This document shows positions 1 through 64,000 of a stretch of 64,000 nucleotides of DNA, piece by piece. Source of the DNA: Pseudogemmatithrix spongiicola (GTDB lineage Bacteria; Gemmatimonadota; Gemmatimonadetes; Gemmatimonadales; Gemmatimonadaceae). The notes under the pieces are model-generated. The model had not been told where the DNA came from and made no database searches. It saw only the letters and a list, made by a program, of their open reading frames with translations. The DNA is taken from the NCBI RefSeq assembly GCF_030623445.1, contig NZ_CP130613.1, forward strand, positions 1,860,001-1,924,000, written 5' to 3'. The first letter of the stretch is position 1. Each line of letters begins with the position of its first letter. Position numbers and translations under genes: made by a program.

Positions 1-913
1 CCACTTCCTTCTTGGACTTCTCGACGACTTCCTCGATGCGTCCCGGATGGATGCGGCCGTCGGCCACCAGTTTCTCCAGCGCCAGCCGCGCGACTTCGCG
101 GCGCACGGGGTCGAAGCAGCTCACGACCACCGTATCCGGCGTGTCGTCGATGATCACGTCCACGCCCGTGGCCAGTTCGAAGGCGCGGATGTTGCGCCCT
201 TCGCGGCCGATGATGCGGCCCTTCATGTCGTCCTTGGGCAGCGCCACGGCGCTGGCCGTGATCTCCGCCGTGTGCTCGGCGGCGATGCGCTGCACCGCCA
301 GCGCCACGATCTTCTTGGCCTCGCGGTCGGCGTTGCGCTTGGCGCTCTCGCGGATCTCGCGCAGCTTGTTGGCCGCGTCGGCCTGCGCCTCGTCCTCCAG
401 GCGGCGGATGAGCTCCGACTTGGCAGCGTCGGCCGAGAGGCCGGCCAGTTGCTCCAGCCGGCGGCGCTCCTCGCCCACCATCTGGTCCAGCTCGGCCTGC
501 TTCTCCTCGAGCTGCTTCTCGCGGCGGCCCAGTTCGGAGGCCCGGCGGGCGACTTCCTTCTCCTTGCCGTCCACCATCTCGAACTTGCGGTCCACCTGCT
601 GCTCGCGCTCGGTGACGCGCTTCTCTTCCTTCTCGATCTCGCTGCGGCGCGTGCGGGCCTCGGACTCCCAGGCCTCACGGACCTTCATGACCTCTTCCTT
701 GCCGGAGAGGACGGCTTGTTTGCGGGCGGCATCCGCCTCGCGCTCGGCGTCGGCCATGATCTTCTTGGCGACCTGGTCGGCGGCTTCGCCGGCAGCGCGT
801 CGGGCGGCGTCTTCTGCGGCACGCCCCGTCTTCTTTCCCATCACCCACGCGATCGGCGTCCCGACGGCGAACAGCACGCCAAGGGCGATCGTCACGTACA
901 ACGGCACGGTCAT
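1..913 (-). CDS. rny: Ribonuclease Y, N-terminal part (runs off left edge)
   Basis: RNase Y is a membrane-anchored endoribonuclease that initiates mRNA decay. The visible 304 residues hold an N-terminal membrane segment (about residues 1-25), a long charged coiled coil rich in Glu, Lys and Arg (about 28-200), and the start of the KH RNA-binding domain with the signature [15 protein letters not shown] near residue 230. The catalytic HD domain should lie beyond the left edge. The ATG at 911-913 begins the membrane helix directly, so the start is clear. It is transcribed away from the histidine kinase on the other strand. Identification rests on the coiled-coil plus KH order and is firm; catalytic residues cannot be checked here. 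Confidence 0.93.
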
Positions 914-1194
914 CGGTTGTCTCGTATGCGCAAGGCGGTCCTCACTGCGACCGCGTCCGGAGGGAGGGCGCCGCAGGCTCGCGGGAGACAACTCGCATCT
1001 GGTGTTGGACCGGCCGGGCCGGCGCCGGCGTAGGGCGCGGGTCGGGACGGGCTAACTGCCGGACGGACTTGCACCTACGGGCTTCGCGCCCACTCGTATC
1101 GCAAGCTACGGACGCGCTGCGGAAATCGCAACGCGGCGCGGGGTCTGCCGATACTCTCTTGCGCCCATCCCTGTCAGTCCGTCCCTTACAATCC

Positions 1195-3564
1195 GTGCCC
1201 CTGCCCTCCGGTCCGCCATCCGAACTGCCCGGCCAGCCCCGGCCGTCCGAGGCCGAGACGCTGCGCGTCCTCGAGCTCGGCTTCGAGCTCGCGGTCACCC
1301 CTACCGCCGTGCTCGACGGCGAGGGTCGCTATCTGCGCGTCAACGAGGCCTTCGCCCAGCTTTTCGGCCATCCCAAGGCATGGTTTGTCGGACGCTCCTT
1401 TCTCGAGATCACGCACCCCCTCGATGTCGAGCGGGACCGGGGCTTCATCGACCGGCTCCGGGAGAAGCACGTGAACCGGGCCACCGTCGAGAAGCGCTAT
1501 CGTCGCGCGGATGGCGCGCTCATCTATGCGCAGACCTCCGTCGCCGTGCTGGAGCGCGACGGCGACCGGCCGACCCTCCTGATGTCGGAAGTGCAGGACA
1601 TCACCGCCCTGCACACGGCGCTCGAAGCCCTCCGGTCCAGCGAGGAGCGCCTCGCGTACGCGCTCGATGCGTCCAACGACGGGCTCTGGGACTGGGACGT
1701 CCCGACGGGACGGCTCTTCTTCAACGCCCGCTGGGCAGAGATCTTGGGCTACGACCCGGACGAGCTCGACCGCCACATCTCGACATGGGAAGGACTGATC
1801 CACGCCGAGGACCGCGAACGGGCCGACGCCGCGTTGGTCGAGCACATCGCCGGCCGCACGTCCGGCGTCGCCGTGGACCTGCGCATGCGGCATCGCGACG
1901 GACACTGGGTCTGGGTGCACGACCGTGCGAAGATCGTCGTCCGGGACGCGAATGGCAGTCCGCGGCGGATTGTCGGCACGCACTCGGATATCTCCGCGCG
2001 CCTCCAGGAGCGGGAGAAGCTGGCCGCCCAGAAGGCAGTGCTCGACACGGTGCTCTCCAACATCCCGATCGCCATCGACATCGTGGGCGCCGACGGCAAG
2101 GTCGAGTATGTGAACGCGCATTGCGAGCGCCTGCTCGGCTGGTCCTTCGAGGAGATGCTGCAGGTGGACCTGATGGCTGAGGTGTACCCTGACCCCGCGT
2201 ACCGCGCGCAGGTCCTCGCGTCCTTCGACGACGGGTCGGCCGAGTGGCGCGACTGGCAACTCCGCACGCGCGACGGACGCACGCTCACCACCTCATGGGC
2301 GAACGTGCGCCTCGCGGACGGGCGCGTGATTGGGATGGGCACGGACGTCACGCAACAGCGCGCGGCGGAGGCCATGGAAGAGCATCTCGAGCGGCAGCTC
2401 CAGGAGTCGCAGAAACTCGAGAGCCTTGGCTTGCTCGCCGGTGGCATCGCGCACGACTTCAACAACCTGCTCGTTGGCGTGATGGGCAACGCCAGTCTCG
2501 CCGAGGAGACGCTGCCCCCCCACTCCGAGGCGCGCGAGCTCGTCACGGAAGTGCGCCGCGCCGCCAGCCGGGCGGCCGACCTCACGCGCCAACTGCTCGC
2601 CTACGCCGGGAAGGGTCGCTTCGTCGTCGAGCCGGTGAACGTGAGCGCGTTGGTGACCGAAATGGCGAGCTTGTTGCGTGCCGCGGTGAGTAAGCGGGCG
2701 ACGTTGCAGCAGGACTTAGCGTCCGATCTTCCCGCCGTGGAAGCGGATGCGACGCAACTTCGCCAAGTCGTGATGAACCTCATCACCAACGCCTCCGACG
2801 CGCTGGGAGATGCCGACGGAAGCATCGCCCTGCGCACGAGCCTGCAGGAGCCGGACGCGGCCGTGCGGGCGAGCGTCGCCGGCGGCACGCCGCTGGCCGA
2901 GGGCCGGTATGTGTGCCTCGAGGTCGAGGACAGCGGCGCCGGCATGGCGCCCGAGACCTTGGCGCGCATCTTCGATCCCTTCTTCACGACCAAGCAGACC
3001 GGACACGGCCTCGGCTTGGCCGCGACGCTGGGCATCGTCCGCGCGCATCGGGGTGGGATCCGCGTCGAGAGCCGCGCGGGTCGCGGGACGCTGGTGCGGC
3101 TCTACCTCCCGGCGCTCGCATCCACCGTGCGCCACAGCCCAACGCCGCAGGTGGGAAGCGTCGCCGCCCTGCGCGGCTCGGGGGTCGTGCTGCTGGCGGA
3201 CGACGAGGAGTCCGTGCGCACCGTGGCGCGCCGCAGCCTCGAGCGGAGCGGCTTCACCGTCGTCGCCTGCGCCGACGGCCTCGAGGCGCTCGACCACTTC
3301 CGCAAAGACCCAGGGCGCTGGCGCGTCGTCCTGCTGGACCTCACGATGCCCGGGCTCGGCGGCCAGGAAACCCTGCTCGCGATGCGCGAGATGCGCGCTG
3401 ATCTGCCGGCGCTGCTCTGCTCCGGCTACGCGAGCGAGGAACTCAGTCCGCGCATCCTCGGCCTCGACGGCGTGGGGTTCCTGCAGAAGCCATTCTCGGT
3501 TGCCAGCCTCACGGCCGCAATTTTCGAGCTTTGCCCGCCCACCGTACCGCCTGAGCGCCCGTAG
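1195..3564 (+). CDS. Hybrid sensor histidine kinase with three PAS domains and a C-terminal receiver
   Basis: Predicted soluble sensor kinase of about 789 residues. Three PAS domains come first (roughly 25-140, 150-270 and 280-390). A HisKA dimerisation domain follows, with the H-box AGGIAHDFNNLL (phospho-acceptor His near 420). The HATPase domain shows its N box (NLITNASDA), DSGAGM and a G box (TGHGLGLA). A CheY-like receiver ends the protein, with phospho-Asp near 715 in LLDLTMPG and the conserved Lys in FLQKPF. No membrane segment is visible, so it probably senses a cytoplasmic signal through PAS. No response-regulator gene is adjacent. The start is uncertain: GTG 1195 is used, but TTG codons at 1159 and 1069 are in frame, none has a good ribosome site, and a -10-like TACAAT lies at 1187-1192. 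Confidence 0.88.
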   Translation: MPLPSGPPSELPGQPRPSEAETLRVLELGFELAVTPTAVLDGEGRYLRVNEAFAQLFGHPKAWFVGRSFLEITHPLDVERDRGFIDRLREKHVNRATVEKRYRRADGALIYAQTSVAVLERDGDRPTLLMSEVQDITALHTALEALRSSEERLAYALDASNDGLWDWDVPTGRLFFNARWAEILGYDPDELDRHISTWEGLIHAEDRERADAALVEHIAGRTSGVAVDLRMRHRDGHWVWVHDRAKIVVRDANGSPRRIVGTHSDISARLQEREKLAAQKAVLDTVLSNIPIAIDIVGADGKVEYVNAHCERLLGWSFEEMLQVDLMAEVYPDPAYRAQVLASFDDGSAEWRDWQLRTRDGRTLTTSWANVRLADGRVIGMGTDVTQQRAAEAMEEHLERQLQESQKLESLGLLAGGIAHDFNNLLVGVMGNASLAEETLPPHSEARELVTEVRRAASRAADLTRQLLAYAGKGRFVVEPVNVSALVTEMASLLRAAVSKRATLQQDLASDLPAVEADATQLRQVVMNLITNASDALGDADGSIALRTSLQEPDAAVRASVAGGTPLAEGRYVCLEVEDSGAGMAPETLARIFDPFFTTKQTGHGLGLAATLGIVRAHRGGIRVESRAGRGTLVRLYLPALASTVRHSPTPQVGSVAALRGSGVVLLADDEESVRTVARRSLERSGFTVVACADGLEALDHFRKDPGRWRVVLLDLTMPGLGGQETLLAMREMRADLPALLCSGYASEELSPRILGLDGVGFLQKPFSVASLTAAIFELCPPTVPPERP

Positions 3565-3571
3565 GCAGACC

Positions 3572-3889
3572 TCAGCCGACGATCGGCTGCTCCCCCGTCA
3601 GCGTCACCCGCTTGGCCGGCGGCAGCCAGCGCCGCAGCTCCCCCGAGAGCGACCGCATCCGCCCGGCCACCTCGGCCGACTTCTCGCGCTCCTTGAACAG
3701 CTCGTCGGTGATGCTCATCGCCGCCAGGATCGCCGCCTTGCCGGGGTCGGTGATGGCCGGGTTCTCCAGCACCTTCCGGATCGCCGCATCCACGTGCGCG
3801 GCGATCGCCCGCGTCACCTCCGGCGGCACGGCGCTGCGGATCGTGTATTCCTCGCCGACGATCTTCACCCGCGTCGAATGCGTGCTCAC
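3572..3889 (-). CDS. zapA: Cell division protein ZapA-like
   Basis: Small protein (105 residues) of the ZapA family, which bundles FtsZ filaments at the division site. The N-terminal beta-rich segment (VKIVGEEYTIRS) is followed by the family's helical region with the DPGKAAILAAMSITDELFKE stretch and a short coiled coil. The GTG start overlaps the stop of the upstream coiled-coil gene as GTGA (3886-3889), which supports translational coupling. It is the last gene of the infC-to-pheT series on this strand, and it converges with the histidine kinase 7 bases away. The family call is good, but FtsZ binding is inferred from the family alone. Confidence 0.85.
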   Translation of the reverse strand: MSTHSTRVKIVGEEYTIRSAVPPEVTRAIAAHVDAAIRKVLENPAITDPGKAAILAAMSITDELFKEREKSAEVAGRMRSLSGELRRWLPPAKRVTLTGEQPIVG

Positions 3890-4188
3890 CCCTCGCCTCC
3901 CAGCACATGTTGCTGGCGCAGGAACCGCGCCCGGTCGAGCATCGCCTTCGTCTTGGTCGCCGCCTCCTCGAGCCGCGAGCGCAACTTGGCGTTCTCGGCC
4001 TCCAACTGCGCCACGCGTTCCTCTGCGGTCGCGTCACCCGCCGCACTCGCGCCCAGGTTCTTCAGCCGCGCTTCCGCCGCATGCGCGCGCTTGCGGAACG
4101 CCGAGAGTTCCTCGCCCAGGTTGCGGACGAGCGCTTCGAGCTCCGTGAACGCGAGCTGCGTGGGGGAATCAGGCACGCGGTCTGACAC
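3886..4188 (-). CDS. Small coiled-coil protein between pheT and zapA
   Basis: About 100 residues, almost wholly helical, with heptad-like hydrophobic spacing (LEALVRNLGEELSAFRKR, then VAQLEAENAKLRSRLEEA). No catalytic motif or membrane segment is visible. The GTG start at 4188 overlaps the end of pheT by 20 bases; a second in-frame GTG at 4176 would shorten the overlap to 8. The stop overlaps the zapA start by 4. Its position directly ahead of zapA and its composition suggest a ZapB-like partner in cell division, but this is inference from context. It could also be a generic scaffold. Confidence 0.7.
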   Translation of the reverse strand: MSDRVPDSPTQLAFTELEALVRNLGEELSAFRKRAHAAEARLKNLGASAAGDATAEERVAQLEAENAKLRSRLEEAATKTKAMLDRARFLRQQHVLGGEG

Positions 4189-6625
4189 CGAGCGTCTCCA
4201 ATGCCTTGAGGAGCTGGCTGCGACGGCCTTCGAGTTCCTTCTCCCGGAGCGTGCGCTCCGGATGCCGGAACGTCAAGCGCCAGGCCAGCGAGCGCGTGCC
4301 CTCGGGCACGCCCTTGCCGCGGAACTCATCGAACAGCACGACGCGCTCGAGCAAGTCGCCGCCCGTGCTGCGCAGGCTGCGCTCCACCTCACCCGCCGCG
4401 ACGGCGTCCGGCACGAGCAGTGCGAGATCGAACTCCGCCGCCGGCTGCGTCGGCAGCGGCACGAAGCGCTGCGGCGCGCGCGTGCCCTGCACCAGGGCGG
4501 CGATCCCGCTCGCCGCAGCCGTCGTGCCGTGGGCGTGGGCACCCCGCGGCGCGACGGACGCACTCGAAAGCTCACCGAGCGACAGCTCGACGCCGAACGC
4601 GGGGCTGGCCCATACGGGCGCATCGAGCGCGACGCGGCGCACTTCGCCCACGAGCAGCGCACCGACCTTCAGGCGCCACAGCACGGCGTCTTCACCGGTC
4701 TCGAACGACACCGTCGCCCCCGGATACGCCACGCGCGCCAACTCCTCAGCCAACGCCTTTGCGTCCCAGGCATCGAAGGCCGGCGGCGCGGCTTCCGTGA
4801 AGTGCGACGGCCGGCGCTGGCCCATCACGAGGAGCGCGGCGTGCGTCGCCTCGCGGGGCAGTTCGCCCGCCCGCGCGCTGAACACGTTGCCCACCTCGAA
4901 CAGCCGCACGTTGCCCTGCATGCGGTTGAGGTTGTACTCGGCCCGCCGCGCCAGCGTGTCGAGGATCGACGCCCGCAGGTACGGCTCGTCCTCGGCCAAC
5001 GGATTCTGCACGCGCACGAGTGACGTCGAGTCGCCCTGCCCCGCGCCTGACGTGAACGGCAGCGGACGCACCTCGTGCAGCCCTGCGGCGACCATCGCAT
5101 CGCGAATGCGCCGGTACGCCGTCCACAGCGGATGGTCCGGCACCGTGCCCGGCCGGTGGCCCGTGAGCTCGTCCGGCAGGCGATCGAAGCCGCGCAGGCG
5201 CGCGATCTCCTCAATCAAATCCACATCACGCGCGACATCGTGCCGCCAACTCGGCGGCGTGGCGCGCAGCGTGTCACCATCGACGACCACTTCGAAGCCG
5301 AGACTGCCGAGGATGCGCGCGCACTCCTCGCGCGGTACGGCATCACCCAACACGCGGGCTACCCGCGCCACGCTGAGCGTGACCGGCGTCCGCGGCGCGG
5401 GCGCGCGCCCCACGTCGATCAACGCCTCCACATGCCCGCCGCTCACCTGGGCGAGCAGCGCCGCGCCAAGCGCGAGCGCCTGCGGGACCATCGCGTCGTC
5501 CACGCCGCGTTCGAAGCGGTAGCTCGCGTCCGTCGAGAGTCCCGCCTTGCGCCGCGTGGCGCGCACGCGTGCCGCGTTGAAGGTCGCGACCTCGAGCACG
5601 ATGTCCGTGGTACCCTCGGTGACCTCGCTGTCCTTGCCGCCCATCACGCCGGCCAGCGCCGTCGCGCGCGCGGTGTCGGCGATCACCAGCATCTCGGGAT
5701 CGAGCTTGCGCGTCACGCCGTCGAGCGTGACCAGCGTCTCGCCCGCCTTGGCCCGGCGCACGACGATGCCGGCCCCGCCCAGTTTGGTCTTGTCGAACGC
5801 ATGCATAGGCTGGCCGAAGCCGTGCAGCATGTAGTTCGTCGCGTCCACGACGTTGTTGATCGAACGCCCGCCCACCGCCTCGATGGCCTCGCGCAGCCAG
5901 TCGGGGCTAGGACACACGGTCACGCCCGTGATCACCGCCGCCATGTAGCGCGGGCAGTCCCCACTGTCTTCGACGCGCACGCTGATGCCGCCCGCGCTGG
6001 CCTCGCGCTCACCCTGCGCCAAGTTGTTCGCCGGCGTCGGCAGGTCGGCCAGCTCCGTCGGCGCCGCGAGCTTCGCGCCCGTGAGCGCCGAGAGCTCGCG
6101 TGCCACGCCGAGATGCGAGAGCAAGTCGGGACGGTTCGGCAGCACGTCGAGCTGGATGCGCACGTCGCCGAGCGGCAGCACGTCGAGGAACGGCGTGCCC
6201 GGCGGCGCGTCCGTGTCCAACGTGTAGATGCCATCGTGATCGCTGCCCAGCTTGAGCTCGTCCGCCGAGCACAGCATGCCGTTGGACGTGAAGCCGCGGA
6301 TCTTGCGCTTCTCGATCTTCAGGCCCGTGGGAATCGTCGTGCCGCTGCGCGCGAACGGATACTTGTTGCCGACAACCACGTTGTTCGCGCCGCAGATGAC
6401 CTCGAGCAGTTCGCCCGAGCCGTCATCCACCTTGTTGAAGCTGAGCTTCGTGTCGGGGACCTTCTCGCTCTGAATAACTTGAGCTACGACAATAGACGCC
6501 AGGTCCGCGCGCAGCGCCTCGAGCCCCTCCACCGTCGCGACATGCGCGGTGAGGAGATCGCGGACCTGCTCCGGCGTCTTGCCGTGCGGGACGAAGCGGG
6601 AGAGCCAGGCGTGGGAAAGGTTCAT
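4169..6625 (-). CDS. pheT: Phenylalanyl-tRNA synthetase beta subunit
   Basis: The 818-residue beta chain of the alpha2-beta2 enzyme that charges tRNA-Phe. Domains in order are an N-terminal tRNA-binding OB fold (about 40-155), the B3/4 domain (middle third, including the NNVVDATNYMLHGFGQPMHAFD stretch in two parts), the B5 and catalytic-like core, and a C-terminal anticodon-binding ferredoxin-like (FDX-ACB) domain ending in FRHPERTLREKELEGRR. Length is typical. The ATG at 6625 begins MNLSHAWLSRFV, the usual opening. It follows pheS after 10 bases in the same operon. Confidence 0.97.
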   Translation of the reverse strand: MNLSHAWLSRFVPHGKTPEQVRDLLTAHVATVEGLEALRADLASIVVAQVIQSEKVPDTKLSFNKVDDGSGELLEVICGANNVVVGNKYPFARSGTTIPTGLKIEKRKIRGFTSNGMLCSADELKLGSDHDGIYTLDTDAPPGTPFLDVLPLGDVRIQLDVLPNRPDLLSHLGVARELSALTGAKLAAPTELADLPTPANNLAQGEREASAGGISVRVEDSGDCPRYMAAVITGVTVCPSPDWLREAIEAVGGRSINNVVDATNYMLHGFGQPMHAFDKTKLGGAGIVVRRAKAGETLVTLDGVTRKLDPEMLVIADTARATALAGVMGGKDSEVTEGTTDIVLEVATFNAARVRATRRKAGLSTDASYRFERGVDDAMVPQALALGAALLAQVSGGHVEALIDVGRAPAPRTPVTLSVARVARVLGDAVPREECARILGSLGFEVVVDGDTLRATPPSWRHDVARDVDLIEEIARLRGFDRLPDELTGHRPGTVPDHPLWTAYRRIRDAMVAAGLHEVRPLPFTSGAGQGDSTSLVRVQNPLAEDEPYLRASILDTLARRAEYNLNRMQGNVRLFEVGNVFSARAGELPREATHAALLVMGQRRPSHFTEAAPPAFDAWDAKALAEELARVAYPGATVSFETGEDAVLWRLKVGALLVGEVRRVALDAPVWASPAFGVELSLGELSSASVAPRGAHAHGTTAAASGIAALVQGTRAPQRFVPLPTQPAAEFDLALLVPDAVAAGEVERSLRSTGGDLLERVVLFDEFRGKGVPEGTRSLAWRLTFRHPERTLREKELEGRRSQLLKALETLGVRPRA

Positions 6626-6635
6626 GTCAGGGCAC

Positions 6636-7670
6636 TCACTTCCCGAACTGGTCGAGGAAGCGCACGTCGGAATCGTAGAGGATGCGGATGTCGGGGATGC
6701 CGTGCCGCGAGATGGCGGTGCGCGCCGGGCCCATGCCGAAGGCCCAGCCCGTGTACTTCTCGCTGTCGAGGCCGGAGTTCTCGAGCACGGCCGGGTGCAC
6801 CATGCCCGAGCCGAGGATCTCCACCCAACCGCTGTGCTTGCAGACGCCGCAGCCGGAGCCGCCGCAGACGCCGCACTGCACGTCCATCTCGGCGCTCGGC
6901 TCCGTGAACGGGAAGAAGCTCGGCCGGAAGCGCGTCTTCGTCTGCGCGCCGAAGTAGCGCCGGGCGAAGTGCGAGAGCGTCGCCTTGAGATCGGCGAAGC
7001 TCACGCCCTCGTCCACGACCAGACCCTCGATCTGCGCGAACATCGGCGCGTGCGAGGGATCGAAGAAATCGCGCCGGTACACGTTGCCCGGTGCGAGGAT
7101 GCGGATGGGCGGCGCATACTGCTGCAGCGTGCGCACCTGCACCGGCGAGGTGTGGGTGCGCAGCAACTGGTCCTGGGCCAGGTACAGCGTGTCGTGCATG
7201 TCCATCGCCGGATGGTCGGGCGGGAAGTTGAGCGAGCCGAAGTTGTACCAGCTCTGCTCGGCTTCCGGGCCCAAGGCGATGGTGAAGCCCAACTCGCGGA
7301 AGATCTCGACGACCTCGTCGATGACCAGCGACACGGGGTGCACGGTGCCCTGCCACCGCTCGCGGGCGGGCATCGAGAGGTCCAGCGACGGACCGGAGGA
7401 CGCGGCCTGTGCGGCGAGCTGCGCGCGGCGCAGGTCCAGCGCTTCCTCGAGCGCGACCTTGAGCTTGTTGGCGCGCGCGCCGGCTTCGCGACGGTCGTCC
7501 TTGGGCAGCTCGCCGAGCGCGTTCATGAGCGCGGTGAGCGCACCGGCCTGGCGGCCGACGAGCGCGTTGCGCGCCGCGGTGAGCGCGTCCGCCGAGTCGG
7601 CGGCGGCGATCTGCGCGGGGGCCTGCGCTTCGAGGGCGCTCAGCTTGTCGAGGTATTCCGAGAGCGTCAT
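6636..7670 (-). CDS. pheS: Phenylalanyl-tRNA synthetase alpha subunit
   Basis: Catalytic alpha chain (344 residues) of PheRS. An N-terminal coiled coil (about 1-90) leads into the class II synthetase core, with PDHPAMDMHDTLYL, RTHTSPVQVRTL and the C-terminal GMGPARTAISRHGIPDIR motif. A Cys-rich insertion (CGVCGGSGCGVC) sits between the FPFTEPSAE motif and the GSGMVHP motif; such a CxxC-pair insertion is seen in many bacterial PheS proteins. The ATG at 7670 (MTLSEYLDKL) was chosen because upstream codons run into the rplT terminator hairpin. pheT follows after 10 bases. Confidence 0.97.
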   Translation of the reverse strand: MTLSEYLDKLSALEAQAPAQIAAADSADALTAARNALVGRQAGALTALMNALGELPKDDRREAGARANKLKVALEEALDLRRAQLAAQAASSGPSLDLSMPARERWQGTVHPVSLVIDEVVEIFRELGFTIALGPEAEQSWYNFGSLNFPPDHPAMDMHDTLYLAQDQLLRTHTSPVQVRTLQQYAPPIRILAPGNVYRRDFFDPSHAPMFAQIEGLVVDEGVSFADLKATLSHFARRYFGAQTKTRFRPSFFPFTEPSAEMDVQCGVCGGSGCGVCKHSGWVEILGSGMVHPAVLENSGLDSEKYTGWAFGMGPARTAISRHGIPDIRILYDSDVRFLDQFGK

Positions 7671-7709
7671 TGGAGAAAACTTAACGGGGAGAGCCGAGCG
7701 ACGAGACGG

Positions 7710-7746
7710 AAAAACGGGCGGGTGGCACCAGCGCCACCCGCCCGTT
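7710..7746 (-). terminator. Intrinsic terminator between rplT and pheS
   Basis: Reading on the minus strand, AACGGGCGGGTGGC pairs perfectly with GCCACCCGCCCGTT (positions 7746-7733 and 7726-7713, six-base loop) and is followed by a run of five T (7714-7710). It lies 24 bases past the rplT stop and 40 bases before the pheS start. It would end or attenuate transcription of the ribosomal part of the operon before pheST. Partial read-through, or a separate pheS promoter in the short gap, is needed for pheST expression. Confidence 0.85.
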
Positions 7747-7769
7747 CCCGTCACCCGTGGGGGTGCCGA

Positions 7770-8132
7770 TTACTTCGCGGCCAGCGCAGCCTTCGCCTTG
7801 TCGGCGAGCAGCGTAAACGCCGCCGCATCGTGCACGGCGAGGTCGGCCATGATCTTGCGGTCCACTTCGATGCCCGCGGCCTGCACGCCGCTGATGAACG
7901 TCGAGTAGGACATGCCGTTCAGGCGGGCGGCCGCGTTGATGCGGACGATCCACAGCTTGCGGAAATCGCGCTTCTTCGCCTTGCGGTCCCGGTAGGCATA
8001 GACCCACCCGCGCTCGACGGTTTCCTTCGCGGCCTTCCAGAGCTTGGAGCGGCCACCGAAGGCGCCCTTCGCGTGCTTCAGGATCTGCTTCTTGCGCTTC
8101 AGGCGCACCGGGTTGGACTTGACGCGTGGCAT
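7770..8132 (-). CDS. rplT: 50S ribosomal protein L20
   Basis: Ribosomal protein L20 (120 residues), an early 23S rRNA-binding assembly protein. It opens with [15 protein letters not shown] and carries the basic helical N-terminus and the globular C-terminal part containing [18 protein letters not shown]. Length matches the family. It follows rpmI after 12 bases in the classical infC-rpmI-rplT cluster. L20 is the autogenous repressor of this cluster in other bacteria; no such binding site was identified here. Confidence 0.98.
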
Positions 8133-8144
8133 GGTCTCGTCTCC

Positions 8145-8342
8145 TTAGGCCTGCAGCAGGCGCTTGAGGTTCTTCGCCTCGCCGTTCGTCGCGACGGTCG
8201 TCGGACGACGGAGGTTGCGCTTCCGCTTCGAGGTCTTCTTGGTCAGGATGTGGCTCTTGTAGGCCTTGAGCCGGCGCACCTTGCCCTTCCCCGTGACGGA
8301 GAAGCGCTTCTTGGCGCCCTTGTGCGACTTCATCTTCGGCAT
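8145..8342 (-). CDS. rpmI: 50S ribosomal protein L35
   Basis: Ribosomal protein L35 (65 residues), very basic, with the family opening [20 protein letters not shown] and a C-terminal NLKRLLQA tail. It lies between infC and rplT, the standard order, 13 bases downstream of infC. Confidence 0.98.
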
Positions 8343-8355
8343 ATATCCGCCTTTC

Positions 8356-8883
8356 TCACTTCGGCGTGAGGATCATGGTGAGGGCCTTGCCTTCGAGCTT
8401 CGCCGCCGTCTCGATCTTCGCGACGTCGACGAGCGCCTGGGCGACCCGTTCAACGACCGCCATTCCCAACTCGGGATGCGCGATCTGCCTGCCACGGAAC
8501 ATCAGCGTCACCTTCACCTTGTTGCCGTCTTCGATGAACCGACGCGCCGCGTTGGTCTTCGTGTCGAAGTCGTGCTTCTCGATGCCGGGACGGTACTTCA
8601 CTTCCTTCAGCTGGATCACGTGCTGCTTCTTCTTCGCCTGCCGCGCCTGCTTCGCCATCTCGAACTTGTACTTGCCGTAGTCCATGATGCGGACCACCGG
8701 CGGGCGGGCCATCGGGGCGACCTCGACCAAGTCGAGTCCGGCCTCGTCGGCCATCTTCAGCGCGACATCCACTTCCAGGACCCCCAACTGCGATCCATCG
8801 GCGCCGATCACGCGCACCGGCGAGATGCGGATCTGGCGGTTGATACGGGGGCCACGCGGCTTTGCTGCGGCTGCTTCCTGGAT
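8356..8883 (-). CDS. infC: Translation initiation factor IF-3, probable ATC start codon
   Basis: IF-3 keeps ribosomal subunits apart and monitors start-codon choice. The protein (about 175 residues) shows the N-terminal domain ([17 protein letters not shown], then DLVEVAP), the linker ([19 protein letters not shown]) and the C-terminal domain ([16 protein letters not shown] to the end). No ATG, GTG or TTG stands at the expected beginning. An ATC codon at 8883-8881 is preceded by AGGAG with 7 bases of spacing (8895-8891), giving [17 protein letters not shown]. The only usual start upstream in frame that clears the leader hairpins is GTG 9024. IF-3 genes are known for AUU or similar starts used in self-regulation; the ATC here is inferred from spacing and family length. 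Confidence 0.93.
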
Positions 8884-9076
8884 ACGACGGCTCCTGACGA
8901 AGGGGAAAAACAGAACGCGGACCCCGCACTCGGAGTCCGCGTCAAATGCACAACGCCGCACGAGAGCCCTCGTGCGGGGTGGCTTGTCGGGACTCCTGCA
9001 GCACTTCTCCCGTGAATCGTGCACCGGGAAAGGCCAGAGGGTGGCACCGACGCCCGTCGGTGCGCTTGCTGGATTG
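8884..9076 (-). promoter_or_regulatory. Structured leader of the infC operon with three hairpins
   Basis: Between the predicted transcription start (about 9076) and infC are three inverted repeats. They are an 8-bp stem at 9063-9044, a perfect 9-bp stem CCGCACGAG/CTCGTGCGG at 8977-8956, and a 10-bp stem GCGGACTCCG/CGGGGTCCGC with one G-U pair at 8940-8917. The last is followed, after a short interval, by five T (8910-8906) just before the infC ribosome site. The arrangement suggests transcription attenuation or translational control of the infC-rpmI-rplT-pheST operon. The T-run is six bases away from the stem, so termination may be weak. No convincing leader peptide with its own ribosome site was found. 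Confidence 0.6.
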
Positions 9077-9082
9077 TCCGGA

Positions 9083-9111
9083 AAGCTATGGGCGCGCGCG
9101 ACTTAAGTCAA
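9083..9111 (-). promoter_or_regulatory. Predicted sigma-70-type promoter of the infC operon
   Basis: On the minus strand TTGACT (9111-9106) and TAGCTT (9088-9083) are separated by exactly 17 bases. It lies about 200 bases ahead of infC, immediately before the structured leader, and is the only good match in the gap. Predicted from sequence only. Confidence 0.6.
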
Positions 9112-9141
9112 TCGCGCAGCGTGATGACGGCTCCCCAGCCA

Positions 9142-9307
9142 GCTGGAAGACGGGAGACGGCGGTACGGGCGGAGGGGGGCCGACGGGATACGGGATACGG
9201 AAGAGGTGGGGGAGGAGGCACATGTTGGCCAACTTCTGCCCTCTTCCCCCCATCTCCCCCATTCCCGTCTCTCCATCCCCGCCCGTACCTCCGTCTCCCC
9301 TCTCCCA
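9142..9307. repeat. Long inverted-repeat element, copy A (both arms, no gene)
   Basis: Copy A of a G-rich inverted-repeat family. The left arm begins AGCTGGAAGACGGGAGACGG, then CGGTACGGGCGG. The right arm is the reverse complement of the same consensus and ends CCCCTCTCCCA, touching the TGA stop (TCA at 9310) of the metallo-hydrolase gene. The middle (about 9181-9235) is partly degenerate and contains no gene. The shared landmarks are CGGTACGGGCGG and GGGAATGGGGGAGATGGGGG. It fills the gap between the metallo-hydrolase stop and the infC promoter. Confidence 0.75.
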
Positions 9308-9309
9308 CT

Positions 9310-10188
9310 TCACGGGAGAAGGGCGAAGCCCTTCTCCGTCTCACCAATCTTCCCGAACGCCACCACCGCATCGTGCTCAAAGATGACGAGAGACGAGAGA
9401 CGAGAGACGTCCCGCCACAGCGCCCGCTTCGACTCCAGCGTCACCAACGGCTCCACATCGTATCCCATGATCCACGGCAACGGCACATGCGCCGCCGTCG
9501 GGCACACGTCTCCCAGGAACACCGCCGTCTCCCCCGCACTCTCCAGCACGATGCTCTGGTGCCAGGGCGTATGCCCCGGCGTATGCCGCATCCGGATGCC
9601 CGGGACCAGCTCCACGTCATGCTGCACGAGCTCCAACTGGCCTGACGCCGCGAGCGCGTCCCAGTTCCGCGGGAAGTAACTCGCCGCCGTCCGCTCGTTC
9701 GTGTGCGTCGCGTAGTGCATCTCGCCGGCGTGCACCAAGTAGCGCGCATTCGGGAAGCTCGGGACGATCGCGCCCGACGCATCCCGCGCCGTGTTGCCGC
9801 CCGCGTGGTCGAAGTGCAGGTGCGTGTTGATTACGACCTGCACGTCCTCGGGCGCGTACCCCGCAGCGGCCAACGCGGCCTCGAGCATCGTCCGATGCCC
9901 CGGCACCGTATTCTCGATGCCATAGATGCCGAGGAACTTCTGGTCTTCCTTGTTGCCGAGCCCCGTGTCGATGAGCACGGGACCGGCCGTCGGATGTTCG
10001 ACCAAGAGACACCGCATACCCAGCGGGATGCGATTACGCGCGTCGGCCGGAATGCGCTTCTCCCAGAGCGGCTTGGGCACCACACCGAACATCGCGCCGC
10101 CGTCGAGCTGCTGGCCGCCGGCCTGCAACGCGTGAATGGTCCAGTCGCCCAGGCGGCGCTGTTCGTATAGGGGAGTCGGGGCGGTCAT
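9310..10188 (-). CDS. Metallo-beta-lactamase-fold hydrolase (lactonase/YtnP-like)
   Basis: A 292-residue MBL-fold enzyme. The zinc site is visible as THLHFDHAGG (HxHxDH), a downstream RHTPGHTPWHQS histidine, the metal Asp in FLGDVCPT and a final histidine in IFEHD. The overall shape (LIDTGLGNK, then the zinc motif near residue 125) resembles AHL lactonases and YtnP-type quorum-quenching hydrolases, but the substrate cannot be read from sequence. ATG 10188 (MTAPTPLYEQ) is the first canonical start. A 7-base tandem repeat lies inside the C-terminal part. The stop codon abuts inverted-repeat element A. Confidence 0.85.
   Translation of the reverse strand: MTAPTPLYEQRRLGDWTIHALQAGGQQLDGGAMFGVVPKPLWEKRIPADARNRIPLGMRCLLVEHPTAGPVLIDTGLGNKEDQKFLGIYGIENTVPGHRTMLEAALAAAGYAPEDVQVVINTHLHFDHAGGNTARDASGAIVPSFPNARYLVHAGEMHYATHTNERTAASYFPRNWDALAASGQLELVQHDVELVPGIRMRHTPGHTPWHQSIVLESAGETAVFLGDVCPTAAHVPLPWIMGYDVEPLVTLESKRALWRDVSRLSSLVIFEHDAVVAFGKIGETEKGFALLP
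9385..9405. repeat. Heptanucleotide tandem repeat inside the metallo-hydrolase gene
   Basis: Three exact copies of GACGAGA plus a partial fourth (GACG) on the plus strand. In the minus-strand gene this encodes part of RDVSRLSSLV near the C-terminus. Gain or loss of one 7-base unit would shift the reading frame. Confidence 0.75.
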
Positions 10189-10241
10189 ATCGGACAATCT
10201 ACTATCGCCCCGCTGGCGATCGGCGGTGTACCTTGCCCCCG

Positions 10242-11987
10242 ATGCCGCACGACACGGCCCTCATCGTCACGCTCGCCATCGGCTTCGGCGCCGCCTTCGT
10301 GCTTGGGCTCGCGGCCAAGCGCATCGGCCTCCCGCCGCTTGTGGGCTACCTCATCGCTGGCATCTTGGCGGGTCCGTATTCTCCCGGGCCGAAACCCGAC
10401 CCCACGCTCGCGCCGCAACTCGCGGAGGTCGGGGTCATCCTGCTGATGTTCGGTGTGGGCATCCACTTCTCGGTGGATCAACTCATCGCCGTGCGCCGCA
10501 GCGCCGTGCCTGGCGCCCTGCTCCGCATGGGGCTCATCGGATTGCTCGGATTCCCGCTCGCGTGATGGTGGGGGTGGTCGCCACTCGCGGGCCTCGTGTT
10601 CGGGACCACGCTGTCGGTGGCCTCGACGGTCGTGCTGCTGCGCACGCTCGAAGAGCGCAACGCCGTCGACACCACCGAAGGACGCCTCGCCATCGGCTGG
10701 CTGATTGTCGAAGACATCGCGATGGTCCTCGTGCTGGTCTTGTTGCCGGCCGTCGCCGCGCCGATCGGCAATGCACCGCTGGGGTTGGACTTCGTCGACG
10801 GGAAACTCGGCGCCGCCCTGCTCATCACGCTCGGCAAGGTGGGACTGTTCATCGCGCTGATGGTCGTCGTCGGGCGGCGCGCCGTGCCGCGGCTCCTCGA
10901 GCATGTGGCGCGGCAAGGCTCGCGCGAGCTGTTCACCCTTGCCGTGCTCGCGGTCGCCATCGTCTTCGCCGTCGGTGCCGCGGCCGTCTTCGGCGTGTCC
11001 TTCGCGCTGGGCGCCTTCTTCGCCGGTGTGGTGATCAGCGAATCCGACCTCAGCCACCAAGCCGCGTCCGATGCCCTGCCGCTGCAGGATGCCTTTGCGG
11101 TGCTGTTCTTCTTCTCGGTGGGCATGCTGGTCGACCCCCAACATGTCTTCGACACGCCAGGGAAGCTCGCCGTCGTCCTCGGCGTCGTGCTCGGACTGCG
11201 CTACGTGATCGTCGCAGGATTCCTGCTCTGGCAGCGCCATCCCCTGCGCCGTGCGCTGTTGGTGGCGGCAGGACTCTCGCAGATCGGTGAGTTCTCGTTC
11301 ATCCTGGCCGCGCTCGCCGTCTCGCTGAACGTGCTGCCGCGTGATGCCGAGCAGTTGATGCTCGCCGCCGCGATCATTTCGATCACCGTGAATCCGCTCA
11401 TCGTCGGGGGCACGCGGCGCCTCGAGAACTTCATCCACCGCCGGCCGCGGCTGCGGGACGTGCTCGAGCGCATCGGCGACGCCGACCCGTTGCGCGCACT
11501 GCCCGTCGATCCGGAGGCGCCGCTGCGTGACCACGTGGTGCTGGTCGGCCACGGCCGCGTCGGGTCGGTCGTGGCCTACGCACTGAGCCAGGCCGAAATC
11601 CCGTACGTGGTGATCGAGCAGGACCGCGCGCTGGTCGAGCGCCTGCGCGAGGAGGGCGTGCACGCCATCTTCGGCGACGCGACGCGCGCGCTCGTGCGCG
11701 AGCAGGCACACTGCGCGACGGCGCGCTTGCTGATCGTCACCACGCCCGACCCATTCCAGGCACGGCACATCATCAAGAAGGCGCGAGAGCTCCGTGCCGA
11801 CCTGCCAACGATCGTAAGAACGCACTCCGAGCAGGAACGCCGGTTCCTCAAGGCGCAGGACGTTGGACGCGTGGTCATGGGCGAGCAGGAAATGGCCTAC
11901 GGCATCGCGCACTACGCGCTCATGCAGATGGGCCGCAGCGATGACGAAGCTGACGAGCGGATTGCCGAGCTGCGAGCTCTGGAGTGA
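10242..11987 (+). pseudogene. CPA2 monovalent cation:proton antiporter (YbaL/KefB-like) interrupted by an in-frame TGA
   Basis: Multi-pass antiporter expected to exchange K+ or Na+ for protons, with a C-terminal RCK/TrkA-N nucleotide-binding domain (DHVVLVGHGRVGSVVAYALSQ, near residue 430). The N-terminal part runs from ATG 10242 (MPHDTALIV) through PPLVGYLIAGILAGPYSPG and GVILLMFGVGIHFS. A TGA occurs at 10563-10565. The frame does not change and the protein resumes as WWGWSPLAGLVFGTTLSVAST, so the total is about 581 codons. From memory of YbaL-type proteins the TGA falls where a Trp is usual. A TGG-to-TGA nonsense mutation or sequencing error is most likely; neighbours use TGA as a normal stop. 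Restart inside the downstream part would lose the first helices. Confidence 0.85.
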
Positions 11988-12009
11988 CGCTGGCATTCGT
12001 GCGCCGGTC

Positions 12010-12077
12010 GGGGGCGCGCGTCGCCCTACGGGACCTGACCTCTTCGCGCACGGTCCCTACGGGCGACTCGCGCCCCC
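12010..12077. repeat. Hairpin element R1: 34-nt conserved core within a 17-bp stem
   Basis: GGGGGCGCGCGTCGCCC (12010-12026) pairs with GGGCGACTCGCGCCCCC (12061-12077) with one mismatch. They enclose a 34-nt core (12027-12060) that, on the minus strand, is nearly identical to the cores of R2 and R3. The core contains its own GGGACC/GGTCCC stem. It lies 22 bases past the end of the antiporter gene, in a 369-base gap (11988-12356) that holds R1, R2 and otherwise no gene that I can support. Confidence 0.8.
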
Positions 12078-12238
12078 GCCCTGACTAGCGTCGCGACGAC
12101 GCGGGGAGCGACGATCGGCGCTGTGCTGCCAAACGCCACGAACGCTCGGTGCATCGCTCATGCGCACCGCTCGCGTCCGAGAGCGAGGACGAGCCTGAGG
12201 CCCGTGAGAACCCAAAGACCGAGCTAATGCGTGCAGGG

Positions 12239-12308
12239 CGGAGGCGGGGCCTGCCCGAAGGGACCGTGCGCGAAGCGGTCAGGTCCCGCAGGGCAGGCCC
12301 CGCCTCCG
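12239..12308. repeat. Hairpin element R2: 34-nt conserved core within a perfect 18-bp stem
   Basis: An 18-bp perfect outer stem (12239-12256 with 12291-12308) encloses a 34-nt core (12257-12290) beginning GAAGGGACCGTGCGCGAAGC. The core differs from that of R3 at one position and from that of R1 at four, while the outer-stem sequence is unrelated apart from the loop-proximal GCCC/GGGC. It lies between R1 and the 3' end of the exonuclease gene, opposite in orientation to R1. Confidence 0.8.
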
Positions 12309-12356
12309 ACCCAGCGCGACGAGACCAAAGCGCGACGGGACTTAGAGCGCGACGAA

Positions 12357-12995
12357 CTAGGCGCCCTCAGCCCCGTCCGACGCACCTGGCCAAGCCGTGC
12401 GCTTCCGCCGAGCAGTCCCGCGCGAGAGCAGCGCGTCGAGATCGCCCCACGTCTGCACCCCGCGATGCGACGCATCGCGCAGCAAGCCGCGCAGCACCTG
12501 CGCCGTCGCCAGCGCGTCTCCACTCGCCCGGTGGCGGTCGGCGATCGTCACGCCGTAGTGCGCGCTCACCACATCGAGATTCCGCCGCGGCAGGTGGCTC
12601 AGCAGCCGCCGCGCGAGTCGCACGGTGCAGAGCTGACCCGTCACGAGGCTCCCCAGTGGCGTCGGCGCGACCCGCGAGAACTCGGCGTCCAAGAATCCGA
12701 AGTCGAAGCTCGCGTTGTGCGCCACGAACACGCGGCCCACGAGGTGCGCCGCAAACTCGCCGGCGATGTCCTCGAAGCGCGGCGCCTCGCGCACCATGGC
12801 GTCGGAGATGCCCGTCAGCCGCGTGATGTGCCACGGAATCGGGCGGCCGGGGTTGATCAGCGACTCAAAGGCGACCTCGACCCGGTCGCCCTCGACGTAG
12901 ACCGCCGCCACCTCGGTCACGCGATCGACGCCCCAAGGCTGTCCGCCGGTGGTTTCCACGTCGACGACGACGTACGGGAGCGTGTGTAGGTCCAC
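12357..12995 (-). CDS. DEDDh 3'-5' exonuclease (DnaQ/epsilon-like)
   Basis: A 212-residue exonuclease of the DnaQ superfamily. Exo I is VVDVETTGG (Asp and Glu), exo II is FVAHNASFDFGFLDAEF and exo III is HRASGDALATAQ (His and Asp). It is short and free-standing, without a helicase or polymerase domain, so it could act as a DNA polymerase III epsilon-type proofreader or in DNA repair or RNA turnover. The ATG at 12995 begins MDLHTLPYVVVDVETTG. It converges with the antiporter gene across the R1/R2 hairpin region. Confidence 0.88.
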   Translation of the reverse strand: MDLHTLPYVVVDVETTGGQPWGVDRVTEVAAVYVEGDRVEVAFESLINPGRPIPWHITRLTGISDAMVREAPRFEDIAGEFAAHLVGRVFVAHNASFDFGFLDAEFSRVAPTPLGSLVTGQLCTVRLARRLLSHLPRRNLDVVSAHYGVTIADRHRASGDALATAQVLRGLLRDASHRGVQTWGDLDALLSRGTARRKRTAWPGASDGAEGA

Positions 12996-13109
12996 GCGGG
13001 CAATCTAGCGCGACCGAACGCGGACCGAAGCGCCCTGGCCGCGCGTCACCCGTCCACGACTCCCCGCCGCCCTCCGCCAAAGACCGCAATCCCGAATGCG
13101 GTCCAGCTA

Positions 13110-13155
13110 TTGAACTTCGCGCCGCCGTCGCACTACATTGTGAAAGATTTCACAA
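13110..13155 (+). promoter_or_regulatory. rex promoter overlapped by a perfect Rex operator
   Basis: TTGAAC (13110-13115) and TACATT (13134-13139), spaced by 18, form a promoter. The palindrome TTGTGAAAGATTTCACAA (13138-13155) matches the known Rex consensus TTGTGAA-N4-TTCACAA exactly. It overlaps the end of the -10 box and ends 4 bases before the rex ATG (13160), so bound Rex would block both polymerase and start-site access. No separate Shine-Dalgarno sequence fits. A further inverted repeat (GACCGCA/TGCGGTC) lies upstream at 13082-13103. Confidence 0.85.
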
Positions 13156-13159
13156 AGAT

Positions 13160-13795
13160 ATGCACTCACCTACCAAACACATCGCCGAATCCACCGTCCG
13201 GCGGCTCTCGCTCTACCTCCGCTTCCTGGAGGAGTTCGAGTCCCGCGGGCAGACGACTGTGTCCAGCGGTGAACTCGCGCGCTCCGGCGGCACGACCTCC
13301 GCCCAAGTCCGCAAAGACCTCTCCTTCTTCGGCTCCTTCGGCAAGCGCGGGCTCGGTTACGGCGTCAAGGATCTCATCCACTCCATCCGCGAGATCCTCG
13401 GCCTCGAACAACCGTGGCCGGTCATCATCATCGGCGCGGGCAAGATCGGCGCCGCCCTCGCGCAGTACCGCGGCTTCACGTCGCGCGGCTTCCACGTCGT
13501 CGGCGTCTACGATCGCGATCCCGCCAAGACCGGCATGAACCTCGGCGCCCTCTCCGTCCGGTCCGACACCGAGCTCGAACGCGACATCGCGCTCCACAAG
13601 CCACGCATCGCTGTGCTGGCCGTTCCCGGCGAGGCGGCGCAGGCCATGGTCGACCGCGTCGTCAGCGCGGGCATGCACGCCATCCTGAGCTTCGCGCCGG
13701 CGCCGCTGCATGCGCCGCAGGGCGTCACGATTCGCGCGGTGAACATGGCGACCGAACTCGAGATTCTCGCCTACTCGCTCACGCACGGCGTCTGA
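13160..13795 (+). CDS. rex: Redox-sensing transcriptional repressor Rex
   Basis: Rex (211 residues) represses fermentation and respiration genes and is released from DNA by NADH. An N-terminal winged helix (STVRRLSLYLRFLEEF, then SGGTTSAQVRKDLSFFGSFG) precedes a Rossmann domain with IIIGAGKIGAALA near residue 92. The C-terminal helix (MATELEILAYSL) is the dimer-swap segment. The gene sits directly under a consensus Rex operator, which indicates autorepression by the cellular NADH/NAD ratio. It converges with rsmA. Confidence 0.95.
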   Translation: MHSPTKHIAESTVRRLSLYLRFLEEFESRGQTTVSSGELARSGGTTSAQVRKDLSFFGSFGKRGLGYGVKDLIHSIREILGLEQPWPVIIIGAGKIGAALAQYRGFTSRGFHVVGVYDRDPAKTGMNLGALSVRSDTELERDIALHKPRIAVLAVPGEAAQAMVDRVVSAGMHAILSFAPAPLHAPQGVTIRAVNMATELEILAYSLTHGV

Positions 13796-13819
13796 CGCCG
13801 CGCGGCACGCGCCGCACGG

Positions 13820-14611
13820 TTAGCGACGCGCCCGCAGCACGCGCAGGAACTCCAGCACACCGAGGGTCTCCGGCCGCGCCGCTGGGTCCACCCCCGCCGC
13901 GCTGAGCAGCGCATCCGCCGCGGCGGCATCGAGGTCGAACAGCGTCCGCACCACGCGCCGCATCTGCTTCCGCCGCAGCCCGAACGCACCCTGCACCAGC
14001 AGGCGGAACGGCTCCTCTTCCTCTGGCGCCAGCAACGCCTCGGCGCGCGGCACGATGCGCAGCACGGCGCTCTCCACCTTCGGCGGCGGATTGAAGCTCT
14101 TCGCCCCCACCAGGAACAACCGCTCGGCCTGCGCCAGCGCCTGCACGTTCACGCTGAGCGCGCCGTAGTCGTCGCTGTCCGGCGCGGCGACCACACGATC
14201 CGCGACTTCCTTCTGCACGAGATACACGGCGCGCGTCGGACGCGGGCGTTGCATCGCGTGGAACAGGATCGGCGTGGTGATGTTGTACGGCACGTTGCCG
14301 GCCAACAGATAGGGACCGCCGGCCAGTGCCCCGAGGTCCTGCTCGAGCACATCGCCCTCGATGAGCGTGAAGCGCGGCTCATCCTTCCAGCGCTCACGCA
14401 GGATGGGCGCCAGCTCACGATCCAGCTCGATGGCAATCACCCGCCCTGCGCGCTGCAGCAAGTGTTCCGTGAGCGCGCCGCGGCCGGGACCGATCTCGAT
14501 GACCGTGTCCTCGCGCGTGCACGCCAGCGCGTCGGCGATGCGGCCGAGTAGCCGCGGATCGGTCAGGAAGTGCTGGCCGAGTCGCTTCTTGGGGCGCGGG
14601 AGGGCGCTCAC
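13820..14611 (-). CDS. rsmA: 16S rRNA (adenine1518/1519-N6)-dimethyltransferase
   Basis: RsmA/KsgA (263 residues) dimethylates two adjacent adenines in helix 45 of 16S rRNA late in 30S assembly. It begins with PKKRLGQHFLTD and has the SAM-binding motif IEIGPGRGALTEHLL. The catalytic NVPYNITTP motif lies near residue 105, and the C-terminal helical domain contains FGLRRKQMRR. Its start overlaps the stop of the upstream phosphatase gene by 4 bases. Confidence 0.96.
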   Translation of the reverse strand: MSALPRPKKRLGQHFLTDPRLLGRIADALACTREDTVIEIGPGRGALTEHLLQRAGRVIAIELDRELAPILRERWKDEPRFTLIEGDVLEQDLGALAGGPYLLAGNVPYNITTPILFHAMQRPRPTRAVYLVQKEVADRVVAAPDSDDYGALSVNVQALAQAERLFLVGAKSFNPPPKVESAVLRIVPRAEALLAPEEEEPFRLLVQGAFGLRRKQMRRVVRTLFDLDAAAADALLSAAGVDPAARPETLGVLEFLRVLRARR

Positions 14612-16209
14612 GAATGCCGCAACACGACGACGGCCTGGTCGTCGTGCGGCTTTGCGCGGCCCATGTGCCCTTCCACCAGCGCGAACACGCCGTCGACCAC
14701 GCGCGACGGCACTTCCTTGCGCCGCGCCCGCAACACGTCGAGCACCGCGCGCTCGCCCAGCGCCTCGCCGCGCGCGTTGCGCGCGTCGGTGATGCCGTCC
14801 GTGAATAGCGCGAGCACATCATGCTCGGGATCCCAGGCGCGCTCGGCGACGTGCAGGTCTTCCGGCCCCAGCCCGAGCGGCGGATCTGTCGCCTCGAGCC
14901 GCTGCGGCACGCCGTCGGCGCCCACCGTGAACGCGTGCGGATGCCCGGTGTTCGTCCAGCGGATCGTGCGCGCCTCGCGGTCCACCACGCAGTAGCACAG
15001 CGAGAGGAACATCTCGGTCTCGCGCAGCTCTTCGTCGAGCGTCGCGAAAATGGCCGTCACCGTCTCGGCCGGATCGGCCGTCGTCTGCGCATGGATGGCG
15101 CTCGCGCTCATCACCAGCGCCATGATCAACGCGGCGCGATACCCATGGCTCGACACATCGCCGACCAACACGCCGATGCGCCCGTTGCCGAGGTGGAACA
15201 GGTTGTAGAAGTCGCCGCCCACCCCCTCGGCGGGCTCGACGCGCACCGCGCACAGCGCTTCCGGCGCGACCACCTCGCCCGACGGCAGCAGCTTCATCTG
15301 CAGGTCATGCGCGAGCCGCATCTCGCTCTGCAGCCGCTCCTGGTCGAGACTTGCGCGCACGAGGCGTGCGTTCTGGATCGCCGTCCCGATCTGCGAGCCC
15401 ACGGCCGACACCAGCTTCTCGTCGCCGGCCGTAAAGTTGTCGCCGCTGCGACGCCCGCTCAGACACACGACGCCGAGCGGAATGCCGCCTTCAGGCGTCG
15501 TCCACGTGATCGGCACGGAGAGCATCGCGCCCGAGCGGAACGGCGCCTCCAGCGGCGACTCCAGCACCCCGGCGTTCACGAGCAGCGCATGCCGCGTGCG
15601 GAACACGCGCGCCGAGACGGCAATCGGGTCGTCAATCGGAATCGGCACCGCGGGACCCGCCGTGACGCTGCGCAGCGACGTCACCGGCCGCAGCAGGCCC
15701 GCCGCCGCATCGTGCACGAGCAGCGCGCCGAAGTCGGCGCCCACCGTATCGGACACCTCGAGCAGGATGGTGCGCGCCGCATCATCGAGCGTCACCGTGC
15801 GGCCGAGGATCTCGCTGATCGAGTAGAGGAGATTGATCTCCTCGTAGCGTTCCATGAGCTCGTCGGCGGCGTGGCTGGCTTCCCAGCGCGCCTGCAGCAG
15901 TTCGCCGAGCACGGGCACGAGCACGCGCAGCCAGCGGCGCACGTCGCTGTCGTCATCGGGCACCGGCCCGATGCCCAGCCAGGCGCGCGTACGCCCCGGC
16001 ACACGCACCACGAGCTGCGCGCCGAGCGCCGTCTCGCGCAGGCGGGGCTCCGGCCCGGTGATGTCGGCGAAGCCTTCGGGGGGCGTGACGTCGCCGCCCG
16101 AGGTCGCCGCGACTTCGACCGTCGCACCGGGTGCCGCCTGCGTCCACAGCGTCGCCCCGCAGCCATAGGCCTCGGAGAACGCGTGCAGGGCAACGCCGAT
16201 GTCGCTCAT
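14608..16209 (-). CDS. SpoIIE/RsbU-type PP2C phosphatase with GAF domain
   Basis: A 533-residue phosphatase that would dephosphorylate the STAS anti-anti-sigma protein encoded two genes upstream. An N-terminal sensory region (about 1-130) and a GAF-like domain (about 165-310) precede the SpoIIE/PP2C domain. That domain shows the metal-binding VGGDFYNLF and VGDVSSHGYRAAL motifs and the C-terminal FTDGITDARN. It is the third gene of a STAS-RsbW-RsbU series with 4-base overlaps on both sides. The signal sensed is unknown. Confidence 0.9.
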   Translation of the reverse strand: MSDIGVALHAFSEAYGCGATLWTQAAPGATVEVAATSGGDVTPPEGFADITGPEPRLRETALGAQLVVRVPGRTRAWLGIGPVPDDDSDVRRWLRVLVPVLGELLQARWEASHAADELMERYEEINLLYSISEILGRTVTLDDAARTILLEVSDTVGADFGALLVHDAAAGLLRPVTSLRSVTAGPAVPIPIDDPIAVSARVFRTRHALLVNAGVLESPLEAPFRSGAMLSVPITWTTPEGGIPLGVVCLSGRRSGDNFTAGDEKLVSAVGSQIGTAIQNARLVRASLDQERLQSEMRLAHDLQMKLLPSGEVVAPEALCAVRVEPAEGVGGDFYNLFHLGNGRIGVLVGDVSSHGYRAALIMALVMSASAIHAQTTADPAETVTAIFATLDEELRETEMFLSLCYCVVDREARTIRWTNTGHPHAFTVGADGVPQRLEATDPPLGLGPEDLHVAERAWDPEHDVLALFTDGITDARNARGEALGERAVLDVLRARRKEVPSRVVDGVFALVEGHMGRAKPHDDQAVVVLRHS

Positions 16210-16658
16210 GCGGCGTGGCCCGTGCGGCCGGGGTGACGCACCGTGAGGCGCACGACGTTCCCCTGCGCCGCGCCCACCACGCGGAAGTTCTCGACGCGCT
16301 CCACCAGCGCGCGCATCAGGAACAACCCGCGTCCGCTGTCGCGCTCGAGGTTCTCCGGCGTCGTCGGATCCTCCGTGCAGGCCTCGAGGTCGAAGCCCTG
16401 CCCTTCGTCCTCGACCTCGACGATCACCACATCATCGCGCACCTCGACGCGGACGCGCACTTCCTTGCGCGCGTCCTCGCCGTTGCCGCAGATGATGGCG
16501 TTCGACAGCGCCTCGGTGAGCGCCACCTTGAACTTGTTGCCCAGCGCGCGCACGTCGACCGCGCGCGTCGCGCAGCTGCGCAGCACCTCCTCCACGACGC
16601 CCTCGATCTGCTGCAGCTCGCTCGGGATCCGCAGGTCCAGCGTCAGCGACCCGGCCAT
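16206..16658 (-). CDS. RsbW-like anti-sigma factor/serine kinase
   Basis: A 150-residue GHKL-type ATPase. The N box (VALTEALSNAIICG), G1 (VEVEDEGQGFD) and G2 (DSGRGLFLMRAL) are present, as in RsbW/SpoIIAB anti-sigma kinases, which phosphorylate STAS antagonists and sequester a sigma factor. Its ATG directly follows the STAS stop, and its stop overlaps the phosphatase start. No sigma-factor gene is adjacent, so the target sigma factor, or another partner-switch output, is encoded elsewhere. Confidence 0.88.
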   Translation of the reverse strand: MAGSLTLDLRIPSELQQIEGVVEEVLRSCATRAVDVRALGNKFKVALTEALSNAIICGNGEDARKEVRVRVEVRDDVVIVEVEDEGQGFDLEACTEDPTTPENLERDSGRGLFLMRALVERVENFRVVGAAQGNVVRLTVRHPGRTGHAA

Positions 16659-16991
16659 TCAGAACGTCTCGAGCGCGCGTTCCCGGCTATCGGAGATCTG
16701 GAACAGCGTGTCGAGCTTCGTGAGCTCGAACAGCGTCTGCAGGTCGTCGTTGAGGTTGGCGAGGCGGATGTCGCCGCCGAGTTCGCGCAGGCGCTTGGCC
16801 AGCGAGACCAGCACGCCGAGGCCGGCGGAATCGATGTAGCCGGTGCGGTGGAAGTCGACGAGGATCTTCCGCGCGCCCGTCTCGGCCTCGTCGAGCACCC
16901 GCTGCTTGAGCTCCTGGCGGTTGCTCACGATCAGCTGGCCCTCGATCTCGACGATGACCACTTCACCTTGGCGGGATACGTGCAGGGGCAT
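16659..16991 (-). CDS. STAS-domain anti-sigma factor antagonist
   Basis: A 110-residue STAS protein of the RsbV/SpoIIAA type. The phosphorylatable serine is in YIDSAGLGVLVSLAKRL. Unphosphorylated protein would bind the RsbW-like kinase and free its sigma factor. It is first of the three-gene module, read towards the kinase and then the phosphatase. The ATG at 16991 lies 51 bases after the coaD stop, so it may have its own promoter, though none was clear. Confidence 0.9.
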   Translation of the reverse strand: MPLHVSRQGEVVIVEIEGQLIVSNRQELKQRVLDEAETGARKILVDFHRTGYIDSAGLGVLVSLAKRLRELGGDIRLANLNDDLQTLFELTKLDTLFQISDSRERALETF

Positions 16992-17042
16992 GTCCGGCTC
17001 GTGCTGGGGTAAGGGGGCTGGGGACGCGTCTGTAACTTAGCG

Positions 17043-17519
17043 TCAGAACTTGGTGCGCAACGCCGCCGCGACGGCGGGATGCACGAGCTTGTCGATGTCG
17101 CCGCCGAAGCGCGCGACCTCGCGCACCAACGACGAGCTGATGTAGCTGACCTCGATGCTCGGCACCATGAACATGGTCTCGAGCTGCGGCGCGAGATGCC
17201 GGTTCATGAGCGCCATCTGGTACTCGTACTCGAAGTCGGCGACGAAGCGCAGGCCGCGGAGGATCACCGTCGCGTTGTTCGCCTTGGCGAAATCGACGAC
17301 GAGGCCCTTGAAGGCCTTCACCGTCACGCGGGGGTCGTGGTCCACGGCGGCCGCGATCAGCGCCACGCGCTCGTCGTCGGTGAACAGCGGCTGCTTGGCG
17401 ACGTTGACGGCCACGCCGACGACGAGACGGTCCACGAATTGCAGCGACCGCTTGATGAGGTCGCTGTGGCCGTTCGTGATGGGGTCAAAGCTGCCGGCGT
17501 ACAGCGCGGTCTTCGGCAT
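17043..17519 (-). CDS. coaD: Phosphopantetheine adenylyltransferase
   Basis: CoaD (158 residues) makes dephospho-CoA from phosphopantetheine and ATP. It carries the nucleotidyl-transferase motif GSFDPITNGHSDLI near the N-terminus and ISSSLVREVARFGGD near the C-terminus. Length is typical. The ATG overlaps the rsmD stop by one base (TGATG), the usual pairing of rsmD and coaD. Confidence 0.97.
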   Translation of the reverse strand: MPKTALYAGSFDPITNGHSDLIKRSLQFVDRLVVGVAVNVAKQPLFTDDERVALIAAAVDHDPRVTVKAFKGLVVDFAKANNATVILRGLRFVADFEYEYQMALMNRHLAPQLETMFMVPSIEVSYISSSLVREVARFGGDIDKLVHPAVAAALRTKF

Positions 17520-18085
17520 CAGGCGGAGAGGCGGTAGATGGTGATCGCGGTGTCGCCGTAGCGGCGGCGGTCCGTTGTCGCGCCCGCCGTGGCGTCCGGA
17601 AGCGACACTGCGGCGGAGTGTTCAAGGCAAAAGATGTCGGAGAACGGGTGTTCGAGCCAGATGGAGGCGAGGCGGAGTGCGGTGTCCGTCGCGTACGGGG
17701 GGTCGGCGAGGGAGAGGGTGTACGGCCTTTCAACTGCCCGTTGGGAGTTGGAAGTTGGGAGTTGGGAGGTGAACTGCACAGCGTCGGCGAGGTGGACGGT
17801 GCTGACGGCTTCGGCCTTCAGGGTTGCGATGTTCGCCTTGAGCACCTTGGCCACCTTTGGGTCCTGCTCGACGAAGTCACAGTGCGTCGCGCCGCGGCTG
17901 AGACACTCGAGGCCGAGGGCGCCGCTGCCGGCGCAGAGATCCAGCACCAGCGCGTCGGGGATGTGGGGCTGGAGGATGCTCATCCAGGCCTCGCGCACGC
18001 GGTCGGCGGTGGGGCGCACGCCGCTCTCCGGCACCTGGATGCGGCGGCCCCGCCATCGGCCGGCGATGATGCGGAGTTCAGCCAT
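17519..18085 (-). CDS. rsmD: 16S rRNA (guanine966-N2)-methyltransferase
   Basis: RsmD (188 residues) methylates G966 of 16S rRNA. Visible motifs are RIIAGRWRGRRI at the start, TADRVREAWMSIL, the SAM motif VLDLCAGSGALGLE and the catalytic LADPPY. Between the SAM fold and DPPY there is an unusual TSQLPTSNSQRAVERPYT segment, encoded by a 7-base tandem repeat and looking like an insertion in a surface loop. It overlaps recJ by 8 bases and coaD by 1. Confidence 0.93.
   Translation of the reverse strand: MAELRIIAGRWRGRRIQVPESGVRPTADRVREAWMSILQPHIPDALVLDLCAGSGALGLECLSRGATHCDFVEQDPKVAKVLKANIATLKAEAVSTVHLADAVQFTSQLPTSNSQRAVERPYTLSLADPPYATDTALRLASIWLEHPFSDIFCLEHSAAVSLPDATAGATTDRRRYGDTAITIYRLSA
17740..17767. 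repeat. Heptanucleotide tandem repeat inside rsmD
   Basis: Four units of GTTGGGA (one with a G-to-A change) on the plus strand. They encode the LPTSNSQ part of the inserted loop of RsmD on the minus strand. Seven-base units inside a coding region would shift frame on slippage. Confidence 0.75.
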
Positions 18086-19925
18086 CGCTCGGACGCAGGT
18101 CGAGGATGTTGGCCTGCAGCGTGCGGGCGTTGCGGAACTCGTTCATCTCGAGGCGATACACCATGTCGACGCGCGCGTCGCGGCCGAGGGCGGCGGCGCG
18201 GTGGGCCATGCCCCAGCCGATCGCCTCGCGCGGGCCGCCGTCGCTCTTTAGCTCGAGCTTCAGGCCGTCGCTGCCGACGCTGCGTGCCCCGCCCTTGAGC
18301 TGCACGCCGCGCGAGAGCAGCACGGGGCCGGGATTGCCCATGCCGAAGGGTTCGAGGAATCGCAGGGCCTCGAGCAGCGTCACGTCGGCGTCGTCAATCC
18401 GCATCTCCAAGTCCGGACGCAGCTCCGGATGTAGCTGGTCCTCCGTGAGCGCGGCAGCCGCCGCTTGGTCGAAGCGCGCGGCGAACTCCTCGATGCGGTC
18501 CGCGGCGATCGTCAGACCTGCGGCCGCGCGGTGGCCGCCGTACTTCTCCAGCAGGTCGCCGCAGGCCGTGAGCGCCGCATGCAGGTCAAAGCCCGGCACC
18601 GACCGGCCCGAGCCCTTCCCCACGCGCACGCCGCCGTCGGCGTTGACGGCGATCATGAACGTCGGGCGGTGCGTGATCTCCACGATGCGCGATGCCACGA
18701 TGCCGATGACGCCGGGCTCCCAGCCCTCACCGTGCAGCACGATGCCTCGCGCGGCGGCGACGTCGAGATCCTCCAGCTTCCGCTGCGCTTGCTCGAGGAT
18801 GCCGCGGTCCAGCGCCTGCCGCTCGTCGTTCGCGCGATTGCACTGCGCCGCGAGGTCCATCGCCCTGCCGTCATCCTCGGCCAGCAGCAGGTCCACGCCG
18901 ATGCTCGCGTGCCGGATGCGCCCCACCGCGTTCAACCGCGGCGCGACCACGAAGCCGAGTCGCCCCGCCGTGAGTCGCTTGTCGTCGAGCCCCGCCGAGC
19001 GAATGAGGGCGCGCAAGCCACGATTCCGCAGGTCGCGCGCACCAGCCGCCGGTGTGCGCCCCATGCGCTTCAAGCCTTCGGCCACGAAGATCCGATTGTC
19101 CCCCACCAGCGCCGCGACGTCCGCCACCGTCGCCAGGGCCACGAGTTCCAACTGCGCCTCCAGCAACTCGCCGAGCGAGGCGCGCTCGGCCTCCGACACA
19201 TCGGCGCCACGCAGCGCCAGCACCGCGGCCATCAGCTTCCACGCCACACCCACCGCCGCCAACGCCCGATCCCCGCGCAGCTCCAACTCGGACTCCCGCT
19301 GCGGATTCACCACCGCAAACGCCGTCGGCAACTCAGGCATCGGGCGATGATGGTCCGTCACGATCAGATCGATGCCCTGCGCCGCGAGCTCACGCGCCGG
19401 CCCCAGCGCCGTCGTGCCGCAGTCGCAGGTGAGCACCAGCTTCGCCCGCACCTCGACCGCCCGCCGCACGCCCGCGGCTCCCAAGTCGTAGCCGTCCGTC
19501 TTGCGATCGGGAATGAACGGCTCCACCTCTCCGCCCATCGCGCGCAGCATCTTCGTCAGCAGCGCGGTCGAGCAGATGCCGTCCACGTCGTAGTCGCCGT
19601 GCACGAGGATGCGCTCCCCCCGCCGTAGCGCCGTCACGAGCCGTTCGGCGGCGCGCGCGAGGTCGGTCAGTGCCTCCGGCGGCGTCAGCTGCGCGAGCGA
19701 GGGCGCCAGCAACAGCCGCGCATCGTCGATCCGCCGCACGCCGCGCAGCACCAGCAACCGCGCCACCGCCTCGGGAATCGGCGGCGGGGCCGCGCGCCCC
19801 AGCCGTTCCTGTGCGATGCGCTTCTGCTCGTTGCCCGCGCGGAGCTCGGCGTAGAGCGCCGCCACGGCTGCCTCATCCGCGCGCGGCACGTCCCGCCAGC
19901 GCGCCGCTGGCCGCGCCCGACTCAC
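18078..19925 (-). CDS. recJ: Single-stranded-DNA-specific exonuclease RecJ
   Basis: RecJ (615 residues) degrades single strands 5' to 3' in recombination and mismatch repair. DHH-family motifs are HGDYDVDGICSTALL, TCDCGTTA and VTDHHRPMPE. The DHHA1 region includes KYGGHRAAAGLTI, and a C-terminal OB fold follows. Start GTG 19925 has a GAGGG ribosome site and lies 7 bases after the zinc-ribbon gene. The stop overlaps rsmD by 8 bases. Confidence 0.95.
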   Translation of the reverse strand: MSRARPAARWRDVPRADEAAVAALYAELRAGNEQKRIAQERLGRAAPPPIPEAVARLLVLRGVRRIDDARLLLAPSLAQLTPPEALTDLARAAERLVTALRRGERILVHGDYDVDGICSTALLTKMLRAMGGEVEPFIPDRKTDGYDLGAAGVRRAVEVRAKLVLTCDCGTTALGPARELAAQGIDLIVTDHHRPMPELPTAFAVVNPQRESELELRGDRALAAVGVAWKLMAAVLALRGADVSEAERASLGELLEAQLELVALATVADVAALVGDNRIFVAEGLKRMGRTPAAGARDLRNRGLRALIRSAGLDDKRLTAGRLGFVVAPRLNAVGRIRHASIGVDLLLAEDDGRAMDLAAQCNRANDERQALDRGILEQAQRKLEDLDVAAARGIVLHGEGWEPGVIGIVASRIVEITHRPTFMIAVNADGGVRVGKGSGRSVPGFDLHAALTACGDLLEKYGGHRAAAGLTIAADRIEEFAARFDQAAAAALTEDQLHPELRPDLEMRIDDADVTLLEALRFLEPFGMGNPGPVLLSRGVQLKGGARSVGSDGLKLELKSDGGPREAIGWGMAHRAAALGRDARVDMVYRLEMNEFRNARTLQANILDLRPSDG

Positions 19926-19932
19926 CCGGCCC

Positions 19933-20634
19933 TCAGGCCTGGTAGTACATCATCACGCCGCACACTTCGCAGGGCTCGATCGCCCCCGACGACAGCATCG
20001 CGTGACGCCGCTGCATGGGAATCGACGTATCGCAGGCCCCGCAGGCCGTGCCGCTCAGCGCGACCACCACATGCACGCGCTTCTTGTTGCGCAGGCGATC
20101 GTAGCGGGTGCGCAGCGCCGTCGGCACGGCCTTCGCCGTCTCGGCACGCTTCGCCGCCGCCGTCGCCAGCTCGCCCTCGAGCGCCGCCCGCTGCTCGGCG
20201 ACCTCGCCGCGCGCCGTCGCCTGCTCCGCCTCGAGCGCGGTGAGGTCGTCCTTGGCCGCCTTCAGCGCGCCACGCATTTCCTCAAGCCGGCGGTTCAGCG
20301 CCAGCAGGTCGCTTTCCTCGCCGGCGACGATCTTCTTCGCCTGCTCCATCTGCGCCGCCGCGGCCGTCGCCTGCCGGATGTTGGTGACCGCGTCGAACTG
20401 CGCTTGGTTGCGCTCGATCAGCTGCCGATGCTCGGCGATCTTGTCGCGCAGGAAGGCCTGCTTCTTCTCCTCGGCCGAGACCAGCCCCTGCTGCCGCTCG
20501 ACGGAGTCGGCGAGACGCTTGCGGCGCGCGTCGAGCTCGGCGATGCGAGGGGCGAGCGCGTCGAGCTTGGTCTCGATCTCGTGGATGATGAGGTCGTCGG
20601 ACTGGAGGGCGAGGAGCGAAGTGATATCAGACAT
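19933..20634 (-). CDS. Coiled-coil protein with C-terminal C4 zinc ribbon
   Basis: A 233-residue protein with a long charged coiled coil (about 15-175) and a C-terminal zinc ribbon formed by CGAC and CEVC. This is the layout of the widespread C4-type zinc-ribbon family often found near RNase H or recJ-type genes, with proposed nucleic-acid or chaperone roles; the precise function is not known. ATG 20634 (MSDITSLLALQSDD) was chosen because further upstream the frame runs through inverted-repeat element B. Confidence 0.8.
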   Translation of the reverse strand: MSDITSLLALQSDDLIIHEIETKLDALAPRIAELDARRKRLADSVERQQGLVSAEEKKQAFLRDKIAEHRQLIERNQAQFDAVTNIRQATAAAAQMEQAKKIVAGEESDLLALNRRLEEMRGALKAAKDDLTALEAEQATARGEVAEQRAALEGELATAAAKRAETAKAVPTALRTRYDRLRNKKRVHVVVALSGTACGACDTSIPMQRRHAMLSSGAIEPCEVCGVMMYYQA

Positions 20635-20643
20635 TATTCGAAG

Positions 20644-20735
20644 GGCTGGGAGACGGGAGACGAAAGTACGGGCGGAGATGGAGAGACGGGAATGGGGGAG
20701 ATGGGGGGGGAGATGGGAGACGTGCGTGTCGGTGA
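20644..20735. repeat. Long inverted-repeat element, copy B (left arm only)
   Basis: This single left arm carries GGGAGACGGGAGACGAAAGT followed by ACGGGCGGAG, then GGGAATGGGGGAGATGGGGG and an inner GGGAGACGTG. No right arm is present before the dnaG stop (20765). It lies 10 bases upstream of the zinc-ribbon gene start. Confidence 0.7.
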
Positions 20736-20764
20736 GGGCCTGAGGGGCGCACAAGAGCATCCTT

Positions 20765-22708
20765 TCACCTTCTCACCGCCCCCCAGCGTGGTACACCGAG
20801 TGCTCGCTTCTCTTCGGTCAGCTTGTTGATCTTGGCGATGATTACGTCCTTCTCGGCTTCATCCGCCAACGGAAGTATCGACTTCAGCTCCGCGACGCGT
20901 GCATCCACAGAACGCCCGCGGAGTTGTCGCATCGCATCGGCAATGCTGCGCTTGGCGTCCACCACCGCGTCCGCCTCGCCGCGCAGCGTTTCGTACACAT
21001 AGATCTCGCGGGCGTCGAGCCCACTCGTGAACTGCTCCGGATCCGCGTCGGCGCCGTGGTGCATCGCGGCGGCATACAACGCCGCGTACACCGGATCGCG
21101 CAGCACGCTGCCTTGGTCCTCGGCGAATGCGTCATCGCCCGCGCCTTCGGGGAGCTCCTCCATCTCGAGCTTACCCAACTCCTCGGCGATGAGGTCCTGC
21201 CAGATCGGTTGCGTGAGCAATACGCGCAGCAGCGTCTGCTCGGCGTTCCCCTGCTCCACCGGCGAGCGATACGGGCCGCGGAAAACCGCCGGCGCAGCCT
21301 CGTCGCCCGGCGGGGGCGCATCGGCGTCACGGTCGCGGAACTCGCCGCCACTGCCCGCGCCTCGCGGATACTGGCCCGCAACACTCGCGCGCGCCGCCTC
21401 CGCCGGACGGCCAGTCGTGCGCGTGCCGCGCCGCACGGCGTGCAGCTCCTGCAGCAACACCTCGCGCGCAATCCCTGCCGCCTCGGCGGCGCGCGCCAAG
21501 TAGAGATCTCGCGTAATCGGATCGCTTGCCGCCCGGATCGTCGGCAGCAGGCGGTCCAACGCACGCCGCTTGTGCTGCAGGTCGTTGAACCAGCCGGCCC
21601 GCTGTAGCAGTTGCACCTTGCGATCGAACACGTCCATGGCCTGCTCGATCAGCGGCGCGATGCCCGCGATGCCCTTGGCACGCACGAAGGTGTCCGGGTC
21701 CTCGCCCTCGGGCAGCGTCACCACGCGCACCTCGAAGCCCTTCGCCAGCAGCACGTCCGACGCCCGGAACGTCGCCTTCTGACCCGGACCGTCCGAGTCG
21801 TAGAGCAGCACGGCATGCTTCGTGAAGCGTGAGAGCAACTCGGCTTGGCCTTCGCCCAGCGCCGTGCCCATCGGGGCCACCACATGCTCCACACCGGCAT
21901 CCACAAGGCGCAGCGCGTCGAAGTAGCCCTCGACGATCACCACGCGATCCTCGCGCCGGATCGCATTGCGTGCGGCACCGAGGTTGTAGAGCACTTTGCC
22001 CTTGCTGAAGATCTCGCTCTCAGCGGAGTTGAGATACTTCGGCTCGCCGGGCCCGAGCAGGCGGCCCCCGAAGGCCACGACCTTGCCGCCCTGCTCGAGG
22101 ATCGGGAACATCAGTCGGTCGCGGAAGCGCGGACGGATCTCGTCGCCTTCCTCGCGATGCACGAGGATGCCGGCAGCGATCGCGCGCTCTTCCGGCACGC
22201 CGAGTCCGCGCAGATGCTCGCGCAGCGCGTTGAGGTCGCGCGGCGCGTAGCCTAAGCCGAAGCGCTCGGCCGTCGCGCGGCTCACCTCGCGCGAGGCGAG
22301 ATACGCCCGCGCCTCGGCGCCCGCCGGCGTGTCCCAGAGCTGTCGCTGGAAGTACTCGGCCACCGTGCCGTGCAGCTCCCACAGCGGCTCGCGCGGATCG
22401 GGCCCTTCGCGCTTGCGCTGCACCTCCTGCACCTCGATGCCGCTCTTCGCACCGACGTACTTCACCGCCTCGACGAAGCTCATGCCCAGCCGCTTCTGCA
22501 CGAAGGTGAACACGCTGCCCTTCTCGCCGCAGACGAAGCAGGTGTAGCCGCCGCGCGGCATCACCGAGAAGTTCGCGTTCGTGCCCTGGTGGAACGGGCA
22601 GGGCCCGCGCCACACGCTGCCCGTCTTCTTGAGCTTCACGTGCTCGCCGATGATGGCGACGATGTCCGCCGCCGCGCTCACCTGCTCCACTACCTCGTCG
22701 GGGATCAC
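20765..22708 (-). CDS. dnaG: DNA primase
   Basis: DnaG (647 residues) makes RNA primers at the replication fork. The N-terminal CHC2 zinc finger is complete (CPFH, then CFVC). The primase core shows GRLLGPGEPKYLNSAE, the TOPRIM motif VVIVEGYFDAL and DSDGPGQKATFR. The C-terminal third is the poorly conserved helicase-binding region, with a low-complexity linker near residue 440-480. It is last in rpsU-yqeY-mutS2-dnaG, and its start overlaps mutS2 by 4 bases. The link of rpsU and dnaG recalls the macromolecular-synthesis operon, but rpoD is not next to it. Confidence 0.96.
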   Translation of the reverse strand: MIPDEVVEQVSAAADIVAIIGEHVKLKKTGSVWRGPCPFHQGTNANFSVMPRGGYTCFVCGEKGSVFTFVQKRLGMSFVEAVKYVGAKSGIEVQEVQRKREGPDPREPLWELHGTVAEYFQRQLWDTPAGAEARAYLASREVSRATAERFGLGYAPRDLNALREHLRGLGVPEERAIAAGILVHREEGDEIRPRFRDRLMFPILEQGGKVVAFGGRLLGPGEPKYLNSAESEIFSKGKVLYNLGAARNAIRREDRVVIVEGYFDALRLVDAGVEHVVAPMGTALGEGQAELLSRFTKHAVLLYDSDGPGQKATFRASDVLLAKGFEVRVVTLPEGEDPDTFVRAKGIAGIAPLIEQAMDVFDRKVQLLQRAGWFNDLQHKRRALDRLLPTIRAASDPITRDLYLARAAEAAGIAREVLLQELHAVRRGTRTTGRPAEAARASVAGQYPRGAGSGGEFRDRDADAPPPGDEAAPAVFRGPYRSPVEQGNAEQTLLRVLLTQPIWQDLIAEELGKLEMEELPEGAGDDAFAEDQGSVLRDPVYAALYAAAMHHGADADPEQFTSGLDAREIYVYETLRGEADAVVDAKRSIADAMRQLRGRSVDARVAELKSILPLADEAEKDVIIAKINKLTEEKRALGVPRWGAVRR

Positions 22709-25185
22709 GCGAGCTCCGCGACAGTGACGCCGGCGCCGCCTTCGTTCCAGGCGCCGAGTCGGTAGGCTTTCACGCGCTTGTCGCCCTTGAGCAGTTGGTT
22801 CACGCGCTCGCGTAGCGCCCCCGTGCCCTTGCCGTGGATGATGCGCAGCGCGTGCAGGTCCGCGCGGTGCGCGGCGTCGATGGCCTGCACGATGGCATCG
22901 TCCACCTCGTGCACGCGCATGCCGCGCAGGTCCACTTCGGGCTTCGCCATCACCTCGGGCACGTCGATGATGGCGATCGGCACGGCGGCATCCTTCAGGT
23001 GCCGCTGCGACACGCGCCGCAGGGCGCTGAACGGCACGGTGAGCTTGAGCGCGCCCACCACGACCACGGCATCATCGCCGCGGCGCTCGATCAACTTGCC
23101 CGTCTTGCCGCCCAGCGTGGCGACCTCGACCGCGTCGCCGGGTTCGATGATCACGCCGCGCTTGTCGCGCGGCTTCTCGCCCGCGATGCCCGCCGCCGCC
23201 TCTGCGGCCTCGCGCGCCTTGAGCAGTGCGTCCTGCGCGGCGCGTTCCGCGGCGTCGAGCGCATCGAGGGCCTCGCGTTCGCGGTCGGCGCGCTGCTCCA
23301 TCGCCCGCCGAGCCTGCAGCGCCGTCTCGTCGATGCTCGCCGCGCCCGCCGCCTTGAGCTCGCGGATCGTGCGCTCCACTTCTTGGCGCGCTTCGAGTAG
23401 GTAGCGCCGCGCATCCTTGCGCGACTCGCGCTCCAGCTCGCGCTCCTTCTGCTTTACCGTCGCCTCGCGCTCAGCGATGCGCCCCGCGCGCTGCTGCAGG
23501 TCCGCCTGCTGCTCGGCGACCTCGCGCTCACGCCGCGACAGCGCCTCGGCCCGCGCCTCGACGTCGGCGAGCAGCGCGGTGAGATCGCGCTCCATGCGCG
23601 GCACGCGCTCCTCGGCCCGCGCGAGCACCTCGTCGCTCATGGCGAGGCGCCGCGCGATGGCGAGGCCGTAGGAGCGGCCCGGGATGCCCTTGATGAGGCG
23701 GTACGTGGGGGCCAAGCGCTCGGCGTCGAACTGCAGCGAGGCATTCACCACGCCCGGCACTTCGCTGGCCAGCTCCTTGAGCTGCCCCAGGTGCGTGGTG
23801 GCGATCGTCGTCGTGCCGCGGCGCGTGAGCGCTTCGAGGATCGCGCCACCGAGTGCGGCTCCCTCGAGGGGATCGGTCCCCGACCCCAGTTCGTCGATGA
23901 GCACCAGCGCATCGGCCGACGCGTGATCGACGATCTCCTTCAGGTGCTTCAGGTGCGCGCTGAACGTCGAGAGCGAGGCTTCGAGCGATTGCTCGTCGCC
24001 GATGTCGGCGAACACGTCGTCGAAGACTGGGATCACGCTCTCCGCGCCCACGGGCGCAGGAATCCCGCACTGCATCATCAGGGCGATCAGCGCGAGCGCC
24101 TTGAGCAGTACCGTCTTGCCGCCCGTGTTGGGACCGGAGACGAGCAGCGTGCGCTCGCTTGGGTCCATCGCCAGCTCGAAGGGCACCACACTGATGCCCT
24201 GCGCCAGCAGCAGCGGGTGCCGACCGTCGCGAATGCGCCAGCCCTCGCGCGCGGGTGCGAGCTCGGCGTCGCTGCACTTGGCAGCCAGCGCGTAGCGAGC
24301 GCGGCCATAGAGCGCATCGATCGCGACCAGCGCATCCCAGGCATCGGCCAGCGCCTCGCGCTCGGGGCGCAGCAGCGCGGTGAGTTCCTGGAAGATGCGC
24401 TCGCATTCCTGGCGTTCTTCCGCTTCGAGCTCGCGGATGCGATTCCCCGCCTCGACCGCCGCCGGCGGCTCGACGAACACCGTTTGCCCCGACTGCGAGC
24501 TGTCGTGCACGATGCCGCCCACCACCACGCGCCCTTCGCGGCGCACCGGGATCACCCAGCGTCCGTTGCGCAGCGTGACCGACGCGTCGTCCACGCGATG
24601 ATGCGGCTCGAGCTTCGCCATCAGGCGTTCGAGCAGGCGCACGATCTCGCCTTCGGAGGCGCGCAAGTCGCGGCGGATGCGCCGCAGCGTCGGCGAGGCG
24701 TCGTCCTTGAGCTCGCCGTCTTCGGTGAGCACGCGGTCGAGCTGTGCCTCGAGCGCCGGCATGGCAATCAAGCGATCGGCCAGCGCCGCGAGTGGTGCGC
24801 GTGCCGCCGGGTGTCGCGCTTCGTCGCGCAGCGACTGTTGCGTGAGGCGCGACGAGCGCAGCAGCGTCCACGCCCCACGGAGTTCGACGCCATTCCACGC
24901 CGCCCCATCCACGCGCAGGCGCTGGAAGGCATTGCCCAGTTCGGGGATCGCCTCCGGCCGGAAGGGATTCTCGCCGACGATCAGCGCGCGCATCGCGGCC
25001 ACGCGCGCGTGTTCGGCGTGCAGCGCGCCCAGCGCCTCGGCGCGGTCGAGATGCGTGCCCCCCACGCGCACCGGGCGCAGCCCGCTAATGCGCGCTGCGC
25101 CCGGACTGGTGGACGCGTGCCCCGCGACGTGATCGAGCAGTCGCGCGAATTCGAGGACGTCGAGTGCGTGGGCCTGGACCGTCAC
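22705..25185 (-). CDS. mutS2: Endonuclease MutS2
   Basis: MutS2 (826 residues) has a MutS core without the mismatch-recognition domain. The Walker A sequence is VSGPNTGGKTVLLKALA, Walker B is ALVLIDELGSGTDPLEG, and a long coiled coil (about 520-640) follows. The C-terminal Smr nuclease domain begins VDLRGMRVHEVDDAI and includes HGKGTGALRE. Known family roles are suppression of recombination and rescue of collided ribosomes. Start GTG 25185 overlaps the yqeY stop by 4 bases. Confidence 0.96.
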   Translation of the reverse strand: MTVQAHALDVLEFARLLDHVAGHASTSPGAARISGLRPVRVGGTHLDRAEALGALHAEHARVAAMRALIVGENPFRPEAIPELGNAFQRLRVDGAAWNGVELRGAWTLLRSSRLTQQSLRDEARHPAARAPLAALADRLIAMPALEAQLDRVLTEDGELKDDASPTLRRIRRDLRASEGEIVRLLERLMAKLEPHHRVDDASVTLRNGRWVIPVRREGRVVVGGIVHDSSQSGQTVFVEPPAAVEAGNRIRELEAEERQECERIFQELTALLRPEREALADAWDALVAIDALYGRARYALAAKCSDAELAPAREGWRIRDGRHPLLLAQGISVVPFELAMDPSERTLLVSGPNTGGKTVLLKALALIALMMQCGIPAPVGAESVIPVFDDVFADIGDEQSLEASLSTFSAHLKHLKEIVDHASADALVLIDELGSGTDPLEGAALGGAILEALTRRGTTTIATTHLGQLKELASEVPGVVNASLQFDAERLAPTYRLIKGIPGRSYGLAIARRLAMSDEVLARAEERVPRMERDLTALLADVEARAEALSRREREVAEQQADLQQRAGRIAEREATVKQKERELERESRKDARRYLLEARQEVERTIRELKAAGAASIDETALQARRAMEQRADREREALDALDAAERAAQDALLKAREAAEAAAGIAGEKPRDKRGVIIEPGDAVEVATLGGKTGKLIERRGDDAVVVVGALKLTVPFSALRRVSQRHLKDAAVPIAIIDVPEVMAKPEVDLRGMRVHEVDDAIVQAIDAAHRADLHALRIIHGKGTGALRERVNQLLKGDKRVKAYRLGAWNEGGAGVTVAELA

Positions 25186-25625
25186 GGGGACGTCCCGAGC
25201 TCCTCGCGAACGATGCGGTTGAGGACGTTGCCGTCGAGCCGGCCCTTGAAGGCGGGCATCACTTTGCCCATCACGGCGCCCATTTGCTTGGCACCGCCGA
25301 CGATGGCCGCGCGGACTGCCGCGCGCACTTCATCGTCCGTGGGCGCGGCGGGGAGGTAGGCCTCGAGGGCCTCCGCCTCCCGCCGCTCGGTCGCCGCCTG
25401 TTCGGCGCGACCGCCCTTTTCGAACATCTCCACTGATTCCCGCCGCCGCTTGATCGCCTTGCGAATCACCTCGACGACGTCGTCGTCGGTGGGGAGGCGC
25501 TTGATCGCGATCTCGTGATTGCGGATGTCAGCCAGCACGGTGCCCAGCAGCAGGACGCGTTCCTTGTCCTGCGCCTTGCGGGCGACGTTCAGCTCGCCCT
25601 GCAGCCGCGCCGCCAATGCTGACAT
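25182..25625 (-). CDS. yqeY: GatB/YqeY domain-containing protein
   Basis: A 147-residue protein of the YqeY family, related to the tail domain of the GatB amidotransferase subunit and thought to bind tRNA-like structures. The C-terminal GGAKQMGAVMGKVMPAFKGR and final helices are characteristic. It sits between rpsU and mutS2, overlapping them by 1 and 4 bases, a common arrangement. Its function is not established. Confidence 0.9.
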   Translation of the reverse strand: MSALAARLQGELNVARKAQDKERVLLLGTVLADIRNHEIAIKRLPTDDDVVEVIRKAIKRRRESVEMFEKGGRAEQAATERREAEALEAYLPAAPTDDEVRAAVRAAIVGGAKQMGAVMGKVMPAFKGRLDGNVLNRIVREELGTSP

Positions 25626-25813
25626 CAGTTCGCGCGGGGGCGACGAGTCTTCCGCTGCGCGGCGTTGAGCTTCCGCTTGCGCTTCTCGCTCGGCTTCTCA
25701 TAGTGACGATGCTTGCGCAGGTCCGCGAGGATCCCGGCCTTTTCGCACTTCTTCTTGAAGCGCTTGAGCGCGCGTTCGAAGTTCTCGTCTTCGTGGATGA
25801 CGATTTCCGACAA
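25625..25813 (-). CDS. rpsU: 30S ribosomal protein S21
   Basis: S21 (62 residues), very basic, matching the family through [17 protein letters not shown] and KPSEKRKRK. The start is TTG 25813 ([12 protein letters not shown]); a GGGGGG run about 10 bases upstream can serve as ribosome site. An imperfect hairpin (GGCGC/GCGCC) lies in the leader. It is the first gene of the rpsU-yqeY-mutS2-dnaG series; the short AT-rich leader at about 25855-25880 may hold the promoter, but no box was convincing. Confidence 0.95.
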
Positions 25814-25893
25814 AACTGATTCCCCCCTTGGTGGCGCTTCCGGCGCCTGATTGGGTTAGCCTTTTAAGCTACCGAATGGCAAGGGCTTAGGCA

Positions 25894-26049
25894 AGCTGGG
25901 AGAGGGGAGAGGGAGGTACGGGCGGGGGGAGGGAGACGGGAATGGGAGAGATGGGGGGGCAGACGTCTCACGTACCCGCCCCCGTCTTCCCCCCGTCTGC
26001 CTCATTGCCCTCTCTCCATCTCCGCCCGTACCGCCGTCTCCCCTGCCCC
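25894..26049. repeat. Long inverted-repeat element, copy C (both arms, no gene)
   Basis: The left arm begins AAGCTGGGAGAGGGGAGAGG, then GGTACGGGCGG, and ends with the inner motif AGACGTCTCACGT. The right arm, the reverse complement of the consensus, overlaps the 3' end of the glycosyltransferase gene and supplies its last 15 or so codons (ending GETAVRAEMERGQ). The arms meet almost directly with no gene between. Confidence 0.75.
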
Positions 26050-27213
26050 CGCCGTCGCTCGCACCGCCGCACGCACGCCCTCCCGAAACCGCTCCACCGA
26101 AAACTTCTCCGCCCACTCCTCACACCGCGCCGCCGTTACACTCCCCGCCGCGATCTCCGCCTCGAGCGCCCGCACGCCCTCCGCAATCGCCGTCGCCGTC
26201 TGCTCGCCGAAGAACACCCCACATCCCGGCCCGACCGTCTCCAGCGCCCCGCCCTTCCCGTACGCCACAACCGGCGTGCCCGCCGCCAGCGCCTCCACCG
26301 GCGCAATGCCGAAATCCTCTTCGGCAGCGAACACGAATCCGTCCGCCCGCTGCAACCAATCCCGCAGTTCGGCCCGCGGCAGATGCCCGAGCAGCCGCAC
26401 ATTCGGCCCCGCCACGGCCTTCGCCTTCTCCCACTCGGGCCCGTCGCCGATCACCACAAGCTCGCGATCAGGCAGAAGCCGAAACGCCTCCACGATGAGC
26501 GGAATCCGCTTGTACGGCACGAAGCGACTCGCCGTCACATACAGCCGAGTGCCCGCCTCCCCCTCAGCCTCTGTTCCCTCACCCCTTCCTCTCATCCCCT
26601 CGCTCTTCGCTCCTCGCTCCTCGCTCCTCGCAGCAAAGAACTCCGTCTCCACCGGCGGATACAGCACCCCGCTGTCCCGCCCCCACACCCGCTGGATGCG
26701 CGCGCGAATGAACTCCGAGATCGCCAAGATCTGCGTCGGCCGCGTCGCCGTGCGCCGGTCCCAGTCGCGGATGTACTTGAGCAACGCCCGCGCCGCCACG
26801 CCCTTCACCCCGCGCGAGAGTCCCGACTCCTCCAGGTACTGCTCCTGCAGGTCCCAGGCGTAGCGCACGGGCGAACAGCAGATGTTGAGATGCGGTACGC
26901 CCGCCGGCACCCGCACGCCCTTCGCCACCGCGTGGCTCACGCTGATCACGAGATCGTAGCCCGTGAAGTCGAGGCGCTCGATCGCCCAAGGCATCAACGG
27001 CAGCAACCTGCGATGCGCGCGCGTCGCGCCGGGAATCCGCTGCAGCGCGGAGGTCACGATGCGTCGCTCGCCGATCAGCGCCCGCAGCGACGGCACCGGA
27101 TCGGCGACCAGCGTGAACAGATCCGCCTCGGGGAACACCGCGCACAGCTGCCCGGTGATCTCCTCCGAGCCGCCGTGCGTCAGCAACCACTCATGGACGA
27201 GCGCGACTCTCAC
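26002..27213 (-). CDS. Family 4 glycosyltransferase
   Basis: A GT-B fold retaining glycosyltransferase of about 403 residues. The opening RVALVHEWLLTHGGSEEI and the donor-binding EDFGIAPVEALAAGTPVVAYGKGG motif are typical of family 4 mannosyl- or glucosyltransferases. GTG 27213, in a GTGA overlap with the HIT gene stop, fits the family opening MRVALVHEW; GTG 27225 is the alternative. Two oddities are a low-complexity linker (ARSEERGAKSEG) made by a 7-base tandem repeat, and a C-terminal tail encoded by inverted-repeat element C. Acceptor and donor are unknown. Confidence 0.88.
   Translation of the reverse strand: MRVALVHEWLLTHGGSEEITGQLCAVFPEADLFTLVADPVPSLRALIGERRIVTSALQRIPGATRAHRRLLPLMPWAIERLDFTGYDLVISVSHAVAKGVRVPAGVPHLNICCSPVRYAWDLQEQYLEESGLSRGVKGVAARALLKYIRDWDRRTATRPTQILAISEFIRARIQRVWGRDSGVLYPPVETEFFAARSEERGAKSEGMRGRGEGTEAEGEAGTRLYVTASRFVPYKRIPLIVEAFRLLPDRELVVIGDGPEWEKAKAVAGPNVRLLGHLPRAELRDWLQRADGFVFAAEEDFGIAPVEALAAGTPVVAYGKGGALETVGPGCGVFFGEQTATAIAEGVRALEAEIAAGSVTAARCEEWAEKFSVERFREGVRAAVRATAGAGETAVRAEMERGQ
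26601..26628. repeat. Heptanucleotide tandem repeat inside the GT4 gene
   Basis: Four units of CGCTCCT (the first is CGCTCTT) on the plus strand. They encode the charged RSEERGAKSE linker between the two Rossmann halves of the glycosyltransferase. One-unit changes would shift the frame. Confidence 0.75.
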
Positions 27214-27551
27214 CCGGGCGGCCACTTCATCTGGCGACCCGCCAGCACATGCAGATGCAGGTGATGCACCGTCTGGCCGCCGTCGTCGCCCGTGTTCACG
27301 ACGACGCGATACCCCGATTGCTCCACGCCGAACTCCCGCGCCACGCGCTTCGCCAGCTCGCTGACCTCCGCCATCACGCTCCCATCCGGCGTCTCGGCGA
27401 GCGACGCGTAGTGCGCTCGCGGAATCACCAGCACATGCAACGGGGCCTGCGGCGCGATGTCGTGGAACGCCAGCGCCTGCGGCGATTCGGCGATGATCTT
27501 CGCGGGAATCTCACCGGCGATAATCCGGCAGAACAAGCAGCTCGCGCTCAT
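27210..27551 (-). CDS. HIT-family nucleotide hydrolase
   Basis: A 113-residue histidine-triad protein. It has the opening CLFCRIIAGEIPAKII, the middle HVLVIPRAH and the catalytic triad HHLHLHV near the C-terminus. These proteins hydrolyse purine nucleoside phosphoramidates. It overlaps rsmE by 4 bases and is a common neighbour of ribosome-modification genes. Confidence 0.95.
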   Translation of the reverse strand: MSASCLFCRIIAGEIPAKIIAESPQALAFHDIAPQAPLHVLVIPRAHYASLAETPDGSVMAEVSELAKRVAREFGVEQSGYRVVVNTGDDGGQTVHHLHLHVLAGRQMKWPPG

Positions 27552-28270
27552 CGATGTGCCTCCAGGTATGCGCGCCCGACGGCCACGCCGCTCACCGCGG
27601 CCGTCTCGAAGCGCAGGATGTTGCCGCCGAGCGACGCGACGAGGAACCCCGCCTGCTCAAAGGCCTCGCGCTCCCCTGCGTCGAAGCCGCCTTCCGGTCC
27701 GACGACAATCGTGAGCGCCGGCGTCGCCGCCTTCACGAGCGAGAGCATCGGCGGCGCGCCCGCATCGAGTAGGACTCCGACGCCCTCTGGCCGCGCGCTG
27801 ATCGCATGCTCGACCGTCGCTTCCGGATAGATCGCCGGCAGCCACGCGCCTCCACACTGCTCGAGCGCATTCGCCATGCGCGCGCGCGTCTTCTGGTGGA
27901 ACACCGGCCCCTCCCCGCGCGGGTTCACGTGCTTCGAGCGTTTGAACAGCACAGGCCGCCAACTCGCGACGCCGAGTTCCGTCGCCTTCTCGGCGAGCCA
28001 AAGCATCCGGTCCTTATCAGCGACGGGCAGCAGCAAGTGAATCGGCGTCGGCGGCTCGACGAGCTCCGCCTGCTCCACGGCGACGGTCGCGTGCCGCTTG
28101 GCTAGGGACGTGAGCACGCCCTCACCGCGCGTGCCCTGCCCGTCGAGCAAGCGTACGCGCATGCCGACCTCGAGTCGCCGCACGCGCATGTGGTGCGCCG
28201 CGTCCTCGCCGAGCGTGACGCTCGAGGGCGCGTGGAAGGGTTCGTCGAGGAAGAAGGCGGCGAGACTCAC
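27548..28270 (-). CDS. rsmE: 16S rRNA (uracil1498-N3)-methyltransferase
   Basis: RsmE (about 240 residues) is a SPOUT-fold methyltransferase with an N-terminal PUA-like domain (HHMRVRRLEVGMRVRLLDG). The knotted C-terminal domain shows IVVGPEGGFDAGE and LGGNILRFETAA. Start GTG 28270 was chosen, with TTG 28273 directly before it. It is followed by the HIT gene and preceded by prmA, the usual prmA-rsmE pairing. Confidence 0.94.
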   Translation of the reverse strand: MSLAAFFLDEPFHAPSSVTLGEDAAHHMRVRRLEVGMRVRLLDGQGTRGEGVLTSLAKRHATVAVEQAELVEPPTPIHLLLPVADKDRMLWLAEKATELGVASWRPVLFKRSKHVNPRGEGPVFHQKTRARMANALEQCGGAWLPAIYPEATVEHAISARPEGVGVLLDAGAPPMLSLVKAATPALTIVVGPEGGFDAGEREAFEQAGFLVASLGGNILRFETAAVSGVAVGRAYLEAHR

Positions 28271-28307
28271 CAAGGGAATCTCGACGCGAATCGCGCGGCG
28301 CGCGAGG

Positions 28308-29150
28308 TCACGCGCGAACCGCCCTCACGCTCCACCACTGGTCTTCGGCGTCCTCAGCGTCGATGCGCCAACCGCCTGCCACCAAGGCCTCGAGCATCCG
28401 CTCGCGCTCGTCCCGCAGGATGCCGCTCAGGATGATGACGCCATCGTCGGCGAGCGTCATCGCCATCAGCGGCAGCAGATCAACCAGCACCGACGAGATG
28501 ATGTTTGCAAGGATGACGCGCACCGGTGCGACGAGCGGCAGGAACACCGCGGCGTCGCCTTCGAGCGCGGCGACGCGATCGCCCACGCCGTTGCGCGCGA
28601 TGTTCTCTTCGGCGTTGCCGGTGGCATCGGGATCGATCTCGATGGCATAGACACGCGCGGCGCCGAGCTTTGCCGCCGCGATGGCGAGGACCGCCGAACC
28701 CGAGCCCAAGTCGGCCACGCTGTCGCCGGCGCGGATCGCGCCCTGCATCAGCCGCACGACGCCGCGCGTGGTCGGGTGTTCGCCGGTGCCGAAGGCCATC
28801 GCGGGTTCGATCACGATGGTCGTCGCGGGATCACGGCCCTCGGCGAGCCATGGCGGGCACACGGTCAGGGCGCCGAGTGCATGCGCGGTGATGCGTTCCT
28901 TCCACTTCTCGGACCAGTCGGTGTTGTCGAGGGGTTCGAGGGTGGCGTCGAGTGCGGGGTCTGCGCGGCGGACGGCGTTGACGAAGCTTTGCGCGTCGGC
29001 GGATTCGGGGAGATGGGTGACGAGTGCGTCTCCGGATTCGTGCAGGCCTTCCGCGCCGGCGGCGAACATGGCGGCGGCGACGGGCTCACGTTTGGAGACG
29101 TGAGAGGGGGTGATGGAGCAGCGGGTCCAGAGAGGGGGCACGGGGGGCAC
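28308..29150 (-). CDS. prmA: Ribosomal protein L11 methyltransferase
   Basis: PrmA (about 280 residues) trimethylates L11. Visible motifs are WSEKWKERI, the catalytic EPAMAFGTGEHPTT, the SAM motif VADLGSGSAVLAIAA and the ILANIISSVL motif. The start is uncertain (GTG 29150 or GTG 29141), because the region upstream is the G-rich inverted-repeat element D and the first 20 or so residues (PPVPPLWTRCSITP) are not family-like. It follows dnaJ, giving the common dnaJ-prmA-rsmE order. Confidence 0.92.
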   Translation of the reverse strand: MPPVPPLWTRCSITPSHVSKREPVAAAMFAAGAEGLHESGDALVTHLPESADAQSFVNAVRRADPALDATLEPLDNTDWSEKWKERITAHALGALTVCPPWLAEGRDPATTIVIEPAMAFGTGEHPTTRGVVRLMQGAIRAGDSVADLGSGSAVLAIAAAKLGAARVYAIEIDPDATGNAEENIARNGVGDRVAALEGDAAVFLPLVAPVRVILANIISSVLVDLLPLMAMTLADDGVIILSGILRDERERMLEALVAGGWRIDAEDAEDQWWSVRAVRA

Positions 29151-29224
29151 GGGGAGGGAGACGGCGGTAGGGGCGGAGATGGAGAGACGGGAATGTGGGA
29201 GACGGGGGGCAGACGGGAGGGGGG
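29151..29224. repeat. Long inverted-repeat element, copy D (left arm only)
   Basis: This single left arm reads GGGGAGGGAGACGGCGGTAG, then GGGCGGAGATGGAGAGACGG, and has a GGGGGGCAGACG inner end. It abuts the start of prmA. The remaining gap to the dnaJ stop (29225-29327) contains no right arm but a degenerate 7-base repeat (CAACTCA units from 29282). Confidence 0.7.
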
Positions 29225-29327
29225 CGAATGGCTTCGCGATCCTCTCTCAAGCATCTGCCTTGTCCCGTGTGCCCACACTTTCAACTCACAACTCACTACT
29301 CGTAACTGCAGTTGGGAGAGCCTCAGC

Positions 29328-30464
29328 TCACCCCAGCGCTTCCTTCATCTTCGCCCAGAACCCCTTCTCCCGCTTCTCCGGCGGCTTCGCCTGCACCTCA
29401 TGCAACTTCTCGATCAACTTCGCCTCTTCCTTCGACAGCTTCTGCGGCGTCCATACCTGCACCCGCACGTGCAGGTCACCCGCGCCTGACGCGTTCACGC
29501 GAGGCAAGCCGCGCCCGCGCAGCACGAACACTTCCCCGCTCTGCGTGCCCTCGGGGATTCGCAGCGTAAGCGGTCCCGTCACGCCTGGCACCTCGAGGTC
29601 GGCGCCGAGCACGGCCTGCGGGTAGGTCACCAACACTTCGCAGTAGAGATCCTCGCCGTCGCGCTCGAAACGATCGTCCTCGAGCACCTCGAACACCACG
29701 ATCACGTCGCCGCGCGGTCCGCTGCGCACGCCTGCGTTGCCCACGCCGCGCAGGTGCATGTACTGGCCCGAGGCCACACCGGCCGGCACCTTGAGCTCGA
29801 TCGTGTGCTCGCCGCGCTGGCGGCCTTCGCCGCGGCAGCTCTTGCAGGGCGACGCGATCATCACGCCTTCGCCGCGGCAGGTCGGGCATGGCGCCACCGA
29901 CACGAACTGCCCGAAGAAGCTCTGCTGCGCGCGGCGCACCTCGCCCTGGCCGTTGCAGGTCGTGCAGCGCGTGGGCTTCGTGCCTTCCTCCGCACCCGTG
30001 CCGGTGCAGCGCTCGCAGGGGTCGAGCAACTTCAGCTTGAGCGTCTTCGTCACGCCCGTCGCGACCTCGAGCATGGTGAGCTGGAGATCCACCTTTACGT
30101 CCGCGCCGGAGCGCGGGCCGCTCTGCTGCCGGCCGCCCCCACCGCCGCCGCCGAAGATGTCGCCGAGGCCGAAGTCGCGCATGAAGATGTTCAGCGCTTC
30201 GGAGAGGTCGACGTGGTGGAAGCCCGCCGCGCCGCCCATCCCGCCCTTCAAGCCGGCCTCGCCGTAGCGATCGTAGGCGGCGCGCTTCTGCGGGTCGCGC
30301 AGGACGTCGTAGGCTTCGGTGATCGCCTTGAACTGCTCCTCGGCTGCCTTGGAGCCCCCGTTTCTGTCGGGGTGGTACTTCATGGCGAGCTTGCGGTAGG
30401 CCTGCTTGATGTCGTCGTCGCTGGCTTGCTTGGCGACGCCTAAAGTCTTGTAGTAATCGGACAT
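29328..30464 (-). CDS. dnaJ: Chaperone protein DnaJ
   Basis: DnaJ (378 residues) is the DnaK co-chaperone. It has an N-terminal J domain with the HPD motif (KYHPDRNGG), a Gly-rich linker (FGGGGGGGRQQ) and four zinc-binding repeats (CERCTGTG, CTTCNGQG, CPTCRGEG, CKSCRGEG). A C-terminal substrate-binding domain follows. ATG 30464 begins MSDYYKTLGV. It lies downstream of hrcA, from which it is separated by the inverted-repeat element carrying the four-helix-bundle gene. Confidence 0.97.
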   Translation of the reverse strand: MSDYYKTLGVAKQASDDDIKQAYRKLAMKYHPDRNGGSKAAEEQFKAITEAYDVLRDPQKRAAYDRYGEAGLKGGMGGAAGFHHVDLSEALNIFMRDFGLGDIFGGGGGGGRQQSGPRSGADVKVDLQLTMLEVATGVTKTLKLKLLDPCERCTGTGAEEGTKPTRCTTCNGQGEVRRAQQSFFGQFVSVAPCPTCRGEGVMIASPCKSCRGEGRQRGEHTIELKVPAGVASGQYMHLRGVGNAGVRSGPRGDVIVVFEVLEDDRFERDGEDLYCEVLVTYPQAVLGADLEVPGVTGPLTLRIPEGTQSGEVFVLRGRGLPRVNASGAGDLHVRVQVWTPQKLSKEEAKLIEKLHEVQAKPPEKREKGFWAKMKEALG

Positions 30465-30481
30465 AGCTGCCTGCAATCTAG

Positions 30482-31156
30482 CGGGGAGACGGGAGAGGGC
30501 GGTACGGGCGGAGATGGTGATACGGGAATGGGGAAGATGGGGGGCAGACGTATCACGTGGCCTAGTTTCGGTCCATGCAAACATCGGACCGGGGCGGACT
30601 GCCTTTCGTGCAGACGCAGGAGGAATGGGAGAGGGGGCAGCCGGGGGCGATAACCCGAGACTTGCTCTGGAAGCTGCACGTGTATCGTGCGGCGCTCTTC
30701 CTGTTGCACGGGGCGGTGGCGGACGCGAAGGAGCTGCGACGGAATAGGCGATACGCAATCGCCGATCAGCTCGTGCGGGCGGCGGGCTCGGTGAGCGCCA
30801 ACATTGCGGAGGGGTATAGCCGCTCCGGCACGGCCGACCGGGTGCGATTGCTCGACTACGCACTCGGCTCCGCGCGGGAGTGCATCACGTGGTACCAAGC
30901 CGCGTCAGACATCCTCCCTCTCCCCGTCCTCGAAGCCCGCCACGAGCTCCTAAGCCGCATCAGAGGAATGACACTCCGACTCATCACGTCCCAGCGCGGA
31001 AGGCACGCAGCTCCATTCCGACGCAAAATCGCTGACGGATAGCGAGAAAGGGCCGGGATAGGAAACACGGGGGAGAGACGTCCCACGTCTCCCCCCCGTC
31101 TCCCCCATTCCCCTCTCCCCATCCCCGCCCGTACCGCCGTCTCCCCTCTCCCACTC
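30482..31156 (+). mobile_element. Candidate mobile element: inverted-repeat arms enclosing a four-helix-bundle gene (copies E and F)
   Basis: A left arm (30482-30560: GGGGAGACGGGAGAGGGCGG, TACGGGCGG, then an inner CAGACGTATCACGT) and a right arm (about 31070-31156, ending ACCGCCGTCTCCCCTCTCCC) are inverted repeats of about 75-80 bases with roughly 80% similarity by eye. They enclose a single plus-strand gene at 30575-31042. The same arms occur elsewhere in the window without the gene (copies A, C, G) or singly (B, D). The element separates hrcA from dnaJ and stops precisely at the hrcA TGA. No transposase of a known type is present. Mobility is inferred from copy number and structure; target-site duplications were not identified. 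Confidence 0.6.
30575..31042 (+). CDS. Four-helix-bundle protein (23S rRNA intervening-sequence/Avd-like family)
   Basis: A 155-residue, mostly helical protein. The central stretch DLLWKLHVYRAALFL, then ADQLVRAAGSVSANIAEGYS, then LDYALGSARECITWYQ matches the pattern of the four-helix-bundle family (IVP/S23, related to Avd of diversity-generating retroelements). That family is known for genes inside 23S rRNA intervening sequences and free-standing copies of unknown role. It is the only plus-strand gene in the hrcA-to-coaD block and lies inside a pair of long inverted repeats. ATG 30575 has no clear ribosome site. Function is unknown; nucleic-acid binding is inferred from the family. Confidence 0.82.
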   Translation: MQTSDRGGLPFVQTQEEWERGQPGAITRDLLWKLHVYRAALFLLHGAVADAKELRRNRRYAIADQLVRAAGSVSANIAEGYSRSGTADRVRLLDYALGSARECITWYQAASDILPLPVLEARHELLSRIRGMTLRLITSQRGRHAAPFRRKIADG

Positions 31157-32212
31157 TCAACCGAGCAAATCCGTCACCAAGGACGACGTATGCGAAACAA
31201 GCGAAATCACTTTCTCATACGGCATCCGCGTCGGCCCAATCACCCCAATCACCCCAGTCAGCGACCCCGCCCGATACTCGGCCGTCACCAGCGTCAGCCC
31301 GCCGAGCAGCGACGTCCCATGCTCATCGCCAATGGAAATCGACACGCCTGGCTGCGCCGTACGCTGCCGCAGCACGCCCGCGAGTGCGCTCCGCGTCTCC
31401 GTGAGCGCGATCAGCTGCTTCAGCCGATTGCCCGACGCGAACTCCGGCTTCTCGGCGAGCACTGACGCCTGACCGAGCACGACGGCGTCCTCGTCGGCGG
31501 GCACCGCGACGTCAAAGAGCTGCTCCCCTTCCTGCACGAAGATGTTGAGCAACTCCGTCGCCCCTCCCGTCGGCGCGGCATCACGCAACCGCTCACCGAG
31601 AGAAGTGCGGATCTCCGCGAGCGAGAGTCCCCCGAGCCGCTCGTTGAGCACCTGCTGCACCTCGGCGATGGCGTTGTCGGCGATCTCGCCGGCAATCTCG
31701 ATGAAGATCGTCCGCACCGCCCCACCCCGCAGCGTGAGCACGAGGATCAAGCGGTCGCTGCTCATGCGCACGAGCTCGAGCTTGGCGAGCACGGTCTGGT
31801 CGAGGCGCGGCCCCAGGGCGACGCCCAACTCCTGCGTGAGCACGCCCAGCGACTGTGCCGCGCGGCGGAGAATCGTCTCGATGGCCGAGCCGCGTTCGCC
31901 GATCTGCTCCGCGAGGCGATCGCGCTCCGGGACGGCCAGACTCTGCGCGGGCAGCGGCTGGCCCTGGTGCATCAGGCCGTCTACATAGAAGCGGTATGCC
32001 TTGTCGGTGGGGATGCGGCCGGCGGAGGTGTGGGGGTGGTAGAGGAAGCCTTTCTCCTCCAGGTCCGCCATGGTGTTGCGGATGGTCGCGGGCGACACGC
32101 CGAGTCCGAAGCGGCGGCTGATCGTGCGGGAGCCGGCCGGTTCGGCGGTCTCGACGTACGACTGAATGACGGCCTCGAGTACTTGCCGCTCGCGCGTATT
32201 GAGCTCGCCCAT
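31157..32212 (-). CDS. hrcA: Heat-inducible transcription repressor HrcA
   Basis: HrcA (351 residues) represses chaperone genes through CIRCE sites. It has an N-terminal winged helix (REVLEAVIQSYVETAEPAGSR in two parts, then SPATIRNTMADLEEKGFLYHPHTSAGRIPTDKAYRFYV split), and a C-terminal GAF-like domain ending GPTRMPYEKVISLV. No perfect CIRCE element (TTAGCACTC-N9-GAGTGCTAA) was seen upstream of it or of dnaJ. grpE and dnaK are not adjacent. Confidence 0.95.
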   Translation of the reverse strand: MGELNTRERQVLEAVIQSYVETAEPAGSRTISRRFGLGVSPATIRNTMADLEEKGFLYHPHTSAGRIPTDKAYRFYVDGLMHQGQPLPAQSLAVPERDRLAEQIGERGSAIETILRRAAQSLGVLTQELGVALGPRLDQTVLAKLELVRMSSDRLILVLTLRGGAVRTIFIEIAGEIADNAIAEVQQVLNERLGGLSLAEIRTSLGERLRDAAPTGGATELLNIFVQEGEQLFDVAVPADEDAVVLGQASVLAEKPEFASGNRLKQLIALTETRSALAGVLRQRTAQPGVSISIGDEHGTSLLGGLTLVTAEYRAGSLTGVIGVIGPTRMPYEKVISLVSHTSSLVTDLLG

Positions 32213-32236
32213 AGGCTTAACTTATGCAATATGAAC

Positions 32237-32253
32237 GACTTGCGGCGCAAGTC
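32237..32253. promoter_or_regulatory. Perfect 17-bp palindrome in the hrcA leader
   Basis: GACTTGCGGCGCAAGTC (8-bp arms around one base) lies 25 bases upstream of the hrcA start. A -10-like GATACT is read on the minus strand at 32285-32280, without a convincing -35. The palindrome would sit in the 5' leader and could be an operator or an RNA hairpin. It does not resemble CIRCE. Confidence 0.4.
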
Positions 32254-32392
32254 CGAGATACGGAACTCGTCAGGGCACTAGTATCCTTCTTACATTGTTT
32301 TTACCAGTTATTTGGCGCCCGAAGGTGCGCGCCGCGCGGGCGGTGCTCGTGCGAGCGATAGCACGCGCGCGCGCGGCAGCTAGCTTCAGCGC

Positions 32393-33118
32393 GTGCCGAC
32401 AATCACGTACTCCGCATGGGAGCAGTTTCCCGGGTGGTCGGGTGCCCCCGACTGGATTGCCGCACTCGTGCGGCGCCATGCCGCACGCCATGTCCTCGAG
32501 ATCGGCGCGGGCGCGAATCCGACGTTGCCGCTGGACCGGCTCGCCGACCTCGGCATCGCGCAGTACACCACGAACGATGTGTCCGCCGACGAACTCGCCA
32601 AGGCGCCGCCGGGCTACGAGACCCTCTGCGCTGACTTCACGGACCCCGCTCTCGTTCTCGCGCGGCAGTACGACTTCATCTGCAGCCGCATGGTCAACGA
32701 GCACGTGCGCGATGGCGAGACCTACTTCCGCAACATCTACCGTGCCCTCACGCCCGGCGGCGTGACGGCCCACGCCTTTTCGACGCTCTACGCCCTGCCC
32801 TTTCTCGCGAACCGCCTGATGCCCGAGGCGGTATCGAGTGCGCTACTCAATCTGTTCGCCCCGCGCGACCGCCATCAACACGACAAGTTCCGCGCGTACT
32901 ACAGTTGGTCGCGCGGCCCAACGGTGCGGCAAATCCGGCGTTTCGAGCGGCTCGGCTTCGAGGTCCTGGAGTACCGCGGCTTCTTCGGGCACCGCTACTA
33001 CGAACACCGACTCGCGCCGCTCCATCGCGCCGAACTCGCGAAAGAGCGCTGGCTGCTACGGCACCCGATTCCGCAGCTGACCGCGTACGCGACCGTCGTC
33101 TTGCGCCGGCCGAGGTAG
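32393..33118 (+). CDS. Class I SAM-dependent methyltransferase
   Basis: A 241-residue protein with a Rossmann methyltransferase core. Motif I is VLEIGAGANPTLPLDRLADLG shortened to LEIGAGANP at its glycine-rich loop, an acidic motif II follows (YTTNDVS), and later YDFICSRMVNEHV and a PGGV turn are in the positions of motifs IV and VI. The substrate is unknown; the family includes enzymes acting on small molecules and sugars. GTG 32393 is the first plausible start. It is divergent from hrcA and converges with hemW across a 14-bp tandem repeat. Confidence 0.8.
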   Translation: MPTITYSAWEQFPGWSGAPDWIAALVRRHAARHVLEIGAGANPTLPLDRLADLGIAQYTTNDVSADELAKAPPGYETLCADFTDPALVLARQYDFICSRMVNEHVRDGETYFRNIYRALTPGGVTAHAFSTLYALPFLANRLMPEAVSSALLNLFAPRDRHQHDKFRAYYSWSRGPTVRQIRRFERLGFEVLEYRGFFGHRYYEHRLAPLHRAELAKERWLLRHPIPQLTAYATVVLRRPR

Positions 33119-33144
33119 TCGCCTCACCCGGCGTGCCCGCACCG

Positions 33145-33228
33145 ACCGCGCGATGCCAACCGCGCGATGCCAACCGCGCGATGCCAACCGTGCGATGCCG
33201 AACGTGCGGGGCCAACCGAGCGGGGCCA
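33145..33228. repeat. Tandem array of six 14-bp units
   Basis: Consensus ACCGCGCGATGCCA. The first three units are identical and the next three diverge progressively (ACCGTGCGATGCCG, AACGTGCGGGGCCA, ACCGAGCGGGGCCA). It lies between the ends of the convergent methyltransferase and hemW genes. 14-bp units are not multiples of 3, and no gene spans the array. Confidence 0.85.
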
Positions 33229-33252
33229 ACCGATCGGCCGGTCGCGAGCCGC

Positions 33253-34374
33253 TCAGATCGCCTGCGCCACGAGCGCGTCCAGCCGCAACCACCCTGTTGG
33301 CGTCAGCCGCACGCGGCTCCCGACGAGCGTCGCCCAGCCGGCGGCAACCCATGGCGCCACCTTCGCAACCTCGTCCGGCCGCAGCTCCAGGCCGTCCCTC
33401 GTGCGCAGCCCGAGATACCAGCGCTCGGCGGCCGACGATTGCTCGGCGACGACCTCCCGCCCCTCCACCGGGTCCTCGCCCGCCATCGCCTGCCGCTGCC
33501 AGGCCGCGTAGGCGGTCGTATTCCAGCGCCGCTCGCGCCCGTCGAACCCGTGGGCGGACGGCCCCAATCCGAGGTACGGGACGCCGGTCCAGTACGCCGA
33601 GTTGTGTCGGGCGCGCCGGCCCGGCTTGGCATAGTTGGAGACCTCGTAGTGCTCGAACCCCGCCGCCGTCAGGCGCTCGTGGGCCTCCAAGAACTCCCGT
33701 TCGTAGCGCTCCTCAGGCGCCTCCGCGACCTCTCCGCGCGCCGTCCAGCGCCCCAACGGGGTGTGCGATTCCACGGTCAGTCCGTACACCGAAACATGGT
33801 CCACGTCCAGGGACACCGCCGCCTCAAGATCGCCTGTCCAGCTTCTATTGAGATGCTCGGGGACGGCGAAGATGAGGTCAACAGACAGCTCGCGGATCCC
33901 TACAGCCTTGAGCGTCGCGACCGCTGCCCGCGCGCCCTCGGGGCCGTGCCCGCGATGCATCCAGTCGAGCACGGACGGGTCGAAGGACTGAACCCCGAGC
34001 GACACCCGGTTCACCCCGGCTGCCACCCAGCGCTCGGCGGCCTCAGCCGTCACGTCCTCCGGGTTGGCCTCCAGGGTGACTTCGGCGTCGCTGAGGAATG
34101 TGGATAAGTCGACGTGATTGGCCCAGCGCGCCAGTCTGTGGATAACTTGTTCCACGCCTGGTCCGCCGAGCTTGGAGGGCGTGCCCCCGCCGAAATAGAG
34201 CGACTTCAGAGGCCCATCGGGGTTCCGGATCTGCCGCGTGACCAATTCCGCCATTATGGCGTCTACGTATTCGGAGACCGGCACCTCGCGCCGCACGGCG
34301 ATCGAGAAGTCGCAGTACGAGCAGCGCCGTCCACAGAAAGGGACGTGCAGGTAGATGTGCTGGTAGTCGGTCAC
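33253..34374 (-). CDS. hemW: Radical SAM heme chaperone HemW-like
   Basis: A 373-residue radical SAM protein of the HemN/HemW group. The N-terminal cluster motif CGRRCSYCDF (CxxxCxxC) is followed by FGGGTPS, GVNRVSLGVQSF and a C-terminal HemN-type domain. It lacks the N-terminal extension of true HemN oxidases, so it is more likely the heme chaperone HemW than coproporphyrinogen dehydrogenase. Start GTG 34374 places HIYLHVPFC directly at the N-terminus, as in the family. Confidence 0.92.
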   Translation of the reverse strand: MTDYQHIYLHVPFCGRRCSYCDFSIAVRREVPVSEYVDAIMAELVTRQIRNPDGPLKSLYFGGGTPSKLGGPGVEQVIHRLARWANHVDLSTFLSDAEVTLEANPEDVTAEAAERWVAAGVNRVSLGVQSFDPSVLDWMHRGHGPEGARAAVATLKAVGIRELSVDLIFAVPEHLNRSWTGDLEAAVSLDVDHVSVYGLTVESHTPLGRWTARGEVAEAPEERYEREFLEAHERLTAAGFEHYEVSNYAKPGRRARHNSAYWTGVPYLGLGPSAHGFDGRERRWNTTAYAAWQRQAMAGEDPVEGREVVAEQSSAAERWYLGLRTRDGLELRPDEVAKVAPWVAAGWATLVGSRVRLTPTGWLRLDALVAQAI

Positions 34375-34520
34375 GCTGGGCGCGAGCAGGGGATTACCGG
34401 GCCGGATCGAAATCCCTGCAGAGCGGAGGGCCGCTGGCTGTCAGTGTCGCCACCTGACGCCAGACTCGCGCCACAACTGCCACGACGACGGTGGAATCCA
34501 CCCGTTGAAAATGACTTAAA

Positions 34521-34576
34521 GTAAATTCTCAAACTATTGTATTTCATGTGCTTATAGAACTCTAGCGAGAATTTAC
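34521..34576. other. AT-rich island with a 10-bp inverted repeat in the hemW-dprA gap
   Basis: The 370-base gap between the hemW start and the dprA stop contains no supportable gene. Its middle (about 34505-34620) is strikingly AT-rich for this genome. GTAAATTCTC (34521-34530) and GAGAATTTAC (34567-34576) form a perfect inverted repeat around 36 AT-rich bases. It could be a hemW promoter/operator region, a small RNA gene or an old insertion; nothing in the sequence decides. Confidence 0.45.
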
Positions 34577-34744
34577 AGAAAGTGCTTTGTGTAAGCGAGC
34601 GTGAACCAGATGCGGCAAATATCGCCTATGTTCCGTGCCGGTGCCAGAGGCAGAAATCGCCGAGCTGCTGGGAGTTCTGGCGCTGAGGAGATGGTTGGTC
34701 GGAGAGGTTGGGCGGGCGGGAGCAAGCGTGCGCGGTGCTGCCGA

Positions 34745-35656
34745 TCATGGTCCAAGCGAGGCCAGCGCGTAGCCGCCGTCCCCCGCCCTGGCGGCGCCGA
34801 GCATCTCGAGTCGCAGCAGTGAGTTCGAAACCTGTCGTATTGACAGAGATGTAACCGCTGCGATGTGCTCGACGGGGGCCGGCTGCAGCTCGAGGGCGGC
34901 GAGGATCGCGCGGTCGGCTGGCTCCCAGAGTTCGGTCGCCAGGCGCCGGGCGCGTCCCGGCGCGGCGTCGCCGATGTTGGGAAATGTGGAAAATCCCATG
35001 ACTACCAACAGATCTTCCACATCCAGAATTAGGTGGGCGCCATCGCGAGCCAGCTGGTTGGAGCCCGCCGCACGGGGGTCGTCCGCCAGTCCGGGGACCG
35101 CCCCCACTGACCGACCCAGCTGGGTGGCGACGGCGGCGGTGTTCAGGGCTCCCGACTTGTGCCCTGCCTCGACCACGATGGTCGCGCGGCACAGCCCGGC
35201 GATAATCCGGTTGCGGCGTGGGAAGCAGCCTGGGAAGGCTTTGGTTCCGGGCTCAACCTCTGACAACACGGCCCCATTTTCCTGGACAAGCTCGTGTAGC
35301 GTCCGGTGCCCTGCAGGGTATGGGACATCCACCCCAGTGCCTTGGACGGCCACCGTACGGCCTCCAGCGCGAACGGCGGCCGCGTGCGCGGCCGCGTCGA
35401 TGCCGCGGGCGAGTCCGGAGACCACAATCAGCCCCGCGCGGGCCGCCCCGGCCGCCAGCCGCTGGGCCATTCGGATGCCATAGGCTGAGGCCTCGCGGGT
35501 CCCCACGATGGCCACGAAGCCCTCCGGGCCGACCTCCAGCACGGAGGGGTCGCCCAGCAACCACAAACCTTTGGGTGGTATCGAAAGCTCGCCCAGTTGG
35601 GCGGGCAGCTCCGCGGCGGGACACCACTGGGGGGTCCGCGCCGGGGCGGGAGTCAC
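34745..35656 (-). CDS. dprA: DNA-processing protein DprA
   Basis: DprA (303 residues) loads RecA on incoming single-stranded DNA in natural transformation. The Rossmann core shows IVGTREASAYGIRMAQRLA, VSGLARGIDAAAHAAA, FPRRNRIIAGL and VVEAGHKSGAL. A short C-terminal winged helix follows (after residue 235). The N-terminal SAM-like domain of longer homologues is missing or very short. GTG 35656 lies 36 bases after the obgE stop. Confidence 0.93.
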   Translation of the reverse strand: MTPAPARTPQWCPAAELPAQLGELSIPPKGLWLLGDPSVLEVGPEGFVAIVGTREASAYGIRMAQRLAAGAARAGLIVVSGLARGIDAAAHAAAVRAGGRTVAVQGTGVDVPYPAGHRTLHELVQENGAVLSEVEPGTKAFPGCFPRRNRIIAGLCRATIVVEAGHKSGALNTAAVATQLGRSVGAVPGLADDPRAAGSNQLARDGAHLILDVEDLLVVMGFSTFPNIGDAAPGRARRLATELWEPADRAILAALELQPAPVEHIAAVTSLSIRQVSNSLLRLEMLGAARAGDGGYALASLGP

Positions 35657-35692
35657 GCGCGGCGAGGCCTCAGGCCGCGAATCACGGCCACC

Positions 35693-36706
35693 TCAGGTAT
35701 TGCCACTCGGCAGCTCCCCCGCCGCCTTCCGAAGCTCGAGCAGCCGGCTCCACCAGGCCGCCTTGAGCTCGTCGAGGCCGATGCGGCCAGCCGCCGAGAT
35801 CGACCACTTCCCGAACGCCGCCGGTGCCTCGATCTCGGGCACGTAGTCCTCGCCGAGGAGGTCGAGCTTGGTGAAGACGACGCAATGCGGCTTGGCGGCC
35901 AGCTCCGGCGAGTAGTTCTGGACCTCCGCCCGCAGCTGGTCGTACTCGGCCTGCCAGTCCATCGCGTCGATGGGGATCATGAAGGCCAGGATGCGCGTGC
36001 GCTCGATGTGGCGCAGGAACTGGAGCCCGAGCCCCTTCCCTGTGTGGGCGCCCTCGATGATGCCCGGGATGTCGGCGACCACGAAGGTGCGCGAATCGGA
36101 GAGCTGCACGACGCCCAAGTTCGGCGCGAGGGTCGTGAACGGGTAGTCGGCGATCTTGGGCCGCGCCGCGGAGATAACGGAAAGCAGCGTGCTCTTACCC
36201 GCGTTCGGCTGCCCCACGAGCCCGATGTCGGCGATGAGCTTGAGCTCGAGCTCCAGCGTCTTCATCTCGCCTTCTTCGCCCGGCTGCCACTCGCGCGGCG
36301 CCTGGTGCGTGGCAGTCGCAAAGAAGGCGTTGCCCTTCCCGCCGCGGCCGCCCTTGGCGACGACGAACTCTTGCCCATGCTCGAGGATTTCGCCGAGGCG
36401 GATGCCGGTGTCGCGATCGCGGATCACGGTCCCCGGCGGTACCGGAAGCACGACGTCCTTGCCCGAGCGCCCCGTCTTGTTCGATCCCATCCCGTGCTCG
36501 CCGCGCTCGGCTTCCCAGTGATCCCGGTAGGTGAAGTCGAGCAGCGTGCTCAGGTTCGCGTCGCCGCGCACGATGATGTCCCCGCCCTTGCCGCCGTCGC
36601 CGCCGTCGGGGCCGCCCATGGGGGCGAACTTTTCGCGGCGGAAGGACGTGCAGCCGGAGCCGCCGGTGCCGGCGGTCACGCGGACGGAAACGAGATCGAT
36701 GAACAT
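35693..36706 (-). CDS. obgE: Obg-family GTPase
   Basis: ObgE/CgtA (337 residues) is a ribosome-associated GTPase in 50S assembly and stress control. The glycine-rich Obg fold (GGSGCTSFRREKFAPMGG, DGGDGGKGGDI) fills residues 1-160. The G domain starts with GQPNAGKSTLLS and has switch II DIPGIIEGAH and a FTKLDLL specificity motif. There is no C-terminal OCT domain. The start ATG 36706 lies 64 bases downstream of inverted-repeat element G. Confidence 0.96.
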   Translation of the reverse strand: MFIDLVSVRVTAGTGGSGCTSFRREKFAPMGGPDGGDGGKGGDIIVRGDANLSTLLDFTYRDHWEAERGEHGMGSNKTGRSGKDVVLPVPPGTVIRDRDTGIRLGEILEHGQEFVVAKGGRGGKGNAFFATATHQAPREWQPGEEGEMKTLELELKLIADIGLVGQPNAGKSTLLSVISAARPKIADYPFTTLAPNLGVVQLSDSRTFVVADIPGIIEGAHTGKGLGLQFLRHIERTRILAFMIPIDAMDWQAEYDQLRAEVQNYSPELAAKPHCVVFTKLDLLGEDYVPEIEAPAAFGKWSISAAGRIGLDELKAAWWSRLLELRKAAGELPSGNT

Positions 36707-36770
36707 GCGCGGAAGCTAATCGAGCGCGCCCCTCTCCCGTATCGTCTTCCCGCTTCCGGTGCGCTTGTCA

Positions 36771-36929
36771 TGCTGGGAGAGGGGAGACGGCGGTACGGGC
36801 GGAGGGGGGCCGAGGTGATACGGGAGAGGAGAGACGGTGGGGAGACGGGCGACGTACGTGAGACGTCTACCCCCCATCTCCCCCATTCCCCTCTCTCCAT
36901 CCCCGCCCGTACCGCCCTCTCCCCTGCCC
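36771..36929. repeat. Long inverted-repeat element, copy G (both arms, no gene)
   Basis: The left arm begins TGCTGGGAGAGGGGAGACGG, then CGGTACGGGCGG. The inner region has GACGTACGTGAGACGTCTAC. The right arm ends CCGCCCTCTCCCCTGCCCC, touching the TAG stop (36930-36932) of the next minus-strand gene. The arms are of the same consensus as those flanking the four-helix-bundle gene. Confidence 0.75.
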
Positions 36930-37568
36930 CTATTTCCCCAGCACTCGAGCAAACAAGAGGCGCGCCCTCAGCAAATGGGCCGCCGGGACCACACCCTCCA
37001 GCGCGCCCAGCACCCCAGCAATCTCCTCAGAAGCTGACCCCGCATTCAGCGATCCGTACAGATGCGAGTGCAACTGCCGATCCTGCCCCATCGCCACACA
37101 CGCCGCCACAATGCACAACTCCCGCAGCCGCAGCTCCATCCCCTGCCGCGACAGGATCTTCCCGTATCCCTCGACAATCATCCACTCGTCGAGCGACGGA
37201 TGCAGATGCGTGATGTTCTCCCGCAGCTTCTGGTAGAACTTCCCGTAGACGATCTCGCAGGTCTGCTCCCCCTGCGTCCGCCATCTCCAGAGGCTCGGCT
37301 CCGGGATATCCTCACGGGCAGGCGCCGGCGAGCCGCTCACTTTGCGCCACTCGCGCATCGCGTTGAGCGAACGCGGGAATCCCGCCATCAGATAGCTCTG
37401 GAGGATGCACTCCTCCACCCACGGCGTCGGGACGTCGGCGTCGATGGCCTCTTGGCATGCCGTGCGGATTTCGGGCTCGGAGCCGGCGGCGATCACCGCC
37501 GAGAGCCGCACGAGGGCGGCGAGGTCCGCTGGGAGCGCGGGCACCGGCGTCGACCGTTGCGGACTCAT
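36930..37568 (-). CDS. Carboxymuconolactone decarboxylase/AhpD-like protein
   Basis: A 212-residue all-helical protein with two repeats of the AhpD/CMD fold. The second repeat includes ELCIVAACVAMGQDRQLHSHLYGSLNAG split around the Gln-His region where AhpD proteins carry CxxC and His. The cysteine pair of AhpD is not present (one Cys in ELCIVAACVA spaced differently), so peroxidase-reductant activity is doubtful. The substrate is unknown. It overlaps the asparaginase stop region by 4 bases and ends exactly at element G. Confidence 0.75.
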   Translation of the reverse strand: MSPQRSTPVPALPADLAALVRLSAVIAAGSEPEIRTACQEAIDADVPTPWVEECILQSYLMAGFPRSLNAMREWRKVSGSPAPAREDIPEPSLWRWRTQGEQTCEIVYGKFYQKLRENITHLHPSLDEWMIVEGYGKILSRQGMELRLRELCIVAACVAMGQDRQLHSHLYGSLNAGSASEEIAGVLGALEGVVPAAHLLRARLLFARVLGK

Positions 37569-38560
37569 GCGCGCAACGCGCTCCGTACCTGCCCCACGGA
37601 CTCGCCGCGGGTGTTCTTGATCGGCCGCTCTACGAACTCGGCGAGGCGCGACGGCAGCGACTGCGGCAGCACGCTGAGTTGCTGAAGGGCCCGCAGCACG
37701 GCCACATGTTGGGCGCGCTGTGCGCCGTCCTCGACCTTCACCGCCAGGCCGATGCCCAACGAAGGCACCGTGACCGTGTGCACGCCCTCGGCGCCGACCT
37801 TGGCGATCACGGCGCCCTTGGTCTCCTCGAGCAGCACCGTATCGAAGCGCTCCGTGCCACCGATCAGGTGCGGATGTTTTCTGATGGCAGCGGCAGTGCG
37901 CGCCGGCAGCTCTTCGCCCGCATGCACCGCGCGGCCCCAGCGGGCGTAGGCCAAGGCCATGCGGTCCAGCGGCAGGGCCATCACGGCCACGCCGCAGCCA
38001 TCCACGCCGAGCGGCATGTCGTCGAGCGGCACGCCGGTCCAGGCGGAGACCTCGCCGAGGCAGGCGCGCTGGACGGGGTGATCGGCAGCCTCGTAGCCCA
38101 CAGTGGCCCAGCCGGCCGTCTTGGCGCGGGCGAGCATGGCGGCGTGCTTGCCGGAACAGTTGTTGTGCAGGCGCGTGGGGATGGCGCCGCTCTCGCGCAG
38201 GACTCGGGCGCCGCGCGTGGTCAACGGCTCGTGAGGGCCGCAGGCGAGGTCGCCTTCCTCAAGACCGATGGAGGCCAGCATGCGCTCGGCGATCGCCACA
38301 TGCTCAGGTTCGCCGCCGTGCGAGGCGCAGGCGAGGGCGAGTTCCTCGTGGCCCCAGCCAAGCTGCTCGAAGCCACCGCTGGCGAGCAGCGGGAGCACCT
38401 GGAAGGGCTTGGCGCAGCTGCGCCACATCGTGACCAGGGCCGCGTCGCGGGCGGCGGCGATGAGCACATCGTCCGCGCCGATGACCGCGGCGTGCACGCG
38501 GTGCAGCGACTCAACGGTGTCGCCGCGGGTGATCTCGACGTCGAGGTTCAGGGCGAGCAT
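37565..38560 (-). CDS. L-asparaginase II family protein
   Basis: A 331-residue protein of the bacterial asparaginase II-like (Rhizobium type) family. Conserved features are SCAKPFQVLPLL, CASHGGEPEHV, LHNNCSGKHAAML and GVDGCGVAVMALPL. It would hydrolyse asparagine to aspartate and ammonia; activity is inferred from the family. It is followed with a 4-base overlap by the CMD-like gene. Confidence 0.88.
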   Translation of the reverse strand: MLALNLDVEITRGDTVESLHRVHAAVIGADDVLIAAARDAALVTMWRSCAKPFQVLPLLASGGFEQLGWGHEELALACASHGGEPEHVAIAERMLASIGLEEGDLACGPHEPLTTRGARVLRESGAIPTRLHNNCSGKHAAMLARAKTAGWATVGYEAADHPVQRACLGEVSAWTGVPLDDMPLGVDGCGVAVMALPLDRMALAYARWGRAVHAGEELPARTAAAIRKHPHLIGGTERFDTVLLEETKGAVIAKVGAEGVHTVTVPSLGIGLAVKVEDGAQRAQHVAVLRALQQLSVLPQSLPSRLAEFVERPIKNTRGESVGQVRSALRA

Positions 38561-38572
38561 GGTCCGTGCAAG

Positions 38573-39556
38573 CTAATCGGCGCGCTCGGCGAGCAATGCG
38601 GCCACGGCCGCGGCGACCCGCGCGGGGGGTACGTCAACAAGGCAGCGGTTCAACGCGCACGGCGCGTAGTCTCGCCCATCGTAGCAGGGGGCGCAGGGCA
38701 GTCCCGCGGCAGCGGAGACGACCGTGACCCGAGCCTGCGGCGCCACGAACGACGCCGGCGGTGTGGGGCCAAACAGCGCGACGGCGGGGGTATCGGTGAG
38801 TTGCGCGAGATGCAGCGTGCCCGAGTCGTGCGTGACGATGGCGTCGGCGGCAGCAATGCGATGCAGCAGTTGCTCGACGGAGTCCTGCCCGATCGCATTC
38901 TCGGCGCTCGGCACGGCATTAAGCACAGGCGCGGCGTCCTCGGCATCGCTGGGCGCGCCGATCACGCTGAGCCGGTAGCCCTCGGCGTGGAGCTGCGTCG
39001 CCAACGCCACCCAATGGGCGAGCGGCCAGCGGCGCAGCGGGTTGTCGCGCAGCACGTTGCGCGCGCCACCGGGGGCGAGTAGGACGTGGCGCGCGCGTGG
39101 ACGCGCCGGAGGCGCACCGGTCGGCCAAAATAAGGGCGCAAACTGCGCGACCGCGTCTTCGTCCACGAATCGGGCATAGGCGTCGCCATGCCATTGCCCC
39201 TTGGGCGCGCCGTCGCGCACCACGCGAACGTCACGGATGCGCGCCCCGCGCAGCAACGCGGCGTACCGCGGGTCTGCGTGCGCCACCAACGCGAGGTCCC
39301 ACGGCCCGCGACCGATCGCCCGCACGGCACGCAGTGCGGCGATCCAGCGCCGCACGCCGCGCCCCGCGAGCAGCGCATCGGCATCGATGCCGAGGACTTC
39401 GTCCACGCCGCGAAAGCGACGCACAAGGGGCACGAGGCCGTGCGCGGTCACCCAGGTGATGTGCGCCTCCGGATGGCGGGCACGGATGGCGCCCAGCATG
39501 GTCGAGGCCATGACGGTGTCGCCCATGGCCGCGAGTTTCACGATGAGCGCGCGCAT
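38573..39556 (-). CDS. Glycosyltransferase family 9 (heptosyltransferase-like)
   Basis: A 327-residue GT-B enzyme of the ADP-heptose:LPS heptosyltransferase family. The opening MRALIVKLAAMGDTVMAS, LVAHADPRYAALL and the C-terminal THDSGTLHLAQLTDTPAVALFGPT motif are typical. With the heptose-7-phosphate kinase and gmhA in the same window it fits LPS core assembly. Start ATG 39556 matches the family; the CCA-adding gene ends 5 bases upstream. Confidence 0.9.
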   Translation of the reverse strand: MRALIVKLAAMGDTVMASTMLGAIRARHPEAHITWVTAHGLVPLVRRFRGVDEVLGIDADALLAGRGVRRWIAALRAVRAIGRGPWDLALVAHADPRYAALLRGARIRDVRVVRDGAPKGQWHGDAYARFVDEDAVAQFAPLFWPTGAPPARPRARHVLLAPGGARNVLRDNPLRRWPLAHWVALATQLHAEGYRLSVIGAPSDAEDAAPVLNAVPSAENAIGQDSVEQLLHRIAAADAIVTHDSGTLHLAQLTDTPAVALFGPTPPASFVAPQARVTVVSAAAGLPCAPCYDGRDYAPCALNRCLVDVPPARVAAAVAALLAERAD

Positions 39557-39560
39557 GGGC

Positions 39561-40814
39561 TCAGGCACGGCGCGCGCGCACCACCGCGAGCAGCGCCTCA
39601 CGCGTGTTGCGCGTGGGGTCCGCGAGGACGACTTCGAGGAGCTGCTTGAGTACGTCCCCCATGGCCTTGCCGGGGGCGACGCCTTCGCGCTGCAGGTCTT
39701 CGCCGTCGATCGCGAGATCGCCGATGCTCAGTGGATCGCGGAAGGCCACCCGCAGGGCACGGCGATACAGCGCGCGGCCGGCATTGGCCTGCACCGCCGT
39801 GGCCCCCTCGGCTTTGGCACGGGCCCAGAGGACACGCGCGAGGCTGGGCACCATCAGGCGGCCCACCTTCGCGACCGCGCGCCGGAGGTCCGCGTCACGC
39901 AACTCGGTGACTTCGGACCACCGGTGGTCCCCCGCCGCCTCGGCGAGACTGACGGCCGCACGCGCCTCGACATTGCTGAACTTGAGGTCCTTGAGGGTCT
40001 TCTCGAGCGTGCGCGGCGGCCTCACCCCGGGCTCCACGAACAGCGCCGCGAGGCGCAGCACGCGCCGCTCGTGGCGCCCCAGCGGGAGATGGTCAATCGC
40101 CAGGAAGCGCGCGCGAGGGGCGTCGGCGAGCGCGGGCACCAGCGCCGCGAAGATACCCGCCTCGCGATACCGCTCCAGCGTGACACTGGGGCGAGCGACC
40201 TGCTCCATCACCTTCTCCAACTCCTGCTTCACGCGCTCCATCGAGAGGCGGCCCAGGTGTGGCGCGCTGTCCTTGATCGCCTGCCAGGTGGCGGGATCCA
40301 CCGCGAAGTCGAAGCGGCCCGCGAAGCGCAACGCGCGCAACGCACGCAGGCGATCCTCCTGCATGCGCTGCTGCGCGTCACCCACGCAGCGCACGATGCG
40401 GCGCTCGAGGTCCGCGCGACCGTCGAAGGGATCGCGCAGCGCCAGCGTCTCCGCGTGCACCGCGATGGCATTGATGGTGAAGTCACGGCGCGCGAGGTCT
40501 TCGTCGAGCGAGGCGCCGAACTTCACGACGGCGTGGCGGCCGTCAGTCTCGACATCGTGGCGAAACGTCGTGACCTCGTGCAGGACGCCGTCGCGGTCGA
40601 GCACGCCGACGGTGCCGAACTGGATGCCGACGGGGATGGTGCGCTTGAACAACTGCTGCACCTGTTCCGGACGGGCGCTGGTGGCGATATCCCAGTCGAG
40701 CGTCGCAATGCCGAGAAGGGCGTCACGCACCGCACCGCCGACGCACCAGGCTTCGTGGCCGGCGGCTTCGAGGGTGCGCGTGATGGCGCGGACGGCGGCG
40801 GGGGGCTGGAGCAT
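39561..40814 (-). CDS. cca: CCA tRNA nucleotidyltransferase/poly(A) polymerase family
   Basis: A 417-residue class II nucleotidyltransferase. The catalytic motif is WCVGGAVRDALLG with LDWDIAT, followed by RRDFTINAIAVH and EDRLRALRALRFAGRF. It would add or repair the 3' CCA of tRNAs, needed here because both tRNA genes in the window lack an encoded CCA. A poly(A) polymerase of the same family cannot be excluded. Start ATG 40814. Confidence 0.92.
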   Translation of the reverse strand: MLQPPAAVRAITRTLEAAGHEAWCVGGAVRDALLGIATLDWDIATSARPEQVQQLFKRTIPVGIQFGTVGVLDRDGVLHEVTTFRHDVETDGRHAVVKFGASLDEDLARRDFTINAIAVHAETLALRDPFDGRADLERRIVRCVGDAQQRMQEDRLRALRALRFAGRFDFAVDPATWQAIKDSAPHLGRLSMERVKQELEKVMEQVARPSVTLERYREAGIFAALVPALADAPRARFLAIDHLPLGRHERRVLRLAALFVEPGVRPPRTLEKTLKDLKFSNVEARAAVSLAEAAGDHRWSEVTELRDADLRRAVAKVGRLMVPSLARVLWARAKAEGATAVQANAGRALYRRALRVAFRDPLSIGDLAIDGEDLQREGVAPGKAMGDVLKQLLEVVLADPTRNTREALLAVVRARRA

Positions 40815-40854
40815 CAATTACAAAGGTAGACGGCGCACGAGGGGTGGGCGATTG

Positions 40855-41781
40855 TCAGTCCTTGCTCGCCCCTCGAGTGCGGGCGCTGACGGCAAGCCCG
40901 ACCAGCAGGATTGTGCCGCCGAGGAGCGTGCTCGGCGTGGGCAACTCGCGGATACCGGGAAGCAGGGCCGCAATCAGCGCGGCGCCGACGGGCTCGGCGA
41001 GCAGCGCGACGCTCACCACGTAGGCCGGGACGTAGCGCAGGGCCCAGTTGAATCCCGTGTGGCCCGCGAGCATAGGGCCGAGGGCGATCAGGGCGAAGAT
41101 ACCGAGCTCGCGTGGGGCATAGGGCCAAAGCGGCGTCGCCGTGAATGCCGCCGCGATCAACAGGGACACGAGGCAGGCCCCGTACACCAGCGCGACGTAG
41201 GGCCAGAGCGACAGCCGCTGCCGGAGCGACCGGCCGGCGAGGTAGTAGAGCCCGACGGTCAGCGCTCCGATCACCGCGAGTGTGTTGCCAAGCATCGCTG
41301 CGGAGCCAACGGCCTGCCCGCCATCTGCGGGAGCCGTCTCCGACCCAGGGGCGAGCGCGACCAAAGCGGCGCCAAGCAGGGCAATCGCAATGCCCATCAG
41401 CTGTGGCCGCGTCGGCCGTTCGTCGAGCCACAGGGCCGAGCCGGCCACGATGACAATGGGATGCAGATTCACCAGCAGCACGCTGGCCGCGATCGTCGTC
41501 AGACCAAGCGAAGCGATCCAGCTCCAGAAGTGCAGCGCGAGCAACGCCCCTGCCCCGCCTGCGATGGCCAAATCGCGAGTGCTGAGCCCGCGCCACTCGC
41601 GCCAACTGCCGGTCGCGAGCAGCGGCACAGCGAGGATCAACAGGGAGAGCAGGAGTCGCCACACCGCGATTGCCAGCGGCGGGGCACCCGCCAGCCGCGC
41701 GAGGGGCCCCGACACCGAGATTCCCGCAGTCGCCAGCGCGATGACGCCGAGGATGCGAGCAGGAGACGGCCGAGCGTGCAC
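40855..41781 (-). CDS. EamA/DMT-family transporter
   Basis: A membrane protein of about 308 residues with ten predicted helices in two EamA repeats (first about 10-135, second about 160-295). It contains WRLLLSLLILAVPLLA and a LHFWSWIASLGLTTIAASVLL half-repeat helix pair. These drug/metabolite transporters export small metabolites; the substrate is unknown. Start GTG 41781 (VHARPSPARILG) places the first helix near the N-terminus; upstream the frame runs through hairpin element R3. Confidence 0.88.
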   Translation of the reverse strand: MHARPSPARILGVIALATAGISVSGPLARLAGAPPLAIAVWRLLLSLLILAVPLLATGSWREWRGLSTRDLAIAGGAGALLALHFWSWIASLGLTTIAASVLLVNLHPIVIVAGSALWLDERPTRPQLMGIAIALLGAALVALAPGSETAPADGGQAVGSAAMLGNTLAVIGALTVGLYYLAGRSLRQRLSLWPYVALVYGACLVSLLIAAAFTATPLWPYAPRELGIFALIALGPMLAGHTGFNWALRYVPAYVVSVALLAEPVGAALIAALLPGIRELPTPSTLLGGTILLVGLAVSARTRGASKD

Positions 41782-41820
41782 CGCGGGAAGTTGCGCGCGC
41801 GGCAACTCGGTTACTAGAGG

Positions 41821-41896
41821 GGCTGGTCGCCCGCGGCGCCCGAAGGGACCGTGCGCGAAGCGGCCAGGTCCCGCAGGGCGTCGCGGGCGACCAGCC
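41821..41896. repeat. Hairpin element R3: 34-nt conserved core within a 21-bp stem
   Basis: The stem (41821-41841 with 41876-41896) is 21 bp with one G-T position and a sequence unrelated to R1 and R2 except near the loop. The 34-nt core (41842-41875) begins GAAGGGACCGTGCGCGAAGC and differs from that of R2 at one base. It lies between divergent genes (EamA transporter and heptose kinase), so it cannot be a simple terminator of either. Confidence 0.8.
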
Positions 41897-41950
41897 AAGC
41901 CGGCAGAATACGCTCTCGCATCCCACGCGGCTAACGGCGAACTTTCAGGC

Positions 41951-42940
41951 ATGGCCATGCACCGACTTGATTACGCCCGCCTGAGGCAACTCCTCGACGC
42001 CGTCGGTTCGAAGGCGCCGCGAATTGCCGTGCTCGGCGATGCCATGCTCGACCTCTATCTGAAGGGCGATGTGGACCGCATCTCGCCCGAAGCCCCCGTG
42101 CCTGTGGTCCGCGTCCGCGAGCGCCGCTACGCGCTCGGCGGTGCGGCCAACGTCGCCCAGAACGTGCTCGCGGTCGGCGCGCGCTGTGAGCTGGTCGCCG
42201 CCGTCGGCCGCGATACCGCGGGCGCGCAGCTGCGGGAGATGCTGGCCGATCGCGGTGCCGAACCGCATGGGCTCGTCGATTGCGACCGCCCGACCACGAC
42301 CAAGACGCGCGTCGTCGCCCGCGGACAGCAAGTGGTGCGTGTGGACGAGGAGATCGACGCGGATCTCTCGGGCGACGAGGTCACGCGTCTCCTCGATGCC
42401 GTGGCCCGCGCCGTCGCCGCGGCCGATGCGCTGATCCTCGAGGACTACAACAAGGGGGTGCTCATCCCCGCGGTCATCCGCGCCGCCATCGACGCCGCGC
42501 GGGCGAAGCGTATTCCGGTGGTCGTAGATCCCAAGTTCCGCAACTTCTTCGAGTACCGCGGCTGCACCGTGTTCAAGCCTAACCGCCGCGAGTTGGAGAG
42601 TGCGCTTGGTGCGGCGGTCGATGTCAGTGCGCCACAGGCGCTCCCCGAGGTGCTCGCGCGCCTCGATGCCGACCATCTGCTCCTGACGCTGAGCGAGCAC
42701 GGCATGGCTTTGATTTCGCGCGACGGCGGCGTCGAGCGCATCCCCACCTCGGCGCGGGAGGTGTTCGACGTGGTCGGCGCCGGTGATACCGTGACGGCGT
42801 ACCTCGCGGCCATCCTCGCGGTCGGGGGAACCGCGTTGGAGGCGGCAATCGTTGCCAACTATGCGGCGGGCGTACAGGTCGGCAAGGCGGGGGCCGCCGT
42901 GGTGCTGCCCGCCGAAGTAATCGCGGCTGCCGGAGCGTAG
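41951..42940 (+). CDS. hldA: D-glycero-beta-D-manno-heptose-7-phosphate kinase (single-domain HldE/RfaE1)
   Basis: A 329-residue PfkB-family kinase. Sequences are VLGDAMLDLYLKGDVDRISPE, the sugar-binding GGAANVAQNV, LILEDYNKG and the catalytic-base motif DVVGAGDTVTAYLA. The RISPEAPVPV signature separates RfaE1/HldA from other PfkB kinases. No cytidylyl/adenylyltransferase domain is fused, so a separate HldC is expected elsewhere. Together with gmhA it supplies ADP-heptose. ATG 41951 is used; ATG 41957 is also possible. Confidence 0.9.
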   Translation: MAMHRLDYARLRQLLDAVGSKAPRIAVLGDAMLDLYLKGDVDRISPEAPVPVVRVRERRYALGGAANVAQNVLAVGARCELVAAVGRDTAGAQLREMLADRGAEPHGLVDCDRPTTTKTRVVARGQQVVRVDEEIDADLSGDEVTRLLDAVARAVAAADALILEDYNKGVLIPAVIRAAIDAARAKRIPVVVDPKFRNFFEYRGCTVFKPNRRELESALGAAVDVSAPQALPEVLARLDADHLLLTLSEHGMALISRDGGVERIPTSAREVFDVVGAGDTVTAYLAAILAVGGTALEAAIVANYAAGVQVGKAGAAVVLPAEVIAAAGA

Positions 42941-43004
42941 CGATCAATAGGCGGCGGAGTCCCTGCGCTGCGCCGTCGACGTCAAGACCTCAACCCCACA
43001 TGTC

Positions 43005-43562
43005 ATGAAGCAGCTGCTCGTCGCGCTTGCCCTGCTTGCCCCCGCAACAGCGTCCGCACAGTTGGGCGCAGCGTTTGGCCTCAAGTCCGCGAATGGCGAA
43101 GAGACAGACCGCGCCAACTCGGACCGGAATGGATTGGAGCTCCGCGTGCTCTACGACGGTGCGTGGAATAACACTTGGGGCTGGCGTGCAGAGCTCGCCG
43201 GCGTCCAGATGAAGTACCAGCGCGACATTCCCGGCCTTGATCGCCGGCAGGTGTCTGAGAACGGCGTCGAGGCGGCGGCACTCCTGCGGGGCACGGCGCG
43301 CGATGGTGCCTTCAGCGGCTTGTACGCGCTGGGAGGCCCGGTGGCGTCTTACCGCATCAACTGCGGGGCGGAAGGCGGCTTCGTCACCTGTGACGAGACG
43401 CCGGACGGACAGGTGGGTTACGTGCTCGGGCTCGGCTTCGAGACGCCGGTCACGGCGCGGCGTGACCTGTTGTTTGAAGTCCGGTATGCGGACCGGATCG
43501 TCGCCGGAGCTGGTACGTCCGTCGTGACACTTGGCCTCGGTCTTCGCATCCGGCGCAATTGA
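43005..43562 (+). CDS. Secreted outer-membrane beta-barrel-like protein
   Basis: A 185-residue protein with a signal peptide (MKQLLVALALLAPATASAQL; cleavage probably after ASA). Alternating beta strands follow and the end reads VVTLGLGLRIRRN, consistent with a small outer-membrane barrel. Two cysteines (CGAEGGFVTC) may form a loop disulfide. No specific family is recognised. It is followed by a strong hairpin. Confidence 0.75.
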   Translation: MKQLLVALALLAPATASAQLGAAFGLKSANGEETDRANSDRNGLELRVLYDGAWNNTWGWRAELAGVQMKYQRDIPGLDRRQVSENGVEAAALLRGTARDGAFSGLYALGGPVASYRINCGAEGGFVTCDETPDGQVGYVLGLGFETPVTARRDLLFEVRYADRIVAGAGTSVVTLGLGLRIRRN

Positions 43563-43580
43563 CGCGGGCACCGAAATGCC

Positions 43581-43616
43581 AAGCGGGCTCGGAGTCCGAG
43601 GACTCCGAGCCCGCTT
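43581..43616. terminator. Perfect 17-bp hairpin between convergent envelope genes
   Basis: AAGCGGGCTCGGAGTCC (43581-43597) pairs with GGACTCCGAGCCCGCTT (43600-43616) around two bases. It lies between the ends of two convergent genes and probably stops transcription from both sides, although the T-run after it is short (GCGTTT). Confidence 0.7.
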
Positions 43617-43638
43617 GCGTTTAGAGCGATGCTAGAGA

Positions 43639-44136
43639 CTAGAGACCCGCGCGGTAAGCCGCGCCCGAGAGGACCCCGCGCACCATCACGAGGCCGCCCG
43701 GCACGTTGGCAGGACCGGCGTTCACGGCGTTGTTGTACGCCTGCGTCGCGGCGGCGAGCGTCTGCCCGCTCGGGTTGGCACCAAATGCGACGAGCGCATC
43801 CACCAGAGCCCCGGCCTGGTTGTTCGACGAACCGCCGAAGGACTCCACGAGCGCGGAGCGGGCTTCCGGAGACAGTGTTCCACCGCTGAGCGCCGTGTTG
43901 AGCGCCTGCGCCGCTGCGGCGGACACCTGCACCGCGCCGCCTGGGCCGTTCACCGTCACGGTCCCGCCGCCGGCGGTTCCACCGCCGACTGCGACGACCG
44001 GCACGAAGACAATCATGCTGGTGACGCCAGGACCAGAACCCGGGCCGGGGCCGTCCGTCGTCGTCTGGGCTGCGGTCGGAGCCGCGGACACGGCGGCCAG
44101 AAGGCCGGCCGCAACGAGAGTGTTCGAAAGCTTCAT
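43639..44136 (-). CDS. Secreted Gly/Ala/Val-rich protein of unknown function
   Basis: A 165-residue protein with a signal peptide (MKLSNTLVAAGLLAAVSAAPTAAQ). The mature part starts with a Gly/Pro-rich stretch (DGPGPGSGPGV), then a Gly-rich VGGGTAGGGTVTVNGPGG run and Ala-rich helices (SAAAAQALNTALSGG, AALAAATQAYNNAV-like). No family is recognised. ATG 44136 has a GGAG ribosome site. It lies 19 bases after the barrel-protein gene and is probably cotranscribed with it. Confidence 0.7.
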   Translation of the reverse strand: MKLSNTLVAAGLLAAVSAAPTAAQTTTDGPGPGSGPGVTSMIVFVPVVAVGGGTAGGGTVTVNGPGGAVQVSAAAAQALNTALSGGTLSPEARSALVESFGGSSNNQAGALVDALVAFGANPSGQTLAAATQAYNNAVNAGPANVPGGLVMVRGVLSGAAYRAGL

Positions 44137-44155
44137 GTGTGTGCGCTCCGTGTGA

Positions 44156-44953
44156 TTAGTACTTCCAGGACATACCGGCGCCGAGGCCCAACCGGGCCTT
44201 GTCGCCAAACTCACCCGTCAGATCGCTCATCGTCGCCGTCATGACGAGCGGCAGCTTGCCGAAGGGCACCAAGGACAGACCGAGGTTGGTCGTGCCGCCG
44301 CTGAAGTCGAAGATCGCCGAGCTCCAGTTGTTCAGTTCGATGGACGACGACAGGAACAGGCCGACGCCGCTCTCGTCATTCTGCTGGGCGCTGGCGAAGC
44401 GGAACGAGCCATTGCCGACGCCGATGTTCAGCGAGCCGTTGCGGAAATACGGGCCGTCCTGCTTCACGGAGAAGGTCTTGGTCGCAGCCGCGTAGATAGA
44501 CGGGTCCGCGTCTGTGCCGCCATTCAGCTCGATGTTGGCCACGCCGAGGCCCACGCCCCAGCCGCGCACGATCTTGTGCGCCTTCAAAGCCGCCGCCGTG
44601 CGCGAGCCGAAGCCGCTACGGAAGGTCGAGAGCGAGGTCAGCACAACTTCGAGGCCGACAACCTCGGACGAATTGAAGAAGCCACCACCGACGGACAGCG
44701 AGCCGTCAGACTCGCCGGTGCCAGGCGCCTTCGGAGTGAAACCGAAGCCGGCGAACACATCGCCCTGGTTCGGGCCGAAGCCCACCGGCGAGGAAGCCGC
44801 GATGCCCGGCGCGCTACGGCCGAACACGGCGGTCGCGAGCTGCTGCTGAGAGGGCACCGGCAGGAGGTACGCATCGCGCCCCTGAGCTTGCACCGCGCTG
44901 GGCAGCGCGAGCGTCACAGCGAGCGCGAGAACGGAAGGAACACGAAGGCGCAT
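44156..44953 (-). CDS. Secreted beta-barrel-like outer-membrane protein
   Basis: A 265-residue protein with a signal peptide (MRLRVPSVLALAVTLALPSAVQAQ). Many alternating strands and a C-terminal GLGAGMSWKY with aromatic ending are typical of outer-membrane barrels. The GGAGA ribosome site precedes ATG 44953. The only clear clue to role is its pairing with the small secreted protein downstream. A TTGACA (rc at 45052-45057) with no good -10 lies upstream. Confidence 0.7.
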   Translation of the reverse strand: MRLRVPSVLALAVTLALPSAVQAQGRDAYLLPVPSQQQLATAVFGRSAPGIAASSPVGFGPNQGDVFAGFGFTPKAPGTGESDGSLSVGGGFFNSSEVVGLEVVLTSLSTFRSGFGSRTAAALKAHKIVRGWGVGLGVANIELNGGTDADPSIYAAATKTFSVKQDGPYFRNGSLNIGVGNGSFRFASAQQNDESGVGLFLSSSIELNNWSSAIFDFSGGTTNLGLSLVPFGKLPLVMTATMSDLTGEFGDKARLGLGAGMSWKY

Positions 44954-45205
44954 CTGGAATCTCCGATCGGGGAGCGAGGGGTACGAGCACACGTGTCCCA
45001 AAGGGGTTTGGGACGGTTGCACACGCCAAAGGTCGGGTGCGGCACGACGCCTGTCAAGAGCGGAACATCAACACGTTTGTCACTGGCTGCCCTAGGCCTC
45101 TTGGCTCTGGACAGGTCGCCCGCACCTCACGTCACAAACCTGCGCAACACGGGGTATTCCGCACTCCACTGACCACTCGTTGTGACGCCGCGCACCAACG
45201 ACGCA

Positions 45206-45278
45206 TGGGCCCAGCAGGATTCGAACCTGCGCGCGTCGGATTATGAGTCCGCTGCTCTAACCGCTGAGCTATGGGCCC
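45206..45278 (-). tRNA. tRNA with anticodon CAT, probably tRNA-Ile2 (lysidine)
   Basis: A complete cloverleaf of 73 bases. The acceptor is GGGCCCA/TGGGCCC, the D arm GCTCAGCGGTTAGAGC, the anticodon arm GCGGACTCATAATCCG with anticodon CAT, and the T arm GCAGGTTCGAATCCTGC. CCA is not encoded. The short D loop and anticodon arm resemble tRNA-Ile(CAT), which needs TilS, more than elongator tRNA-Met, but this is a judgement by eye. Confidence 0.9.
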
Positions 45279-45366
45279 GGGAACAGCAAACTACAAGAAG
45301 CGAAGAGCGTAGGGAAAGGCGGTCCCGCTTCCATTTCGGCTAGCGCCCGATACTTTTCCTCGTCTC

Positions 45367-45440
45367 GGGCGCGTAGCTCAGCTGGTTAGAGCGCTGCTTT
45401 CACACAGCAGAGGTCGGGGGTTCGAGTCCCTCCGCGCCCA
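45367..45440 (+). tRNA. tRNA-Val (anticodon CAC)
   Basis: A 74-base cloverleaf. The acceptor is GGGCGCG/CGCGCCC, the D arm GCTCAGCTGGTTAGAGC, the anticodon arm CTGCTTTCACACAGCAG with anticodon CAC, and the T arm GGGGGTTCGAGTCCCTC. CCA is not encoded. It is divergent from the CAT tRNA 88 bases away. Confidence 0.93.
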
Positions 45441-45478
45441 TTCGGTAGCCCCGCGTCGTCGAGCCCTTGTTTGCTCCG

Positions 45479-47062
45479 ATGCCCGTCGCGATTCTTCGCC
45501 GGATGCCGCCGTTCTCCGCTACCGCGTCCCGTTCGCACCCGCTCCGAGTCCTCCTGCGCGTGGCGTGTGCCTGCGTCGCGCTCGGTGCACCGGCAGCGCG
45601 AGCCTCGGCGCAGGATGCCGTGCGGCCCGCCAGGGGCTGCCTCGCCCCGATGCCCGGCGTCACGCCGTTGGCCGGCGACCTGCCGCTCCATCGGACGTTT
45701 GTCCGAGCCGACTCGGCCGCACGCTTCGCGGGCTGCTCGGGCGATGACTTTCGCTTCAGCGGCTGGGAGGCGCGGCTCCTTTCGCGCTCCGGCGTGCCGG
45801 ATGGCCGCGGATCGGGCGGCGCACCCGCCACCGTCGGCGCCACGCTTCACCTGCGTGCCGGAATCGAACTCCGGCTGGGCGCAGTCCAGCTCCGCGTCGC
45901 GCCTGAACTCGTCGCCGCCGGCAACGGGGACTTCCTCACATTCCCCGGGCGCGACGGCGCACGCTCCAGCCTCAGCTCACCGTTCTACACCGGCACTTTC
46001 TCCGCCGACCTGCCCTCCCGCCCAGGACTCGAACCGCTGCTGCGCGCCGACTTCGGCGAGAGCGGTATCTGGCTGCTGCGCCCACGTTTCGCGCTCGCCG
46101 TCACCACTGCCCTGCCCGACTGGGGCCCGGGCGTTGGCGAGGGCTTGGTGCTCGGGCGCTCCACCGCGGGGCTTCCACGATTCGAGACCGCGACCTGGCG
46201 TCGCGTCGGACCCGGCCTGGTTCGTGCCCGATGGTTCGCCGGCACGGCCGTGGAGAGCCGTTTCTTCGATCGCGCGCCGGACAACAACCAGCGCAGCGTG
46301 GCTGGCATGCGCCTCACCTATGAACAGTCCGGCTGGACCATCGGCGTCTCGCGCAACGTGATGCGAGCGCGCGGCGGCCTCACGCTTGCGCGCGCACTCA
46401 GCCCGCTCGCGCGCGTGCCCGCCGACTCGAGCATCGACTTGCTCGCCGCTGACCTCCTCTTTGCGGATCCGGCCTCGGGGACCCTCGCGTGGTTCGAAGG
46501 CCTGCGACAGATCCCGCTGCGGTCCTTCCGCGACTTCACGCTCATGCCCACCGAAGGGCTCGCCTTCCGCGTGGGCGCGTCACAGCGCATCGCACAGACG
46601 GACGCGGCGCGCTGGATCCTCGGCGCGGAAGCCGTACGCCTCGACCAGCCGCCACAGCGCGCGGGGCGTACGCCGCAGGACCTCTATACGCATCCCGTCG
46701 TCGTGCACGGATGGACGCATCGAGGCCAGCCACTGGGCTCGGGCCTCGGGCCAGGCGGACAGCGTCAGTTCCTGTCGCTCGACCGCGAGGGCCGGACCTG
46801 GCGCCTCGGCGGATTCCTCGAGCGCGTACGCTGGAACGACGACGCGATGTACCGCGAGTTCCTCGCCTACCAGAATCGGCACGACGTCACGTTGCAGTTC
46901 GGCCTACGCGGCGGACGACGGCTCGCGAGCGGGCAGCAGTTCGACGTTGCGCTGTCCGCTGGCCAGCGCCTCAACTACCTGTTCCAGAACGATCTCTATC
47001 TCGCCGGCTATCGCACCGACGATGTGCGCTTCGCCCAGCTGACGCTGAGTCTCCGCCCATGA
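45479..47062 (+). CDS. Wzi-like capsule assembly outer-membrane barrel (1)
   Basis: A protein of about 527 residues with a signal sequence (ATG 45479 or the nearer ATG 45503, MPPFSATASRSHPLRVLLRV). Many beta strands follow, and the capsule-assembly segment HPVVVHGWTHRGQPLGSGLG and DVTLQFGLRGGRRL sit in its C-terminal half. Wzi proteins help attach capsule or O-polysaccharide at the surface. Its stop overlaps the GT2 start as ATGA. Two paralogous sequences lie in the window (53995-55377 and a remnant at 61724). Confidence 0.8.
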   Translation: MPVAILRRMPPFSATASRSHPLRVLLRVACACVALGAPAARASAQDAVRPARGCLAPMPGVTPLAGDLPLHRTFVRADSAARFAGCSGDDFRFSGWEARLLSRSGVPDGRGSGGAPATVGATLHLRAGIELRLGAVQLRVAPELVAAGNGDFLTFPGRDGARSSLSSPFYTGTFSADLPSRPGLEPLLRADFGESGIWLLRPRFALAVTTALPDWGPGVGEGLVLGRSTAGLPRFETATWRRVGPGLVRARWFAGTAVESRFFDRAPDNNQRSVAGMRLTYEQSGWTIGVSRNVMRARGGLTLARALSPLARVPADSSIDLLAADLLFADPASGTLAWFEGLRQIPLRSFRDFTLMPTEGLAFRVGASQRIAQTDAARWILGAEAVRLDQPPQRAGRTPQDLYTHPVVVHGWTHRGQPLGSGLGPGGQRQFLSLDREGRTWRLGGFLERVRWNDDAMYREFLAYQNRHDVTLQFGLRGGRRLASGQQFDVALSAGQRLNYLFQNDLYLAGYRTDDVRFAQLTLSLRP

Positions 47063-48099
47063 GCCGCCCTTTCATTTCGGTCTGCATCCCGGCGTATAAC
47101 CGTGCGGCGCTGCTGCCGCAGGTGCTCGACTCCATCGTCGCGCAGGACTTCACCGACTGGGAGTGCGTGGTCGCCGAGGATGTGTCGCGCGAACGCGAGG
47201 AGATCCGCGCGGTGGTCGAGCGCTACGCCGCGGCGCATCCGGGCAAGTTCCGCCTGCACCTCAATCCGCAGACCTTGGGCTACGACGGCAACTTCCGGAA
47301 GCTCGTCGAGCTCGCGCGTGGGCAGTACGTGTTCATCCTCGGCAACGACGACTTCGTGGCCGAGGGCGCTTTGCGCGCCGTCCATGCAGGCGTGCAGCGG
47401 CACGGCGAGGTGGGCGCGGTGCTGCGCTCGTACACGTTCTTCGTCGGCGACCCGTCGAACACGGTGCAGGTCAGCCGCTACTATCCCACCGAGCGCGTAT
47501 TTCCGGCCGGGCGCAGTGCGATCCTCGCCTGCTACCGGCGCTTCGTGAGCGTGAGCGGTGTGGTGTTCCACCGCGACGCGGCGGCCGCGGCGGCCACGGC
47601 GGAGTGGGACGGCTTGCTGTTCTATCAGCAATGGCTCGTGGGCGCCGTGCTCGCCAAGAAACCCCTGCTCTTCCTGCCCGAGATCCTCGCGCACTTCCGA
47701 CGCGGCGGTACGCCGGAGTTCGGCACGGCGGCGGCCGAGCAAGGCCGCTTCACGCCCGGCGTGCAGCCCTTGGATACACACCTCAAGTTGGTGGAAGCGC
47801 TGTTCACGATCGCGGACGGCGTCGAACGCGAGACGGGCTTGACGGGCATTGCCGAAGACATCCGCGTCGACTTCGGTCGCTACTCGTACCCGACGCTGCG
47901 CGAGTTCGCCGGGAGATCGCGTCCCGAGCTGTGGCGTGCGTATCGCGCGTTCAGCCGACTGGGCCTGAACGCCTCGCCCTGGTATCACATGTGGTTCGCG
48001 GCGCTGATGCTGATCGGTGTGCGAGGCATGGAAGCGCTCGCGCAAGTTGTGCGGCGTGTGCTCGGGCACACGCCGAACTTCACCGCAGCGGTGCGCTGA
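47059..48099 (+). CDS. Family 2 glycosyltransferase
   Basis: A 346-residue GT-A enzyme. The opening FISVCIPAYNRAALLPQVLDSIVAQDF and the DxD-type motif in FILGNDDFVAEGAL are present. The C-terminal part has a long helical region and a hydrophobic segment (WYHMWFAALMLIG). It probably adds a sugar to the surface polysaccharide repeat. It overlaps the Wzi-like gene by 4 bases and converges with the flippase with a 20-base overlap of coding ends. Confidence 0.9.
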   Translation: MSRPFISVCIPAYNRAALLPQVLDSIVAQDFTDWECVVAEDVSREREEIRAVVERYAAAHPGKFRLHLNPQTLGYDGNFRKLVELARGQYVFILGNDDFVAEGALRAVHAGVQRHGEVGAVLRSYTFFVGDPSNTVQVSRYYPTERVFPAGRSAILACYRRFVSVSGVVFHRDAAAAAATAEWDGLLFYQQWLVGAVLAKKPLLFLPEILAHFRRGGTPEFGTAAAEQGRFTPGVQPLDTHLKLVEALFTIADGVERETGLTGIAEDIRVDFGRYSYPTLREFAGRSRPELWRAYRAFSRLGLNASPWYHMWFAALMLIGVRGMEALAQVVRRVLGHTPNFTAAVR

Positions 48100-49504
48100 G
48101 CTCCCAGAGCAGCGGCAGGAGCAGGACCAGCGTCACAGCACCCCATCGCAGCGCCTCGCCCGCTGGCAAGCCGATGCGCCGCACGCCCATTGCCGTCATG
48201 ATGGCGGCGTCGATCAGCATGCGCGCGCCCCATGCCGCCGCCGCGCCCGCGGCGCCGAACTTCCACACCGCGACGGCAAGCAGCACCAGGAACACCGGAA
48301 GCTCGAACAAGTGCAGGCGCGCCGCCGCGCGCGCTTCCCCGCCGGCCTGCAGTCCTGCGTAGGCGACTTGGGCGATGCAGTTGGCAAAGACCGTCGCGAC
48401 GAACCACTGGAACACCGGCACCGCGTCGGGCGCGAACGCAGCGTTCAGCCACCAGCGCAGGATCGGCTCGGCGGCCATAACGAGCGCAAGGGCTGGCAGC
48501 GCGAGGATGGCGCCAGTCGCCCGCGTCGCGCGAGTCAGAAGACGCACGCTTTCCGCGCGATCGGCACGCGCGAAGGCGGCGGCCAACGCGGGCGCGAGTA
48601 CAGGGCCGAGCGCTGCGGGGAACAGCCAGAGACGCATCGCGCCGTCGCCCACCGCCACATACCAACCCACGGTCGCAATCGGCGCGACCAAGGGCACGAG
48701 CAAGCGGTCGAGCGTCGTCAGCAGCGGCGTGAGCACGCCGCTCAACGTGATCCACGAGCCGGCCTGCCACAGGGCGCGGTAGGGCGAAGTCGGCGCCGCC
48801 TGTTCGACGGCGGCCGCATGCGCGGCCAGTGGTTCGGCGGTCTGCGCAGCCGCAGTGGAGCTTGCCAGGCGCCGCGCGTCGTCGCGCGCGATGAGCAGCC
48901 ATTGCCCGGCCCAGTACAGCGCGCGGCCTGCGACGATCACCAGGGCCAAGTGCGACACGTCGCACGTGAACAGCGCCGCCAGCCAGGGCCCACCCCAGGT
49001 GACCACGCCCAACGGGATGCGAAACACGTTCACGGCGCCGAAGCGCAGTTCTCCCTCGAGCGCCGCTCGCAGCACAATGCCGTGCACGACCAGCGGCAGT
49101 GCGAGCGCCAACCAGCGCAGCGTACGCACGCCCTCGTCCACCAGATCCGGCGGCAACTTGAGTTGCGACGTGGCGATGGCCGGCGCGAGCAGCACGCCAA
49201 GCAACGCAATTGGCGCGCCGAAGGCCCAACTGAGTCGCCCCGCCGCACTGACGAGCGGCGCGATCTCCGCCGCCCGTCCACGCGCCCCGCGATCGGCCAC
49301 AAGCAGGCTCACCGCACGTCCCAAGCCGAGATCGAGGATCGCGAAGGCCGAGACAGCCGCCCAGGTCAGCGATAACAGGCCGAAGCGCTCCGGTCCCAAG
49401 CGCCCTGCGAGCGCGGGCACCGCGGCCAAGCCGAGCGCCGCGGGCAGCAGCCAGCCCAGTCCATTGAGGACTACATGCCGCTGCAGGCGAGCGTGCGTGC
49501 TCAC
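48080..49504 (-). CDS. Oligosaccharide flippase (Wzx-like)
   Basis: A 474-residue polytopic membrane protein of the MOP/polysaccharide biosynthesis family, with about 12-14 hydrophobic helices. The N-terminal NGLGWLLPAALGLAAVPALAGRLGPERFGLL has the usual helix and Arg-Leu-Gly pattern. It would flip undecaprenyl-linked repeat units across the inner membrane. GTG 49504 starts it, 10 bases after the ligase gene. Confidence 0.88.
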   Translation of the reverse strand: MSTHARLQRHVVLNGLGWLLPAALGLAAVPALAGRLGPERFGLLSLTWAAVSAFAILDLGLGRAVSLLVADRGARGRAAEIAPLVSAAGRLSWAFGAPIALLGVLLAPAIATSQLKLPPDLVDEGVRTLRWLALALPLVVHGIVLRAALEGELRFGAVNVFRIPLGVVTWGGPWLAALFTCDVSHLALVIVAGRALYWAGQWLLIARDDARRLASSTAAAQTAEPLAAHAAAVEQAAPTSPYRALWQAGSWITLSGVLTPLLTTLDRLLVPLVAPIATVGWYVAVGDGAMRLWLFPAALGPVLAPALAAAFARADRAESVRLLTRATRATGAILALPALALVMAAEPILRWWLNAAFAPDAVPVFQWFVATVFANCIAQVAYAGLQAGGEARAAARLHLFELPVFLVLLAVAVWKFGAAGAAAAWGARMLIDAAIMTAMGVRRIGLPAGEALRWGAVTLVLLLPLLWELSAPLR

Positions 49505-49514
49505 GCGGCCCGCA

Positions 49515-51986
49515 TCACGGCAGCGGGATGAACTGCACGCCCGCGAAGTTCTGCGTGTCGGCCGCGACGGTACGCAGCGTGAAACTGCCGACCGTCACCG
49601 GCGCTCGGCCCTCGGGCCGCATCGTGAGCGTGCCGGTCACGCTGCCCGTGTCGGGCACCGGCGACCACACGAGCAGGCGCCCGGATCCGTTGCTCGTGCC
49701 CGTGAGCACGTCGCCGAACTGCAGCGCCAGCCCGCCCGTGCGCACGAACTCAAAAGGCGTCCAGGTCACGGCCGAGGAATCGGCGGCGCGGCGCACTTCA
49801 AATACCCACACCCAGGCTTCACCGTGGGCGAACAACCCAAGGTTGCGCACGTTCGAGGAATCGTAGGTGGTGAGTACGTAGTCGCGGTACACGTACGGCG
49901 CACGACCGTTGGGCGGTGCGAACGTGAGGTCGCCCACGACGCGCCCGCGGCCCAGAGGTTCGATGTCGAAGGTGAAGAATCCGCCCTCGCGCGACGTGGT
50001 CACGACCGTATTCTGCGTCAGTTCCAAGCCGCCCGTCCGCTGGAACGTGATGGTCGTCCCCGGGCTCGCCGCGTAGGAGCCGCGATCGATGACGTTTCCG
50101 CCGTAGCGATACGTGCCATCCACCTTGAACCACTCGCGGATGTTCGCCACGCGCAGGGCGTAATCCGCGACGAGCGTCGCGCCCTCGAAGCGTCGTGTGC
50201 CGATGGAGGGATGGCTGACGGTGAACGTCCCGCGGACGGGACCCGCGGCGGGCGCGGCACCCGCGAAGAACCGGTATCCCCCGCCCGCCGCCGTGGACAC
50301 GATCTCGCCACCGCCAAGGTCCGGATCCAACTCGAAGCGCACGTCGGGATCCGCCACCATCACGTCGCGGAACGTGAACCCCATGATGTAGCCGAAGTAC
50401 GGCCGGTCGAACCACACGCCAAGCTCGGTCGCGTCGCCCGTCAACTGCACCGGAGACACTGCAACGTTCGACGCGACGTAGCCCGAGTCGCCGCCGACCC
50501 GCACATCCACCGTCGGGCTTCCCGCTGGCAGCTCCAACACCCAGCGGCCCACCGTGTTGGTCACGGCGATGCGGCCCTCGGCCTCGACCTTCAGCCCCGC
50601 CACCGGCTCGTCCGTGCTGCGCGAGATGATGGTCCCGGTCAACACGCGCCGCTCCGGCCCGCCGCAGTTCGCGACGCCCGCGCAAGGGTCGCAACCGGTC
50701 AAGAAAATCACGAGCAGCGCGACGCCCGCGACGGCCGTCGTGCGCAGGCGCTGCGCCGTCGCCACTACACGCCCCCAGGCCAACCACATCGGCAGCATCA
50801 GCCAAGTACCCAACAAGGTGTTCGTGAAAAATGATTGAATCACGATCGCCACGGTCGCCGCCACTGCGCCGACGGCAAAGGCCCGCTGCGGCGGCGGCAC
50901 ACTGGCCGCGCGCCACGTTCGGCGCGCGACGCGCCAGAACGCGATCAGCATGCCCACGAAGGCCGCCAAGCCGACAACGCCCGTCATCACGGCGATGAAC
51001 AGCAGGCCACCATCCATAGACACGTCGCTGCCGCCCACCTGCCGCCAGCCGTACGCGCGCTGCGCGTGCGACACGAAGTTGAAGCCCACGCCCAAGACCG
51101 GGTGATCCACCAAGAGTTGCAGACTGCGCAGCCAGGGAATCAAGCGCTGCACCGCCGACGCATCCACGCGCAACTTGTTGAACTCGGCCGCAAAGGGCAG
51201 CAGCAGCGGCAGCAGCGGCAATAGCAAAGCCGCGCCACCGAAGGCGAGCCGACGCAGGCCGCTGGGCACACCGCGGGCGAGGACGATTACGCCAATGCCT
51301 GCCAGGAATCCGAGGATCGCCGACCGCGACAACGTGAGCACCAACGCCACGGAGAGCAGCAGCAACTGCCCGCGATGCACCGGCAACCCCTCGGCCGCGC
51401 GCGCGATCACGAACAGCAGCCCGAAGGCCAAGAGGCCGCCCGCGATCTGCGGGTCAAACAGCGTGCTCACCAAGCGACGCCCCTGCGGGTCCGCGGGGAT
51501 GTTCGTGAGCGCCGACATCTTGGGGCCGATGTCCGGGATGAACACCACTTGGAACAAGCCGAAGCAAGCGATCACCACCAACACCACGTTGAAGCGCTGC
51601 CAGGCGATCTCGCCCTCGCGCTCGGCGTCGGGGTCCGTCACGATGAGCAGGAAGTACCCCGCGTACATGGCCCAGCGCACCAGAAAGGCAGCACTGCCCA
51701 CCCATGCGCCCATCCCGAGATCCCAGCGCGGGGCGGCCAGCAGCGTGGTGAACGCCGCCACGGCGAGGAATAGGAGTAGCCCCTTCGACACGGCGTCGAA
51801 TCGCCAGCGACGTCGGCCACCGGGCAGCGTGAGGGCGAGGAGCAGCCAGAGCGGCAGCAGCGCGAAGTCGAGCAGCGAGATGGCGCCGGGGCGGCCGCCG
51901 AGTTCGATGAAGGGAATGCGCCCGAAGTTGCCAAGCGCGAGCGCCGGCGCCGCGGCGGCCAGGATGCTTCGGGTGCCGAGCCGCAC
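49515..51986 (-). CDS. O-antigen ligase/polymerase fused to a lipoprotein-like beta-sandwich region
   Basis: An 823-residue protein. Residues 1-430 are a polytopic membrane part with the Wzy_C-type loop (SRSAILGFLAGIG, HPVLGVGFNFVSHAQRAYGW). A helix then ends in a lipobox-like LLVIFLTGCDPCAGV near 437, followed by about 390 periplasmic-type residues. These start with a carboxypeptidase-regulatory-like fold (LTGTIISRSTDEPVAGLKVEAEGR) and continue with beta-rich segments. It looks like a ligase gene joined in frame to a lipoprotein gene; no internal stop separates them. A separate start (GTG in RVVATAQRLRTTAVAGV) inside the frame could also give a free lipoprotein. Confidence 0.8.
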   Translation of the reverse strand: MRLGTRSILAAAAPALALGNFGRIPFIELGGRPGAISLLDFALLPLWLLLALTLPGGRRRWRFDAVSKGLLLFLAVAAFTTLLAAPRWDLGMGAWVGSAAFLVRWAMYAGYFLLIVTDPDAEREGEIAWQRFNVVLVVIACFGLFQVVFIPDIGPKMSALTNIPADPQGRRLVSTLFDPQIAGGLLAFGLLFVIARAAEGLPVHRGQLLLLSVALVLTLSRSAILGFLAGIGVIVLARGVPSGLRRLAFGGAALLLPLLPLLLPFAAEFNKLRVDASAVQRLIPWLRSLQLLVDHPVLGVGFNFVSHAQRAYGWRQVGGSDVSMDGGLLFIAVMTGVVGLAAFVGMLIAFWRVARRTWRAASVPPPQRAFAVGAVAATVAIVIQSFFTNTLLGTWLMLPMWLAWGRVVATAQRLRTTAVAGVALLVIFLTGCDPCAGVANCGGPERRVLTGTIISRSTDEPVAGLKVEAEGRIAVTNTVGRWVLELPAGSPTVDVRVGGDSGYVASNVAVSPVQLTGDATELGVWFDRPYFGYIMGFTFRDVMVADPDVRFELDPDLGGGEIVSTAAGGGYRFFAGAAPAAGPVRGTFTVSHPSIGTRRFEGATLVADYALRVANIREWFKVDGTYRYGGNVIDRGSYAASPGTTITFQRTGGLELTQNTVVTTSREGGFFTFDIEPLGRGRVVGDLTFAPPNGRAPYVYRDYVLTTYDSSNVRNLGLFAHGEAWVWVFEVRRAADSSAVTWTPFEFVRTGGLALQFGDVLTGTSNGSGRLLVWSPVPDTGSVTGTLTMRPEGRAPVTVGSFTLRTVAADTQNFAGVQFIPLP

Positions 51987-53363
51987 TCAGGCCTCCGCGC
52001 GTGCCCCTGCGCTCCCCAACGGCGCGAGGGCCGCGAACGTGCCGAGCAAGAGGCCGACGAAGAGGCCGATGGCAAGCGTGGGCAGCGGCCGCGGGAAGCT
52101 CACGCGGCGCGGGACCACTGCAGGATCGATGACGCGCACGTCACCACCCTCCCCGAGGGCGGCGAGTCGCGCGTCGAGCAATTGGGCCTCGACCGCGAGG
52201 GCAAGCTTTCCGAGCGCTTCGATTTCGCCTTCGCGCAAGAGCAGCGACTCCGCCGCGCGCGGCAGGGTGGCCGAGCGGGCGCGCGAGGCGCTGAGCTGTT
52301 GGCGGAACTCGTCGCGCTGGCCGACCAGTGCGTCGGCGTAGGTGCGGGCGAGCGGCATCACCTGCGCGCGCAACTGGGCCAGCGCGGAATCCACAGCCAC
52401 CACGCGCGGTGCGCGTGCCGTGGCATCCGCGAGCAGTAGCGCGCGCTCGGTGCCGAGGCGAGACATCTCCGAGACCAGGTCGTTCACCGCCGGCGAGCGC
52501 AGCAAGGCCGGGAAGCCGGCGAGTCGGCGGGGGTCGCTGGTGCCGACGTCGGCGATGAGCCGCTCGAGCGCTGCCAGCTCGGCTTCGGTTTCCGCAAGCC
52601 GCGCCTGCACCGCAATGCGACCCTCGACCTCGGCGCGTTCGGACAGCTCGAGCGACACCACCTTCCCGCCCTCTTGTGCGCCGCGCAGCGCACCCGCAGC
52701 CTCGCGCAGCGCACGGCGCACCGAGTCGGACTGAGCGCTGAGAAACTCCACGCGACGCTGATTGAGACCGCGGTCCACCGTGCGCCGACGTTCCATATAG
52801 CGCGCGGCGACGAGGTTCGGCACGGCCGCGGCGCTGAGCGAGTCGCGGCCCGAGTAGCGGATCTCCACCGTCTCGCCGCCGACCACCTTCACGTCGAGGC
52901 GGCGCGCGAGGTCGTCGATGGCGTCCTCGCGGTCCACGAGCGTGACGCGGGCATCGCCGACGTCCAGCTTGCGCGGGGCGAAGCGTTCGTCTCTGGGCAG
53001 CGGGACGTCGAGGCGGAAGCCCGGCGTGCGCCCGGCGCGCAATTGCAGGCGCAGCGAGTCCACCACGTCCGCGAGAAGCGCGCGGCTCTGGAGCAGCGAC
53101 AGCTCGGTCTTCATGCGGTCGCCGGCGTTGCCAAGCGCCCCGCCGGCCAAGTCGGCGAAGGCGCCCAACTGCTGCCCGATGAGCGAGCTGGCGCTGGCCT
53201 CGGTGCGGACGACGAGCATGGCGCGGCCGGCGAAGCGCGCCGGCACGAAAAGGATGACGAGCAGCGCCAGCAACAGGCCCAGGGCGAGGCCGATGCCGAT
53301 GCGGGCGATACCGCGGCGCAGCGCTGGGCCGATCTCGGCGAATTCGATGTCGGCGGTGCTCAC
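51987..53363 (-). CDS. Wzz/GumC-type chain-length determinant protein
   Basis: About 458 residues. An N-terminal helix (IGLALGLLLALLVILFV, about 20-40) and a C-terminal helix (LAIGLFVGLLLGTFAALAPL) frame a periplasmic domain with long coiled coils. It sets polysaccharide length and links inner and outer membrane export proteins. There is no kinase domain. GTG 53363 overlaps the SLBB gene stop as GTGA. Confidence 0.88.
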   Translation of the reverse strand: MSTADIEFAEIGPALRRGIARIGIGLALGLLLALLVILFVPARFAGRAMLVVRTEASASSLIGQQLGAFADLAGGALGNAGDRMKTELSLLQSRALLADVVDSLRLQLRAGRTPGFRLDVPLPRDERFAPRKLDVGDARVTLVDREDAIDDLARRLDVKVVGGETVEIRYSGRDSLSAAAVPNLVAARYMERRRTVDRGLNQRRVEFLSAQSDSVRRALREAAGALRGAQEGGKVVSLELSERAEVEGRIAVQARLAETEAELAALERLIADVGTSDPRRLAGFPALLRSPAVNDLVSEMSRLGTERALLLADATARAPRVVAVDSALAQLRAQVMPLARTYADALVGQRDEFRQQLSASRARSATLPRAAESLLLREGEIEALGKLALAVEAQLLDARLAALGEGGDVRVIDPAVVPRRVSFPRPLPTLAIGLFVGLLLGTFAALAPLGSAGARAEA

Positions 53364-53947
53364 AGGCTCAGCGCGATGAAGAGGGACACGGCGCTGGAGA
53401 GCAGCGACACGATGACGAAGGGATTGCGCAGCCACCAATTCTCGCGGGCGACGAGGACGATGTCGCCGGACTCGAGTGGTTGTTGCAGGGCCGCACCGGA
53501 GGTCGAGCGCACACGGGCGACCATCGCACCGCCGCGCCAGAGTTCAATGCGTCGGCGGTTGCCTTCGGGGCCGACGCCGCCGGCGAGGGCAATCGCCTCG
53601 GCGAGACCGACCGTGGCGTCCACGAAGAAGACGTCACCGCGGGGGACCTCGCCGGTGACGACGACACGCCGCAGCGCGGTGATGCGCACGTCGCGGCGGG
53701 CGAAGATGCGGGTATAGGCCCGTGATACCGAGTCTTCCGCGACCGACGGCGCCAGACCAGCCACGTGCAGCGGCCCCAAACGCGGCAGCACGACGTGACC
53801 GTCGGCGCGCAGCGGCAGCGTGTCCACGGTGTCGGCGAGCACGACGATGAGGCGATCGCCCGGCCGGATGGGCGCTTGCGCGCGGGCGACAGGCGCCGAG
53901 GCCGAGGCCAGCAGGAACGTGATCGTCAGAAGGGTGAAACGACGCAT
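53360..53947 (-). CDS. SLBB-domain polysaccharide export protein (small)
   Basis: A 195-residue Wza-like protein. It has a signal peptide (MRRFTLLTITFLLASASAPVARAQ), a poly-export domain (IRPGDRLIVVLADTVDTLPLRADG) and one SLBB domain (VVVTGEVPRGDVFFVDATVG). A C-terminal hydrophobic segment (VIVSLLSSAVSLFIALSL) follows. No lipobox Cys is visible. ATG 53947 was chosen at the signal peptide. It follows the Wzi-like gene by 47 bases. Confidence 0.87.
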   Translation of the reverse strand: MRRFTLLTITFLLASASAPVARAQAPIRPGDRLIVVLADTVDTLPLRADGHVVLPRLGPLHVAGLAPSVAEDSVSRAYTRIFARRDVRITALRRVVVTGEVPRGDVFFVDATVGLAEAIALAGGVGPEGNRRRIELWRGGAMVARVRSTSGAALQQPLESGDIVLVARENWWLRNPFVIVSLLSSAVSLFIALSL

Positions 53948-53994
53948 CGGGGAAGCGTAACCTGCGGTGGGTATCGTGAGCAACGCGTCGGCGC

Positions 53995-55377
53995 TCATCG
54001 CCGCCAGGTGAGGCCCGTGCTCACGACGGCGCTGTACGCGTCGCCGAACACGGGATGTCGGTTGAGGTCGGCGATGCCGCCTACGCGGCCAAAGTACTCG
54101 AGCCCGTGACGCCCCCGCCTGGTCCACTCAACCAGCAGCGACCACTCGCGGCGCAGGGCCTCCTCCGACACCACCAAGCGACGCTCGTTGGCGAGGTCTC
54201 GGGTGCCGGCGATCAGCGACAGCGCTCCGGCCCGCGATCCGCGCGTCAGCCGCAGCTCGGCCCCACCGGTTCGCTCGAGCAGCCGCGTGCCGAGCAGGCG
54301 TCCCCTGTTGGTGTGTCCTTGGCTCACGGGGGTGTGTTCATAGAAGGTCGCTTGCGGACGGAATACCTCGATCGGGGGAATGCGGCCGCTGGCGGCGTTC
54401 GCCTCGAGCGTCCACGACACCCCCGGCATTCCGGTCCAACGATGTCGCAGGCCGAAGAGCCATGCCGAGTTGTGCTCGAGCTCCACGGCGGCTTCGCGCG
54501 CATCGGTCTGTCGATCGTTCAGGCCGAACTCCGCCCAGACTTCAGTCCGCTCCCGGAGCCGGAGGCGTCCGAACAGCGCGAGCAACTGGTTGTCGGCCGC
54601 GCCGCCGCCGAAGGTCTGCGCGTCGAAGAACAGGGAGCCGAAGGGCGTGAGGAGGTCACCGAGCCGCGCACCGCCCCAGTCGCGGTGATAGAAGCGTGCC
54701 GCACCAAGCTCGAGCCGGCCGTCAATGAACGGTCGCCAGCGCCCCTCGAAGAAGGCCACGCTGCGCGAGCCGGCGCGTCGCTGGGGTGCCCAGGCGGTCT
54801 GCCCCGCCTGGCCGGCGGAGAGCAGCAAACTGAACGCGCCGAGCGGGGTCGTCACGGGAGCCGCGGTCCCGACTTCGAGCCGCGGGAAGCCCGGCGCATC
54901 GGCGGACATGAGGATCGCGTGCCGCTCGCCCGCCCCGACGACGCGCGAGGCGGACGTGAGGGCGACCCGAGTGCCGAGGGCTTCGACGACCAGCGCACTC
55001 TGCCCGGGATCGAGCCGCGCGACGCGCCCCGGGCCGAGCTGCTGCGGCAAGTCGATGCCCGTCGGCCGCATCGGGTCGGCGTAGGGATTGGGTGCGCCGG
55101 GTGCGCTGATGAGCCGAAGGTCACGATTCTCCGCCGACCAGAGCTCCGGCGCGACACGCAGCGAGATCCCTCGCCAGCGAAGCAGCAGGTCCGGCGACAG
55201 CACGGTGGTGAGGCCCCGCCCCGTCCAGGCCGCGCCGGCTTCCAGATTGCTCGGGAAGCCTGAGTTGTAGTGCAGACGGAGCGTGCCCGCGAGCTCGGTC
55301 TGCACCTGGGCGCGCAGTGCCGTCGGATGGAGGCAGAGACTGGCGGCGGCGAAGAAGAGACCGAACGAGGCACGCAT
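53995..55377 (-). CDS. Wzi-like capsule assembly outer-membrane barrel (2)
   Basis: A 460-residue secreted protein (signal MRASFGLFFAAASLCLHPTALRAQ) with alternating strands. The C-terminal part includes FYEHTPVSQGHTNRGRLLG, the same motif as in the 45-kb copy. It is first of the minus-strand wzi-SLBB-wzz-ligase-flippase series, divergent from the sugar transferase. A sorting or anchoring role for surface polysaccharide is inferred. Confidence 0.8.
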   Translation of the reverse strand: MRASFGLFFAAASLCLHPTALRAQVQTELAGTLRLHYNSGFPSNLEAGAAWTGRGLTTVLSPDLLLRWRGISLRVAPELWSAENRDLRLISAPGAPNPYADPMRPTGIDLPQQLGPGRVARLDPGQSALVVEALGTRVALTSASRVVGAGERHAILMSADAPGFPRLEVGTAAPVTTPLGAFSLLLSAGQAGQTAWAPQRRAGSRSVAFFEGRWRPFIDGRLELGAARFYHRDWGGARLGDLLTPFGSLFFDAQTFGGGAADNQLLALFGRLRLRERTEVWAEFGLNDRQTDAREAAVELEHNSAWLFGLRHRWTGMPGVSWTLEANAASGRIPPIEVFRPQATFYEHTPVSQGHTNRGRLLGTRLLERTGGAELRLTRGSRAGALSLIAGTRDLANERRLVVSEEALRREWSLLVEWTRRGRHGLEYFGRVGGIADLNRHPVFGDAYSAVVSTGLTWRR

Positions 55378-55471
55378 GCGCGGGAATCTAGCGGCTGTAA
55401 TCCAGGTCACGCTGCGCCGCACTTGTGCTAGGCCGCGCATCCTAGGTCACAGAAAGTCTCGCAAAAAGTCA

Positions 55472-55500
55472 TTGTCCTGTTGCGCACCGCGCTGTACCTT
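55472..55500 (+). promoter_or_regulatory. Predicted promoter of the sugar-transferase operon
   Basis: TTGTCC (55472-55477) and TACCTT (55495-55500) are 17 bases apart, and the predicted transcription start falls about ten bases ahead of ATG 55518. It lies in the divergent gap that also serves the minus-strand export operon. By-eye prediction. Confidence 0.5.
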
Positions 55501-55517
55501 CTGGCGTCCGACCTTGG

Positions 55518-56609
55518 ATGCCCGAACTCACCTGCACCAGTGCATTGATGTCCGAGTCGCCACTCATCCAATCGCAGTCGCCAAGTACCCAGCGCGTTCC
55601 CACGTCCTCGCCTTCCGCCAGGACGCGCGGCACCGCCGTGGTCATCGGCACGGCGCGCGACGTCCCGCGCGCCTTGGAGCATCCGGCCGTGGGTGCGCAG
55701 TGGTTCCAGGTCTGCGGAGTGGTGACGGTCGCGGAGGATGAAGACGCCACGACCATCCGTGGGCAGTCCGACGCCCTGCACCAGTTGATCTCGTCCCACC
55801 GGGCCAGCGTCGTGCTGGTCGCCGGCCCGCTCGGCACCGCGATGATGCGCGCCGCCAGCGACATCTCCCAGCTGCACGGCTGCCGCTTGCTCGCCGTAAT
55901 GCCCAGCGAAGTCGTCGCCGGGCACGAGCCGTTGGTGGTCTGGGAGGGCGACGCGCCGCTGGTACAGCTCGCCGCGCATCGCCGCACGGAGTGGCAGGCC
56001 CTGCTCAAGCGCAGCATCGACATCGTGCTGTCGGCGACGATGCTCGTGGTCCTCGCCCCACTGTTTGCCATCATCGCCGCCGCCATCGCGCTTGAGTCGC
56101 GCGGCCCGGTGTTCTTCCGGCACCGGCGCGTCGGCCTGCGCGAACGCGCCTTCCATTGTTTGAAGTTCCGCACCATGGTCGTGGACGCCGAAGAGCGCCT
56201 ACGCCGCGACCCGCAGCTGTGGGCGACGTACCGCGAACACGGCTTCCGCATCCCGGACAATGACGACCCGCGCGTGACGCGCCTCGGTCGCCTCCTCCGC
56301 CGCACGTCGCTCGACGAACTCCCGCAGCTCATCAACGTCCTGCGCGGCGACATGAGCCTGATCGGGCCGCGTCCCATCGTGCACGAAGAGCTGGAGCACT
56401 ATGCCGGCTCCGAGCGCTTGCTGCTCTCGGTGCGCCCCGGCATCACCGGACTCTGGGCCGTGTCGGGCCGGCATCGCCTGGCGTACCCCGACCGCGCCGC
56501 GGTCGAGCTCGGCTATGTCCGGACCTGGTCGCTGCGCGGCGACTTCGCGATCGCGATGCGCACCGTCAAGGCCGTCGCCGATTACGGAAGCGTCTCCGCC
56601 CAACGCTGA
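55518..56609 (+). CDS. Undecaprenyl-phosphate sugar phosphotransferase
   Basis: A 363-residue WbaP/ExoY-type polyprenol phosphosugar transferase that starts the lipid-linked repeat unit. The N-terminal third is a soluble Rossmann-like domain. Then comes one membrane helix (RSIDIVLSATMLVVLAPLFA) and the catalytic domain with LKFRTMVVDAE, RRTSLDELPQLINVLRGDMSLIGPRP (in two runs) and RPGITGLWAVSGR. The four extra N-terminal helices of WbaP are absent. ATG 55518 or 55548. Confidence 0.93.
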   Translation: MPELTCTSALMSESPLIQSQSPSTQRVPTSSPSARTRGTAVVIGTARDVPRALEHPAVGAQWFQVCGVVTVAEDEDATTIRGQSDALHQLISSHRASVVLVAGPLGTAMMRAASDISQLHGCRLLAVMPSEVVAGHEPLVVWEGDAPLVQLAAHRRTEWQALLKRSIDIVLSATMLVVLAPLFAIIAAAIALESRGPVFFRHRRVGLRERAFHCLKFRTMVVDAEERLRRDPQLWATYREHGFRIPDNDDPRVTRLGRLLRRTSLDELPQLINVLRGDMSLIGPRPIVHEELEHYAGSERLLLSVRPGITGLWAVSGRHRLAYPDRAAVELGYVRTWSLRGDFAIAMRTVKAVADYGSVSAQR

Positions 56610-56640
56610 CAGCGCGGAAGCGCTGGAGTATCTTCCCCGG

Positions 56641-59208
56641 ATGGTCCGTCATTCGTTCGTCATCGGATTTCTCGCGGTCGCGCTCGCCTCGTCGGCGGCC
56701 GCCGCGCAACAGCGCATCCCGTCGCCGTCCGAGGCCCAGGCCCTGATGCAATCGCGTCCGGACCTCGCCAACCAGGTTCGGCAGCAGATCACCCAGAGCG
56801 GCATGACGCCGGATCAGATCCGCGCGCGGCTCCGCGCGGAAGGTTATCCCGAGAGCTTCCTGGACGGACTGCTCCCCGGCGGCAACGCGCAGGGCGTCAA
56901 TGTCACGGACGACATGATCGCCGCCATCGGGCGCTTGGGGATTGCCAGCAGCGACGACGCCGCGATGCTCCGCACCATGCTGCGGTCGGGCGACAGTCTC
57001 TCGACCACGCGTCGCATCGAATTGCCGCGCGTGTCCGACGACTCGGTGCGCGGCCCGGGCGCCGACAGCCTCGCCTACCGACTCTTCGGACTCGAGACCT
57101 TCCGCAACGCGACCAGCGAGTTCATGCCGGTGCTCGACGGGCCGGTGGACGAGAACTATCGCCTCGGTCCCGGCGACCAGCTGGTGCTCATCCTCACCGG
57201 CGACGCCGAACTGGCCCACACGCTGGACGTCACCCGCGAAGGCTTCGTGATGATCCCGCAGGTCGGGCAGTTGAGCGTCGCGAACCTCACCATCGGGCAA
57301 CTCGAGAACCTGCTCTACGCCCGCCTGCCCCGCTCCTACGCCGGCGTCCGCCGCGGCGCCGATGCGCCGACCAAGTTCTCGATCAGCGTCTCGCGCTTGC
57401 GCGCCATCCAGGTCTTCGTGACCGGTGAGGTCGAACGCCCGGCGAGCTACCGCATTTCGAGTGCGTCCACGGCGATGACTGCCCTCTACGCCGCCGGCGG
57501 CCCGACGTCCAACGGCTCGCTGCGGCGCGTCGAGGTGCGCCGGGCGGGCAAGGTGATCGGGGCGCTCGACACCTACGATTATCTCGTGCGCGGCGACAAC
57601 GCCAAGGACGTGCGTCTCGAGAACGGCGACATCGTGTTCGTGACCACGCACGGCCCTCGCGTGCGCGTGATGGGCGAGATCATGCGGCCGGCGACCTATG
57701 AGTTGCTGCCGGGCGAGACGCTCACCGACGTGATCGGCGTCGCCGGCGGACTGCGTCCCACCGCCAGCGGCCTTCGCCTGCGGATCGCTCGCATCGTGCC
57801 GGCGGCGGAGCGCAGCGGGGCCGGACAGGTGCGCCAGGTCGTGGACGTCGCGGCGAACGCCGGCGCGCTGCCGGCGATCCCGATGGTGGCCGGTGACGAG
57901 GTCACGGTGCTGCCGATCGCCGAGCGCGTACGGAATCGCGTCGTCGTCCGCGGGCACGTGTGGAGCCCGGGAGCCCAGGGCCTGCGCCCCGGCATGACAC
58001 TCGGCGAGGCCCTCCGCGCCGCCGGCGGCCCCAAGCCCGACGTGTACCTCGGCCAGGTGTCTGTGACGCGACTGCGCGCGGACTCGACGCGCATGGCCCT
58101 GCGGGCCATGCTGCGCGATTCCACCGGTGCCGTCGTCAATGACTTCGCCCTGCAGGAGGACGACGAGATCACCGTCTTCTCGCTGACGGAGTTCCGGCCG
58201 CCGCGCTTCGTCGCCATCGGCGGCTCGGTGCGACGCGGCGGGCAGTACCGCTGGCGCGAGGGCATGACCCTGCGCGACCTAGTGCTCGAGGCCGGTGGCC
58301 TCCGCGAAGGCGCCTACCTGCGCGAGGCGGAGGTGGCGCGGATCCCTGAGGCGCGCAACGGACGCACCACCGCGCAGACCATCCGCGTGCCGCTCGATTC
58401 CAGTTACTTGGCGGACTACGCACCGGGCCGCCCGTACATCGCCCCGCGCGGCGAGACGGCCGCCGGCTTCCGCAGCGCCCCCGAAGTCCCGCTGCTGCCC
58501 TACGACAACGTCCTCATCATGCAGCAGCCGGACTGGTTGACGCCGCGCTCCGTGGTGCTCTCGGGTGAGGTGCGCTTTCCGGGCCGCTATACCCTGGTCA
58601 GCAAGGACGAGCGCCTCAGCGACGTCATCCGCCGCGCCGGTGGCCTCACCGCCGATGCCGCGGTGGACGCCGCGTACTTCGCCCGTGCCGTGGCGCTGAC
58701 CTCGTTCCGCGCCGACACCAGCAAGCTGCGGCGCGACTCGCTCGCGCTCGGCTCCCTCGTGCCGGACACGGTGGAACGCGCCCGCGTGGGTCTCGACCTC
58801 GCGCAGGCACTGCGCGAACGCAACTCGTCGGATAACCTCGTGCTCTTCGACGACGACTCCCTGCATGTGCCGGTCCAGCGCAGCACGATTGAAATCCGCG
58901 GCGCGGTGAATGCCCCGACGTCGATCACGGCGCAGGGCGGTGCGCGGCTCTCCTTCTACGTCCGCGCCGCAGGCGGCGCTTCGCTGGTCGGCGACGAGCG
59001 CAAAGCGTACGTGATCCAGCCCAACGGACAGATCCAGGCCCGGCGCCGGATCCTGCTCGTGCCAGTGGATCCCAAGCCGCGCCCCGGCGCGACGGTGGTG
59101 GTGCCCGCCCGTTCAACTGAGAACCGAGCGAGCGAGCGCATCGCAATGGTCTCCGTCATTGCGCAGACGGTCGCGAGTTTGGCCACCGTCTACGCCATCC
59201 TCCGCTAG
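56641..59208 (+). CDS. Large SLBB-domain polysaccharide export protein
   Basis: An 855-residue secreted protein (signal MVRHSFVIGFLAVALASSAAAAQ). A poly-export domain (YRLGPGDQLVLILTGDAELA) is followed by several SLBB repeats (VFVTGEVERPASYRISS, VRVMGEIMRPATYELLPGET, VVVRGHVWSPGAQ, IGGSVRRGGQYRWREG, VVLSGEVRFPGRYTL, IEIRGAVNAPTSI). A last hydrophobic helix lies at the C-terminus. The N-terminal segment with SGMTPDQIRARLRAEGYPESFLD is a helical pre-domain. It is a multi-SLBB Wza-type export partner for the polysaccharide made here, and follows the sugar transferase by 31 bases. Confidence 0.92.
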   Translation: MVRHSFVIGFLAVALASSAAAAQQRIPSPSEAQALMQSRPDLANQVRQQITQSGMTPDQIRARLRAEGYPESFLDGLLPGGNAQGVNVTDDMIAAIGRLGIASSDDAAMLRTMLRSGDSLSTTRRIELPRVSDDSVRGPGADSLAYRLFGLETFRNATSEFMPVLDGPVDENYRLGPGDQLVLILTGDAELAHTLDVTREGFVMIPQVGQLSVANLTIGQLENLLYARLPRSYAGVRRGADAPTKFSISVSRLRAIQVFVTGEVERPASYRISSASTAMTALYAAGGPTSNGSLRRVEVRRAGKVIGALDTYDYLVRGDNAKDVRLENGDIVFVTTHGPRVRVMGEIMRPATYELLPGETLTDVIGVAGGLRPTASGLRLRIARIVPAAERSGAGQVRQVVDVAANAGALPAIPMVAGDEVTVLPIAERVRNRVVVRGHVWSPGAQGLRPGMTLGEALRAAGGPKPDVYLGQVSVTRLRADSTRMALRAMLRDSTGAVVNDFALQEDDEITVFSLTEFRPPRFVAIGGSVRRGGQYRWREGMTLRDLVLEAGGLREGAYLREAEVARIPEARNGRTTAQTIRVPLDSSYLADYAPGRPYIAPRGETAAGFRSAPEVPLLPYDNVLIMQQPDWLTPRSVVLSGEVRFPGRYTLVSKDERLSDVIRRAGGLTADAAVDAAYFARAVALTSFRADTSKLRRDSLALGSLVPDTVERARVGLDLAQALRERNSSDNLVLFDDDSLHVPVQRSTIEIRGAVNAPTSITAQGGARLSFYVRAAGGASLVGDERKAYVIQPNGQIQARRRILLVPVDPKPRPGATVVVPARSTENRASERIAMVSVIAQTVASLATVYAILR

Positions 59209-59220
59209 CACTCATTCCAA

Positions 59221-60282
59221 GTGACCACTGTCTTTGTCACCGGGGGCGCCGGCTTCATCGGCTCCGCCCTCGTCCGCCAGTTGATCGCCGAGACGGCGCA
59301 CCACGTCGTCACGATCGACAAGCTCACCTACGCCGGCAACCTCGCCTCCTTGGCCGAGGCACGGACGCACACTCGGCACAGCTTCGTGCAGGCCGACATC
59401 TGCGACGCCGCGGCCATGCGGCAACTCCTCGAGACGCACCGGCCTGCCGCCGTGTACCACCTGGCCGCCGAGTCGCATGTGGACCGCTCGATCGACGGAC
59501 CCGGCGAGTTCATCCAGACGAACTTGGTCGGAACGTTCCAGCTGCTGCAGGAAGCGCTACGCTACTGGCGTACGCTCGAGGCCGCGGCACAGCAGGCGTT
59601 TCGCTTCCTGCACGTGTCCACCGACGAGGTCTACGGCTCGCTGGGCCCCGAAGGCCTCTTCACCGAGACCACCCCCTACGATCCCTCCTCGCCCTACTCG
59701 GCGAGCAAGGCAGGCTCGGACCACTTGGCCCGCGCCTGGCAGCGCACCTACGGCCTGCCGGTGGTCATCACCAACTGCAGCAACAACTACGGGCCGTATC
59801 AGTTTCCCGAAAAGCTGATTCCGCTCATCATCCGCAAGGCCACCGAAGGCGCGCCACTGCCCGTGTACGGCAAGGGTGACAACGTGCGCGATTGGCTCTA
59901 CGTGGACGACCACGCCCGTGCGCTGCGACTGGCGGTCAGCAACGGCCGCCTCGGCGAGACCTACAACGTGGGCGGCCAGAACGAGCGGCAGAACATCGAA
60001 GTGGTGCGCGCCATCTGCGCCCTGCTCGACGAACTCCGCCCAGACGCTGCCGGCAAGCACGAGCGATTGATCTCCTTCGTGACCGACCGCCCGGGCCACG
60101 ACCACCGCTATGCGATCGACGCCACGAAGCTGCGGCGTGAACTCGGCTGGGTACCGCAGGAGAACTTCGACACTGGTCTGCGCCGCACCGTGCAGTGGTA
60201 CCTCGCGAACCGGCAGTGGCTCGACGACGTGACCAGCGGGGCCTACCGCGGTGAGCGTCTCGGGACGGGAGCCTCCAAGTGA
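59221..60282 (+). CDS. rfbB: dTDP-glucose 4,6-dehydratase
   Basis: RfbB (353 residues), an NAD-dependent SDR enzyme. It shows [37 protein letters not shown] (20 residues), [10 protein letters not shown] and the catalytic [14 protein letters not shown]. Start GTG 59221, 12 bases after the export gene. It makes dTDP-4-keto-6-deoxyglucose from the RfbA product. Confidence 0.97.
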
Positions 60283-61160
60283 AGGGCATCATCCTCGCCG
60301 GCGGCACCGGCAGCCGCCTCTGGCCCATCACCAAGGCCGTGAGCAAGCAGCTGCTGCCCGTGTACGACAAGCCGATGATCTACTACCCGCTGAGCACCTT
60401 GATGCTCGCGGGCATCCGCGACGTACTGGTCATCACCACGCCGCATGAGCAGGCGCTGTTCCAGCAGCTGCTCGGCGACGGTTCGCAGTACGGCATCAAT
60501 CTCTCCTACGCCGCGCAGGCCGTGCCCAATGGCCTCGCGCAGGCCTTCGTGATCGGCCGCGAGTTCGTGAACGGCGAGCCCTCGGCCCTGGTGCTCGGCG
60601 ACAACATCTTCTTTGGCCACGGCTTGGTGGACCAACTGCGCCGCGCCAACGAGGCGGCCACGCAGACGCCGGGCGCCACGGTGTTCGGCTATCACGTGGT
60701 GGACCCTGAGCGCTATGGCGTGGCCGAGGTGGACGTCTCGGGTCGCGTGCTGAGCATCGAAGAAAAGCCCGCGCGGCCGCGTTCGAACTGGGCAGTGACG
60801 GGCCTGTACTTCTACGACCGCGACGTCTGCGATATCGCCGCAGCGCTCAAGCCCTCGGCGCGCGGTGAGTACGAAATCACCGACGTCAACAAGGAATACC
60901 TGCGCCGCGGCACGCTGCGCATGGAGCAGCTGGGCCGTGGCTTCGCCTGGCTGGACACGGGCACCTACGACTCCCTGCTCGACGCCTCGGCCTTCGTGGG
61001 CACGCTCGAGAAGCGGCAGGGGCTGCGCATGGCCGTGCCCGAGGAGATCGCCTGGCGCAACGGCTGGCTGGACGACGCGGGCCTGCAGCGCGTCGGCGAC
61101 GCGCTGGGCAAGAGCGAGTACGGCGCCTACCTGCTCAACCTGCTCAAGGGCGGCAAGTGA
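60279..61160 (+). CDS. rfbA: Glucose-1-phosphate thymidylyltransferase
   Basis: RfbA (293 residues). It has the opening [20 protein letters not shown], then [27 protein letters not shown] and [11 protein letters not shown]. It forms dTDP-glucose. GTG 60279 overlaps rfbB by 4 bases. Confidence 0.97.
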
Positions 61161-61723
61161 AGGTCACGGCGCTGGCGATTCCCGACGTGAAGTTGATCGA
61201 GCCCAAGGTCTGGGGCGACGCGCGGGGGTTCTTCTTCGAGAGCTATCGCGAAGACCGCTACGGCGAGGCCGGCATCGCGGGGCCCTTCGTACAGGACAAT
61301 CAGTCGTACTCGCAGCGCGGCGTGCTGCGCGGCCTGCACTTCCAATGGCCGAACAACGTGCAGGGTAAGTTGGTCAGCGTCGTGCAGGGCGCCGTGTGGG
61401 ACGTGGCCGTGGACATTCGCCGCGATTCTCCGACGTTCGGCCAATGGGTAGGCGCAGAACTCAGCGCCGAGAACCATCACCAGTTGTGGGTGCCGCCGGG
61501 CTTCGCGCACGGCTTCGTGGTGCTCAGCGAGACGGCGCTGTTCACGTACAAGTGCACGGCGCTGTACTCACCTGCCGACGAGGTGAGCATTCGCTGGAAC
61601 GACCCCACGCTGGCAATCCAGTGGCCGCCTGCCATCGCCGAGCCTTCGCTGTCTGCCAAGGACGCGGCCGCGCCGCTGCTCGCCGACTTGCCCTCAGAGA
61701 AGCTGCCGCGCCTGCGGCGCTGA
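61157..61723 (+). CDS. rfbC: dTDP-4-dehydrorhamnose 3,5-epimerase
   Basis: RfbC (188 residues), cupin fold. It shows [34 protein letters not shown] and the C-terminal [15 protein letters not shown]. It overlaps rfbA by 4 bases. rfbD (dTDP-rhamnose synthase) is not present in the window, so the final sugar may be rhamnose, if rfbD is elsewhere, or another 6-deoxy sugar. Confidence 0.96.
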
Positions 61724-62110
61724 CTAGCGCCAGCGATACCTCGCCGTCACGCCGAGCTGCACGTTGGTCTCGTCTGCCTTCAGCACGTAGTACTTGTTGT
61801 AGAGCTTGGCGATCGCCAGGGATCCACCTAGCTCCCAGGGGCCGCGGAACAGCAGCGCATCGGCAAGAAGGGCTGGCTCGGCCTCCTGTCGCTGAAACGC
61901 CGAGCCGCCGCTCTGCGTCGCGTAGAAGCGGTCGTTGTCGTACACCGTGCGCTGAAGCGTGACCCCTGCCCGCCCCCAGCCTGCCACGCGCGCGAGCTCC
62001 AGCGACACCTGCGAGCTTCCGGGCCCGATCCCGGCCCCCAGCACTTGGCCGCGCTGCGTGTAGCCCTGCCGCACGATGTGGTGCTGGTAGAACGCCGTGC
62101 GCGGCGCCCC
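61724..62110 (-). pseudogene. C-terminal remnant of a Wzi-like barrel gene
   Basis: About 128 codons equivalent to the end of the Wzi-like proteins. It contains FYQHHIVRQGYTQRGQVLGAGIG, paralleling HPVVVHGWTHRGQPLGSGLG in the 45-kb copy, and ends TARYRWR. There is no signal peptide or N-terminal three quarters. At about 62110 the sequence changes into the 5' part of an SDR gene in another frame, so a deletion joined two genes. Confidence 0.7.
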
Positions 62111-62240
62111 GCGAGCGATACCCCACGCACACGTCGGCGCCACACTCGGCGAGGAGCTCCGAGCAGGCCGCGCCGATCCCGCGCGAGCCGCCGGTCACCA
62201 CGGCTCGCTTGCCCTGCAACGAAAAGATTGACGCCGTCAT
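62111..62240 (-). pseudogene. N-terminal remnant of a short-chain dehydrogenase gene
   Basis: About 43 codons from ATG 62240 with the FabG-type nucleotide-binding opening LQGKRAVVTGGSRGIGAACSE. It breaks off after GADVCVGYRS. No catalytic YxxxK remains. It is joined out of frame to the Wzi-like remnant downstream and lies 6 bases after the manA stop. Confidence 0.75.
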
Positions 62241-62246
62241 CACGAA

Positions 62247-63233
62247 TTACCGGACTTGAACAGTGAGCAAGGTGCCGTCGCCCTCACGATGAATCGACGC
62301 GCCGGCCACCAGCGATGCAGGGACAATCGTCGCGCGTCCCGCCGGCAGCGCATACCGACCACGGCGCGTCTCCAACACCGCGCCGGACTCTCGGACAAAT
62401 AACAGACTCGCACCCTCGCCGCCCAATTCCCCAAGCGAAATCCGCCGGCCCACGAGGGCGTGCAGCACGAACGGCTCTGCGGAGAACACCAAACCACCGC
62501 CCGCCCTCGCCGACCCGCGGCTCCACTCCGGCGTCAGCGAGAGGTCCGCGGCCGCCGCCGCCTGGGCCAACTGCAGCTCGCGCGAGGCCTGACCCGTTTC
62601 CCGCGTCCAGTCGTACAGCCGGAACGTTGCGTCGCTGGCCGTCTGCACCTCGAATACCACCGCGCCTGCCCCCAGCGCGTGCACGGTACCCGACGGAATC
62701 ATCACCGCGTCGTCGGCGGCGACTTCGACCGCATCCATCATCGCGCCGATCTCCTCACGCTCCGCCGCCTCGCGCAGCGCCGCAGCCGTCGAGATTCCCC
62801 GCGTGCCGACGAGGAACTTCGCACCGGGCCGAGCCGCCAGCGTGTACCAGGCCTCGGTCTTCAGATGCGCCCCGGGATGCGCCGCAGCATACGACGCCGA
62901 GGGATGCACCTGCACCGACAGGTTGCGCTCGGCGTCGAGCAGCTTGATGAGCAAGGGAAAGCGATCGACCTCGCGCCCGAGCAGGGCCGGCCCCGCCGCG
63001 CGGACTAGGTCGTTCAAGCTTCGACCTTCCCCCCAGCCGCTCTCGACCTGGCTCACCATCGCCTGCCCGCCTGCCCCCCACGGCGACGTCGCCCCGAGGT
63101 CGGCACAGAGCCAGGCCTCGCCAATCTGACGATCGCTGCTCGGCAGGCCGAGCATGGGCTCGATGGCGCGGCCGCCCCAGGGCTTGGGGACGAGCAACGG
63201 CGCGAGCGTGAACGGTCCGATGTCAGCGGTCAT
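62247..63233 (-). CDS. manA: Mannose-6-phosphate isomerase, class I
   Basis: A 328-residue cupin-type phosphomannose isomerase. It has LLVPKPWGGRAIEPML, the zinc-site motif LSVQVHPSASYA, KTEAWYTLAARPGAKFLVGT (20 residues), and PSGTVHALGAGAVVFEVQ. It interconverts fructose-6-P and mannose-6-P and feeds mannose or related sugars to the polysaccharide. It overlaps gmhA by 4 bases. Confidence 0.93.
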   Translation of the reverse strand: MTADIGPFTLAPLLVPKPWGGRAIEPMLGLPSSDRQIGEAWLCADLGATSPWGAGGQAMVSQVESGWGEGRSLNDLVRAAGPALLGREVDRFPLLIKLLDAERNLSVQVHPSASYAAAHPGAHLKTEAWYTLAARPGAKFLVGTRGISTAAALREAAEREEIGAMMDAVEVAADDAVMIPSGTVHALGAGAVVFEVQTASDATFRLYDWTRETGQASRELQLAQAAAAADLSLTPEWSRGSARAGGGLVFSAEPFVLHALVGRRISLGELGGEGASLLFVRESGAVLETRRGRYALPAGRATIVPASLVAGASIHREGDGTLLTVQVR

Positions 63234-63814
63234 GCGTGGGCGACGTCCGCATCGACAGCGTCACAAATCGCATGCTGGATCGCCAGGTGCAACTCCTGCG
63301 CCCGATCTGTGCGCGTCGTCGGCACGATGATAGTCAGGTCCGCCATGCCCTTCACCTTGCCGCCGTCCTTCGCGGTCAGCGCGACGGTCTTCATGCCCAA
63401 GGCCTTCGCCGCCTCGATGGCACGCAGGCAGTTGGGCGAGTTGCCGCTCGTGGTATGCACGAAGAGCAGATCCCCTGCGCGCCCCAAGGCCTCGACCTGA
63501 CGGCTGAAGATCTCGTCGAACGAGAAGTCGTTGCCCGCCGCAGTCAGCGCGCTGGTGTCGGTCGTCAGCGCCACCGCGCGCAGCGCGCGGCGCGTACGCA
63601 GGTAGCGGATGGTGTACTCGGTGGCGATATGCTGGGCATCGGCCGCCGAGCCGCCGTTGCCGGCAAAGAACAGCGTGCCGCCGCCGCGCAGGCATTCGCG
63701 CGTCATCTCCGTCGCCTCGGCGATCTGCCCAGCCAGCGCATCGGCCGCGCGTGCGGCCGTCTCACTCAAGTCGCGCAGATGCTGCACCGCGCTCATCACG
63801 GGATGCTGGCTCAC
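63230..63814 (-). CDS. gmhA: Phosphoheptose isomerase (sedoheptulose-7-phosphate isomerase)
   Basis: A SIS-domain protein of 194 residues. Sequences are FFAGNGGSAADAQHIATEY, TTDTSALTAAGNDFSFDEIF (20 residues), HTTSGNSPNCLRAIEAAK and the C-terminal ELHLAIQHAICDAVD. It starts ADP-heptose synthesis from sedoheptulose-7-P, in line with the heptose kinase at 42 kb. Start GTG 63814 overlaps the preceding gene as GTGA; ATG 63796 is an alternative. Confidence 0.93.
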   Translation of the reverse strand: MSQHPVMSAVQHLRDLSETAARAADALAGQIAEATEMTRECLRGGGTLFFAGNGGSAADAQHIATEYTIRYLRTRRALRAVALTTDTSALTAAGNDFSFDEIFSRQVEALGRAGDLLFVHTTSGNSPNCLRAIEAAKALGMKTVALTAKDGGKVKGMADLTIIVPTTRTDRAQELHLAIQHAICDAVDADVAHA

Positions 63815-64000
63815 AGGGCCATCTCCGCCACGCGTTGCATGGCCTGCGCGGCCCGCTCCGGCAGCGTGCCAGGCTCGTCGGCCGCGGCCTCGAAGGCCCA
63901 GGTCACGCAGGCGTCGGCAGCCAAGAGGTCCAGCGCCACCGCACGCCCGGCCTCGCCGTCCTTCAGCACATTGGCCAGCAGCGCCTCCCCGGCCCGCAGC
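63811..64000 (-). CDS. Unidentified protein, C-terminal 62 residues (runs off right edge)
   Basis: An open frame enters from the right edge and ends in TGA at 63811-63813, overlapping the gmhA start by 4 bases. The visible end is Ala/Leu/Glu-rich and helical (ALDLLAADACVTWAFEAAAD, ending QRVAEMAL). The coupling to gmhA suggests the same operon. The protein cannot be identified from this fragment. Confidence 0.6.
   Translation of the reverse strand, partial: LRAGEALLANVLKDGEAGRAVALDLLAADACVTWAFEAAADEPGTLPERAAQAMQRVAEMAL

Follow-up and report, generated by a model that had tools for sequence, protein, structure and literature searches.

The stretch of DNA analysed here (the window) comprises 64,000 nt of the Pseudogemmatithrix spongiicola genome. 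Within it, two inverted arms enclose one plus-strand gene, which is flanked by hrcA and dnaJ, both on the minus strand. The left arm (30484..30558, plus strand) is G-rich and starts with GGGAGACGGGAGAGGGCGGTACGGGCGG; the right arm (31078..31152, minus strand) is its inverted counterpart. Each arm is 75 nt long, and the two are 84% complementary and separated by 519 nt. These values confirmed the initial annotation, which had described inverted arms of about 75-80 bases, about 80% alike, around a plus-strand gene in a minus-strand hrcA-dnaJ block. The enclosed gene (30575..31042, plus strand) encodes 155 amino acids and is the sole ORF between the arms with a family match. It matched PF05635 (E 7e-18, 65.2 bits against a curated cut-off of 33.8) and TIGR02436 (E 9e-20, 70.9 bits against a cut-off of 24). 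The protein had been annotated as a member of the four-helix family of 23S rRNA intervening sequences, and both profiles bore this out.

The predicted model of the window protein showed four long helices (mean pLDDT 84.9). It matched the solved structures 2gsc (XCC0516) and 2rld in fold; a weaker match was to Avd chains of the retroelement RNP and diversity-generating retroelement (DGR) reverse transcriptase complex (8ub7, 4dwl). With profile scores above the cut-offs and a four-helix fold, it meets the definition of the PF05635/TIGR02436 (IVP, S23) family. The invariant residues were Q, R, N, E, G, S and E, and no recognised catalytic motif was found in the protein. Orthologous pairs had dN/dS values of 0.05-0.36, including one pair with saturated synonymous sites; the value was 0.36 between the host genome (G000) and G070 of the same genus, whose arms in the hrcA-dnaJ gap differ strongly. 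Judging by these comparisons, the four-helix protein is under purifying selection while the arm sequences change fast.

The arms are not confined to this gene. In the window, the arm core occurred nine times at no more than one mismatch (0.93 expected) and a second arm motif seven times (0 expected). The initial annotation had placed the arms, without the gene, at five other gaps. A genome-wide arm search recovered complete gene-less palindromes with the same sharp ends at three of them (9145..9306, 25898..26042 and 36775..36923); the other two (20648..20708 and 29156..29215, both plus strand) are single arms for which no partner was detected. Over the whole genome, a single contig of 3,257,781 bases (3.26 Mb), one arm used as the query gave about 60 matches, mostly head-to-head pairs 130-190 bp long. 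By our own count, about 20 of these pairs are gene-less palindromes. Nearly all start with GGGAGA or GGAAGA, usually after a T, and finish with TCTCCC, usually followed by A; the gene-bearing copy shares both ends. They therefore meet the definition of MITEs, i.e. non-autonomous copies with the ends of a gene-bearing copy. No clear target duplication was seen around the palindromes of this genome except AGGT at genome position 684242. A genome-wide profile search showed that the genome has not one PF05635 gene but two. The second, at genome position 1159952, has different arms, composed of AGATGTG/AGATGTA heptamers.

We found that the arms are arrays of heptamers. When periods of 4-12 were scanned, 73% of loci reached a run score of at least 10 for period 7, compared with 1-6% for each other period and with 5% of control windows 1.4 kb away at period 7. 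The aligned repeat unit was T (75%), C (58%), A (67%; G 24%), G (92%), C (55%), N, N, giving the consensus TCAGCNN. Its sense was consistent in 198 of 219 arms, pointing toward the gene upstream and inverted downstream. The unit sequence differs among loci and among genomes, and a few loci have 8-nt units. The window's own arms are degenerate, with period 7 visible in the outer part only. Selection on the arms at the RNA level was considered and set aside, since the excess of G-U-compatible mismatches on the gene strand (114, against 89 on the other) is weak and not convincing.

PF05635 genes were found by profile search in 95 of 118 sampled genomes of the bacterial family, with up to 14 per genome. 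For each gene, we then aligned 600 bases of upstream sequence to the reverse complement of 600 bases of downstream sequence and took a score of 17 as a pass; upstream and downstream flanks drawn from different loci had a 99th percentile of 16.5. In the phylum, 75 of 81 PF05635 loci were bracketed by inverted arms (59/64 in the family, 14/15 elsewhere in the phylum and 2/2 in the host genome), compared with none of 41 control genes (Fisher P = 2e-26). The controls, from the same or related genomes, were PIN (0/28) and hrcA (0/13) genes. Outside the phylum, 76 testable loci were drawn from 80 named genomes and seven viral contigs. The arms bracketed 33 of them, all with period 7, and none of 251 shifted windows. 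These passes included Acidobacteriota, Chloroflexota, Planctomycetota, Bacteroidota, proteobacterial groups, Patescibacteria and Fermentibacteria. Another 56 loci, many of which are gammaproteobacterial, were taken from those named genomes and a gammaproteobacterial class sample; 38 passed, every one with period 7, and Cyanobacteriota and Abditibacteria were added. The collection was scanned with alignment A2 because the broad alignment A1 was too diverse for scanning. Relatives of Xanthomonas XCC0516 in the gammaproteobacterial class search were at most 59% identical. By this alignment test, arm bracketing of PF05635 genes is general, extending over gammaproteobacteria and at least ten phyla. 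The initial annotation had named two outcomes here that would refute it, arms around unrelated genes at random and homologues never associated with arms. Neither was met with.

Filled and empty versions of the same site were found on cyanobacterial plasmids. At site A, plasmid C of Trichormus variabilis (L340), with an element of 423 bp, and a Scytonema plasmid (L344) carry the gene. In the plasmids of Nostoc carneum (L342), Microchaete (L343) and Aulosira (L352), the flanks are about 97% identical and exactly 428 bp are absent. The empty sequence is AAAAAGTAATTAACAAAT; the filled one reads AAAAAGTAAT, then AAATCAGAATTCAG...GAGTTCTTCTTT, then GTAATTAACAAAT, with a 5-bp duplication of GTAAT. 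At the same site, Nostoc C052 (L345) has a decayed copy and Brasilonema (L353) a gene-less palindrome with TAATTAA flanks. Site F is filled in Nostoc ATCC 53789 (L360) and empty in C057 (L363), and TTCTA is duplicated. Identity among the elements of sites A, F and G (L361) is 78-82% across 416-419 bp, and no homology was found among the genes surrounding the three sites, where only further short arm copies match. Site B is filled in two plasmids (L338, L339), lacks both element and gene in L347 and holds a gene-less palindrome in L346. A comparison of L356 with L357 at this site revealed an insertion of another type of gene-less palindrome, built of AATTCAA heptamers, with an apparent GTCA duplication. 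No clean target duplication was found at sites B, C, D, E and G, where the flanks differ or are degraded. Thus, a discrete insertion with target-site duplication is established at two plasmid sites, for related elements, and was not seen for the window's own family.

The hrcA-dnaJ gap was also compared within the genus of the window. Among the genomes read, only G000 and G070 have the gene there. The gap is -1 to 109 bp, with next to nothing in it, in G119, G124 and G126; in G122 and G023 it contains repeats but not the gene. The element proposed in the initial annotation would have been refuted had relatives offered no empty hrcA-dnaJ site, and such sites exist. In the sister species G023 (L127), the gap is occupied by a different gene-less palindrome, with arms TTTGCCACAGAGGCACGGAGACACAGAG. 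Insertions fall in intergenic gaps, often directly after a stop codon within an operon, and several are old and vertically kept at one site. Among 79 locus pairs sharing both flanks, 14 (four sites) have the gene flipped relative to the flanks, which may reflect recombination between the inverted arms or re-insertion. The sites with flipped genes include L196/L249, L198/L227, L090/L105, L096/L122 and related loci.

The filled and empty plasmid sites and the comparisons of the hrcA-dnaJ gap indicate that the arms and the gene travel together. We infer with high confidence that they move as one unit, although no jump was observed. The suggestion of a possible undescribed mobile element was thus supported, none of the three refuting outcomes named beforehand having occurred, with the reservation that movement is deduced from sequence comparison. 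Three things had been overlooked: the heptamer arrays of the arms, the bacteria-wide association, and the clean empty plasmid sites with target duplications.

We also asked which activity moves the unit. No transposase had been visible to the initial annotation. The PF05635 gene is the only family-matching ORF between the arms, and a profile search of the complete host genome found neither Y1_Tnp (PF01797) nor RVT_1. Both were likewise absent from 22 related genomes with at least six PF05635 copies. Y1_Tnp occurred in only 21 of the 118 related genomes and in none of the genus sample. The PF05635 copy number did not depend on the presence of Y1_Tnp (3.3 vs 3.5, P = 0.69), nor did copy number differ with the presence of reverse transcriptase (P = 0.19). 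A RAYT acting in trans and a reverse transcriptase acting in trans were both rejected on these grounds for this family. As far as these genomes tell, movement in one genome family does not depend on a Y1 (RAYT) transposase or on a reverse transcriptase.

Period-7 arrays, on the other hand, followed the gene. Among 249 genomes of the phylum, those without PF05635 had a mean of 0.5 arrays and those with at least eight genes a mean of 81. Array count and PF05635 count were correlated in the phylum (Spearman 0.60) and within the family (0.56); shared ancestry was not removed. A reversed control pattern was about equally enriched. Because it behaves much alike, the array count backs the 7-nt period and not the exact motif. 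One genome (G211) has a single PF05635 gene, 181 TYRG arrays and no instance of the control pattern, possibly reflecting a burst of gene-less copies. The most economical inference, in which we have moderate confidence, assigns the role of mobility factor to the four-helix protein. Its chemistry is unknown, and its binding of the heptamers is inferred.

The element shares features with several known systems. 23S rRNA intervening sequences with an S23/IVP ORF encode the same protein family (PF05635), and their ORF also lies within terminal inverted repeats. In Coxiella, a 28-bp stem of inverted ends surrounds an S23/IVP-type ORF, and a mobile origin has only been hypothesised (PMC4990558). In contrast, the elements described here lie between protein genes, their arms are made of heptamers, and they occur in many copies, with gene-less palindromes and clean empty sites as well. 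The window locus, between hrcA and dnaJ, is not inside a 23S helix from which RNase III could excise it, and so is not such an intervening sequence. REPIN/RAYT systems likewise combine dispersed extragenic palindromes with a few copies in which the same palindromes flank a gene. Those are defined by a Y1 (HUH) transposase gene, whereas the gene between the arms here is a four-helix one (PF05635) and no PF01797 was found in G000. Inverted ends, a 5-bp target duplication at two sites and gene-less miniature copies recall insertion sequences and MITEs. However, no DDE, HUH, tyrosine or serine recombinase gene is present, and the ends are variable heptamer arrays, not a fixed terminal sequence. 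The definition of an insertion sequence or transposon, an element that encodes a recognised transposase or recombinase, is not met by PF05635 alone. Avd of diversity-generating retroelements has the same fold (8ub7, 4dwl), and the resemblance of PF05635 to Avd has been noted (PMC10053308). The elements here nevertheless lack a reverse transcriptase, a template and a variable repeat, and reverse transcriptase was not needed in the tested genomes; with no RVT_1 in G000, they are not diversity-generating retroelements either. The element behaves as a transposable element with MITE-like derivatives, yet it fails the protein tests of insertion sequences, REPIN/RAYT systems and retroelements.

Heptanucleotide repeats themselves have been reported. 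TAACTGA repeats are known in Beggiatoaceae, where the author suggested that a repeat-binding protein might be the mobile element (PMC4679880). GGGAATC repeats in Xanthomonas occur as convergent pairs (PMC4692102), and MTYCTGA and GGGACCG repeats in Geobacter were read as regulator sites (PMC2700814). By rotation or reverse complement, the published heptamers match our arm motif (TCAGTTA, TCGGGAA and TCAGRAK), and a gammaproteobacterial four-helix gene (L328) has CGGGAAT arms. None of these three papers ties the repeats to a four-helix gene or to an element. We found no paper linking PF05635 to heptamer arrays or to transposition, in a search that did not cover most subscription papers or preprints outside PMC.

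Our results point to an undescribed type of mobile element that is very widespread. We consider that the window feature is probably one copy of it, whose four-helix protein drives or licenses the movement. The element would span about 420-700 bp and consist of a left heptamer-array arm, the PF05635 gene and a right arm in inverted orientation. The protein, which is probably pentameric, as is the solved relative XCC0516, would recognise TYRG-type heptamers; both the binding and the pentameric state are inferred. The inverted arms would most likely be folded as a hairpin of RNA or single-stranded DNA when recognised, a form that is likewise inferred. Recognition would drive or license the movement of the protein's own unit and, in trans, of the gene-less palindromes. 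The strands would be cut and joined by the protein itself or by host replication/repair enzymes. 23S rRNA intervening sequences would, again by inference, have arisen from copies inserted into rRNA helices and rendered harmless there by RNase III. A wider hypothesis is that the pentameric protein is a new mobility enzyme or factor without a DDE, HUH, tyrosine, serine or RT domain, which recognises inverted TYRG-type arrays, moves its own unit and the gene-less palindromes, and is the common cause behind both the unexplained heptanucleotide repeats of many phyla and the 23S rRNA intervening sequences. We put this forward tentatively, with somewhat more doubt than belief.

It is also possible, although unlikely, that the four-helix genes are only passengers. 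The palindromes would then be an independent repeat family, spread by replication slippage or another enzyme, and captured genes would be carried along, for instance as autoregulated or selfish genes with a product that binds heptamers for regulation. The ratio of gene-less palindromes to gene copies in the host genome (about 20 to 1), genomes with many arrays and one gene (G211), arms that differ between sister species at one site, and the published interpretation of such repeats as regulator binding sites (PMC2700814, PMC4679880) would all be expected. However, mere hitchhiking does not readily account for one gene family tied to arms in at least ten phyla when the PIN and hrcA controls have none, for the joint entry of gene and arms into the empty sites A and F, or for the near absence of period-7 arrays from PF05635-free genomes.

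Movement through an RNA intermediate seems quite improbable. The four-helix protein would in that case act as Avd does, chaperoning RNA for a reverse transcriptase provided in trans, as the fold match and the published resemblance to Avd might suggest; the 23S intervening sequences, too, have hairpin arms around an ORF (PMC4990558). The lack of RVT_1 and Y1_Tnp in the host genome and the 22 multi-copy relatives, together with copy numbers independent of reverse transcriptase, argues against it. Still less probable is a REPIN identity for the palindromes, with a Y1 (HUH) REP-associated transposase moving them. The architecture is similar, but Y1_Tnp is missing from the host genome and the genus sample and scarce among related genomes, copy number does not follow it, and the gene between the repeats is not a RAYT. 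We give equally little credence to an ordinary host gene with vertically maintained terminators or insulators as its flanking arrays. Several sites are indeed conserved in the same operon gap across species, but this explanation is contradicted by the filled and empty sites, with their precise boundaries at 97% flank identity, their target duplications and the occurrence of the unit at unrelated sites.

If a mobile element driven or licensed by its four-helix protein is the true explanation, a family of unknown role with a solved structure, present in at least ten phyla, would acquire a function. Several catalogued and unexplained heptanucleotide repeat families would be explained, and the 23S rRNA intervening sequences would have a source. 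It would also define a class of mobile elements whose only protein has no known nuclease or polymerase. Small constructs, about 450 bp in length, would suffice to test the proposal.

Some individual copies lie in particular genomic settings. In two cyanobacterial plasmids (L341, L354) the four-helix gene is located between cas6 and cas4 of a type I-D CRISPR operon, and in a third (L359) between cas10 and cmr3 of a type III-B operon; in close relatives the four-helix gene is absent from these positions. Six viral contigs from IMG/VR (L269-L275) have the gene at one shared site beside apparent head genes, and several of the contigs carry TCGGCNN arms. Proteobacterial copies (L190, L205, L214, L216) lie between pilB-like and pilC-like genes, and other conserved insertion gaps are dprA-topA (L209) and argC-argD (L232), all these gene names being read from sequence. 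In a betaproteobacterium (L302), the four-helix gene has very long arms of 91 nt, which are 87% identical and composed of TGAGCGG-type heptamers.
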